Assembly (NCBI GenBank): GCA_947632405.1
Contig: CANRPE010000007.1
Coordinates: 1-41,015 of the forward strand
Direction: 5' to 3'
DNA from: an uncultured Bacilli bacterium
GTDB lineage: Bacteria; Bacillota_I; Bacilli_A; RF39; UBA660
DNA: 41,015 nucleotides
The notes under the pieces: generated by a model
Database searches by the model: none
What the model was told of the DNA's origin: nothing
What the model saw: the letters and a program-made list of their open reading frames with translations, nothing else
In this document: positions 1 through 41,015 of the stretch, one piece after another
Layout: every line of letters begins with the position of its first letter
How positions within the stretch are numbered: position 1 is the stretch's first letter
Program-made: the position numbers and the translations under genes

Positions 1-77
1 TTTTTATATTCCCCTGCAGTTTTGTAGAATTAAAATACCGTTTGTAAAAAAAAGGAAAATTAAATAAAAAATTTACG

Positions 78-100
78 ATTGCACTTCGGTGTAATTTTTT
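78..100 (+). terminator. UUCG-loop terminator at head of the copy A cartridge
   Basis: The stem ATTGCAC/GTGTAAT closes a TTCG tetraloop and is followed by a T-run. In the 16-21 kb array the same hairpin directly follows the stop codon of each preceding paralogue. Here no paralogue precedes it: bases 1-77 hold no recognisable coding end. Terminator and promoter therefore seem to travel together as one 87-bp unit (78-164). Confidence 0.75.
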
Positions 101-101
101 C

Positions 102-132
102 TTGCAAAAATACAAACGGGGGGGGGTATAAT
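102..132 (+). promoter_or_regulatory. Promoter with nine-G tract in spacer (copy A)
   Basis: A -35 box TTGCAA (102-107) and a perfect -10 TATAAT (127-132) are separated by 19 nt ending in nine consecutive G (118-126). An AGGTGAT ribosome site (153-159) precedes the ATG at 165. A G-tract inside the spacer is a classic slipped-strand phase-variation design: losing two G would give the optimal 17-nt spacing. Homopolymer spacer switching is known for Mycoplasma vlp (poly-A) and Bordetella fim (poly-C). Switching here is inferred; the geometry is seen. Confidence 0.8.
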
Positions 133-164
133 AATCTTAGATAAATAAAAATAGGTGATCTAGG

Positions 165-1163
165 ATGCTAAAGAAAAATTATAAATTAATAGTAGGAATA
201 ATAATAGGAGCAATATTAACAGGAACAACAGTATACGCCGCAACCATAATATCAAGTATAAATGTTGGATATAGTAATGAAAGCTCAAAATTAGTAGCAG
301 ATAATGTTCAAGAAGCAATAGATGAAGTATATGATAAAAGTTTTAATAAAGAATTAATAACAGCGTATGAATATAGTGAAGAAGATCCAAAATGTATAAA
401 TGGTGAAGAAAAAACATGTGTAAAAACAGATTGCTACAAAAAAGGAAAAACATGTAAACAAGGAACAGTAATAAAGTACTATGTCAAAGAAAACGAATAT
501 CATTACTTTTACGTTTTACGTGATGATGGAACAACCATAACAATGCAACAAAGAGAAAATACAATAAGAAATATAGCATGGAATGCAGAAAGTGATGATA
601 ATACAAAAGGTCCAACTACGGTATTATTAGCTTTAGAACAAGCAACTTCAACTTGGGTAAATGTAAATGTGTTAAACTATGAACCTGGAGTAACAACATT
701 ATATGAAAATGCCAATACAGGCTGTACATATACAGCAAGTACAACTTCTGACTATAAAATAAGATGCGATAAGAACACATATACAAGTTCAGTATTAGGA
801 ACAAGAAAAGCAAGAGCAAGAATGATAACAGCATTAGAAGCAGGAAGTACAGGTTGCTTAGTATATAAATACACTACTGATAGTAGAGTTCTTCCACCAA
901 GTATAAACGCATATAATCAAGGCTCATGTCCAGATTGGATGCATAATTATTTATATGGATCAAAAAGTTATGGAGGAAGTTATAATAATGACACAGTAAA
1001 TGAAAACGGAGTATATGATTATGATTACTGGACTATGTCGTCTAGCTCTAATAACACTACTACTGCGTGGCTTGTGTCCCGTGGAGGTAACTTGGACCAA
1101 TTCCGAAACACTACTGATACTGACCGTGGTGCACGCGCAGTCGTAGAAATAACTAAACCCTAA
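165..1163 (+). CDS. Secreted/anchored variable surface protein, paralogue A
   Basis: This 332-aa member belongs to the family that forms the array at 16-21 kb. Residues 1-26 are a signal or anchor segment (KK near the start, a hydrophobic run, then VYAAT). A conserved block SSINVGYSNESSKLVADNVQ follows, ending AIDEVYDKS. Next come a cysteine-rich motif (CINGEEKTC...DCYKKGKTC) and a domain with RKARARMITALEA and SCPDWMHNYL. The C-terminus is YWTMS, about 30 variable residues, then GARAVVEITKP. The CPxWMxNYL/YWT/GARAV pattern resembles C-type-lectin-like or DUF1566/Lcl-type domains (inference). The copy lies 15 kb from the array, separated by housekeeping genes. It is driven by a nine-G promoter and followed by a decayed cartridge. 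A surface-exposed binding protein or antigen is likely; the ligand is unknown. Confidence 0.8.
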   Translation: MLKKNYKLIVGIIIGAILTGTTVYAATIISSINVGYSNESSKLVADNVQEAIDEVYDKSFNKELITAYEYSEEDPKCINGEEKTCVKTDCYKKGKTCKQGTVIKYYVKENEYHYFYVLRDDGTTITMQQRENTIRNIAWNAESDDNTKGPTTVLLALEQATSTWVNVNVLNYEPGVTTLYENANTGCTYTASTTSDYKIRCDKNTYTSSVLGTRKARARMITALEAGSTGCLVYKYTTDSRVLPPSINAYNQGSCPDWMHNYLYGSKSYGGSYNNDTVNENGVYDYDYWTMSSSSNNTTTAWLVSRGGNLDQFRNTTDTDRGARAVVEITKP

Positions 1164-1185
1164 ATTGCACTTGGTGTAATTTTTT
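1164..1185 (+). terminator. Terminator after copy A, remnant of a cartridge
   Basis: ATTGCAC and GTGTAAT form the stem with a shortened TTG loop, followed by six T counting the last stem base. It abuts the stop codon as in the array. The sequence continues TTGCAAAATCATAAA, as in the cartridges, but the C(G)9TATAAT part is missing, so the promoter half has been lost. Confidence 0.7.
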
Positions 1186-1500
1186 CTTGCAAAATCATAA
1201 AATTAGATAATATAGTTGTACTATCTCAAATGGTTGTTTAAAAGTTACACATAATTTGTATCTTTCAAATTATATTCCTCTTGTTCAAGTTTATAATCTA
1301 ACAACAATGCTTATGTTATTTATAATGTAAAATCTATAACTACAGATTCTTTTCAAGTATGTGTTGCTTAAATAAGTTCATATATATTATCAGCTCTAGC
1401 AGGAGTAAAAAATATTAGTATTATTTGGACTTATTAACTTTATTATATATTTCATTATAAGTTATAAATAGCTAGATATTTAAATAGTATGAAATTTTCT
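1186..1500. other. Gene-free stretch with a possible decayed coding remnant
   Basis: No intact gene is visible in these ~315 bases. It starts with the degraded cartridge (1186-1220). In one plus frame, 1297-1365 reads SNNNAYVIYNVKSITTDSFQ then VCVA before a stop. A second open piece (about 1372-1434) reads SSYILSALAGVKNISIIWTY. These look like scraps of a broken gene, but no family is recognised and chance cannot be excluded in AT-rich DNA. Confidence 0.3.
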
Positions 1501-1528
1501 TTGCCAAATTTATAAAATAAGATATAAT
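1501..1528 (+). promoter_or_regulatory. pcrA promoter
   Basis: TTGCCA (1501-1506) and TATAAT (1523-1528) are separated by 16 nt, followed by the strong ribosome site AGGAGGT and ATG at 1549. Confidence 0.7.
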
Positions 1529-1548
1529 AATATTAATAGGAGGTAAAG

Positions 1549-3645
1549 ATGAATTTAGATAACTTAAATGAAGAACAAAGACAAGCAGTTTTATATCATG
1601 ATGGCCCCCTATTAATTTTGGCAGGTGCAGGTTCAGGAAAAACACGAGTATTAACTACTAAAGTAGCTTATTTGATTAAAGAAAAAAAAGTAAGTCCTTA
1701 TGAAATTTTAGCTATTACCTTTACTAATAAAGCTGCAAAGGAAATGAAGGATCGTCTTTATTTATTAATTGGTGATATTTCAAAAAATATTCAAGTATCT
1801 ACATTTCATAGTTTTGGATTAAGACTATTGCGTGACAATTGTCAAGCTTTAGGATATGATAGAAATTTTGTAATTATGGATAGTGATGATTCTTTAACAG
1901 TTATAAAAAAAATTATAAAAGAACTAGATTATGATCCAAAAGTATATAATCCAAGAGGAATTAGAAATAAAATTAGTAGTTGTAAAAATGAAATGATTAT
2001 GCCAAAGGATTATGAAAAATATGCTGTTAGTGAGTATGAAAAAGCAGTATTAAATATTTATGAAAAATATGAAGAAAAACTGAAAAAAAATAATTCTGTT
2101 GATTTTGATGATTTATTAATTTTACCAATAAGATTATTTAAAGAGAATAAGCAAATATTAGAGAAGTATCAAGATAAATTTAAATATGTTTTAATTGATG
2201 AATATCAAGATACTAATGAAGCACAATATATGTTAACAAAAATGATTAGTCAAAAACATAGGAAAATAACTTGTGTTGGTGATGATAGCCAAAGTATTTA
2301 TAGTTTCCGTGGAGCTAATTATAAAAATATTTTAAATTTTGAGAATGATTATAAAGATGCTAAAATTATTCTTTTAGAACAGAATTATCGATCTACTAAA
2401 AATATTTTAAATGCGGCTAATGATGTTATAAGAAATAATAAAGCAAGGAAAGATAAAAATCTATGGACTTCTAATGAAGAAGGAGAAAAAATTAAATATT
2501 ATCGTGCATATAATGAAAGAGATGAAGCACAATATGTTATTAGAAAAATAAAAGAGCTTATAGGAAAAAATGAAGATTATCAAAATATAGCGATTTTATA
2601 TCGTACTAATGCTCAATCTCGTATCTTAGAAGAAGAAATGCTAAAAGAAAATTTACCATATCGTGTAATTGGCAGTTTTTACTTCTATAGCCGAAAAGAA
2701 ATTAAAGATTTAATAGCTTATTTACGCTTAATTCATAATCCTAAAGATAACGTTAGTTTACTTAGAGTTATCAATACTCCAAAAAGAGGAATTGGTTTAA
2801 AGACTATTGATAATTTAACTCAAAGAGCAGATTTAGAGAATAAAAGTATTTATGAAGTTATTGATTCTGGAAAAGAATTAGATTTTAAGAATACAATTGA
2901 GAAGTTAAGATCTATAAAAGAAGATTTAACTTTAACAGAATTAATAGATAAAGTTTTAGATGCATCTTTAATGAGAAGTGAACTAGAAAGTGAAAAAACA
3001 CTAGAAAGTGAAGTTCGACTTGAAAACTTAGAGGAATTTAAATCTATAACTAAATCTTTTGAAGAAAGAGAAGGATTAATTTCATTAGAAGATTTCTTAT
3101 TAGAAATTAGTTTAATAAGTGATGTAGAAGAATATAAAGATGATGATAATAGAGTTAGTTTGATGACTGTTCACTCTGTTAAAGGGTTGGAATTCAATCA
3201 TGTATTTGTAGTTGGTTTAGAAGAAGGAATCTTTCCTCATTTAAATTCATTAATGGAAAATTCAGAATTAGAGGAAGAAAGAAGACTTTGCTATGTTGCA
3301 ATTACGCGAGCAAAAAAAACTTTACATTTTGTAAATGCTAAAAGGAGAACTTTGTTTGGAAAAGATCAAGTGAATCCACCAAGTAGATTTATTAATGAAG
3401 TAAGTTCTGATCTAATTGAAAGCAATGTAGAAAAACAAGAACATGAAATCGAAGAAAAAGTTAATATTAATGAGATGTTTAGAGAAGAAAATATTGATTA
3501 TAATATAGGTGATTATGTTTATCATGAGACATTTGGAGCCGGTAAGGTAGTTGAAGTAACAAATACTTTAGTAAGTGTGGCATTTAAACATCCATTTGGT
3601 ATTAGAAAATTAATGAAAAATCATAAAAAATTATCAAAGGTATAG
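1549..3645 (+). CDS. pcrA: ATP-dependent DNA helicase PcrA (UvrD/Rep family)
   Basis: This superfamily 1A 3'-5' helicase acts in DNA repair and rolling-circle replication. The Q-motif (LNEEQRQAV) is near residue 6 and Walker A (AGAGSGKT) is at 25-32. Motif II is DEYQDTN, motif III GDDSQSIYSFRGA and motif IV EQNYRS. Motif V is MTVHSVKGLEF with VGLEEGIFPH, and motif VI is EEERRLCYVAITRAK. The C-terminus carries the Tudor-like tail typical of PcrA (YHETFGAGKVVEV ... GIRKLMKNHKKL), which binds RNA polymerase. The 698-aa length is somewhat shorter than Bacillus PcrA (about 740 aa). It leads a run of same-strand genes; its TAG stop overlaps the ribosome site of the next gene. In Bacillus pcrA also precedes ligA, with which it is interleaved here by three envelope or metabolic genes. 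Confidence 0.97.
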   Translation: MNLDNLNEEQRQAVLYHDGPLLILAGAGSGKTRVLTTKVAYLIKEKKVSPYEILAITFTNKAAKEMKDRLYLLIGDISKNIQVSTFHSFGLRLLRDNCQALGYDRNFVIMDSDDSLTVIKKIIKELDYDPKVYNPRGIRNKISSCKNEMIMPKDYEKYAVSEYEKAVLNIYEKYEEKLKKNNSVDFDDLLILPIRLFKENKQILEKYQDKFKYVLIDEYQDTNEAQYMLTKMISQKHRKITCVGDDSQSIYSFRGANYKNILNFENDYKDAKIILLEQNYRSTKNILNAANDVIRNNKARKDKNLWTSNEEGEKIKYYRAYNERDEAQYVIRKIKELIGKNEDYQNIAILYRTNAQSRILEEEMLKENLPYRVIGSFYFYSRKEIKDLIAYLRLIHNPKDNVSLLRVINTPKRGIGLKTIDNLTQRADLENKSIYEVIDSGKELDFKNTIEKLRSIKEDLTLTELIDKVLDASLMRSELESEKTLESEVRLENLEEFKSITKSFEEREGLISLEDFLLEISLISDVEEYKDDDNRVSLMTVHSVKGLEFNHVFVVGLEEGIFPHLNSLMENSELEEERRLCYVAITRAKKTLHFVNAKRRTLFGKDQVNPPSRFINEVSSDLIESNVEKQEHEIEEKVNINEMFREENIDYNIGDYVYHETFGAGKVVEVTNTLVSVAFKHPFGIRKLMKNHKKLSKV

Positions 3646-3658
3646 GAGAGAGAAAGAT

Positions 3659-4573
3659 ATGAAAAAAGATATTACGTTAGTTATTTTAGCTGCTGGCATG
3701 GGTAGTAGATTTGGAGGATTAAAACAAATAGAACCAATGGGTCCTAATGATGAATTTATTATTGATTACTCAGTTTATGATGCAATAAAAGCAGGATTTA
3801 ATAAAATAGTATTTATTATTAAAAAAGAAAATTATAATATTTTTAAAGAAACTATTGGAAAAAGAGTAGAACCACATATTCATGTTGAATACGTATTTCA
3901 AGAAAATGATAATGTTTCAGATATTTATAGCGATTTTAAATATCGTTCAAAACCATTAGGAACTGCTCATGCAATTCTTTGTTGTAAAGAAGTTGTTAAA
4001 GAACCTTTTGCTATTATTAATGCAGATGATTTTTATGGTAGAGATGCTTATATAAAAGCAGCAGAGTTCTTAAAAGAAGAACATTTTGGTGATAAAGAAA
4101 ATTATGGTATGATTGGCTATATTGTTAAAAATACAATTACAGAGGTTGGTAGTGTTAAAAGAGGAATTTGTGAAGTTGAAAATGGCTATTTAAAGAAATT
4201 AACAGAAAGTAAAGTAGAAAAAGTAGATGGAAAAATAATTGCTCAACCATTAAGTGGAGAACCATCTTTTGAAGTAGCAGAAGATACAACTGTTTCTATG
4301 AATTTATTATTATTTAATTTAAGTATATTTGATTATATTGAAAAGAAATTCCCATTATTTTTAGAAAAAAATAAAAATAATTCAGAATCTAGTGAATTTT
4401 TAATACCAGATGTCTTATTTGAGTCTATTGAAGATGGAGTTTCTACTGTAAAAGTAATTCCAACAACAGCATCATGGCATGGTGTTACTTATAAAGAAGA
4501 TGTTGAAGATGTTAAAAATGCTATTTCTGAGTTAATATCAGCTGGAGAGTATTCAAAAAATTTATGGGATTAA
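3659..4573 (+). CDS. Sugar-nucleotidyltransferase-like protein (NTP_transferase fold)
   Basis: The 304-aa cytoplasmic protein starts with the nucleotide-binding signature LVILAAGMGSRFGGLKQIEP, typical of GT-A-fold nucleotidyltransferases (GlmU, RmlA and MurU-like). A metal-binding Asp lies in INADDFYG (about residues 120-127). The TAHAILCC segment matches the G-T/L-A-H-A region of these enzymes. There is no left-handed beta-helix acyltransferase domain, so it is not full GlmU. The family activates sugar phosphates, but the substrate cannot be told from sequence. An AGGAGAG ribosome site overlaps the pcrA stop, so the two are probably cotranscribed. Confidence 0.85.
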   Translation: MKKDITLVILAAGMGSRFGGLKQIEPMGPNDEFIIDYSVYDAIKAGFNKIVFIIKKENYNIFKETIGKRVEPHIHVEYVFQENDNVSDIYSDFKYRSKPLGTAHAILCCKEVVKEPFAIINADDFYGRDAYIKAAEFLKEEHFGDKENYGMIGYIVKNTITEVGSVKRGICEVENGYLKKLTESKVEKVDGKIIAQPLSGEPSFEVAEDTTVSMNLLLFNLSIFDYIEKKFPLFLEKNKNNSESSEFLIPDVLFESIEDGVSTVKVIPTTASWHGVTYKEDVEDVKNAISELISAGEYSKNLWD

Positions 4574-4591
4574 AAAAAGGAGAGGATTAAA

Positions 4592-5236
4592 ATGGAACAA
4601 AATAAAATTTATTCTAGAATGTTTACTTGGTTATTTGTGGGGTTAATGATTACGTTTGTTTCAGGATTTTGTTTATCTTTGAATCAACCATTACTATATA
4701 GTATTCTTTCAATAGGAGTTATTCCAATTATTATTTTAGAATTAGTAATAGCAGTGATTATGGGATTTCGTATACAAAAAATGAAACCTTTTACTACTAA
4801 ATTGTGTTATATTTTATATTCAATAACAACAGGAATTACTTTTTCAACTATTTTTATAACATATAAAGTATCATCAATTATGTTTATATTTGCAATAACA
4901 GCTATTATTTTTGCAATCTTTGCAATTATAGGGTATACAACGAAAATTGATTTAACAAAAATTTCAGTTATTCTTTTTGTAGCTTTACTAGTAAGTATTA
5001 TTGTATCGTTATTAAATATCTTTATTTTTAAAAGTAGTCAATTGGAATTTGGTTTATCTATTTTGTGTATTATTATTTTCTTAGGCTATATTGCATATGA
5101 TATTAATTCAGTAAAATATTTAATGAATAGCGTTGGTGAAGAAAAAGCCGCAGTTTATGGAGCTTTTCAATTATATTTAGATTTTATTAATATTTTTATT
5201 CGTTTATTAGAAATATTCGGTAAAAATGATGATTAA
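4592..5236 (+). CDS. Bax inhibitor-1 (BI-1)/YccA-family membrane protein
   Basis: The 214-aa protein has about seven hydrophobic segments. Its C-terminal signature AYDIN...K and GAFQLYLDFINIFIRLLEIFG is characteristic of BI-1/YccA proteins. These are small integral membrane proteins; a Bacillus homologue (YetJ) is a pH-sensitive calcium leak channel. The family role in bacteria is membrane homeostasis or modulation of FtsH-type proteolysis, and the precise role here is unknown. AGGAGAGG lies 8 nt ahead of the ATG and the gap to the preceding gene is 18 nt, so cotranscription is likely. Confidence 0.88.
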   Translation: MEQNKIYSRMFTWLFVGLMITFVSGFCLSLNQPLLYSILSIGVIPIIILELVIAVIMGFRIQKMKPFTTKLCYILYSITTGITFSTIFITYKVSSIMFIFAITAIIFAIFAIIGYTTKIDLTKISVILFVALLVSIIVSLLNIFIFKSSQLEFGLSILCIIIFLGYIAYDINSVKYLMNSVGEEKAAVYGAFQLYLDFINIFIRLLEIFGKNDD

Positions 5237-5256
5237 AAGGGAAAGAGTGTGATACA

Positions 5257-5793
5257 ATGTCAAAAACATATTTTAACTATTCATTTCAAATTAAGAGAAC
5301 AAAAACAGTAGCTATTGTTGTTGCAGTTATTTTAGCTATAGCAATATTTATATTTTATAATTGGTATAATAATAAAACAGTAACTCAAAAAGTAGAGAAT
5401 TTATCTTATAAAGTAGTATTTGGTATGAATGAGTTTGACGCAGTTGATTGTGTTAAAGCTTATCGTATGAACTACAAGAAAAATACTTGTGGAACAATTT
5501 GTATTAATAAAACAGATCTTAATAAAAATTACTTAAATGACTTAAGAAAGAATATGGAACAAAATGATTTTATATTTACAAAAGATAAAGAGCAAAAATT
5601 AGGTCGAAAAACTTGGAATTATATAAAAACTAAAAATAACGAACCAGTATTTAGCTATTATACTGCAAATACTAAAGATGCAACATATATAATCGAATAT
5701 GTAGATCAACAAAAATATTTAGATACAGATAGTATTGAACATTGTACAAAAATTTGGGATGATTTTAAAAAATCTATTAAATTAAATGACTAG
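5257..5793 (+). CDS. Membrane-anchored extracytoplasmic protein, unknown function
   Basis: This 178-aa protein is of no recognised family. A single membrane segment (about residues 18-36, VAIVVAVILAIAIFIFY) follows a basic N-terminus (QIKRTK), which predicts an N-in, C-out anchor with a ~140-residue outer domain. Four cysteines (VDC, NTCGTIC, HCTKIW) are all on the outer side and could form two disulfides. The gene closes the pcrA transcription unit: its stop codon lies inside a GAAA-loop terminator. Confidence 0.6.
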   Translation: MSKTYFNYSFQIKRTKTVAIVVAVILAIAIFIFYNWYNNKTVTQKVENLSYKVVFGMNEFDAVDCVKAYRMNYKKNTCGTICINKTDLNKNYLNDLRKNMEQNDFIFTKDKEQKLGRKTWNYIKTKNNEPVFSYYTANTKDATYIIEYVDQQKYLDTDSIEHCTKIWDDFKKSIKLND

Positions 5794-5811
5794 AAATAGT
5801 CGTTTTTTTTT
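5786..5811 (+). terminator. Terminator ending the pcrA unit
   Basis: ATGACTA and TAGTCGT pair around a GAAA tetraloop (with one G-T wobble), followed by nine T. The stop codon of the preceding gene lies inside it. Confidence 0.85.
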
Positions 5812-5836
5812 ACTTATTTTGGTATAATAATATTAG

Positions 5837-7834
<1,998 letters not shown>

Positions 7835-7894
7835 ATTGCAATAAAAGGAAAAATAATATATACTTAAATTATCAATAATAAAATAGGTGATTAT

Positions 7895-8461
7895 ATGGAT
7901 AAAGAAAAAAGAAGTACTTCTTATTTAAAATTAACAATCTTAATAGTAGTATTGTTAGCTATAGTATTAGGATGCAGTTATGCTTTTCTTACATTGTCTT
8001 TAGCAGGTGAAAAAACAAATAATATAGTAGTGGGTAATTTATCATTAAAGTTAGGAGAAAATACTGCAGAGGGAATTGATTTAAAAAATGCTTATCCTGT
8101 TTCAGATGAAACTGGTTTAACGTATCAGCCTTATTCTTTTAATATAACTAATACTGGTAATATAGATAGTGCATATACTATTTATTTAGATGATGAGAAG
8201 CTTGATTCAAAAGACGAAAAGAGAATGAATGAAGCTTATGTAAAATATAGTTTAGTTAAAAATGGAGTTCGTAATGATGCAAAAAAATTGACAGCAATAA
8301 AGACAGATTTAGGTAGAGTCTTAGATACAGGAATATTATCTGTAGGACAAACTAATGAGTATGATTTAAGACTTTGGATTGATATATCTGCTGATAATGA
8401 AGTTATGAAATCTGTATTTTCTGGAAGAATTAGAATTGAAGCAGAACAAATTAAAGAATAA
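7895..8461 (+). CDS. Secreted TasA/camelysin-like protein
   Basis: The 188-aa protein has an N-terminal signal or anchor (about residues 11-32) ending near GCSYAFLTLSLAGEKTNN. This is the arrangement of TasA/camelysin (peptidase M73-like) proteins, in which a helix runs into AFLT/AYFT. The rest predicts one beta-sandwich: NNIVVGNLSLKL, PYSFNITNTGNIDSAYTIYL, TNEYDLRLWIDI. TasA-type proteins form extracellular fibres or surface layers; protease activity is doubtful for the group. No SipW-type signal peptidase is nearby. It is a single gene with its own ribosome site and terminator. The family call is by pattern only. Confidence 0.55.
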   Translation: MDKEKRSTSYLKLTILIVVLLAIVLGCSYAFLTLSLAGEKTNNIVVGNLSLKLGENTAEGIDLKNAYPVSDETGLTYQPYSFNITNTGNIDSAYTIYLDDEKLDSKDEKRMNEAYVKYSLVKNGVRNDAKKLTAIKTDLGRVLDTGILSVGQTNEYDLRLWIDISADNEVMKSVFSGRIRIEAEQIKE

Positions 8462-8477
8462 TATAATATTTTTCTAG

Positions 8478-8504
8478 CTTGAACTTTAAAGAGTTCAAGT
8501 TTTT
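8478..8504 (+). terminator. Rho-independent terminator
   Basis: CTTGAACT and AGTTCAAG form a perfect 8-bp stem with a 6-nt loop, followed by five T. It ends the TasA-like gene. Confidence 0.9.
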
Positions 8505-8532
8505 AAATTGTCTATAAAAAAATATAGATTTG

Positions 8533-8541
8533 TGATATAAT
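8533..8541 (+). promoter_or_regulatory. Extended -10 promoter of gatCAB
   Basis: TGATATAAT is a TGn-extended consensus -10. The best upstream TTGTCT (8508-8513) is 22 nt away, so the extended -10 probably carries recognition. AGGAGG and the gatC ATG follow. Confidence 0.6.
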
Positions 8542-8563
8542 AAATTGGATTAGGAGGAGTCTT

Positions 8564-8860
8564 ATGAAAGATAGATTGACTAGAGAAGAAGTATTACATG
8601 TTGCAGATTTAGCAAGAATTGAAATAACAGAAGAAGAATTAGAAGAATATCAATTAAAACTAAAAGATTTATTAGATCAAGTAGAAAAAATAAATGAAAT
8701 TAATGATCATGATAGTAATAATTTAATTGCTCCATGGCAAAATAATGCTGAATATAGACAAGATATAGAAGAAGAAATGCTAGATCCAAAAGAAGTATTA
8801 AAAAACGTTCCTGCTAAAAGTGGAAATTATATAGAAGTGCCGGTGGTTATTAATGAGTAA
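8564..8860 (+). CDS. gatC: Glutamyl-tRNA(Gln)/aspartyl-tRNA(Asn) amidotransferase subunit C
   Basis: This is the small (98 aa) subunit of the transamidosome that converts Glu-tRNA(Gln) or Asp-tRNA(Asn) to the amidated forms; GatC wraps around GatA and GatB and stabilises them. Family motifs are visible: LTREEVLHVADLARIEITEEE near the start (given here by its first residues) and LIAPWQNNAEYRQD. It is the first gene of a gatCAB operon with a strong AGGAGG site. Its end overlaps gatA by 8 nt (ATGAGTAA), which suggests translational coupling. Confidence 0.95.
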   Translation: MKDRLTREEVLHVADLARIEITEEELEEYQLKLKDLLDQVEKINEINDHDSNNLIAPWQNNAEYRQDIEEEMLDPKEVLKNVPAKSGNYIEVPVVINE

Positions 8861-10310
8861 ATATTTAGATTTAGAAATTACAGAAATTCATGAATTATTG
8901 AAAACAAAAAAAATAACTCCTATAGATTTAGTAGATGAATGTTTTGAAAGAATAGAAAAAAATAAAGATTTAAATGCATTTATAACACTTAATAAAGAAG
9001 CAGCATATCAAAAAGCAAGACAATTAGAACAAGAAGAAATAAAAGGAATGTTATATGGTCTTCCTATTGCTATTAAAGATAATATTATAACAAAAGATTT
9101 AAGAACTACTGCGGCTTCTAAAATGTTAGAAAATTTTATTCCAATATATGATGCAGATGTTATTGAAAAAATTAACAAAAATCAAATGATTATTATAGGA
9201 AAAGCAAACATGGATGAATTTGCCATGGGTTCTTCTAATCAAACTTCTTATTTTAAACCATGTAAAAATCCATGGAATAAGGCTCTAGTTCCTGGTGGAT
9301 CTTCAGGTGGTTCAGCAGCTATTGTTAGTAGTCGAATTACTCCTTTTGCGTTAGGCTCTGATACAGGAGGTTCTATTAGACAACCATCTAGTTTTTGTGG
9401 AATTGTAGGTTTAAAACCAACATATGGGCGAGTATCTCGTTATGGCTTAATTGCTTTTGCTTCAAGCTTAGATCAAATTGGACCAATGACTAGAAATGTA
9501 TATGAAAATGCTTTACTTTTAAACATTATTTGTGGAAAAAGTAAAAATGATTTAACTAGTTTTGAAACAAATGAAGATTTTACTAGATTGATTGGTAAAG
9601 ATATTAGTAAAATGAAAATTGCCATTCCTAAATTTTATGTTAATGATGCAATTGATCAAGAAATAAAAGATAAATTAGAAACAGTAATAAAACTTTTAGA
9701 AAAAGCAGGATGTAGTATTGATTATATAGATATTAAATATATTGATAAAGCAGTTACTCTTTATCAAATTATTGCGATGGGAGAAGCTAGTTCTAATTTA
9801 GCTCGTTTTGATGGAATTCGTTATGGTTATCGTTATGATCATCCTAAAAATATTAATGATTTATACTTAAAAACAAGACGTTATGGTTTTGGAAACGAAG
9901 TAAAAAGAAGAATTATGATTGGTAGTTATTTATTAAGTGGTAAAAATGCAACAACTTATTATAATAAAGCTTTAGAAATACGTGATGATATGAGAAATAG
10001 TTTCTTAGAAGTATTCAATGAATATGATTTAATTATTGGACCAACAACAACGACAAAAGCTTACCCACTAGGTAAAGATTTAGATGATGCAGTTAAGGCA
10101 TTTATGGATGATATTTTAACAATTCCAGTTAATATGGCTGGTTTACCTGGATTAAATTTACCAATTGGATTTTCTAATGATCATCTACCAATTGGAATGC
10201 AAATTATTGGATCATGCTTTCAAGAAGCAAAGATTTATCAGTTAGCAAGTTTTATTGAAAAAAGTTTAAATCTTGATCTTAATCCAAATAAGGGGGATAA
10301 AAATGAATAA
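8853..10310 (+). CDS. gatA: Glutamyl-tRNA(Gln) amidotransferase subunit A
   Basis: This is the amidase subunit; it releases ammonia from glutamine for transfer to Glu-tRNA(Gln). The amidase signature is complete: catalytic Lys75 in AIKDN, the GGSSGGSAA motif near residue 150 holding the cis-Ser, and nucleophile Ser174 in GSDTGGS. LKPTYGRVSRYG follows. At 485 aa the length is standard. Start and stop overlap gatC and gatB by 8 nt each. The operon suggests the indirect route to Gln-tRNA (and perhaps Asn-tRNA), as in most Firmicutes. Confidence 0.97.
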   Translation: MSKYLDLEITEIHELLKTKKITPIDLVDECFERIEKNKDLNAFITLNKEAAYQKARQLEQEEIKGMLYGLPIAIKDNIITKDLRTTAASKMLENFIPIYDADVIEKINKNQMIIIGKANMDEFAMGSSNQTSYFKPCKNPWNKALVPGGSSGGSAAIVSSRITPFALGSDTGGSIRQPSSFCGIVGLKPTYGRVSRYGLIAFASSLDQIGPMTRNVYENALLLNIICGKSKNDLTSFETNEDFTRLIGKDISKMKIAIPKFYVNDAIDQEIKDKLETVIKLLEKAGCSIDYIDIKYIDKAVTLYQIIAMGEASSNLARFDGIRYGYRYDHPKNINDLYLKTRRYGFGNEVKRRIMIGSYLLSGKNATTYYNKALEIRDDMRNSFLEVFNEYDLIIGPTTTTKAYPLGKDLDDAVKAFMDDILTIPVNMAGLPGLNLPIGFSNDHLPIGMQIIGSCFQEAKIYQLASFIEKSLNLDLNPNKGDKNE

Positions 10311-11733
10311 TTATATAGAAACAATTGGAATAGAAGTTCATGTAGAGCTAAAAACTAATACTAAAATTTTTTCACCATCAAAAAATGGTTATGGAATGAT
10401 GGCTAATAGTTTAACTAATGTTATTGATTTAGGTTATCCTGGAACTTTGCCTACTATTAATTATGGAGTTATTGAAACTGCTATTAAAGCATGTCATGTT
10501 TTACATTGTAATATTAGAAAAAAAATGCATTTTGACCGAAAAAATTACTTTTATCCAGACAATCCTAAAAATTATCAAATTACACAGGCACGAACTCCAA
10601 TTGGTTATAATGGATATGTTGAAATAGAAGTAAATGGAAAACCAAAAAAAATTGAAATAGAAGAAATTCATATTGAAGAAGATACTTGTAAAAGTGCTCA
10701 TCGAGGGGATGTTACTTTACTAGATTTTAATAGAGCAGGTGTTCCTTTAATTGAAATTGTATCAAAAGCTTGTATTAGTAATAGCAAAGAAGCAATGCTT
10801 TATTTAGAAAAATTGAAAGAATTGTTATTTTATGCTGATATTAGTGATTGTAAAATGGAAGAAGGTTCAATGCGATGTGATGCAAATGTATCATTAAGAA
10901 GAAATATCGATGATCCTTTAGGTACAAAATGTGAAATTAAAAATATAGGTTCTATCTCTAATGTTGGAATAGCTATTGAAAAAGAAATAGAAAGACAAGC
11001 AAAACTTTTAGATAATAATGAAACTTTTAAAGAGCAGACTAGACGTTTTGATGATAAATTAAATAATACTGTTTTAATGCGAGTAAAGGAAACAGGAAAT
11101 GATTATCGTTACTTTCCTGAACCAGATATTCCATATCTTGAATTAACTGAAACAGAAATTAATAAAGCAATTCAAACACTTCCTATGCTTGCAGAAGAAA
11201 GAAAAGAAAAATATATGAGTAGAGGAGTATCATTATTAAATGCTAATAAAATAATTGCTAATCGTAGTTTAAGTGATTATTTAAATGAGTTTTTAGATAC
11301 AGATATGAACTTTTCTACTGCTATTAATTTATTACTTGGAGATATTTCATTTTATTTAAATAGGGAAGAAAAAACAATTACTGATACATGTTTAACAAAA
11401 GAAAAAATGTTAGATTTAGTAGCTAAATTAGATAATAATACTTTATCTAGTAAAAATTTAAAAGAGATAATAGATGATATTTTAAAAAGTAATAAAACTA
11501 TTGAAGAAATAATGAAAGAAAAAAATATTACAAATATTACAGATATTTATGTTTTAAAAGAAATTGTAAGTAAGGTAATTTCTAATAATTTAGAAAGTGT
11601 AGAAGATTATAAAGCAGGTAAAGATAGAGCTTTAAAATATCTCATGGGCCAAATTATGAAGGAAACAAAAGGTAGTGCTAATCCTAAACTAGTAAATGAA
11701 ATTTTAATAGAAGAATTAAATAATAATTGCTAA
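10303..11733 (+). CDS. gatB: Glutamyl-tRNA(Gln) amidotransferase subunit B
   Basis: GatB binds and phosphorylates the misacylated tRNA and receives ammonia from GatA. The family start IGIEVHVELKTNTKIFSPS is present, followed by the catalytic cradle (PGTLP, DRKNYFYPDNPKNYQITQ) and the DFNRAGVPLIEIVS segment. The C-terminal YqeY-like tail (YLMGQIMKETKGSANPKLV) binds tRNA. The ATG at 10303 follows AAGGGGGAT and gives 476 aa. An earlier in-frame ATG at 10273 lies inside gatA without a ribosome site and is rejected. Confidence 0.97.
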   Translation: MNNYIETIGIEVHVELKTNTKIFSPSKNGYGMMANSLTNVIDLGYPGTLPTINYGVIETAIKACHVLHCNIRKKMHFDRKNYFYPDNPKNYQITQARTPIGYNGYVEIEVNGKPKKIEIEEIHIEEDTCKSAHRGDVTLLDFNRAGVPLIEIVSKACISNSKEAMLYLEKLKELLFYADISDCKMEEGSMRCDANVSLRRNIDDPLGTKCEIKNIGSISNVGIAIEKEIERQAKLLDNNETFKEQTRRFDDKLNNTVLMRVKETGNDYRYFPEPDIPYLELTETEINKAIQTLPMLAEERKEKYMSRGVSLLNANKIIANRSLSDYLNEFLDTDMNFSTAINLLLGDISFYLNREEKTITDTCLTKEKMLDLVAKLDNNTLSSKNLKEIIDDILKSNKTIEEIMKEKNITNITDIYVLKEIVSKVISNNLESVEDYKAGKDRALKYLMGQIMKETKGSANPKLVNEILIEELNNNC

Positions 11734-11778
11734 TCAAGAAGACATAGTGTATAATATAGATACTAGGATGTGAAGAAG

Positions 11779-12243
11779 ATGAAAAGGTATATTAAAGAAC
11801 ATAAGATTGTAGTAGTAGCTGTAATTTTATTATTATTTATTATAGTAGCGGCATTTTTTGTAAAACAAGTATTTTTCTCAAATAGTAATAATGCTGTTTA
11901 TGGAAATCGTTTAGATGGAATAGATGAAGTTAAGATAGATTCTAAACAAAAAAAAGAAATTATTAATAATTTAAAGAATGATTCTACAGTTAAATCTGCA
12001 ACTTATGAATTACAGGGAAAAATTATTAATATAGTGATTACTGTAAATGATGATGTAGGTCTTGATACAGCTAAATCACTTTCTAATAAGATTATTGAAA
12101 AATTAGATAAGGATCAAAAGAAATTTTATGATATTCAAGTATTTATCAAAAAAAATAATGATGCTAAGGATTTTCCAATAATAGGTTATAAACATAGAAA
12201 TAAAGATAATTTTGTCTGGACAAAGGATAGGGTGGCAGAATGA
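11779..12243 (+). CDS. Membrane-anchored protein, unknown function
   Basis: This 154-aa protein (ATG at 11779) has one membrane segment at about residues 9-29 (IVVVAVILLLFIIVAAFFV) and a ~120-residue outer domain without cysteines. The domain contains VNDDVGLDTAKSLSNKIIE, suggesting a small alpha/beta fold. An in-frame GTG at 11770 is probably part of the ribosome site AGGATGTGA. TATAAT near 11751 is a plausible -10. Its stop overlaps the start of the GGDEF receptor (ATGA), so the two are coupled and the protein may be a partner of that receptor. No family recognised. Confidence 0.6.
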   Translation: MKRYIKEHKIVVVAVILLLFIIVAAFFVKQVFFSNSNNAVYGNRLDGIDEVKIDSKQKKEIINNLKNDSTVKSATYELQGKIINIVITVNDDVGLDTAKSLSNKIIEKLDKDQKKFYDIQVFIKKNNDAKDFPIIGYKHRNKDNFVWTKDRVAE

Positions 12244-14276
12244 AAAAAAAGTTAGTTATAATAATTCCAATATTCATCGCAGCAGTTGCTTTTTTCTTTG
12301 TATATAGATACTATAATCATCAAGATAAAAATACAACATTAACAATTACTGAAAAACGTTGGGTTCAAGAAAATAGTTCTAAAGCTATTGATATTGAAGT
12401 AATTAATGATTATCCAATTTATGGTACAGAGGGAAAAGGTGTTTTATTTAATTTTATTGAAGATATAGAAAAAGATGTTGGTTTAGAATTCAATCAAATT
12501 CCATACTTAAAAACTAGTAAAACAACTACTAATAGTCTTCGTTTTAGAATATTAGATAATGATGAAAAAATAACAAAAGATGATTTATTTTTATTTGAAG
12601 ATTACTATATTGCAATAGGAAAAGAATATCAAAGATTAAATCATATTAAAGATATGAAAAATATAACTTTTGGAGTATTTACAGAAGATGCAGATACAAT
12701 TAGTTATTATTTAAAATCTGGAACAAATTTATCCTATAAAAAATATAAAACAATTAGTGAATTATATAATGCATTAAATAATAATCAAGTTAATATGATA
12801 ATTGTTCCAAATATTATGTATTTAGATCATACTATTGATAATAGTAAATATTCTATTAATTATTATTTTACAGAAATGAATAAAAAAGTAGTATTAACTT
12901 TAAGTGATAATAAAGAATTAAATAATATTATTAAAAAATATTATCAAAAATGGAAACAAGTAGATTTTATTAATGAGTATGATAAAGAATATTTTAATTA
13001 TTACTTAACTAAAAATAAATTAACTTCTAAAGAAAAAGCTGATTTAGTTTCTAAAATATATACTTATGGTTATGTAGAAAATATTCCATATGAGAAAAAA
13101 ATTAATGGCAGAGTTGTGGGAATTGCTGGAGAATATTTAGATCGTGTTGCAAGACTTGCAAATATAGAGTTTAAATATAAAAAATATCATAGTATTGATG
13201 AATTACAAAAAGCTGTAAAAGCAAAAGAAATAGATATGTATTTTGATTATTATGGTATTAGTAATGATAATTATAAGGCAACTTTATCAACATTTGTAGA
13301 AGATTATGTTATTTTAGGTAAACAAAAAAATAATGATATTATTAATTCATTTGAAAGTATTAGAAATAAAAATGTTTCAATGATTGAAAATGATGCATTA
13401 TATAATTATGTTAATAATAATGCTAAAGCTAATATAAAAAAATGCAAAGATATAAATGAATTAGTAAAAACAGCAAAAGATAATTTATTAATAGTTGATC
13501 GTAATTTATATAATCAATATCAAACTTCAAAATTTAAAAAATATACTGTTTTATATATGGATACAATGATGAATGATTATAAATTTATGATTAAAGATAA
13601 TAATAAAGAATTTTATGATTTAGTAAATTATATGATTAATACTAATTCTTATTATATTTATCGTAATAGTGGAATTGAAAGCTTAAGCGAATCTTTTGTA
13701 GAAGCAAGTAATTTTCAAGAAATATATACAATTGTTTTACTAGTTATTTTTATTCCACTTATTATATTAGGAATTGTCATATTTATAATTAAGCGTAAAA
13801 AACAAAAGAAAATAGTTAAAATAACAGATAGACATAAATATACAGATATGTTAACTTCTTTGAAGAATCGTAATTATTTAAATGCTAAGATGAGTGAGTG
13901 GGAAGAATCAAAAGTATATCCACAAGCAATAGTTGTAATTGATTTAAATAATATTAAGTATGTTAATGATAATTATGGTCATGAAGAAGGAGATAAACTA
14001 ATTATTGAAGCAGCAGGTATTTTAGTAAATACTCAACTTGAAAATAGTGAAATTATTCGTACAGATGGAAATGAATTTTTAATCTATTTAGTTGGATATA
14101 GTCAAAGACAAATAGAAACTTATACTAAAAAATTATCAAAAGAATTAAAAAATTTACCACATGAATTCGGTGCAGGAATAGGATTCAGTATGATTACAGA
14201 TGAGATTAAAACACTTGATGATGCTATTAATGAAGCAACAATGGAAATGATTACAAATAAGGAAGATTTTAAGTAA
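12240..14276 (+). CDS. Membrane receptor: tandem SBP_bac_3-like sensors plus degenerate GGDEF domain
   Basis: The protein has 678 aa. An N-terminal membrane segment (about 5-22) is followed by two periplasmic-binding-type lobes (about 50-250 and 265-480). The second has the family pattern GRVVGIAGEYLDRVARLANI with YHSIDELQKAVKAKEIDMYFD. A second membrane segment lies at about 495-516, then a cytoplasmic GGDEF domain. The metal-binding stretch is intact (VVIDLNNIKYVNDNYGHEEG, then D). The signature loop, however, reads DGNEF at 609-613 instead of GGDEF: the first Gly and the catalytic Asp are changed. Cyclic-di-GMP synthesis is therefore doubtful, and a nucleotide-sensing or signalling-relay role is more likely. 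No EAL or PilZ gene is in the window. Confidence 0.85.
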   Translation: MKKKLVIIIPIFIAAVAFFFVYRYYNHQDKNTTLTITEKRWVQENSSKAIDIEVINDYPIYGTEGKGVLFNFIEDIEKDVGLEFNQIPYLKTSKTTTNSLRFRILDNDEKITKDDLFLFEDYYIAIGKEYQRLNHIKDMKNITFGVFTEDADTISYYLKSGTNLSYKKYKTISELYNALNNNQVNMIIVPNIMYLDHTIDNSKYSINYYFTEMNKKVVLTLSDNKELNNIIKKYYQKWKQVDFINEYDKEYFNYYLTKNKLTSKEKADLVSKIYTYGYVENIPYEKKINGRVVGIAGEYLDRVARLANIEFKYKKYHSIDELQKAVKAKEIDMYFDYYGISNDNYKATLSTFVEDYVILGKQKNNDIINSFESIRNKNVSMIENDALYNYVNNNAKANIKKCKDINELVKTAKDNLLIVDRNLYNQYQTSKFKKYTVLYMDTMMNDYKFMIKDNNKEFYDLVNYMINTNSYYIYRNSGIESLSESFVEASNFQEIYTIVLLVIFIPLIILGIVIFIIKRKKQKKIVKITDRHKYTDMLTSLKNRNYLNAKMSEWEESKVYPQAIVVIDLNNIKYVNDNYGHEEGDKLIIEAAGILVNTQLENSEIIRTDGNEFLIYLVGYSQRQIETYTKKLSKELKNLPHEFGAGIGFSMITDEIKTLDDAINEATMEMITNKEDFK

Positions 14277-14288
14277 GAGGTTGATATT

Positions 14289-15128
14289 ATGGAGCAAGTT
14301 AGAAGGGTTTTTAAAAAGGTTATTGAATATATTAGTAAGCCTGAAATGAGAATATTACCTGGACAACTTGCTTTTTTTATTGTAGTGTCTTTTATTCCAC
14401 TTCTTGCTTTAGTAGGAACAATCGCTGGGTATTTTTCTGTATCCACTGATAAAGTAGTAAATATCTTAGATGCAGTTTTACCTTTTGAAATAACAGAGAG
14501 CTTTATTAGTTATGTTTCAGGAAAAGGAATTACTTTTAATATTGCAATTTTCTTTATTTCAGCATTTTTACTTGCATCTAATGGTGCTCATTCAATGATT
14601 ATTACTTCTAATGAAATTTATAAAGTAAAAGATAGTAATATTATTTCTAGAAGAATTAAAGCAATTAGCATGACATTTATTTTAGTATTATTATTTTTAT
14701 TTTTACTATTAGTTCCAGTGTTTGGAGATTCTATTTTTGAAATTTTAACCACTAATATTACAAATCAAAGAACAGTTTCCTTTGCTTATAATATTTATAA
14801 GTTAATGCAATATCCAATTACACTTATTTTAGTTTTCTATAACGTTAAACTATTATATACGATTGCTCCTGATCGAGATATAAAAGCAAAAAATACTAAT
14901 ACTGGTGCTATTTTTACAACTATTGGTTGGGTATTATCTACAAAAATATATTCTATATATTCAGGAAGTTTTTCACATTATAACCTTTTCTACGGAAGTA
15001 TTTCAAATATTTTATTTTTGTTAATGTGGGTATATATTCTTTCATATATTTTTGTTCTTGGAATGGCTTTTAATGCTAGTGCAACAAAAAAAGATGATTA
15101 TGAAACAATGCAAATCAATATAAAATAA
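14289..15128 (+). CDS. YihY/BrkB-family inner-membrane protein
   Basis: The 279-aa protein has about six membrane segments. Family features are an early cytoplasmic helix, PGQLAFFIVVSFIPLLALVG, and the C-terminal YGSISNILFLLMWVYILSYI followed by FVLGMAFNA. These match the YihY/UPF0761 pattern (FGSLGAVIxLLLWLYL ... GAExNA). The biochemical function is unresolved; early claims that it is RNase BN were withdrawn. It starts 12 nt after the GGDEF gene with GAGGTTGAT as ribosome site. The bidirectional terminator at 15167-15194 separates it from the invertible cassette. Confidence 0.9.
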   Translation: MEQVRRVFKKVIEYISKPEMRILPGQLAFFIVVSFIPLLALVGTIAGYFSVSTDKVVNILDAVLPFEITESFISYVSGKGITFNIAIFFISAFLLASNGAHSMIITSNEIYKVKDSNIISRRIKAISMTFILVLLFLFLLLVPVFGDSIFEILTTNITNQRTVSFAYNIYKLMQYPITLILVFYNVKLLYTIAPDRDIKAKNTNTGAIFTTIGWVLSTKIYSIYSGSFSHYNLFYGSISNILFLLMWVYILSYIFVLGMAFNASATKKDDYETMQINIK

Positions 15129-15166
15129 TTTTAATAGTATAAATAATAAAAATATGTAAATATTAT

Positions 15167-15194
15167 AAAAAGGTAAGTTATTTCTTACCTTTTT
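15167..15194. terminator. Bidirectional terminator shielding the invertible cassette
   Basis: AAAAAGGTAAG and CTTACCTTTTT form an 11-bp stem with a 6-nt loop. The A-run on one side and T-run on the other let it work in both directions. It ends the YihY gene and would also stop transcripts leaving the outward promoter at 15257-15285 in the present orientation. Confidence 0.88.
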
Positions 15195-15206
15195 ATTATT
15201 TTAAAA

Positions 15207-15232
15207 TTATCGTAGAATTACTTAGTCTATGA
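15207..15232 (+). repeat. Left 26-bp inverted repeat (recombination site)
   Basis: The repeat starts TTATCGTAGAATTACTTAG and ends TCTATGA. It is the exact reverse complement, 26 of 26 bases, of 16267-16292. Within it TAGA and TCTA arms flank a short core, the look of a tyrosine-recombinase crossover site. Confidence 0.95.
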
Positions 15233-15256
15233 TAAAAACACATCTATCTTATTTAT

Positions 15257-15285
15257 AGTATATAATATATTATTTTTATTTTCAA
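15257..15285 (-). promoter_or_regulatory. Outward promoter inside the invertible segment
   Basis: On the minus strand TTGAAA (15285-15280) and TATACT (15262-15257) are separated by exactly 17 nt, one mismatch from consensus at each box. It points left, away from the array, toward the bidirectional terminator at 15167-15194, so it would be silent as the DNA stands. After inversion it would read into paralogue B. Confidence 0.75.
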
Positions 15286-15323
15286 GCGATTTTTGTTTTA
15301 AAATATTAATTTGAGGTGATTTT

Positions 15324-16262
15324 GTGAATGTTTTAAAAAAGAACAAATTAAAGTTAGATGAATTACTATATGAATGGCTAGTAAACAAGAAAAATATTAA
15401 AATACAAACTTTTCAAAAATATGAACATTTAATTAATAAGTATTTAATAAATACGTTAGGACAAGTAAAAGTAAAAGAAATTTCAGAAAAAATTATTCTT
15501 AATTTTTTCATTAATTTAGAAAATCAAGAAATATCAACATCTATATGTAAAACTTTACTATATATTATAAAGTCAGTATTAAAAGAAGCAGAAAATAGAA
15601 ACTTATGTAAACATATTGATTTAGAAAACATAAAATTTCAAAAATATATTCCTAAAGTAAATATTTTATGTAAAGATGATCAAACTAGATTAGAGAAATA
15701 TTTAAAAAATGATATTAACATTAGAAAAATATGTATTTTACTATGTTTATATACAGGACTTAGAATAGGTGAAGTATGTGGATTAAAATGGGAAGATATT
15801 GATTTTCAAAATAAAAATTTGAAAGTTAAACGAACTATACAACGTATTAAAAATAAAAATCAAACTGATTTAACTAAAACAATACTTATTGCATCTACTC
15901 CTAAAAGTGAAAGTTCTACACGAGTAGTACCAATCCCAGATTTTATTATTGAACTATTAAAAATATATAAAAATAAAAATGATTTTTATATTTTATCAAA
16001 TAATGAAAAATATTATGATCCACGATTATTTGAATATTTTTATGTTAGAGTATTAAAAAAATGTCAAATTAAATATATAAATTTTCACGCACTTCGTCAT
16101 ACATTTGCTACTCGTGCAATAGAATCACAAATGGATATAAAAACACTAAGTGAAATATTAGGTCATGCTTCTGTTGATATTACTTTAAAAATATATGTTC
16201 ATTCTTCATTTGAATTAAAGAAAAAATGTATTGAAAATCTTGTTGAATTTATGTCACACTAA
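15324..16262 (+). CDS. Tyrosine recombinase (phage-integrase/XerC-D type)
   Basis: The 312-aa site-specific recombinase starts at GTG behind GAGGTGATTTT. The N-terminal SAM-like core-binding domain spans about residues 10-105. The catalytic domain has the first Arg in LYTGLRIGEVCGLKWEDID, the beta-hairpin Lys region in TPKSESSTRVVPIP, HALRHTFATRA, LGHASVDITLKIY with the Tyr nucleophile, and VHSS at the end. All catalytic residues (R, K, H, R, H, Y) appear present. The stop codon lies 4 bp before the right inverted repeat and the gene sits wholly within the repeats, so it probably acts on them. No excisionase, phage gene or tRNA attachment site is adjacent. Recombinases next to antigen arrays are known in mycoplasmas (vsa HvsR, vpma Xer1), which supports a DNA-inversion role. 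Confidence 0.93.
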   Translation: MNVLKKNKLKLDELLYEWLVNKKNIKIQTFQKYEHLINKYLINTLGQVKVKEISEKIILNFFINLENQEISTSICKTLLYIIKSVLKEAENRNLCKHIDLENIKFQKYIPKVNILCKDDQTRLEKYLKNDINIRKICILLCLYTGLRIGEVCGLKWEDIDFQNKNLKVKRTIQRIKNKNQTDLTKTILIASTPKSESSTRVVPIPDFIIELLKIYKNKNDFYILSNNEKYYDPRLFEYFYVRVLKKCQIKYINFHALRHTFATRAIESQMDIKTLSEILGHASVDITLKIYVHSSFELKKKCIENLVEFMSH

Positions 16263-16266
16263 AAAT

Positions 16267-16292
16267 TCATAGACTAAGTAATTCTACGATAA
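16267..16292 (-). repeat. Right 26-bp inverted repeat (recombination site)
   Basis: Exact reverse complement of 15207-15232; begins TCATAGACTAAGTAATTC and ends TACGATAA. It lies between the recombinase stop and the promoter region of paralogue B. Confidence 0.95.
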
Positions 16293-16306
16293 AAAAACAT
16301 TCATAA

Positions 16307-16335
16307 TTCGACAAAATATTTTAACAATTTAATAT
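16307..16335 (+). promoter_or_regulatory. Possible resident promoter of paralogue B
   Basis: TTCGAC (16307-16312) and TAATAT (16330-16335) are 17 nt apart; TATAAT at 16333-16338 gives a 20-nt alternative. It lies outside the invertible segment, so B may keep a weak basal promoter in both orientations. There is no G-tract here, unlike copies A and C-F. Confidence 0.45.
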
Positions 16336-16374
16336 AATATATAAATTAAGATATATTTTTGAGAGGTAAATAAA

Positions 16375-17373
16375 ATGGAAAGAAAAGAACGATTAAAGTA
16401 TATTTTTATTGGCATAATATTTGGTATTTGCATATTAGGAGGAATTGGAGTATACGCAGCATCTATCATATCAAGTATAAATGTAGGATATAGTAATGAG
16501 AGTTCCAAGTTAGTAGCAGATAATGTTCAAGCAGCTATAGATGAAGTATATGATAAAAGTTTTTCAAAACCTTCAATAGTAGCCTATGAATATCATGAAC
16601 AAGAACCAAATAAATGTATAAATGGAGAAGAAAAGACATGTATTAAAACGGATTGTTACAAAAAAGGTAAAACATGTAAACAAGGAACAGTAATAAAATA
16701 TTATGTCAAAGAAAATGAATATCATTATTTCTATGTATTACATGATGATGGAACAAAGATAACAATGCAACAAAGAGAAAACACAGTAAGAAATATACCA
16801 TGGCATGTAGGAGAAAATGATAATAGTAAAGGCCCTGATACAGTGTTACCAGCTTTAGAACAAGCAACCTCTACGTGGGTAAATGTAAATATGCTAGAGT
16901 ATGAACCAGGAGTAACAACATTATATGAAAATGCATATACAGGTTGTTCAACAACAGAAGACTATAAAATAAAATGTGAAACAAACACATATACAAGTTC
17001 AGTATTAGGAACAAGAAAAGCACGAGCAAGAATGATAACAGCCCTTGAAGCAGTAAATACAGGTTGTTTAGTAAAGAAAGATGGAGCAACAGATAAGACA
17101 ATCATTCCACCGAGCATAAATGAATATAATCAAGGCTCATGTCCAGATTGGATGTATAATTATCTATATCAATCAAAAAATTGGGGAGGGAGTTATAATA
17201 ACGATACAGTAAATGAGAACGGAGTATATGATTATCATTATTGGACTATGTCAGCTAATTCTGGTAACACTACTCATGCATGGTTTATATCTCGTGCTGG
17301 ACATTTAGATATATATGATGCTTATGTAACTAGTGATGGAGCACGAGCAGTCGTGGAAATAACCAAGCCATAA
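16375..17373 (+). CDS. Variable surface protein, paralogue B (first of the array)
   Basis: This 332-aa family member is nearest the recombinase. Its signal or anchor differs from the others (about residues 11-28, IFIGIIFGICILGGIGVYAA) and then joins the common block SSINVGYSNESSKLVADNVQ. The Cys motif (CINGEEKTC, DCYKKGKTC), RKARARMITALEA, SCPDWMYNYL and YWTMS follow. The variable segment (17245-17337) encodes ANSGNTTHAWFISRAGHLD and onward to GARAVVEITKP. The ribosome site is GAGAGGT rather than the cartridge AGGTGATCT. It is the only member without a nine-G promoter and the only one positioned to be driven by the invertible promoter. A switchable surface protein is inferred; the ligand is unknown. 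Confidence 0.8.
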   Translation: MERKERLKYIFIGIIFGICILGGIGVYAASIISSINVGYSNESSKLVADNVQAAIDEVYDKSFSKPSIVAYEYHEQEPNKCINGEEKTCIKTDCYKKGKTCKQGTVIKYYVKENEYHYFYVLHDDGTKITMQQRENTVRNIPWHVGENDNSKGPDTVLPALEQATSTWVNVNMLEYEPGVTTLYENAYTGCSTTEDYKIKCETNTYTSSVLGTRKARARMITALEAVNTGCLVKKDGATDKTIIPPSINEYNQGSCPDWMYNYLYQSKNWGGSYNNDTVNENGVYDYHYWTMSANSGNTTHAWFISRAGHLDIYDAYVTSDGARAVVEITKP

Positions 17374-17396
17374 ATTGCACTTCAGTGTAATTTTTT
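17374..17396 (+). terminator. UUCA-loop terminator after paralogue B
   Basis: ATTGCAC and GTGTAAT pair around TTCA, then a T-run; it abuts the stop codon. First part of the 87-bp cartridge 17374-17460. Confidence 0.75.
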
Positions 17397-17397
17397 C

Positions 17398-17428
17398 TTG
17401 CAAAATCATAAACGGGGGGGGGTATAAT
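17398..17428 (+). promoter_or_regulatory. Promoter with nine-G tract (paralogue C)
   Basis: TTGCAA (17398-17403), a 19-nt spacer ending in nine G (17414-17422), and TATAAT (17423-17428). Same geometry as copy A, with the spacer beginning AATCATAAAC. Confidence 0.8.
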
Positions 17429-17460
17429 AATCTTAGATAAATAAAAATAGGTGATCTAAG

Positions 17461-18459
17461 ATGAAAGAAAGAATAAAAGTTATAGCTGCATTTATATTAG
17501 GTTTGGTATTAGCAGGCACAACAGTATATGCCGCAACTATAATATCAAGTATAAATGTTGGTTATAGTAATGAGAGTTCAAAATTAGTAGCAGATAATGT
17601 TCAAGAAGCAATAGACGAAGTATATGATAAAAGTTTTAATAAAGAATTAATAACAGCATATGAATATAATGAAGAAGGATCAAATAAATGTATAAATGGC
17701 GAAGAAAAAACATGTATAAAAACAGACTGTTATAAAAAAGAGCAAACATGTGAACAAGGAACAGTTATAAAGTACTATGTAAATGATAGTGAGTTTCATT
17801 ATTTTTATGTATTAAGAGATAACGGAACAAAGATAACGATGCAACAAAGAGAAAATACAGTAAGAAATATACCATGGCATGCAGAAAGCAATGACAATAC
17901 AAAAGGACCAGATACAATCTTACCACAATTAGAAGCAGCAACTTCAACCTGGGTAAATGTAAATGTTATAGCGTATACACCAGGAGTAACAACATTATAT
18001 GAAAATGCTTATACAGGTTGTGCATATACAGCAAGCAGAAATTCTGATTATAAAATAAAATGTGAAACAAATATTTATACAAGCGAAACTTTAGGGGTAA
18101 GAAAAGCAAGAGCCAGAATGATAACAGCACAAGAAGCAACAGCAACGGGCTGCTTAGTATGGAAAGATGGATCAACAGATAAAACAATCATACAACCAAG
18201 TACCGATTCATATAATCATGGTTCATGTCCAGATTTTATGCATAATTACTTATGGCAATCAAAAAATTATGGTGGAAGCTATAATGATGATATAAAAAAT
18301 GAAGATGGATTATATAATCAACATTATTGGACCATGTCAGCTGACACTGGAGAAAATTCATATGCATTATTTATAAATCGTGGAGGAACTTTAAGCAACA
18401 CAACTCCTTCTAATGTTGATGGTGGTGCACGAGCAGTAGTAGAAATAATCAAGCCATAA
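17461..18459 (+). CDS. Variable surface protein, paralogue C
   Basis: The 332-aa member starts MKERIKVIAAFILGLVLAG and then TTVYAATIISSINVGYSNES. The conserved block and Cys motif are present, the latter changed to DCYKKEQTCEQGT. The RKARARMITAQEA and SCPDFMHNYL motifs and the YWTMS tail follow. The variable segment (18331-18420) encodes ADTGENSYALFINRGGTLS and runs to GARAVVEIIKP. Identity with copy A is high through the first ~110 residues and patchier beyond. The gene has its own terminator and nine-G promoter, so it can be transcribed alone. Confidence 0.8.
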   Translation: MKERIKVIAAFILGLVLAGTTVYAATIISSINVGYSNESSKLVADNVQEAIDEVYDKSFNKELITAYEYNEEGSNKCINGEEKTCIKTDCYKKEQTCEQGTVIKYYVNDSEFHYFYVLRDNGTKITMQQRENTVRNIPWHAESNDNTKGPDTILPQLEAATSTWVNVNVIAYTPGVTTLYENAYTGCAYTASRNSDYKIKCETNIYTSETLGVRKARARMITAQEATATGCLVWKDGSTDKTIIQPSTDSYNHGSCPDFMHNYLWQSKNYGGSYNDDIKNEDGLYNQHYWTMSADTGENSYALFINRGGTLSNTTPSNVDGGARAVVEIIKP

Positions 18460-18482
18460 ATTGCACTTCGGTGTAATTTTTT
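18460..18482 (+). terminator. UUCG-loop terminator after paralogue C
   Basis: ATTGCAC, TTCG, GTGTAAT, then T-run; start of cartridge 18460-18546. Confidence 0.78.
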
Positions 18483-18483
18483 C

Positions 18484-18514
18484 TTGCAAAAATACAAACG
18501 GGGGGGGGTATAAT
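18484..18514 (+). promoter_or_regulatory. Promoter with nine-G tract (paralogue D)
   Basis: TTGCAA (18484-18489), 19-nt spacer with nine G (18500-18508), TATAAT (18509-18514). The -35 to -10 sequence is identical to that of copy A 18 kb away. Confidence 0.8.
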
Positions 18515-18546
18515 AATCTTAGATAAATAAAAATAGGTGATCTAGG

Positions 18547-19488
18547 ATGAAAGAAAGAATAAAAACTATTACAATAATAATATTAATAGTAATGGTGATA
18601 TCAATAAGTGGAGTATACGCAGCAACCATAATATCAAGTATAAATGTAGAGTATAATAATGAAAACTCCAAGTTAGTAGCAGATAATGTTCAAGATGCCA
18701 TAGATGAAGTGTATGATAAAAGTTTTAGTAAAGAATTAATAACAGCATATGAGTATCATGAACAAGAACCAAAATGTATAAATGGCGAAGAAAAAACATG
18801 TATTAAAACAGATTGCTACAAAAAAGGTAAAACATGTACTCAAGGAACAGTTATAAAATACTATGTAAATGATAGTGAATTTCATTATTTTTATGTATTA
18901 AGAGATAACGGAACAATAATAACAATGCAACAAAGAGAAAATACCATAAGAAATATAGCATGGCATGCAGAAAGTAATGATAATACAAAAGGACCAACTA
19001 CTGTTTTACCAGCCTTAGAACAAGCAACTTCAACGTGGGTAAATGTAAATGTACTAGAATATGAACCTGGAGTAACGACATTATATGAAAATGCATATAC
19101 AGGTTGTTCAACAACAGAAGACTATAAAATAAAATGCGAAACAAATACATATACAAATTCAGTATTAGGAGTAAGAAAAGCACGAGCTAGAATAATAACA
19201 TCGTTAGAAGCAGTAAATACAGGTTGTTTGACTTATAATAATAAAGCCAATGGCTCATGCCCAGATTGGATGCACAATTATCTATTGAGTTCAAAAAGTT
19301 TTGGTGGCAGCTATAATAATGATACTCGAAATGAAAATGGAGTATGCGATTTTCATTATTGGACCATGTCGGCTCAATTTGGGACTCCTTATGCGTTATC
19401 TGTGATTCGTGAAGGTCAGATAGGTAGTATTGATACTTCTCGGGTTGATGGTGGTGCACGTGCTGTTGTCGAAATAACCAAACCATAA
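18547..19488 (+). CDS. Variable surface protein, paralogue D
   Basis: At 313 aa this member lacks about 19 residues after TGCL that copies A, B, C and F have (the insert that starts like VKKDGATDKTIIPPS in B). Its first ~164 bases are identical to paralogue E. The middle (YTGCSTTEDYKIKCETNTYT) matches paralogue B. It is thus a visible mosaic. The variable segment (19372-19455) encodes AQFGTPYALSVIREGQIGS then IDTSRVDG before GARAVVEITKP. It uses GGG, CGG and GCG codons that are rare elsewhere in the window. Nine-G promoter upstream, own terminator downstream. Confidence 0.8.
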   Translation: MKERIKTITIIILIVMVISISGVYAATIISSINVEYNNENSKLVADNVQDAIDEVYDKSFSKELITAYEYHEQEPKCINGEEKTCIKTDCYKKGKTCTQGTVIKYYVNDSEFHYFYVLRDNGTIITMQQRENTIRNIAWHAESNDNTKGPTTVLPALEQATSTWVNVNVLEYEPGVTTLYENAYTGCSTTEDYKIKCETNTYTNSVLGVRKARARIITSLEAVNTGCLTYNNKANGSCPDWMHNYLLSSKSFGGSYNNDTRNENGVCDFHYWTMSAQFGTPYALSVIREGQIGSIDTSRVDGGARAVVEITKP

Positions 19489-19511
19489 ATTACACTTCGG
19501 TGTAAATTTTT
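19489..19511 (+). terminator. UUCG-loop terminator after paralogue D
   Basis: TTACAC and GTGTAA form a perfect 6-bp stem around TTCG; the outermost pair of the other copies is lost. A T-run follows. Confidence 0.72.
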
Positions 19512-19512
19512 C

Positions 19513-19543
19513 TTGCAAAATTACAAACGGGGGGGGGTATAAT
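19513..19543 (+). promoter_or_regulatory. Promoter with nine-G tract (paralogue E)
   Basis: TTGCAA (19513-19518), 19-nt spacer with nine G (19529-19537), TATAAT (19538-19543). Confidence 0.8.
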
Positions 19544-19575
19544 AATCTTAGATAAATAAAAATAGGTGATCTAGG

Positions 19576-20502
19576 ATGAAAGAAAGAATAAAAACTATTA
19601 CAATAATAATATTAATAGTAATGGTGATATCAATAAGTGGAGTATACGCAGCAACCATAATATCAAGTATAAATGTAGAGTATAATAATGAAAACTCCAA
19701 GTTAGTAGCAGATAATGTTCAAGATGCCATAGATGAAGTATATAAAAAAGCTAGTGAAAGTAAAGCTCCTCAACCAAAAAATGAAAATATAAAAGCAATG
19801 TATTATTATGATGAAAATAAGGAATCAAAAGACTTTTGTGTAACAGGTGATGAAAAAACATGTAAAGTTAATACTTGTTATTTAAATAATACAGAAGGAA
19901 GTTGTTCACCTGGAACAATAGTAGAATATATGGTAAATGAACAAGATAAAATAAGATTTCATGTAGTGCATGATGATGGTAGTACATTAACATTACAAAG
20001 TCAAAAAAATACACTAAATAGTGTAAAATGGTACGATGGAGAAAATAGTGATCAAGGAACAGTTACTGCATTAACAATTCTAGAAAATACTACAAGTAAT
20101 TGGATGAATGTTAATACGTTGGATTATTCTATAAGTGATGATACTTCATCTTTAGGTTATTCTGGATGTGATTATGAATTCGGTATTAATTGTAATAATG
20201 TACAATATAAATTAGAAAATAAAACGGGAAAATCAAGAATGATAACTGTTCAAGAAACATCTACAGTTGGATGCAACAATCATCATAAATCTTGCCCGAT
20301 ATGGATGTATAATTATTTAAATAGTTCAACAAATTATGGTGGAACCAAAAATGAAGATAGCGCAACAGGTTATTGGACGTTGAATGTTTTGAATAGTAGT
20401 ACAAATCATATATTAATTGCACATCAAAATGGTAATATAGGTTATGTTGTTAAAAATATGGAATATGGTGCACGAGCAGTAGTAGAAATAACAAAATCAT
20501 AA
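19576..20502 (+). CDS. Divergent variable surface protein, paralogue E (chimera)
   Basis: This 308-aa member has residues 1-56 identical to paralogue D (and the first ~80 bases identical to F as well). After AIDEVY it switches abruptly to a different body: KKASESKAPQPKNENIKAMY, then CVTGDEKTCKVNTCYLNN. The body keeps the same architecture: a Cys cluster, a YMVNEQDKIRFHVVHDDGS strand, SRMITVQE, SCPIWMYNYLNSS, YWTLN and GARAVVEITKS. It looks like an old family variant fitted to a shared promoter and signal by recombination at the start of the gene. The variable tail (20376-20465) differs from all others. Confidence 0.8.
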   Translation: MKERIKTITIIILIVMVISISGVYAATIISSINVEYNNENSKLVADNVQDAIDEVYKKASESKAPQPKNENIKAMYYYDENKESKDFCVTGDEKTCKVNTCYLNNTEGSCSPGTIVEYMVNEQDKIRFHVVHDDGSTLTLQSQKNTLNSVKWYDGENSDQGTVTALTILENTTSNWMNVNTLDYSISDDTSSLGYSGCDYEFGINCNNVQYKLENKTGKSRMITVQETSTVGCNNHHKSCPIWMYNYLNSSTNYGGTKNEDSATGYWTLNVLNSSTNHILIAHQNGNIGYVVKNMEYGARAVVEITKS

Positions 20503-20525
20503 ATTGCATTTCGGTGTAATTTTTT
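20503..20525 (+). terminator. UUCG-loop terminator after paralogue E
   Basis: ATTGCAT, TTCG, GTGTAAT (two wobble pairs), then T-run; starts cartridge 20503-20589. Confidence 0.72.
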
Positions 20526-20526
20526 C

Positions 20527-20557
20527 TTGCAAAATCATAAACGGGGGGGGGTATAAT
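20527..20557 (+). promoter_or_regulatory. Promoter with nine-G tract (paralogue F)
   Basis: TTGCAA (20527-20532), 19-nt spacer with nine G (20543-20551), TATAAT (20552-20557). Confidence 0.8.
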
Positions 20558-20589
20558 AATCTTAGATAAATAAAAATAGGTGATCTAGG

Positions 20590-21588
20590 ATGAAAGAAAG
20601 AATAAAAACTATTACAATAATAATATTAATAGTAATGGTGATATCAATAAGTGGAGTATATGCAGCAACTATAATCTCAAGTATAAATGTTGGATATAGT
20701 AATGAAAGCTCAAAGCTAGTAGCAGATAATGTTCAAGATGCAATAGATGAAGTATATGATAAAAGTTTTTCAAAAACTACAATAACAGCTTATGAATATA
20801 GTGAGCAAGAACCAAAATGTATAAATGGCGAAGAAAAAACATGTATTAAAACAGACTGTTATAAAAAAGGAAAAACATGTAAACAAGGAACAGTAATAAA
20901 ATATTATGTCAAAGAAAATGAATATCATTACTTTTACGTTTTACGTGATGATGGAACAAAGATAACTATGCAACAAAGAGAAAATACCATAAGGAATATA
21001 CCATGGCATGCAGGAGAAAATGCTAATAGAGAAGGTCCAACTACAGTATTACCAGCCTTAGAACAAGCAACTTCAACCTGGGTAAATGTAAATGTACTAG
21101 AATATGAGCCAGGGGTAACTAATTTATATGAAAATGCTTATACAGGTTGTACATATATAGCAAGTGAAACTTCTGATTATAAAATAAGATGCGAAACAAA
21201 TACATATACAAATTCAGTATTAGGAACAAGAAAAGCTAGAGCCAGAATGATAACAGCACTAGAAGCATCAGCAACAGGATGTTTAGTATATAAAGATGGA
21301 GCAACAGATAGTAGAGTTATTCAACCAAGTATAAATTCAAATAATCAAGGTTCATGCCCAGATTTTATGCATAATTATTTATATAGTTCAAAAAGTTTTG
21401 GTGGAAGCTATAACAATGATACAGTAAATGAAAATGGAGTATATGATAATGGTTATTGGACCATGTCGGCATATTTAAGTAGTACTTTTCAGGCATGGAG
21501 TGTATATCGTGGTGGTCATTTGAACTGCAGTACTATTACTCTTACTCTTAGTGGTGCACGAGCAGTCGTCGAAATAACCAAACCATAA
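20590..21588 (+). CDS. Variable surface protein, paralogue F (last of the array)
   Basis: The 332-aa member shares its signal peptide with D and E (MKERIKTITIIILIVMVISI) but returns to the A/C-type block SSINVGYSNESSKLVADNVQ afterward, another mosaic junction near base 80 of the gene. The Cys motif is CINGEEKTC with DCYKKGKTCKQG; RKARARMITALEA and SCPDFMHNYL follow. The variable segment (21459-21550) encodes AYLSSTFQAWSVYRGGHLN and CSTITLTLS before GARAVVEITKP. About 20 of 30 codons there end in T, including eight consecutive codons (AGT ACT ATT ACT CTT ACT CTT AGT) that differ mainly in their first two positions. Confidence 0.8.
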   Translation: MKERIKTITIIILIVMVISISGVYAATIISSINVGYSNESSKLVADNVQDAIDEVYDKSFSKTTITAYEYSEQEPKCINGEEKTCIKTDCYKKGKTCKQGTVIKYYVKENEYHYFYVLRDDGTKITMQQRENTIRNIPWHAGENANREGPTTVLPALEQATSTWVNVNVLEYEPGVTNLYENAYTGCTYIASETSDYKIRCETNTYTNSVLGTRKARARMITALEASATGCLVYKDGATDSRVIQPSINSNNQGSCPDFMHNYLYSSKSFGGSYNNDTVNENGVYDNGYWTMSAYLSSTFQAWSVYRGGHLNCSTITLTLSGARAVVEITKP

Positions 21589-21631
21589 ATTATACTTCGG
21601 TGTAACATAATGCTTTATATATAATAAAGCA
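21589..21631 (+). other. Decayed terminator hairpin at array end plus second hairpin
   Basis: ATTATAC-TTCG-GTGTAAC keeps the family hairpin but has lost the T-run and promoter half. It is followed by an 8-bp hairpin (TGCTTTAT/ATAAAGCA, 21611-21631), also without a T-run. The cartridge series ends here. Confidence 0.5.
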
Positions 21632-21640
21632 GTTATAGTA

Positions 21641-21668
21641 TTGAATTTAAAGACTGATATTTTATAAT
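21641..21668 (+). promoter_or_regulatory. Promoter of the LysM/peptidoglycan-binding operon
   Basis: TTGAAT (21641-21646) and TATAAT (21663-21668), 16-nt spacer, no G-tract. Confidence 0.65.
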
Positions 21669-21696
21669 TCTTTTTCATATACTTTTATGAGGTGAT

Positions 21697-22386
21697 ATGG
21701 TGAAAGAATATACTGTAGAAGCAGGAGATACTTTATATGGAATAGCTAAACAATTTGGAACATGTGTTGCTGAAATAAAAAAACTTAATAATTTAGTAAA
21801 TGATTCTATTACAGTAGGACAAGTTTTAAAAATTAAAGAAGATACGGATCCTCTTACCTATACTGTGCAAAAAGGTGATAGTTTATATTCAATAAGTAAA
21901 AAGTTTAATATTCCAGTTTTAGAGTTAATGAAACTTAATAATATTACTAGTACTGTTTTAGATATTGGACAAGTATTAGTATTAGTAGATGATATGGAGC
22001 AAGAAAGTAATGGGATTATTTTTATGCCTATTTATGAGGATTATGAAGTTCAAAAAGGTGATAATATCTATTCTATTGCTCAAAAATTTAATACTACCGT
22101 AGACCAGATAAGGCAAGATAATAATTTGACGTCTGATTCATTGAGTATAGGTCAAATTTTGAAAATTAAAGTTGGAGAAGATGTTTTTGGTATAGAAGAA
22201 TGCTATGGTACTGGTTATGATGATTTAGAAAATAATTATATAACTTATACTGTGCAAAAAGGTGATAGTTTGTATTCTATTGCTGAGAAATTTAATACAA
22301 ATGTGGAACAATTAAAAAAGCTTAATAATTTAACAAATACTGAATTAAGTTTAGGTCAAGTACTAAAAATAAAGGAGGTTAGTTAA
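21697..22386 (+). CDS. Four-LysM-domain protein
   Basis: The 229-aa protein is made almost entirely of four LysM repeats (about residues 4-48, 53-97, 111-155, 183-227). Each carries the core pattern YxVxxGDxLYxIAxxF...LNNL...IxxGQxLKI. LysM binds N-acetylglucosamine in peptidoglycan or related glycans. There is no signal peptide: the first repeat starts at residue 4. A cell-wall role therefore needs leaderless export, mother-cell or spore-type assembly (as for SafA), or lysis. It is first in a three-gene operon; its TAA overlaps the next ATG. Confidence 0.9.
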   Translation: MVKEYTVEAGDTLYGIAKQFGTCVAEIKKLNNLVNDSITVGQVLKIKEDTDPLTYTVQKGDSLYSISKKFNIPVLELMKLNNITSTVLDIGQVLVLVDDMEQESNGIIFMPIYEDYEVQKGDNIYSIAQKFNTTVDQIRQDNNLTSDSLSIGQILKIKVGEDVFGIEECYGTGYDDLENNYITYTVQKGDSLYSIAEKFNTNVEQLKKLNNLTNTELSLGQVLKIKEVS

Positions 22387-22784
22387 TGAATAATATTACT
22401 TTAGAAGATTTTAAAAAGTTACCACAATATCAGACTTTTCTTCAAGAAAATCCTAGTACTGGAATTTTAAAGGTTCAAGTTTTTACAGCAGATCAAGCAA
22501 TTCCTCTTGCAAATACACAAATCTATATTACTAAAAAAATAGGTAATTATAATGTATTGTTTTATGAAGGTATCACTGATTCTAGTGGAATTATAGATAA
22601 TATTAAATTACCTGCTCCTTTACCTGATAAGGTTGTTGAAAACTATCAAACTCCTAAATTTACTGTTTATGATTTAATTGCAAGTAATGAAGAATTTAAA
22701 AAAATAAAACAATATGAAGTTTCTATGTTTGGAGATATCAGAGTTTTACAATATGTAAGAATTTCACCTATGGGAGGTGAATAA
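22386..22784 (+). CDS. Small beta-sandwich (carboxypeptidase-regulatory-like) domain protein
   Basis: The 132-aa protein has no signal peptide. The segment GILKVQVFTADQAIPLANTQ ... VLFYEGITDSSGIIDNIKLP has the strand pattern and the T-D-x-x-G-x turn of carboxypeptidase-regulatory/prealbumin-like folds. It is translationally coupled to the LysM gene before it and the SpoIID-like gene after it. It is probably a structural partner of these wall-binding proteins. The fold call is by pattern; function is unknown. Confidence 0.6.
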   Translation: MNNITLEDFKKLPQYQTFLQENPSTGILKVQVFTADQAIPLANTQIYITKKIGNYNVLFYEGITDSSGIIDNIKLPAPLPDKVVENYQTPKFTVYDLIASNEEFKKIKQYEVSMFGDIRVLQYVRISPMGGE

Positions 22785-22785
22785 A

Positions 22786-24141
22786 TTGGCCGAAAATTAT
22801 AGAATTCCTAGAATTCCTACTAATATTGTAGTACATTTAGGAAATCCAACAGATTCAACTGCTAAAAATATTACAGTTCCTTTTCAAGAATATATTAAAA
22901 ATGTTGCAAGTAGTGAAATTTATCCAAATTGGCCAGAGGATGCTATTAAAGCAAATATTTTAGCTCAAATATCGTTTGCACTAAATCGAATTTATAATGA
23001 ATGGTATCCATCACGTGACTATGATTTTGATATTACTTCATCTCCAGCATTTGATCAAAATTTTATAGAAGATCGAGAGTTTTACGAGAATATTTCTAGA
23101 ATTGTTGATAATATTTTTAATAATTATATTGTTAGACAAGGTCAAATTCAACCTCTTTTTGCTACTTATTGTGATGGTAAAAATGCAATATGTGATGGGC
23201 TTTCTCAGTGGGGAAGTGTTGATTTAGCTAATCAAGGCAAATCACCGCAAGAAATATTAAAGTATTATTATGGTGATGATATAGATTTTGTTTATAATGC
23301 TCCTCTAGCAGCTAATGTTGAATCATATCCAGGTTTTCCTATTCAAGTTGGAACTGCAGGAGATATGGTAGTCGAAATAAAAAGACAATTAAATCGAATT
23401 AGACAAAATTATCCAGCGATTCCTTTAAATAATGATGATGAATATTTTACAGTAGAAACAGAAAATAGTGTTAAAACATTTCAAAATATCTTTAATTTAG
23501 AAGCTACAGGAATTGTTGATAAATCTACATGGTATAAGATTAAATATATATATAATAGTGTCAAAAGAATAGCAGATTTAAATTCAGAAGGAATTAGTAA
23601 AGAAGAAGCAGAACTTTTATATGATACAGAACTTGAGTATTTAGATACGGGGATTTATATAAGATTGCTTCACTATTTATTAAGAACAATTGCTTATTTT
23701 GATGATGATATTCCATTCCTTGGTAAGGTTGGTAATACTGTTTTTGATGAAAATACAGTTAAAATGGTATTAGCTTTTCAAAAGAAATATGGTCTACCTA
23801 TTACTGGAGTAGTAGATAAATATACTTGGGCTAAATTAAAAGATGTTTACAATGAAGTAATTAATATGATTCCAGAACAATATTTAAATTATGTTGATAA
23901 ATTTTATGGAGGCAGAATTTTAACTAAAGGAACAGTAGGCGAAGATGTTAGAAGATTACAGAAATTTTTACTTAAAATATGTAAAAATAAAAAAAATATT
24001 CCAGGTGTTAGGGTAACTGGAACATTTGATGATTTAACAGAAATGTCTGTAAAAAAACTTCAAGAATTATTACAATTGCCAGTAAATGGTATTGTTGGTG
24101 CAAGTACTTGGAATGATATAGTTACATATTCCGAAAATTAG
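22786..24141 (+). CDS. SpoIID-like domain with three peptidoglycan-binding repeats
   Basis: The 451-aa protein most likely starts at TTG 22786, five bases after GGGAGGTGA; the in-frame GTG at 22777 lies inside that site. The N-terminal third has the SpoIID/LytB pattern: VPFQEYIKNVASSEIYPNWP, EDAIKANILAQISFALNR, then SQWGSVDLANQGKSPQEILK with YYYGDDI. SpoIID is a lytic transglycosylase or amidase enhancer of sporulation. Three PG_binding_1 repeats follow (about 185-245, 275-345, 375-450), each with the Gxxxx(V)xxLQ/F...TGxVDxxTW pattern. There is no signal peptide. With the LysM partner it suggests a wall or spore-cortex-like complex. The SpoIID call is by pattern, and its catalytic Glu assignment is uncertain. 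Confidence 0.7.
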   Translation: MAENYRIPRIPTNIVVHLGNPTDSTAKNITVPFQEYIKNVASSEIYPNWPEDAIKANILAQISFALNRIYNEWYPSRDYDFDITSSPAFDQNFIEDREFYENISRIVDNIFNNYIVRQGQIQPLFATYCDGKNAICDGLSQWGSVDLANQGKSPQEILKYYYGDDIDFVYNAPLAANVESYPGFPIQVGTAGDMVVEIKRQLNRIRQNYPAIPLNNDDEYFTVETENSVKTFQNIFNLEATGIVDKSTWYKIKYIYNSVKRIADLNSEGISKEEAELLYDTELEYLDTGIYIRLLHYLLRTIAYFDDDIPFLGKVGNTVFDENTVKMVLAFQKKYGLPITGVVDKYTWAKLKDVYNEVINMIPEQYLNYVDKFYGGRILTKGTVGEDVRRLQKFLLKICKNKKNIPGVRVTGTFDDLTEMSVKKLQELLQLPVNGIVGASTWNDIVTYSEN

Positions 24142-24164
24142 CACTCACTATTGACAAGTGCTAA
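24138..24164 (+). promoter_or_regulatory. CIRCE operator (HrcA site)
   Basis: TTAGCACTC - 9 nt - AAGTGCTAA is one base from the consensus TTAGCACTC-N9-GAGTGCTAA. It covers the stop codon of the preceding gene and the -35 box of clpB, so bound HrcA would block RNA polymerase. hrcA itself is not in the window. Confidence 0.93.
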
Positions 24165-24178
24165 AATAAGTGTATAAT
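24151..24178 (+). promoter_or_regulatory. clpB sigma-A promoter within CIRCE
   Basis: Perfect TTGACA (24151-24156), 16-nt spacer, perfect TATAAT (24173-24178). Confidence 0.88.
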
Positions 24179-24200
24179 ACATATTTAAGGGGTGATAAAT

Positions 24201-26312
24201 ATGTATGGATATCAAGAAGAAAATGAAAATGAAAATGTTTTAGAAAAATATGGTCGAAATATTACAGAAGATGTTAAAAAAGGTAAAATAGATCCTGTAA
24301 TTGGTAGAGATGAAGAAATTAGAGGTATAACTAGAATATTATCTAGAAAAACAAAAAATAATCCTGTTTTAATAGGAGAAGCAGGTGTTGGTAAAACAGC
24401 AATTGTAGAAGGTTTAGCTCAACGTATTAGTCGTGGCGATGTTCCTGAGTCTTTAAAAAATAAGACAATTTGGGAACTTGATTTAGCTGCATTAGTAGCT
24501 GGAGCTAAATTTCGTGGTGAATTTGAAGAAAGATTAAAAAAAGTATTAACAGAAGTCAAAAAAAGTGAAGGTAATATTATTATGTTTATTGATGAAATTC
24601 ATACTATAGTTGGAACTGGAAATACTGAAGGTAGTATGGATGTATCAAATATTTTAAAGCCAATGCTTGCTCGTGGTGAAATTCATTTAATTGGAGCAAC
24701 AACTTTAAATGAATATCGTATGTATATTGAAAAAGATGGTGCTTTAGAAAGAAGATTTCAAAAAATTAAAGTAAATGAACCAACTGTTGAAGATACTATT
24801 ACAATTTTAAGAGGATTAAAAGAAAGATTTGAAATTCATCATGGTGTAACTATTAAAGATCAAGCCTTAATTTCTGCAGCTACACTATCTAATCGCTATA
24901 TTACAGATAGATATTTACCAGATAAAGCTATTGATTTAGTAGACGAAGCTTGTGCTACAATTCGTGTGCAAATGGATTCTGTTCCAACTTCACTAGATCA
25001 ATTAACTAGAAATATTATGAGATTACAAATTGAAAAAGAAGCAATTAAAAAAGAAAAAGATGAAATTTCTAGAAAAAGAAAAGAAAAAATTGATGAACAA
25101 CTAGAACAACTAAAAATAAAAGAAAAAGAATTAAAAAATAATTGGAATCAAGAAAAAAATTTAAATCAAGAGATTAAAGAATTAAAAGAAAAAATAGAGA
25201 AAGCAAAATTTGATTTAGAGCAAGCAGAAAATAGTTATGATTTAGAAAATGCAGCTATTTTAAAACATGGAACAATTCCCAAATTAGAAAAAGAATTGGA
25301 AACTAAGAGAAATTTAAGTAAAAATAAATTATTAAGTGATGTTGTTACTTCTGATGATATTGCTGTAGTAATTTCTAAATGGACAAATATTCCTGTTACT
25401 AAATTGATGAGTAGTGAAAAGGAAAAACTAATTCATTTAGAGGATAACATGAAAAAAAGGGTAATAGGACAAGATCAAGCAATTTCTTCAGTGGCTTCTT
25501 CTATTTTAAAAAGTAGAAGTGGAATTAAAGATCCAAATCGTCCAATTGGCTCATTTATGTTTTTAGGACCAACTGGTGTTGGAAAAACCGAAGTTGCTAA
25601 GACACTAGCATATGAATTATTTGATGATGAACATCATATGGTAAGAATTGATATGAGTGAGTATATGGAAAAATTTTCAGTATCTAGATTAATTGGTTCT
25701 CCTCCAGGATATATTGGTTATGAAGAAGGTGGACAATTAACAGAGGCTGTTAGAAGAAATCCTTATAGTATAGTTTTATTTGATGAAATTGAAAAAGCTC
25801 ACCCAGAAGTTTTAAATCTATTACTTCAAATATTGGATGATGGACGAATTACTGATTCTAATGGAAGAACAGTAGATTTTAAAAATACGATTATTATTAT
25901 GACCTCTAATGTAGGAAGTGAACATATTTTAGATGGAAATACAAATTTAGTAACAAATGAATTAAAAAATTATTTTAGACCAGAGTTTTTAAATAGAATT
26001 GATGAAATTATTATTTTTGATTTCTTAAAAGAAGATGCCATTTCAAAAATACTAGATAAAATTATAAAAGAAATTGAAATAAGACTTGCTCATTTAAATA
26101 TACATATTGATTTATCAGACAAGGCTAAAGAACAATTGATTAAGCAAGGTTATGATATTCATTTTGGAGCAAGACCATTAAAACGTGAAGTTAGTAGGGT
26201 AGTAGAAACTAAGCTTGCAAAAATGATTATTAATGATGAAATTAAAGAAAATTCAACAGTTTCAATTGATTATAAAAATCCTGAATTTATAATAAGTACT
26301 AAAAGATGTTAG
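24201..26312 (+). CDS. clpB: ClpB-type disaggregase lacking the N-terminal domain
   Basis: The 703-aa AAA+ chaperone (ATG 24201; the GTG at 24192 lies in the ribosome site GGGGTGAT) remodels aggregated proteins with DnaK. First ATPase domain: [18 protein letters not shown]. The M-domain coiled coil spans about 265-390 ([17 protein letters not shown] onward). Second ATPase domain: [48 protein letters not shown]. An M-domain and no recognisable ClpP-docking IGF loop favour ClpB over ClpC. The ~140-residue Clp_N domain is absent: the protein begins about 15 residues before the first AAA domain, like the short ClpB isoform of other bacteria. CIRCE control implies heat-shock induction. Confidence 0.93.
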
Positions 26313-26331
26313 TTTAAAACATCTTTTTCTT
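26302..26331 (+). terminator. clpB terminator
   Basis: AAAGATGTT and AACATCTTT, 7-nt loop, then T-rich tract; the clpB stop lies within the stem-loop. Confidence 0.88.
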
Positions 26332-26414
26332 GTTTTTTTTTAATTTTTTTGTTGTTTCTTGAAAAAAAATATGTTATCATGTAAATGATAGAATAAAAAT
26401 AGGTGGTGTGTGAT

Positions 26415-27527
26415 ATGGAAATTAAAAGAGGAATTTCCCAAATGGCTGAATATCCAAATCAAGAAATTAATTATGTTGTCCCAGAAGATGGAAAAATGTA
26501 TTATGTATTAAGAGATGGTGTCTTAGCTAATGGTTGTGTTATTGCAACATTAGATCCAAAAAGGGCAATTGATGAGGGTGTAGTAACAGATAATATTGGT
26601 GTATTTAAAGAAGACGGTACAGTATTAGTTGATTTTAATAAGAAAGAAATAAAAAAAGTAAACGATGATTTCTTATTAGTTGTTAATTCAATTCCTACAA
26701 GTGAGTATGTTATTAATGCATTAAAAAATGAAAATGATGAAATTAGTAAGACAATGATGAAAGATAATTCTACAACTATTGTTGATAAGATGATGATTGA
26801 AATGGGAATTACAGGTGAAATTTTATTTTCTGATGCTTATAGTGAAGCAAATATTTATAAAATGGATACACCAAATCATAAAATAGGACCAGATTCAAGT
26901 TTTATTGGAAAAAATGATACTAATTTTTATTTTCATACTAATGATGCAACAGAGGATACTGTATTATTTAGTTTAACTGGAGAACCAAAAGCAAAAGAAG
27001 AATCAGGATTTACTATTCCTGATGTTCCAGTAAGTGATATACCTACAGAAATTAATCCTCAAGAAATACCAGAAACACCTGTTACTGATGCTAATCAAGT
27101 TACTGATATTCCTAATGTATCTGAGGATACAACAGCAGATATAGAAGAATCAGATTTAAAATTAGATATTAGTCAAAATATATTAGATGGATTTAAGCCA
27201 ATAGATGAAAAAGAAGAAATTTCTAACATTGAAATTCCACAAGAAATAGAAGAAGATAAATCTGAAATTCAAACTGAATCAAAAGAAGAAGAACCAACTG
27301 AAATAAAAGAAAATTCTAATAGTGAAGCAAAAGATGAAGTATTAGATAATGTTATTTCTGTTATGAAAAAGATGATTGAAGAAACAAATAAACTAAATGA
27401 TAGAATTTCAGAATTAGAGTCTCAATTAGATTCTAAGAATAAATTAATTGAAGCAGAAGAATCTAAGAAAACAGCATTAAGTAGTTTATTAGATGAAGCA
27501 AATGAAATCTTAGAAAATATAGATTAA
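26415..27527 (+). CDS. Acidic protein with C-terminal coiled coil, unknown function
   Basis: The 370-aa protein (ATG 26415 after AGGTGG; the GTG at 26403 is rejected) has no signal peptide or membrane segment. Residues 1-200 look globular (YVVPEDGKMYYVLRDGVLAN, FLLVVNSIPTSEYVINALKN). About 200-310 is a low-complexity, Glu/Pro/Ile-rich linker (IPDVPVSDIPTEINPQEIPE). About 315-370 is a predicted coiled coil (TNKLNDRISELESQLDSKNK). No family recognised. It is a monocistronic gene between clpB and a convergent pair, ended by a two-way terminator. A scaffold or adaptor role is only a guess. Confidence 0.65.
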   Translation: MEIKRGISQMAEYPNQEINYVVPEDGKMYYVLRDGVLANGCVIATLDPKRAIDEGVVTDNIGVFKEDGTVLVDFNKKEIKKVNDDFLLVVNSIPTSEYVINALKNENDEISKTMMKDNSTTIVDKMMIEMGITGEILFSDAYSEANIYKMDTPNHKIGPDSSFIGKNDTNFYFHTNDATEDTVLFSLTGEPKAKEESGFTIPDVPVSDIPTEINPQEIPETPVTDANQVTDIPNVSEDTTADIEESDLKLDISQNILDGFKPIDEKEEISNIEIPQEIEEDKSEIQTESKEEEPTEIKENSNSEAKDEVLDNVISVMKKMIEETNKLNDRISELESQLDSKNKLIEAEESKKTALSSLLDEANEILENID

Positions 27528-27528
27528 A

Positions 27529-27560
27529 AAATAGTTTAGAGAAATCTAAACTATTTCTTT
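27529..27560. terminator. Bidirectional terminator between convergent genes
   Basis: AAATAGTTTAGA and TCTAAACTATTT form a perfect 12-bp stem around GAAA. It serves the coiled-coil gene and the add gene, whose last codons lie within it. Confidence 0.9.
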
Positions 27561-28493
27561 TTGTAATTTTTCTTTTTCTTCTTTTGTTAAAAAACTATAT
27601 TCAATAGCAGTTCTATTAAATTTAATAAAATCTTCTTTATTAAATCCAAAGTATTTATATAGTAATTCATATTCTTGATTTAAATTGATATTAGATACAG
27701 TTCTATTATCAGTATTAATAGTAATTAATATATCTTTGTCTTTTAATTTTTTTATAGGATGATTTTGATAAGAACTAACTGCATGAGTTTGAACATTACT
27801 TGTTGGACAAATTTCTAAAGGAATTTTATTTTTTCTTAAAGTACCTAATAAATTTTCATCTTCAACTGCTTTAATTCCATGTCCAATTCGATTAGCGCCA
27901 TATTTAATAGCATTATCAATATCTGTTAAAGTGCCAGCCTCTCCAGCATGGATTGTAAAAGGAACTTTATTAGCAATAGCATAATTAAATAAATCTTTAT
28001 ATAAAGAAGTAGGGTAACTAGCTTCATCACCAGCTAAATCAATACCACATACTCCTTTATTTTTATATTTAATTGCAAGATCAATAATTTTTTTATTAGC
28101 TAAAAAACTATCACCTCGCATCATACATAAAATTAAATTAGCTTTTACCTTAGAATTTTGAATTCCTGCTAAAACAGCTTTAACTACTTCATCTAAACTT
28201 AGTCCTTTTTTAGTGTGAAAATTTGGAGCAAATCTAATTTCAGCATAAATAACATTATCTTTATCTAAATCTTCCATTAATTCTTTACTAACTCTTGTTA
28301 AGTTATCTTTTGTTTGCATAATGCTTATCGGTAAATTAAATTTAGTTAAATAATCTTTTAAACTATGGGAATTACTATCGACAATCATCTCTTTTCTTAA
28401 ATCTTTTTGCTGTAAAATTTCTTCAGCTGTAGTTATCCTAATAGAACCATCTAAGTGAAGATGAAGTTCTACTTTTTTTAAATCTTTGAACAT
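27546..28493 (-). CDS. add: Adenosine deaminase
   Basis: The enzyme converts adenosine or deoxyadenosine to inosine in purine salvage. The 315-aa amidohydrolase has the zinc ligands in ELHLHLDGS (His11, His13), IHAGEAG (zinc His and catalytic Glu), RIGHG, and NTDNRTVS carrying the final Asp. LEICPTSNVQTHAV is also family-typical. The length is normal. The start (AAAGGAG site) overlaps the stop of the upstream GH5 gene by 1 nt (TAATG), so the two are cotranscribed, an unusual partnership. Deaminase activity on adenine instead is less likely given the length and motifs. Confidence 0.93.
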   Translation of the reverse strand: MFKDLKKVELHLHLDGSIRITTAEEILQQKDLRKEMIVDSNSHSLKDYLTKFNLPISIMQTKDNLTRVSKELMEDLDKDNVIYAEIRFAPNFHTKKGLSLDEVVKAVLAGIQNSKVKANLILCMMRGDSFLANKKIIDLAIKYKNKGVCGIDLAGDEASYPTSLYKDLFNYAIANKVPFTIHAGEAGTLTDIDNAIKYGANRIGHGIKAVEDENLLGTLRKNKIPLEICPTSNVQTHAVSSYQNHPIKKLKDKDILITINTDNRTVSNINLNQEYELLYKYFGFNKEDFIKFNRTAIEYSFLTKEEKEKLQKEIV

Positions 28494-29527
28494 TATAATT
28501 CTCCTTTAATAGCTTGTTTAACTAATTGACCACTTTCAGTTAAATCTTCATCTTTAAATCCATTTACAGATGTTCCTGGTTTTAAAATAGCAGAAGATTC
28601 ATCTTTATCAGATAAAGACCAATTAGTCCAACTAAGATTATATTCATTCATAAAATTAATCCATTTTTTAGTTTCATCTTGGAAAACACCACCATTTCCA
28701 TCAGCTTGAGTAGTTCCCCACTCACTTACAAAAATAGGAATATTATTTTCTCTAGCTGTTACGATTCTTTGTCTTAACCAATCAGTATGAGTACCAGCAT
28801 AAAAATGTAATGCATACATCGTATTTTTATCATTTATTCTATTATTAATTGGATCTAAAATATCTTGAGACCAAGTTGGTGTTCCTACAATAATAAGAGA
28901 ATCTTTAGAATTTTCTCTAATTACTTTAATTATTTCATCAGCATATGGTTTAATATCATTATTCCATGTAGTAGAACCATTAGGCTCATTACATATTTCA
29001 TAAATAACATTAGGACTATCTTTATATTTTAAACTTATGTTACTAAAAAAATCTTTAGCTTCTTGAATATTATTCATTGGATTTGTATCTTTTAAAGTAT
29101 GCCAATCTATAATTACATACATATCATTTTTAATAATCATATCAACTTTTTCTTCTAAGATAGTACTTAAATTTTTATTAGATAAATAGCCATCTTCAGC
29201 AGTATACATAGCAATCCTAAAAATATTACTATGCCATTCATCTTTTAAGATTTTAATATTTTCTTCATTGATAAAATTAGCATACCACTGTAATCCATGT
29301 GAAGACATTCCTCTTAATTGGAATTTTTCATTATATTGATTAACAATATCAACACCATCTAATTTTAATTTACCATTATAACTTACTAAATTATTTTTTG
29401 AAACTGAATTATTTTCTTTAGTCACTATTTTGCCTTCTTTCTCATCTTTACTTTTTATATTTTTAGTACAGCTAGTAGTACCTAATAATATTATAATTAG
29501 TAATAAAATTAATATTTTCTTATTCAT
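28493..29527 (-). CDS. GH5-family glycoside hydrolase, lipoprotein
   Basis: The 344-aa protein starts at the ATG at 29527 (the GTG at 29536 overlaps the ribosome site AGGATGTGAT). The signal peptide ends in a lipobox (LGTTSC, lipid Cys about residue 20) and is followed by a Lys/Asn/Ser-rich linker. The catalytic domain matches endo-beta-1,4-glucanase-type GH5: KFQLRGMSSHGLQWY, VIIDWHTL, YEICNEPNG (acid/base Glu), LHFYAGTHTDWL and FVSEWGT (nucleophile Glu). It would be tethered outside the cell and cleave beta-glucan or cellulose-like chains. No carbohydrate-binding module or sugar transporter lies nearby. Confidence 0.92.
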   Translation of the reverse strand: MNKKILILLLIIILLGTTSCTKNIKSKDEKEGKIVTKENNSVSKNNLVSYNGKLKLDGVDIVNQYNEKFQLRGMSSHGLQWYANFINEENIKILKDEWHSNIFRIAMYTAEDGYLSNKNLSTILEEKVDMIIKNDMYVIIDWHTLKDTNPMNNIQEAKDFFSNISLKYKDSPNVIYEICNEPNGSTTWNNDIKPYADEIIKVIRENSKDSLIIVGTPTWSQDILDPINNRINDKNTMYALHFYAGTHTDWLRQRIVTARENNIPIFVSEWGTTQADGNGGVFQDETKKWINFMNEYNLSWTNWSLSDKDESSAILKPGTSVNGFKDEDLTESGQLVKQAIKGEL

Positions 29528-29548
29528 AAATATCACATCCTTAAAAAC

Positions 29549-29577
29549 ATTTTAACACTTTTAAAGTATTATCACAA
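29549..29577 (-). promoter_or_regulatory. Promoter of the GH5-add pair
   Basis: On the minus strand TTGTGA (29577-29572), 17 nt, TAAAAT (29554-29549), ending about 20 bases before the ATG. Confidence 0.65.
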
Positions 29578-29677
29578 TTTTTAGTTGAATTTATAATTTC
29601 TATTCATATATAATTAGTTATATAACACAAAAATTAATAGAAAGGATTAATCATATAAAATTGATTATATAAGTTTT

Positions 29678-29941
29678 ATGGATTTTGATATAGAAAAAAT
29701 AATAGAAGAAATAGATTTTACTAAGAATAGTCTATGTGATTGTGGTAATAATATTTATTTAACTAATTTTGAAATAGAAATACTAAATAAATATAAAATC
29801 AATTATCAGAATTGTACTAGTTTAAAAGATATTATATTTTTAATAGAGGATATTTTAAATGAAGATTCAACTTTAGATGATTTAGAGCTTATTTCTAAAT
29901 CGATTGCAGAAAGAGATTATTATCTTAATACAAATAAATAA
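29678..29941 (+). CDS. Small acidic protein, unknown function
   Basis: The 87-aa cytoplasmic protein is acidic and probably helical, with three cysteines (SLCDCGNN, NYQNCTSLK). No family recognised. The start is uncertain: the only good ribosome site, AAAGGA (29641-29646), is 31 nt from the ATG. An AU-only hairpin (TAATCA/TGATTA) lies between and could shorten the distance. Coding is supported by an uninterrupted frame with ordinary composition. The upstream gene is divergent. Confidence 0.5.
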   Translation: MDFDIEKIIEEIDFTKNSLCDCGNNIYLTNFEIEILNKYKINYQNCTSLKDIIFLIEDILNEDSTLDDLELISKSIAERDYYLNTNK

Positions 29942-30023
29942 TATGTTTATTAAAAGGTTAAGAAAACTCTAGCAATATTAATAAAAATATTATATAATAG
30001 TTCTAGAATAGAGGGTGAAACTA

Positions 30024-30284
30024 ATGGATAGTAGCGAAAAAATTATAATTGTAGATCAAGATAATAATCAACAAGAAGTAGAAGTAGTTACGTATTTAAG
30101 TAGTAAAGATCATAAAAATCAGTATTTAGTCTATACTAAAGGAGAAAATCAACCAAATGGTGATGTCATTATTTATATATCAAAAATGAAAGTAGAAGAT
30201 GATAAAACAACATTAGAAGAAATAAGTGATGATGCTGAATGGAAAGATGTTCAAAAACTATTAAAAGAAATAGCAAATGCTTAA
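30024..30284 (+). CDS. DUF1292-like (YrzB-type) protein
   Basis: This 86-aa acidic protein fits the DUF1292/UPF0473 pattern: IIIVDQDNNQQEVEVVTYLS, then YLVYT...GDVIIYISKM and a Glu/Asp-rich tail. The family is small, widespread in Firmicutes and of unknown function, often encoded with yrrK/yrzL (not here). The ATG at 30024 follows GAGGGTGA; the GTG at 30015 is part of that site. A TATAAT lies at 29993-29998. It leads a three-gene run with the next two unknown proteins. Confidence 0.7.
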   Translation: MDSSEKIIIVDQDNNQQEVEVVTYLSSKDHKNQYLVYTKGENQPNGDVIIYISKMKVEDDKTTLEEISDDAEWKDVQKLLKEIANA

Positions 30285-30299
30285 AATCTGGAGAATATT

Positions 30300-31028
30300 A
30301 TGAGCTATAATTTTAATTATAAAGAATCAATAAATGGGATCAAATCTAGTTTATTTGATATATATGAAAATCAAGAAATAGAAATAGGTTTAGAACAAAA
30401 TCCAAAGAAAAAAAATGATAGACTAAATAAATTTATTGAAATAAAAGATCTTGCTTTATTATTAATTGAAGGAATAGAAGATTTATATAATGTAGAAACA
30501 AATTCTTATCAAGAAAAAAAATTAACAAATCCTGAAATACCAGAAGAAACAGCAGAAAGTAAAATTTTAAATTTAGTTGAAAACAGTCAAAATCAAAGTA
30601 TAAAAGAAGAAGAAATATCTCAAATTAATACTAAAGAGCAAGCTAATGATGAAGTAACATCTTTTCAAAAATATTATTTAAATTGTGATATGAAAGATGT
30701 TAATTTTGCTTATGTACCAAAAAAATTATATGAAAAAATAAAAAATCACAAAGAATTAGTTTCAACTGATGATGATACTAAAGAATTAGTTCAAGAAAAT
30801 CAAGATCAAAAAACTTTAAATAATATTAATTTTTATAAAGAAGATAAGGAAAAACCACGAGGAATCATTGTAAGAAATGATCAATATATGAAACTTGCTT
30901 TATCAAAACGTCGACAAGAAGGAGTTGTTCAAGAAGCAAGAAAGTTTCATAAAGAAGAATTAAATAAACAAAGAAAAGAAAATCAAAAGAAGGAGTTAGA
31001 AAAAGCAGTAGTGAAGTTTGATATATAG
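30300..31028 (+). CDS. Charged coiled-coil-like protein, unknown function
   Basis: The 242-aa cytoplasmic protein is rich in Lys, Glu, Asn and Gln, with no membrane segment. A helical N-terminal region (about 1-65) is followed by an acidic linker, then a conserved-looking block (FQKYYLNCDMKDVNFAYVPK) and a basic C-terminal helix (RKFHKEELNKQRKENQKKEL). No family recognised. The ribosome site GGAG lies 6 nt before the ATG; the gap from the DUF1292 gene is 15 nt. Confidence 0.6.
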   Translation: MSYNFNYKESINGIKSSLFDIYENQEIEIGLEQNPKKKNDRLNKFIEIKDLALLLIEGIEDLYNVETNSYQEKKLTNPEIPEETAESKILNLVENSQNQSIKEEEISQINTKEQANDEVTSFQKYYLNCDMKDVNFAYVPKKLYEKIKNHKELVSTDDDTKELVQENQDQKTLNNINFYKEDKEKPRGIIVRNDQYMKLALSKRRQEGVVQEARKFHKEELNKQRKENQKKELEKAVVKFDI

Positions 31029-31037
31029 GAGCGAAAA

Positions 31038-31688
31038 ATGAAAGAAAACCAAAAAAGCGAAGAACTAATATTGCAGAATAAAATAAAATCTCGTAGTGTT
31101 ATAACTGATGATATTAATTCTAATCAAATTGAAGTAATCGCAGTAAATGAAGATGGTAAAGTAAATGAACTTTCACTAGATTATAATGAATATAGAAATA
31201 ATCTTGATATGCTTTATAAGACATCTACTTTAGAAAATTCTATTATTTCTACGTATTCTATTATAGAAAATATTTGTAAACATACTATTACTATAAACGA
31301 ATCTTCTTCAAAACAAGAAAATCAAGAAGTAAAAACTTTCGAGTATAATAGTAATTTTATAAACAACTTTCTTATTCCTATGGTTCAAGATTATAATCGT
31401 TTAAATGAAATATTTACATCTAATATTGAAATATTAGATGAACATAAAGCTAATTTTATTGCACGGACTAAGAAAAATGATAGTTTAATTATAATAGGTA
31501 TTAGTATTGAACTTGCTAATATGTTTAAAGATATAGTAACTAAAAAAGATTTTTTACAATCAAATAAACCTATGAAAAAAATTAATAATAAAGGAATTAG
31601 TAATACTTTAGTTATATTTTTAACAGTACTTGCTATTGGAATGTTATTAATAGGAATAGTTCTTTTCCTAAGAATGACTAATAAATAA
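31038..31688 (+). CDS. Tail-anchored membrane protein, unknown function
   Basis: The 216-aa protein has a soluble N-terminal part (about 1-185) and a single C-terminal membrane segment (about 192-212, LVIFLTVLAIGMLLIGIVLF) ending RMTNK. With no signal peptide this predicts a cytoplasmic domain held at the membrane by its tail. It is the last gene of the unit and 9 nt from the previous gene, which suggests it works with the charged protein upstream. No family recognised. Confidence 0.6.
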   Translation: MKENQKSEELILQNKIKSRSVITDDINSNQIEVIAVNEDGKVNELSLDYNEYRNNLDMLYKTSTLENSIISTYSIIENICKHTITINESSSKQENQEVKTFEYNSNFINNFLIPMVQDYNRLNEIFTSNIEILDEHKANFIARTKKNDSLIIIGISIELANMFKDIVTKKDFLQSNKPMKKINNKGISNTLVIFLTVLAIGMLLIGIVLFLRMTNK

Positions 31689-31745
31689 ATACGCATAATT
31701 AGTAATTATTTTTCATATAAATTTTTAAACATAAAAATAGTAAAA

Positions 31746-31774
31746 TTGACTATTAGTTAAAATTATGATAAAAT
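31746..31774 (+). promoter_or_regulatory. Promoter of the glucosaminidase-like gene
   Basis: TTGACT (31746-31751), 17-nt spacer, TAAAAT (31769-31774). Confidence 0.7.
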
Positions 31775-31831
31775 ACAAACAATCATTATTAATAAAATTG
31801 TATTTATAAATACAATAATTGAGGTGAATCA

Positions 31832-32527
31832 ATGATTATGAAATCAAGAGTTGTTAGCACAACATTGTTAGTACTAGGAATTTTTATGATTAGTATTGCT
31901 ACTGTTGTAGATAAAAACGATTCTTTTGATATTAAAAATAAAAAAACAGCAAATGCTATAGATATTGTTAGTGTTATTAATATGTCTTCATCAAATAGAG
32001 AAAAAAATGCAGAAATTATAAATATGAATTTATCAAAAGAAGAAACTGATATTGTAGAATTATCGATGGAACAAGTTCCTCAATCAATATACATTCCTCC
32101 ACGTGTTGAAGTATACGAAGGAATGACTTTAGAAGAATTAGGAGCAAAACTTGATCGTAATTTAGGAGAAGGTTATCTTAAAGGAAAAGGATATTTAATT
32201 GCAAATAAATGTATTGAACTTGGAATAGATCCTTATATTGCAACAGCTATTATTTTACATGAAACAGGATGTAGTAGTAAATGTAGTAATTTAGTATTGC
32301 AATGTAATAATGTAGGTGGTCAAAAAGGTTATCCTAGTTGTGGTGGAGGAAGTTATAAATATTATCAAACTTTAGATGATGGTATTGTTGGTCATATTGA
32401 AAATTTATATTATAATTATTTTTCTTTAGGTAGAACGACTGTTGAAGCTATTGCTCCAAAATATGCAGCAAGTCCTGCTTGGTCTGGAAAAATTAATTGG
32501 TATGTTAATTTAATAAGAGCAAGTTAA
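31832..32527 (+). CDS. Secreted glucosaminidase-like peptidoglycan hydrolase
   Basis: The 231-aa protein has an N-terminal signal or anchor (about residues 7-25, TTLLVLGIFMISIATVV). After a ~70-residue linker comes a compact domain: MTLEELGAKLDRNLGEGYLK, GIDPYIATAIILHETGCSS with the candidate catalytic Glu in HETG, then CNNVGGQKGYP and a C-terminal WYVNLI. This fits the glucosaminidase/lysozyme-like superfamily, which cleaves cell-wall glycan. Four cysteines around 147-175 are unusual for a Firmicute wall enzyme and may form disulfides. Single gene with its own promoter and terminator. Confidence 0.75.
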   Translation: MIMKSRVVSTTLLVLGIFMISIATVVDKNDSFDIKNKKTANAIDIVSVINMSSSNREKNAEIINMNLSKEETDIVELSMEQVPQSIYIPPRVEVYEGMTLEELGAKLDRNLGEGYLKGKGYLIANKCIELGIDPYIATAIILHETGCSSKCSNLVLQCNNVGGQKGYPSCGGGSYKYYQTLDDGIVGHIENLYYNYFSLGRTTVEAIAPKYAASPAWSGKINWYVNLIRAS

Positions 32528-32542
32528 AGCTCTTATTTTTTT
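32512..32542 (+). terminator. Terminator of the glucosaminidase-like gene
   Basis: AATAAGAGC and GCTCTTATT form a 9-bp stem with an 8-nt loop, followed by T-run; the stop codon is in the loop. Confidence 0.88.
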
Positions 32543-32593
32543 AGAATTATTTTTCTATTTTTTCATATAATATAATGATAATTCAGTGTAAAC

Positions 32594-32622
32594 TTGACAT
32601 TTTTTTTAAAATATGCTATAAT
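32594..32622 (+). promoter_or_regulatory. Perfect-consensus promoter of the large ncRNA
   Basis: TTGACA (32594-32599), exactly 17 nt, TATAAT (32617-32622). Predicted transcription start about 32629-32631. Confidence 0.93.
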
Positions 32623-32629
32623 TATCACA

Positions 32630-33257
32630 TGATTGATGGCACATTATTCTAGTCAATCACTTTATTATGAGGACGGGATTAAACAACCGTTAAAGAGCAT
32701 ATCTGTGAAACCTTTGGTGTTTGCTTCTTACGCCCAGTTTGGGGTGGATGCTGAGGGGTTAGAGTATTGGGCGCTCGTAATGGCATACGATAAACGACCC
32801 AATATTCATGGAGACCTAATCTTGTAATAAGCCTAAACGTGCATCTACTGATGGACTTATTACGAATTAGGCTAGAACCTGTATTGTGGCGAAAGTTATG
32901 TGCAGCGTAGCTTGTCTTGAGTGGTAATATTGGGATAAATGATCTTGCTTATATAGTTGGCCGACTGATATAAGTATTGCTTTTTGAAATTATTACTGCA
33001 AAAAAGAATTAATAATAAAGCTTGGTGAGGAAATCTCCTAGAGTGCTATTGATATAGGATTGCAGTGGGTACTAAGTGGCAATCAAGTCATATGAATTGG
33101 TAACATCATATTGATTCTTTTAAAGGGGAACCACATTTCTGGTAACGGAACTGTAAGAATCAGGGAAATCCTACTTGACCTAAGACTCAAAGTTTACTAT
33201 ATTAATCGCCATTGATTATAATTATTGAAATAAATAGTAGTTTCTACTATTTTTTTA
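32630..33257 (+). ncRNA. ole: Large structured RNA, probably OLE RNA
   Basis: A ~625-nt stretch is clearly more GC-rich than its surroundings, has no credible ORF, and lies between a perfect promoter and a terminator. Visible pairings include GATTGA/TCAATC (32631/32653), CCCAATATT/AATATTGGG (32798-32806/32926-32934), and nested within it CCTAAT..GTAATAAG with CTTATTAC..ATTAGG (32815-32831/32856-32871). Others are CTTATAT/ATATAAG (32948-32974) and TGATTCTT/AAGAATCA (33112-33162). The size and the position directly before an OapA-like gene match OLE RNA (ornate, large, extremophilic), which forms a membrane complex with OapA and aids cold, alcohol and magnesium stress. I did not match the OLE consensus base by base; ROOL or another large RNA remains possible. 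Confidence 0.8.
33232..33257 (+). terminator. Terminator between the ncRNA and oapA
   Basis: AAATAGTAG and CTACTATTT with a TTT loop, then T-run. It sits 50 bases before the oapA ATG; oapA has no clear promoter of its own, so it is probably expressed by read-through. Confidence 0.85.
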
Positions 33258-33308
33258 ATTGGAAAAATGATAAAATTAAATAAAGAAAACAAGGAGAAAA
33301 TATTACTA

Positions 33309-33917
33309 ATGAAAAAAGAAGAAAAACAAATTTTAAAGAATGAATTAGAAAATTTAAAGATTCAGACTAAAAGAAAAGAAAAAATAAAAAAAGAACTAGT
33401 AGATATAAAATGGATTATTAAAATTATTATTATTTCATTCTCTTTATCTTTTCTTTTATCATCTATTTCCGAAATAGTTATTCCTAATTTTAATTTATTA
33501 TTAGGAATTTTAACAGCATTAATTTTCATTGCTTTAGGAATTTTATTTGATATTATTGGTGTAAGTGTTACAGCTGCTGATGAAAAAGTTTTTCATTCTA
33601 TGAATTCTAGAAAAGTAAAGGGAGCAGATATTGCTGTAAAATTTAAAAAGAATAGTGAAAAAGTATCAAACTTTTGTTGTGATGTTATTGGTGATGTTTG
33701 TGGGGTTATTTCTGGATCAACATCAGTTATGATTGCAACTTTAATTTCTAACAATTTACATTTACCTTTATTATTAACAACACTTTTTTTTACAGCCTGT
33801 GTTTCTGCTTTAACTATCGGTGGTAAGGCAATGGGAAAAAGTTTTGCTATTAATAAATCTGATATTATTTTATATGAATTTTCTAAATTTATTTCAATAT
33901 TTTATAAATATAAGTAG
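33309..33917 (+). CDS. oapA: OapA, OLE-associated membrane protein
   Basis: The 202-aa protein starts at ATG 33309 behind AAGGAG; the in-frame ATG at 33267 sits just after the terminator without a ribosome site. A basic, charged N-terminal helix (KKEEKQILKNELENLKIQTK) precedes about four membrane segments (about 38-60, 63-85, 131-150 and 155-175). Between segments two and three is the family-typical block FDIIGVSVTAADEKVFHSMN ... KVSNFCCDVIGDVCGVISGS. This strongly resembles OapA, which binds OLE RNA and draws it to the membrane. Position directly after the large RNA supports this. Related membrane domains (CNNM/DUF21-like) are the alternative. Confidence 0.82.
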   Translation: MKKEEKQILKNELENLKIQTKRKEKIKKELVDIKWIIKIIIISFSLSFLLSSISEIVIPNFNLLLGILTALIFIALGILFDIIGVSVTAADEKVFHSMNSRKVKGADIAVKFKKNSEKVSNFCCDVIGDVCGVISGSTSVMIATLISNNLHLPLLLTTLFFTACVSALTIGGKAMGKSFAINKSDIILYEFSKFISIFYKYK

Positions 33918-33925
33918 GTGATTAA

Positions 33926-34639
33926 ATGCAATTTTTTATAGATGGTAAAAAAGTAAGATATAATCCAACTAATATGAAAAAAGATGAATATTTAAATAGT
34001 GGTTTAGAAATAGATGCTTATTTAGTTAATAATGGAGTAGTAAAATTTTTTAAAGAACATCCAGGTAAAGAAATATATTTAACAAAAGAAGCTATCGAAA
34101 GAATGAAAAAAATAAAAACCAATAGAATTTATCTTCCTAAAAATGCATTATTAGATAAAAAACATAATTTGCGTGCTTATACTATGGATTACATAGAAAA
34201 TCTTGGTAAAGATACTTACTTTAATTTAGAGAAAGATAAATTACAAGAAGAAAATGAATTATTAAAAGATGACATAAAAACTTTAAGTGATAATAAATTA
34301 CAATTAGAAGATTTAAATCATAAAAATACTTCATACAATAATGGTATTTATTTAATAGATCCTGGTAGTTATGCTTTTGTTGATGATCTTGATTCAAATC
34401 AAGTCTATAGAATTAATATAGATTTAATTAATAAGTATTTAATCTATGAAATTATTAATAATTATCATTTAATTAAATATTCAAAACTTGATTATGCTTC
34501 TAGTTATTATTTTAGTAAACAACTAAATGAAGAATATAATAAGAGTGGTAAAGACAATGTTTTAGACTTTTTTTCAGATATTGAAGAAGAAAATTTAGCT
34601 GAATTTATTGAAAAAAGAGTAGCTGGAAAAAAACACTAA
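33926..34639 (+). CDS. Possible kinase-fold protein, unknown function
   Basis: The 237-aa cytoplasmic protein has features that suggest a minimal protein-kinase-like fold: GLEIDAYLVNNGVVKFFKEH could hold the beta-3 Lys, LRAYTMDYIENLG a hinge, LEDLNHKNTSYNNGIYLIDP a catalytic-loop-like H-x-N pattern, and IDPGSYAF a DFG-like site. There is no canonical HRD or GxGxxG. The call is inference; it may be an inactive or atypical phosphotransferase. It starts 8 nt after oapA behind AGGTGAT, so it is likely in the same transcript and might act with the OLE system. Confidence 0.55.
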   Translation: MQFFIDGKKVRYNPTNMKKDEYLNSGLEIDAYLVNNGVVKFFKEHPGKEIYLTKEAIERMKKIKTNRIYLPKNALLDKKHNLRAYTMDYIENLGKDTYFNLEKDKLQEENELLKDDIKTLSDNKLQLEDLNHKNTSYNNGIYLIDPGSYAFVDDLDSNQVYRINIDLINKYLIYEIINNYHLIKYSKLDYASSYYFSKQLNEEYNKSGKDNVLDFFSDIEEENLAEFIEKRVAGKKH

Positions 34640-34640
34640 C

Positions 34641-34669
34641 TTGTCTTTTCTCTTTTTTTTTGGTAAAAT
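34641..34669 (+). promoter_or_regulatory. Promoter of the ABC-F gene
   Basis: TTGTCT (34641-34646), 17-nt spacer, TAAAAT (34664-34669), then GGGGTGA and ATG 34694. Confidence 0.6.
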
Positions 34670-34693
34670 CTATAATAGTTTTGGGGTGAAAAA

Positions 34694-36277
34694 ATGATTC
34701 AAGTTAATAATGTTAGTTTAAAGTTTGGAAAAAGAACTTTATTTGAAGATGTAAATATTAAATTTACTAATGGTAATTGTTATGGATTAATTGGCGCTAA
34801 TGGAAGTGGTAAATCTACTTTTTTAAAAATTCTTTCTGGTGAAATTGAAACAACAACTGGTGAAATAGTAATTACAAAAGGAGAAAGAGTATCTATCTTA
34901 AAACAAGACCATTATCAATATGATGATGTCAGAGTAATAGATGTTGTTATCATGGGTAATAGTCGCTTATATCAAATAATTGAACAGAAAAATGAATTAT
35001 ACGCACATACAGAATTTAGTGATGAAGATGGAATGAAACTTGCAGAGTTAGAATCTGAATTTATGGATTTAGATGGTTGGAATGCCGAATCAGATGCTGC
35101 GACATTATTAAATAATTTAGGTGTTTTAGAACAATATCATAACTTATATATGAAAGATATCCCTGTAAAAGATAGAGTAAAAGTACTTCTTGCTAATGCT
35201 TTATTTGGTAATCCAGATATTTTACTTTTAGATGAGCCAACAAATAGTTTAGATATAGAAGCAATCAAATGGCTAGAAGAATTTTTAATTAATTTTAATA
35301 ATACAGTTATTGTAGTATCTCATGATCGTCATTTTCTTAATAATGTCTGTACTCATATTGCAGATATTGATTATGGTAAAATTAAATTATATATTGGAAA
35401 TTATGATTTTTGGTATGAATCATCTGAATTATTACAAAAACAAATGAAAGAATCAAATAAGAAAAAAGAAGAAAAAATTAAAGAATTACAATCATTTATT
35501 GACCGATTTTCAGCAAATGCTTCAAAATCTCGTCAAGCAACTTCACGAAAAAAAATGTTAGAAAAAATTCAGTTAGACGAAATTGTGCCATCATCACGAA
35601 AATATCCATATATTGATTTTAAAATAGAAAAAGAAAGTGGAAAAGAGATTTTGAAAGTAACTTCACTTACTAAAGAAGTGGATGGAAAGAAAATTTTAGA
35701 TAAGGTATCATTTACTATTTTAAAAGGTGATAAAGTTGCTATTATTGCTGAAGATGATTTTGTAAAAACAGCTTTATTTAATATTTTGACATATAAAGAC
35801 AAGGATATAAAAGGAATGATTGAGTGGGGAAAAACAATTAAATATGGCTATTTACCTCAAGATAATACAGCTTTCTTTAAAACAGATAAAAATATTATGG
35901 AATGGATTGGACAGTATTATGATATTAAAGATGAAACAGTATTACGTGGATTTTTAGGAAGAATGCTTTTCTCAGGTGAAGATGTATTTAAAAAAGTAGA
36001 AGTATTATCAGGAGGGGAAAAAGCACGTTGTATGATTTCTAAAATGATGTTAGAACAACCTAATTTTTTAATTCTAGATGAACCAACAAATCACTTAGAT
36101 TTGGAAAGTATCACTTCATTAAATAAAGGAATGGAAAACTTTAAAGGAGAAATAATTTTTACAAGTCGTGATTATGAATTAAATTCTACAGTTGCTAATC
36201 GTATTATTGAAATAAAAAAAGATGGTTCCATTATTGATCGAAGTATTCCATATGAAGAATATTTAAATAAAAAATAA
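34694..36277 (+). CDS. ABC-F ATPase (YkpA/YbiT-like)
   Basis: The 527-aa protein has two ABC domains and no membrane domain; ABC-F proteins act on ribosomes as translation factors or in antibiotic protection. Domain 1 has Walker A GANGSGKST (34-42) and Walker B LLLDEPTNSLD, then SHDRHFLN and VCTHIADIDYGKIKLYIGNY. A charged linker (about 250-300) follows. Domain 2 has LSGGEKAR (about 438-445), LILDEPTNHLD and a Q-loop. Domain 1's signature is IPVKDR instead of LSGGxx, and domain 2's Walker A is AEDDFVKT (352-359). One composite ATP site thus looks weakened while the other is intact. The WG/GNYDFWYESS features point to the YkpA/YbiT branch. Confidence 0.92.
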   Translation: MIQVNNVSLKFGKRTLFEDVNIKFTNGNCYGLIGANGSGKSTFLKILSGEIETTTGEIVITKGERVSILKQDHYQYDDVRVIDVVIMGNSRLYQIIEQKNELYAHTEFSDEDGMKLAELESEFMDLDGWNAESDAATLLNNLGVLEQYHNLYMKDIPVKDRVKVLLANALFGNPDILLLDEPTNSLDIEAIKWLEEFLINFNNTVIVVSHDRHFLNNVCTHIADIDYGKIKLYIGNYDFWYESSELLQKQMKESNKKKEEKIKELQSFIDRFSANASKSRQATSRKKMLEKIQLDEIVPSSRKYPYIDFKIEKESGKEILKVTSLTKEVDGKKILDKVSFTILKGDKVAIIAEDDFVKTALFNILTYKDKDIKGMIEWGKTIKYGYLPQDNTAFFKTDKNIMEWIGQYYDIKDETVLRGFLGRMLFSGEDVFKKVEVLSGGEKARCMISKMMLEQPNFLILDEPTNHLDLESITSLNKGMENFKGEIIFTSRDYELNSTVANRIIEIKKDGSIIDRSIPYEEYLNKK

Positions 36278-36302
36278 GCATTATGAAACGCTTATTTTTT
36301 TT
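36270..36302. terminator. Bidirectional terminator between ABC-F and activase genes
   Basis: AAATAAGC and GCTTATTT with a 10-nt loop, A-run on the left and T-run on the right; it serves the two convergent transcripts. Confidence 0.85.
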
Positions 36303-37231
36303 CCTCTTTCACATCTATTTCCCCATGTATCAATAATTAGTCCATTTTTCATTACAGCAATAACTTCACAGTTATTTGGACATTTTCCACAAAAATTACT
36401 ATTTGTTTGAAAATGATAATCAGTAATATTAAAATCAAAGTCTATTTCTTTTTCTTTTTTAGAAAGAATAGCAACTCCAAGAGCTCCCATTAAATGACCT
36501 TCTTCATCAGTAATAATTTTAGTATTTAATATTTCTTCAAAAGCTTTTTTGACTCCAATATTTTTACTTACTCCACCTTGAAAGATAATAGGTTCTTTTA
36601 TTTTCTTACCTTTAGCAACATTATTAATATAATTAAGTGCTATACTTTTACATAAACCAGCAATAATATCATTTTTATGATAACCCATTTGAGCTTTATG
36701 AACTAAATCACTTTCTGCAAAAACTGTGCATCTAGCAGCAATAGGAGTAGGATTATTACTCATTAAAGCAATTTTTCCAAAATCTTCTACATTAACTCCT
36801 AAACGCTTAGCTTGACTAGATAAAAAAGCACCCGTACCAGCAGCACATAATGTATTCATGGCATAATCAATAACAATACCATCCTCAATTAAAATAATTT
36901 TAGAATCTTGTCCACCAATTTCCAAAATTGTTTTAATATTTGGATATTTAGATAATGTTCCAATAGCATGAGCTGTTATTTCATTTTTAACAATATTAGC
37001 ATTTAAAATACTTCCTATTAATTTTCGAGCTGATCCAGTTGTTCCAACTCCAACTATTTTAATATCTTTATCTATTTTTTCTTTAAAATAATTTATAATC
37101 TTTTTTACAGCTTCAATAGGATTTCCTTCTGTCCATAAATATTTACTAAGTAAAATTTTATTATTTTCATCAATTATAACTGCCTTTGTTGAAATAGATC
37201 CAATATCAACACCTAAATATGCTTTTTTCAT
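36281..37231 (-). CDS. 2-hydroxyacyl-CoA dehydratase activase-like ATPase (BcrAD/BadFG family)
   Basis: The 316-aa protein belongs to the ASKHA ATPase superfamily. Phosphate-binding motifs are AYLGVDIGSISTKAVI, GVGTTGSARKLIG and EIGGQDSK. Two cysteines, in TLCAAGTGAFL and RCTVFAESD, match the pair that in the HgdC homodimer bridges a [4Fe-4S] cluster. A C-terminal extension carries CGKCPNNC and NRC, additional possible metal ligands not found in minimal HgdC. The archetype injects an electron into a 2-hydroxyacyl-CoA dehydratase at the cost of ATP. It is last in a minus-strand trio, overlapping its neighbour by 4 nt. It may serve the two related proteins upstream of it. Confidence 0.88.
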   Translation of the reverse strand: MKKAYLGVDIGSISTKAVIIDENNKILLSKYLWTEGNPIEAVKKIINYFKEKIDKDIKIVGVGTTGSARKLIGSILNANIVKNEITAHAIGTLSKYPNIKTILEIGGQDSKIILIEDGIVIDYAMNTLCAAGTGAFLSSQAKRLGVNVEDFGKIALMSNNPTPIAARCTVFAESDLVHKAQMGYHKNDIIAGLCKSIALNYINNVAKGKKIKEPIIFQGGVSKNIGVKKAFEEILNTKIITDEEGHLMGALGVAILSKKEKEIDFDFNITDYHFQTNSNFCGKCPNNCEVIAVMKNGLIIDTWGNRCERGKKISVS

Positions 37232-38292
37232 AATTTCTCCTTTCTATATTTAATTAAGTCATAAAAAGCTTCTAATCTTGTATTCATTCCTTCTTCAGAA
37301 GTATTAGAATCAAAGGAAAAGAAAATTACAGGAATCTTTTTTTCAGCTGCGACTTTTTCAATAATTGGAATAGCTCCAACTTCAGGAGTACATCCAAAAG
37401 GCTTTGTATGAATAATGCCATCATATTTTTTAGATAATTTAATAGTCCTATAAACATTATCTAAGCCATCAGCACCTAAATTATACTTGCAATATTTTTT
37501 ACTTACTCTTAGCATATGTTTTCTAAAAAAAGCCTTTTTAAATAACAAATAACTTAAATCTGTATATCTTTTTACTTCAATATTCATAGTTGCTAATTTT
37601 TCTTCTAAATAATAACTAGAATAATGTTCCATAGAAGTATATAATTCTCCAATAATTCCTACTTTTAAACAATTAGAAGGTTTATTAATTTTTAAACTCT
37701 TAAATTTTTTCTTATATTTGAAATAATTCTTTGTTAAACTAATTAGATAATTACAACTAGAAAAAGATTTGAACATTTTATTTTGTAGTTGTAAAAAGTC
37801 ATTTATATTTACTGCAAATCCAATATTTTTTCTAATATAGACATCAATTTTATCCATATAAAAGATATAAAAGAAAGTAATTAAAAAGACATGAATAAAT
37901 TTAATAAAAGAGAGTTTAGTATTTATTTTTTTAAATTTTTTATAAACCTCTATAATATGAAGTTTATCTTTAGAAATAATTTTAATAAATTGAAATTGAT
38001 AACCTAAATCTTTTAAAATTTGTTCTTGAACTTCAGCATAATAGCGATATCTACAACCACCTCCTGCTTGAAATAAAATAGTAGCTCCCATTTCTAAAGA
38101 CTCTATAAAATTCCCAAGATTATATTTAAATGGAATACAAACATCACTTGGTGAATATTTTTCTCCCAATTCTTTTGTTTTTTTTGTAATAGGTGGAGCT
38201 ACCATTACTTCTAAATTAGTGAGCCTTTTTAATAAGTAAGCAATTGGATGATAATATTTACCCATGTGAGGAAAACTAATTATTTCTTTCAT
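37228..38292 (-). CDS. Acyl-CoA dehydratase activase-related protein (HgdB/DUF2229-like)
   Basis: The 354-aa protein is related to the cluster-binding subunits of 2-hydroxyacyl-CoA dehydratases. Cysteines fall in SPSDVCIPFKYNLG, AGGGCRYRYYAE and TKPFGCTPEVGAIP, plausible [4Fe-4S] ligands. The end FFSFDSNTSEEGMNTRLEAF is also typical. In many clostridia this region is part of one ~1,400-residue polypeptide with the activase; here it is separate. The real reaction of this branch is unknown. It overlaps the gene before by 17 nt and the activase after by 4 nt, so the trio forms one transcript. Confidence 0.8.
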   Translation of the reverse strand: MKEIISFPHMGKYYHPIAYLLKRLTNLEVMVAPPITKKTKELGEKYSPSDVCIPFKYNLGNFIESLEMGATILFQAGGGCRYRYYAEVQEQILKDLGYQFQFIKIISKDKLHIIEVYKKFKKINTKLSFIKFIHVFLITFFYIFYMDKIDVYIRKNIGFAVNINDFLQLQNKMFKSFSSCNYLISLTKNYFKYKKKFKSLKINKPSNCLKVGIIGELYTSMEHYSSYYLEEKLATMNIEVKRYTDLSYLLFKKAFFRKHMLRVSKKYCKYNLGADGLDNVYRTIKLSKKYDGIIHTKPFGCTPEVGAIPIIEKVAAEKKIPVIFFSFDSNTSEEGMNTRLEAFYDLIKYRKEKL

Positions 38293-39196
38293 GTGCTGCC
38301 TCCTTTTGCTTTAAAATATCAAAGAAACTTTCTAATCTTGTTAAAAGACCAACATCACTATTTAAATCTTCAAAGAGTAATGTAAGAATAGGAATATTTG
38401 TTACTTTCCTGCAAACTAAATCATTAGATAATGAATCTGGTCCACAAGGAAACGATGATAATAAAATAATACCATCTACTTTATCTTTATAATATTCAAT
38501 ACTAGCAATTACTTCTTTACTATAAGTCCAATATATATCTGTAGATAATTTATTACATTCTTGATCAATAATTTCATGAGGAATTCGATCACTATAAATA
38601 ATTGAAATATCTAAGCTAGCTAAATAATCATTTACTTGTTTTCCAATTAATTCATCATATAAATTATAAGGATGACCTGCTAATAATATTTTTAGTTTAT
38701 TAGATTTTAATACTTGTTTTTGGTCTAATTCTTTTTTTAATCTAATTTCTAAACTTTTATTTTTAGCAAATTTATAAGCTTTATATGATTTAATATAAGA
38801 AAATCCTAAATCTTTACCAATCTTTAAAAAACCTAGTAATTCACTATCTTTAGTAGTTAAATCTATATTATAATTTAAAATATTAATATCATCTAAAACA
38901 TTATTTGTTAAATCATATAGACAACTAAAGTTAGTACAAGCACCTTCATTCTTTTTTAATGAAAATACTCTAGGTACTAAAATATAATCACATTGATCTT
39001 TCAAAGAATAAACGTGACCTAAGAAAAGCTTTAATGCAAGACATGATTCATCTAAAGCTAAAGATTGTCCTTTACTTAAAATTTCTTTATTACTGTTTTT
39101 ACTTGTTATAGTTTCAATATCTAAATATTTAAAAAAATACACCCATAAATCTTTATAGTAGTAATATAAAAGTGCTTTTACTAATCCTATTTTCAT
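38276..39196 (-). CDS. Acyl-CoA dehydratase activase-related protein (DUF2229-like)
   Basis: The 306-aa protein is the first gene of the minus-strand trio. It starts MKIGLVKALLYYYYKDLW and has cysteines in LALDESCLALKLFLGH, GACTNFSC and SFPCGPDSL, plus a LLAGHPYNLYDELIG segment. The end LLFEDLNSDVGLLTRLESFF parallels the end of its neighbour, so the two are probably distant paralogues from one dehydratase-like ancestor. The ribosome site is GGAGG. A role in Fe-S-dependent redox chemistry is inferred; the substrate is unknown. Confidence 0.75.
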   Translation of the reverse strand: MKIGLVKALLYYYYKDLWVYFFKYLDIETITSKNSNKEILSKGQSLALDESCLALKLFLGHVYSLKDQCDYILVPRVFSLKKNEGACTNFSCLYDLTNNVLDDINILNYNIDLTTKDSELLGFLKIGKDLGFSYIKSYKAYKFAKNKSLEIRLKKELDQKQVLKSNKLKILLAGHPYNLYDELIGKQVNDYLASLDISIIYSDRIPHEIIDQECNKLSTDIYWTYSKEVIASIEYYKDKVDGIILLSSFPCGPDSLSNDLVCRKVTNIPILTLLFEDLNSDVGLLTRLESFFDILKQKEAAHERNN

Positions 39197-39250
39197 ATAA
39201 TCCTCCGTTACAATATTATGTCAAAAAAATAAAAAAAATTAGATATTTAT

Positions 39251-39278
39251 TTCGACATTTTTATATAAGAGATATAAT
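39251..39278 (+). promoter_or_regulatory. Promoter of the nuclease-thioredoxin-PH unit
   Basis: TTCGAC (39251-39256), 16-nt spacer, TATAAT (39273-39278), then AGGTGAG and ATG 39295. The same TTCGAC box occurs before paralogue B. Confidence 0.6.
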
Positions 39279-39294
39279 ATAAGTAGGTGAGATT

Positions 39295-39852
39295 ATGAAA
39301 AAATACATACTATTAATAATTTTTAGTTATTTTCTTATTTGTCCACAAGTTCAAGCTGAAACTGTTTCTGTCAAATTAAAAAAATGTGTAGATGGTGATA
39401 CAGCTAGATTTATTATAAATAATCAAGAAAAATCAACACGTTTTTTAGCAATTAATACTCCAGAATTAAAACATGGCAATCAAAAAGAAGAACCATATGG
39501 AAAAGAAGCTAGTAATTATACTTGTAAAAAACTAAAAAATGCAAAAAAGATAACATTAGAATTTGATAAAAATTCTTCAAGTGAAGATAAATATGGTAGA
39601 GTATTAGCTTGGGTATTTGTAGATGATGAATTACTTCAAAATACTTTAGTTAAATATGGTTATGCAGAAGTTGCTTATTTATATGGAGATTATAAATATA
39701 CTTCACTATTAAAAAAATCCCAAAAACTTGCTCAAAAAGAAAAATTAAAAATATGGAGTAATAATAAAGAAATTACTTCAGATAATCTTGTAGATGAAAT
39801 TTTAGATCGTTTATTTAATTATATTAGAAAAGAAATTAAATCTATGTTATAA
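39295..39852 (+). CDS. Secreted thermonuclease-like nuclease (SNase family)
   Basis: The 185-aa protein has a signal peptide (residues 1-21, LLIIFSYFLICPQVQA before ETVS). The OB-fold nuclease domain has the family sequence: VDGDTARFI with calcium-binding Asp, TRFLAINTPEL with the catalytic Arg, YGKEASNYTCKKL, and DKYGRVLAWVFVDDELLQ, then LVKYGYAEVAYLY. It hydrolyses DNA and RNA outside the cell, perhaps for nutrients or against extracellular traps. It leads a three-gene run. Confidence 0.93.
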   Translation: MKKYILLIIFSYFLICPQVQAETVSVKLKKCVDGDTARFIINNQEKSTRFLAINTPELKHGNQKEEPYGKEASNYTCKKLKNAKKITLEFDKNSSSEDKYGRVLAWVFVDDELLQNTLVKYGYAEVAYLYGDYKYTSLLKKSQKLAQKEKLKIWSNNKEITSDNLVDEILDRLFNYIRKEIKSML

Positions 39853-39873
39853 TAACAAAAAGAAAGGAATTTT

Positions 39874-40452
39874 ATGATGACAAAAAAAAGTAATGATGAA
39901 ATTATAATTTCTAAAAGTAAGTTATTCAAAGTTTTAGCAATTTCTTTAGGAGTAATAATACTAATTATAATTTGTTTTCTAATTTCATCTAATGATTCAG
40001 AAACATATAAAGCACAAACAACAAGTAGTAGTGATGCTGTTGAAGAAGAAGATGTTTTACAAAAAGCAATTCAAGAAGCAGGAGAGGTTAGTGATGAAGA
40101 AAGAACCCAACCTGATGCTATTTCTATTGATGAATACATTGATTTATATAATGGAAATGAGAATGAATTAGTCTTATTATCAAGACCTACTTGTCAATAT
40201 TGTAAAATTGCAACACCAATATTAGAAAATATTATTTATAAGTATGGTGTAAAAATTAACTATTTAAATACAGATGAATTAGATGATGAAGCTAATTCTA
40301 AGTTAATATCTTCAGATGAGTATTTCAAAGAAGGATATGGAACTCCATTACTATTAGTAGTATCAAATGGTTCAATTGTAGATAAAATAGATGGTTTAGT
40401 AACTAGAGAAGAATATATTAGTTTCTTTCAAAAATATCAATTTATGGAGTGA
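39874..40452 (+). CDS. Membrane-anchored thioredoxin-like protein
   Basis: The 192-aa protein has one membrane segment at about residues 15-38 (LFKVLAISLGVIILIIICFL) followed by a Ser/Glu-rich linker. The thioredoxin-fold domain (about 85-190) has the active site SRPTCQYCKIATP, that is CxxC. YGTPLLLVVSNGSIVDKIDG supplies the cis-Pro. It is predicted to act outside the membrane in thiol exchange, and may serve the Cys-rich surface proteins of this genome (inference). It overlaps the next gene's start region. Confidence 0.88.
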   Translation: MMTKKSNDEIIISKSKLFKVLAISLGVIILIIICFLISSNDSETYKAQTTSSSDAVEEEDVLQKAIQEAGEVSDEERTQPDAISIDEYIDLYNGNENELVLLSRPTCQYCKIATPILENIIYKYGVKINYLNTDELDDEANSKLISSDEYFKEGYGTPLLLVVSNGSIVDKIDGLVTREEYISFFQKYQFME

Positions 40453-40457
40453 TAAAT

Positions 40458-40898
40458 ATGGGAATTGTATATAATAAAGTATTAGAATTTAAGAAAAAAC
40501 ATCCAATGACAGTTGGTTTTAGACTAGCAAAAAATGCTTCTATTGTCGAAAAACATTTAAATCCAGATGAAGAAGTTTTATATGCATTTTATGCACAAAA
40601 AAATGATAATCCATTTAATATTATTTCAACAGCAGTAGTTGCTTTAACAAATCAAAGAATTTTAATTGGAAGAAAAAGAGTAGTATTTGGTTATTTTTTA
40701 GATTCAATTACTCCTGATTTATTTAATGATTTAAAAGTTTTAGGAGGAATTATTTGGGGTAAATTATATATTGATACAATAAAAGAATTTGTAACATTAT
40801 CAAATATTTCAAAAGATGCTTTAAGTGAAATTGAAACCAAGATTTCATCATTTATGATGATAGAAAAGAAAAAATATAAAGAACATGATAAGATTTGA
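40458..40898 (+). CDS. Bacterial PH-domain-like protein
   Basis: The 146-aa protein starts at ATG 40458 after GGAGTGAT; the GTG at 40449 is part of that site. A PH-like pattern is visible: LNPDEEVLYAFYAQ, then STAVVALTNQRILIGRKRVV with the ALTNxRIL strand of bPH proteins. There is no membrane segment. The function of such proteins is unknown. Last gene of the unit, followed by a terminator. Confidence 0.7.
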   Translation: MGIVYNKVLEFKKKHPMTVGFRLAKNASIVEKHLNPDEEVLYAFYAQKNDNPFNIISTAVVALTNQRILIGRKRVVFGYFLDSITPDLFNDLKVLGGIIWGKLYIDTIKEFVTLSNISKDALSEIETKISSFMMIEKKKYKEHDKI

Positions 40899-40899
40899 A

Positions 40900-40926
40900 A
40901 ATAAACTGTAAAAAGTTTATTTTTTT
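40900..40926 (+). terminator. Terminator of the nuclease-PH unit
   Basis: AATAAACT and AGTTTATT with a 6-nt loop, then T-run. Confidence 0.85.
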
Positions 40927-40928
40927 GA

Positions 40929-41015
40929 TATAATAAAATAGGTGATAGTCTGAAAAGAAAAACAAAATTTATTTTATAAAAATATGTAAAAAAGGGCAGA
41001 CTTCCCCTTACCCCA
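40929..41015 (+). pseudogene. Promoter and ribosome site leading to a broken or truncated gene start
   Basis: TATAAT (40929-40934) and AGGTGAT are followed by a frame starting with CTG (at 40951) rather than ATG. It reads LKRKTKFIL and then a stop. It looks like the start of a membrane or secreted protein gene that has decayed. The last bases hold AAGGG/CCCTT followed, on the minus strand, by a T-run, possibly the terminator of a minus-strand gene beyond the window. Confidence 0.3.

Follow-up and report, generated by a model that had tools for sequence, protein, structure and literature searches.

The window, a stretch of 41,015 nucleotides from an uncultured Bacilli bacterium, carries a gene for a tyrosine recombinase enclosed by two inverted repeats of 26 bp (Table 1). 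The interior between the repeats consists of this gene and a leader of 91 bp, and the neighbours of the whole segment are a BrkB-like gene and a gene named here paralogue B. Both the perfect repeats and a full recombinase with its leader as the sole contents had been claimed in the preliminary description, and both were confirmed. The repeats matched as reverse complements without a mismatch, which was beyond chance, as the longest perfect inverted repeat obtained in 200 Markov simulations of the same 4 kb was 17 nt, with a mean of 12.9. The recombinase reading frame was intact and matched the Phage_integrase family PF00589 with an E value of 2.6e-29. Only two copies of the 26-bp repeat were found in the whole 1.35-Mb assembly when up to three mismatches were allowed, and a search for the exact repeat in viral contigs gave no match. 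Internally, the left repeat is built as an imperfect dyad with the arms ATCGTAG and CTATGAT flanking a short core.

Table 1. Features of the recombinase segment, the adjacent genes and the retroelement found elsewhere in the same genome.
Feature	Position	Strand	Basis or remark
Bidirectional hairpin terminator	15165..15196	.	Stem of 13 bp, A/T runs at either end; just beyond the left repeat
Left inverted repeat, predicted recombination site (TTATCGTAGAATTACTTAGTCTATGA)	15207..15232	+	26/26 complementary to the right repeat; related sites in relatives
Leader with outward promoter and ribosome-binding site of the recombinase gene	15233..15323	.	Sequence
Putative outward promoter TTGAAA-N17-TATACT, reading left through the left repeat	15257..15285	-	Same position and polarity kept in relatives
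Tyrosine recombinase, 312 aa, predicted inverter of its own segment	15324..16262	+	PF00589, PF14659; GTG start
Right inverted repeat, predicted recombination site	16267..16292	-	26/26 match; single pair in the assembly
Paralogue B, predicted surface protein, putative switch target	16375..17373	+	Sole paralogue without a poly-G promoter among those with complete upstream sequence
Terminator-like inverted repeat after B, predicted to confine the switch to B	17374..17396	+	Sequence; aligns with the element upstream of A and C-F
Poly-G promoter of paralogue C (TTGCAA-19-TATAAT, G9), the standard type that B lacks	17394..17432	+	Alignment
Retroelement L081 (G000:C3:12000-23000)	template repeat 4752-4855; MutS-I-like ORF 5197-5622; Avd 5615-5959; RT 5922-7055

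In an alignment with 13 relatives, the residues R147, K194, H255, R258, H281 and Y291 were invariant, and the predicted protein met the full R-K-H-R-H-Y catalytic set of tyrosine recombinases; catalysis by the window enzyme is inferred and was not demonstrated. Several identities were considered for it. XerC/XerD was rejected on curated cut-offs (84.8 bits against 335 and 73.6 against 330), and a Hin-type serine invertase was rejected as the enzyme is a tyrosine recombinase. As for a phage or conjugative-element integrase, no genes of such elements were recognised beside the recombinase in the window. An hsdS shufflon of the PsrA/CreX type was rejected as well, since the sites lie outside the adjacent genes and these encode a BrkB-like protein and paralogue B; one relative (L047) sits among genes that look like hsdS.

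Relatives of the recombinase came from the family of the window bacterium, a second family in its class, and plasmids of Enterococcus and Vescimonas. Recombinases of this type were present in 40 of 291 genomes of the family and in all nine genomes of one genus of the other family, and most of those inspected formed self-contained cassettes. Inverted repeats of 16 to 41 bp lie on both sides of most relatives at about 31–61% identity. In the closer ones, the upstream repeat precedes the gene and the downstream repeat lies near the stop codon or overlaps it. Of the relatives with complete flanks, most had a pair of inverted repeats of this site type around them, often with the form TCGTAGAA-core-TTCTACGA, and such inverted arms around a short core are as expected for a putative crossover site of a tyrosine recombinase. 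Most other recombinases of the window genome (two on C27 and one each on C4, C19 and C6) were placed outside the group in the tree, and comparable flanking repeats were absent from the controls, namely both C27 recombinases and the distant relatives checked. No clear repeat pair was detected in L044, L046, L314, L320 and L322–L324, which remains unexplained; several other members without a detectable pair were cut by contig ends, and in L025 a single site was found. Scanning viral contigs with the family profile returned 80 loci.

The genes adjoining the relatives belonged to capsule, SipW/TasA-like, Ig-like or WxL surface operons. More distant relatives on plasmids of Enterococcus raffinosus, E. 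gilvus and E. faecalis (L174, L176–L181) adjoin secreted or WxL-type surface operons where annotated, with inverted repeats of 21–26 bp in E. raffinosus and E. faecalis and of just 14 bp in E. gilvus. In the genus with recombinases in all nine genomes, that of G081 (L041, L042, L183–L195), many of them lie directly before NusG-like genes and capsule-type operons. The cassette L310 (G293:C18:4000-16000) is located between divergent capsule-type operons, both starting with a sugar-transferase-like gene, an arrangement suggesting a two-way selector whose flip might choose between two capsules. Two related penicillin-binding-protein-like genes, apparently truncated after the same NSCN motif, were noticed at 1128-2186 in L039 (G004:C23) and at 6890-7960 in L045 (G026:C8); a recombinase lies nearby in both genomes, and the motif possibly marks an insertion site. 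Contig ends were enriched near cassettes in the first 12 loci (P = 6e-5), and this enrichment was dropped as evidence when it weakened to P = 0.005 over 31.

The leader had been described as holding a minus-strand promoter that points outwards into a two-way terminator. The hexamers and the hairpin are indeed present, and in the present orientation the hairpin would halt a transcript from this promoter, but the promoter match taken alone did not rise above background (p = 0.10 in the leader), with 55 promoter-like sites found in the region and 53 expected. A single match is not significant in such AT-rich DNA, and the case for the promoter therefore rests on comparison. The best pair of -35 and -10 elements with a spacer of 16–18 nt, with a bonus for an extended -10, was scored on each strand of the leaders against dinucleotide shuffles. 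In nine cassettes, the combined Fisher p value was 8.8e-8 for the outward strand and 0.50 for the inward one; for thirteen more it was 1.6e-8 and 0.50, respectively. The two sets overlap by one locus, L305 of the second set having the same recombinase as L026 of the first. The subgroup of L040, L309, L311 and L318 showed a weak outward promoter. In L305, L311, L312 and L318, the first gene of the operon starts 22–38 bp past the repeat on the leader side, which leaves no room for another promoter, and these operons can hardly be driven by anything except the cassette. The outward promoter in the segment is supported by a match in the window and by enrichment across the family, while its strength and its use in the window organism are inferred. 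An Rfam search revealed no RNA element.

The same inversion could also work with the reverse polarity, B being co-transcribed with the recombinase at present (ON) and a flip turning it off. The interval between the recombinase and B has no terminator, and many operons of relatives begin just past the repeat at the recombinase 3' end, both of which speak for this reading. This polarity is nevertheless improbable, because inward promoters stayed at chance in both sets whereas outward ones exceeded it, and because the terminators, placed across the cassette from the operon, would block transcripts of the outward promoter in the present orientation.

The position of the cassette relative to its surroundings was compared among relatives. 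L313 (G189) and L317 (G293), from the same genus, have cassette DNA 92% identical; their flanks match, yet the cassette points one way in L313 and the other way in L317. The operon start (TTTACTAGAAAGGAGTG) touches the recombinase end of the cassette in L313, where the terminator (AAAAAGAATG...CATTCTTTTT) touches the leader end, and in L317 the two are swapped. A homologous SipW/TasA-like operon, its best-matching genes sharing 50–56% protein identity, adjoins the recombinase (3') end of L309 but the leader end of L311 and L318. Likewise, a NusG-like gene adjoins the recombinase (3') end of L189 but the leader end of L191, whose recombinase is broken. A hairpin terminator stood opposite the surface operon in all eight assignable loci; L321 was left out of this count due to its weaker hairpin and unclear target. 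The promoter faces the terminator in the window, L184, L306, L307 and L313, and it faces the operon in L312, L317 and L318. The terminator lying opposite the operon, together with the occurrence of both orientations, indicates that the cassette flips within a fixed terminator/operon frame, and the orientation seen in the window is predicted to be the OFF state.

The pairs with opposite orientations are between species and none is within one strain. No opposite orientation within a species was found at two loci on the plasmids of five Enterococcus raffinosus strains, and strains sharing a locus were all alike. For the window genome, one assembly with one orientation and no reads were at hand, and inversion in this organism is inferred and not observed. 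A switch with intact anatomy whose inversion has ceased in the window lineage would agree with the single assembled orientation and with the broken recombinases of relatives, namely a copy with three stops in G099 and one with a single stop in G100, which suggest locked switches there. Such decay is unlikely for the window, in which the recombinase gene is open with all catalytic residues present and the repeats are identical over 26 bp, suggesting maintenance.

The gene facing the right repeat, paralogue B, has dozens of family members in the window genome (82 matches including fragments). An N-terminal signature was carried by 64 copies, and among the other copies testable by virtue of a complete upstream sequence, all 60 had a poly-G promoter, which was missing from B alone. 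The unit consists of a terminator, TTGCAA, a spacer of 18 or 19 nt with a G tract inside, and TATAAT; the tract was G9 in 59 paralogues and G8 in one. Promoters with G9 in a 19-nt spacer were located at 98-136, 17394-17432, 18480-18518, 19509-19547 and 20523-20561 of the window and at about 50 more sites of the genome. Judged by their layout they look like slippage promoters, and the constant tract length is odd in this respect and unexplained. At L140 (G001:C49), a contig ends after BrkB inside TTGACA...GGGGG, suggesting that putative poly-G promoters also occur in a sister species and break its assembly. In G001, which is of the same genus, the related cassette L040 also precedes the beginning of a gene that resembles the B family in its first 35 residues.

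Inversion of the segment in silico made the promoter read across the repeat and into B, giving a predicted leader of about 126 nt. Against control by the cassette, B starts 82 bp beyond the right repeat, a distance with room for a weak promoter of B itself (TCGACA-16-TAATAT, 9/12). Inversion had been proposed to aim the promoter at B as the first gene of a surface-protein array; the read-through upholds B as the target, but not the array. A terminator-like repeat of its own closes the B unit, and the switch would therefore control B alone, each of C–F having its own promoter unit. The surface exposure of the B product is inferred. Its AlphaFold model had a mean pLDDT of 81.7 and was confident outside about residues 1–62; no significant PDB match emerged when the model was searched with Foldseek (best E 0.018, weak matches to C-type lectins), and no fold is claimed.

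L040 and L309 encode recombinases with 84% identity, but L040 precedes the B-like gene and L309 precedes a SipW/TasA-like operon in another genus. Since these sister cassettes stand before unrelated genes in different genera, the cassette unit has moved. The same observation, along with the differing gene after BrkB in most genomes of the genus, would fit repeats that are merely the ends of a small mobile element, an integrase with terminal inverted repeats and no switch. At the BrkB locus of eight same-genus genomes, where an empty site was sought, the following gene differs and several contigs end, so that no empty site was definable. A simple mobile element is very hard to reconcile, however, with the single copy in the window genome, the repeated placement beside surface operons, the conserved outward promoter and terminator/operon frame, and operons 22–38 bp away that would be promoterless without the cassette. 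Moreover, the flanks showed no clear target-site duplication.

The predicted sites, the catalytic residues, the putative outward promoters, the terminator/operon frame, the two orientations among relatives and the promoter missing from B can all be read from the DNA itself. On these grounds, the segment from 15207 to 16292 is very probably an autonomous invertible promoter cassette, in which the recombinase flips its own segment and turns the promoter towards the terminator or towards B. The self-contained, invertible arrangement with an outward promoter that had been suggested beforehand is supported by the shared architecture, the outward-only enrichment, the opposite-end flanks and the lack of the family promoter in B. 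In the proposed mechanism, the encoded recombinase would bind both inverted 26-bp sites and flip the DNA between them. The leader promoter would face the terminator in the present, OFF state and B after the flip (ON). As B appears to have lost the poly-G promoter of its paralogues, the cassette would be its main transcriptional control.

The Hin invertase of Salmonella is a serine recombinase acting with Fis and an enhancer, and its H segment drives a flagellin gene together with a repressor gene. Like the window segment, the H segment has inverted sites at its ends and the recombinase gene and an outward promoter inside, and Hin is the cited example of a recombinase within an invertible segment (PMC5903667). 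The window thus shares with Hin the recombinase gene lying in the inverted DNA together with the promoter, but it has a tyrosine recombinase, one target gene and no repressor that could be seen. The analogy drawn earlier to the hin logic consequently holds for the layout, with enzyme and promoter inside the flipped DNA, and fails for the co-switched repressor gene. The gene for RecV of Clostridioides difficile is not known to lie inside the switches that RecV inverts. The RecV switches (cwpV, flagellar) resemble the window in the tyrosine recombinase, the short inverted repeats and the control of surface genes (PMC5386303, PMC2784873, PMC5903667), and RecV acts on several of them (PMC5903667). 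In contrast, the recombinase, promoter and sites of the window form one unit with a private site pair. In Vpma switching, many genes are shuffled past one promoter via many sites, whereas in the window two sites would move one promoter at one locus. Both systems share recombinase-driven switching of surface antigens in a paralogue family, as described for Mycoplasma agalactiae (PMC2268961). PsrA of Streptococcus pneumoniae is likewise a tyrosine recombinase of Bacilli inverting DNA at short inverted repeats (PMC7096588, PMC4948785), but it swaps hsdS coding segments (PMC7096588), whereas the window cassette would move a promoter and leave the coding sequence unaltered.

Recombinases are usually encoded near their switch and only occasionally inside it, and for Bacilli one inversion signature was noted among 22 samples (PMC5903667). 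In a further study, in which invertases were sought near invertons, Bacillus-like Firmicutes had a median of 0 invertons per genome (PMC11892184). Promoter switches with tyrosine recombinases are already known, and the window cassette is a variant of them that parallels the hin segment in being self-contained; its kind is widespread among Bacilli and can move from one surface locus to another. The open-access papers searched did not describe any such self-contained promoter cassette with a tyrosine recombinase, subscription papers being outside the scope. If the reading is true, programmed surface switching in these Bacilli has been overlooked by surveys. As each cassette has its own enzyme, sites and promoter, sequence would show what causes switching and what it targets, and the cassette orientation in existing metagenomes would give the predicted state, ON or OFF. 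The cassette would also make a compact genetic tool.

The sole reverse transcriptase match in the window genome (C3:18155-18862) lies inside a paralogue array, next to an Avd-like gene (phrog_3206, E 6e-15), a gene for a small MutS-domain-I protein and an adenine-rich template repeat. The 3'-end targets of this diversity-generating retroelement are of the same family as the window paralogues A–F. In the clearest targets, which lie elsewhere in the genome, 17 of 33 template adenines differed and none of the 71 other bases. For B, a possible target, 18 of 33 adenine sites differed from the template against 20 of 71 non-adenine sites (one-sided p = 0.009); the adenine bias was significant in A, B, D and F, borderline in C and not seen in E. 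A broader picture can be drawn only tentatively and may well prove wrong. A portable, self-driving promoter module would spread through Bacilli and be installed before unrelated surface operons, and here it would have replaced the poly-G promoter of one member of a family of about 64 genes that is also diversified by a trans-acting retroelement. This would give three layers of variation, namely templated hypermutation, possible slippage promoters and promoter inversion. The single retroelement appears, from the target sequences, to serve a large family, many members of which are too diverged for certainty. In a survey, further template repeats are reported to be present in dozens to hundreds of copies (PMC6642488).
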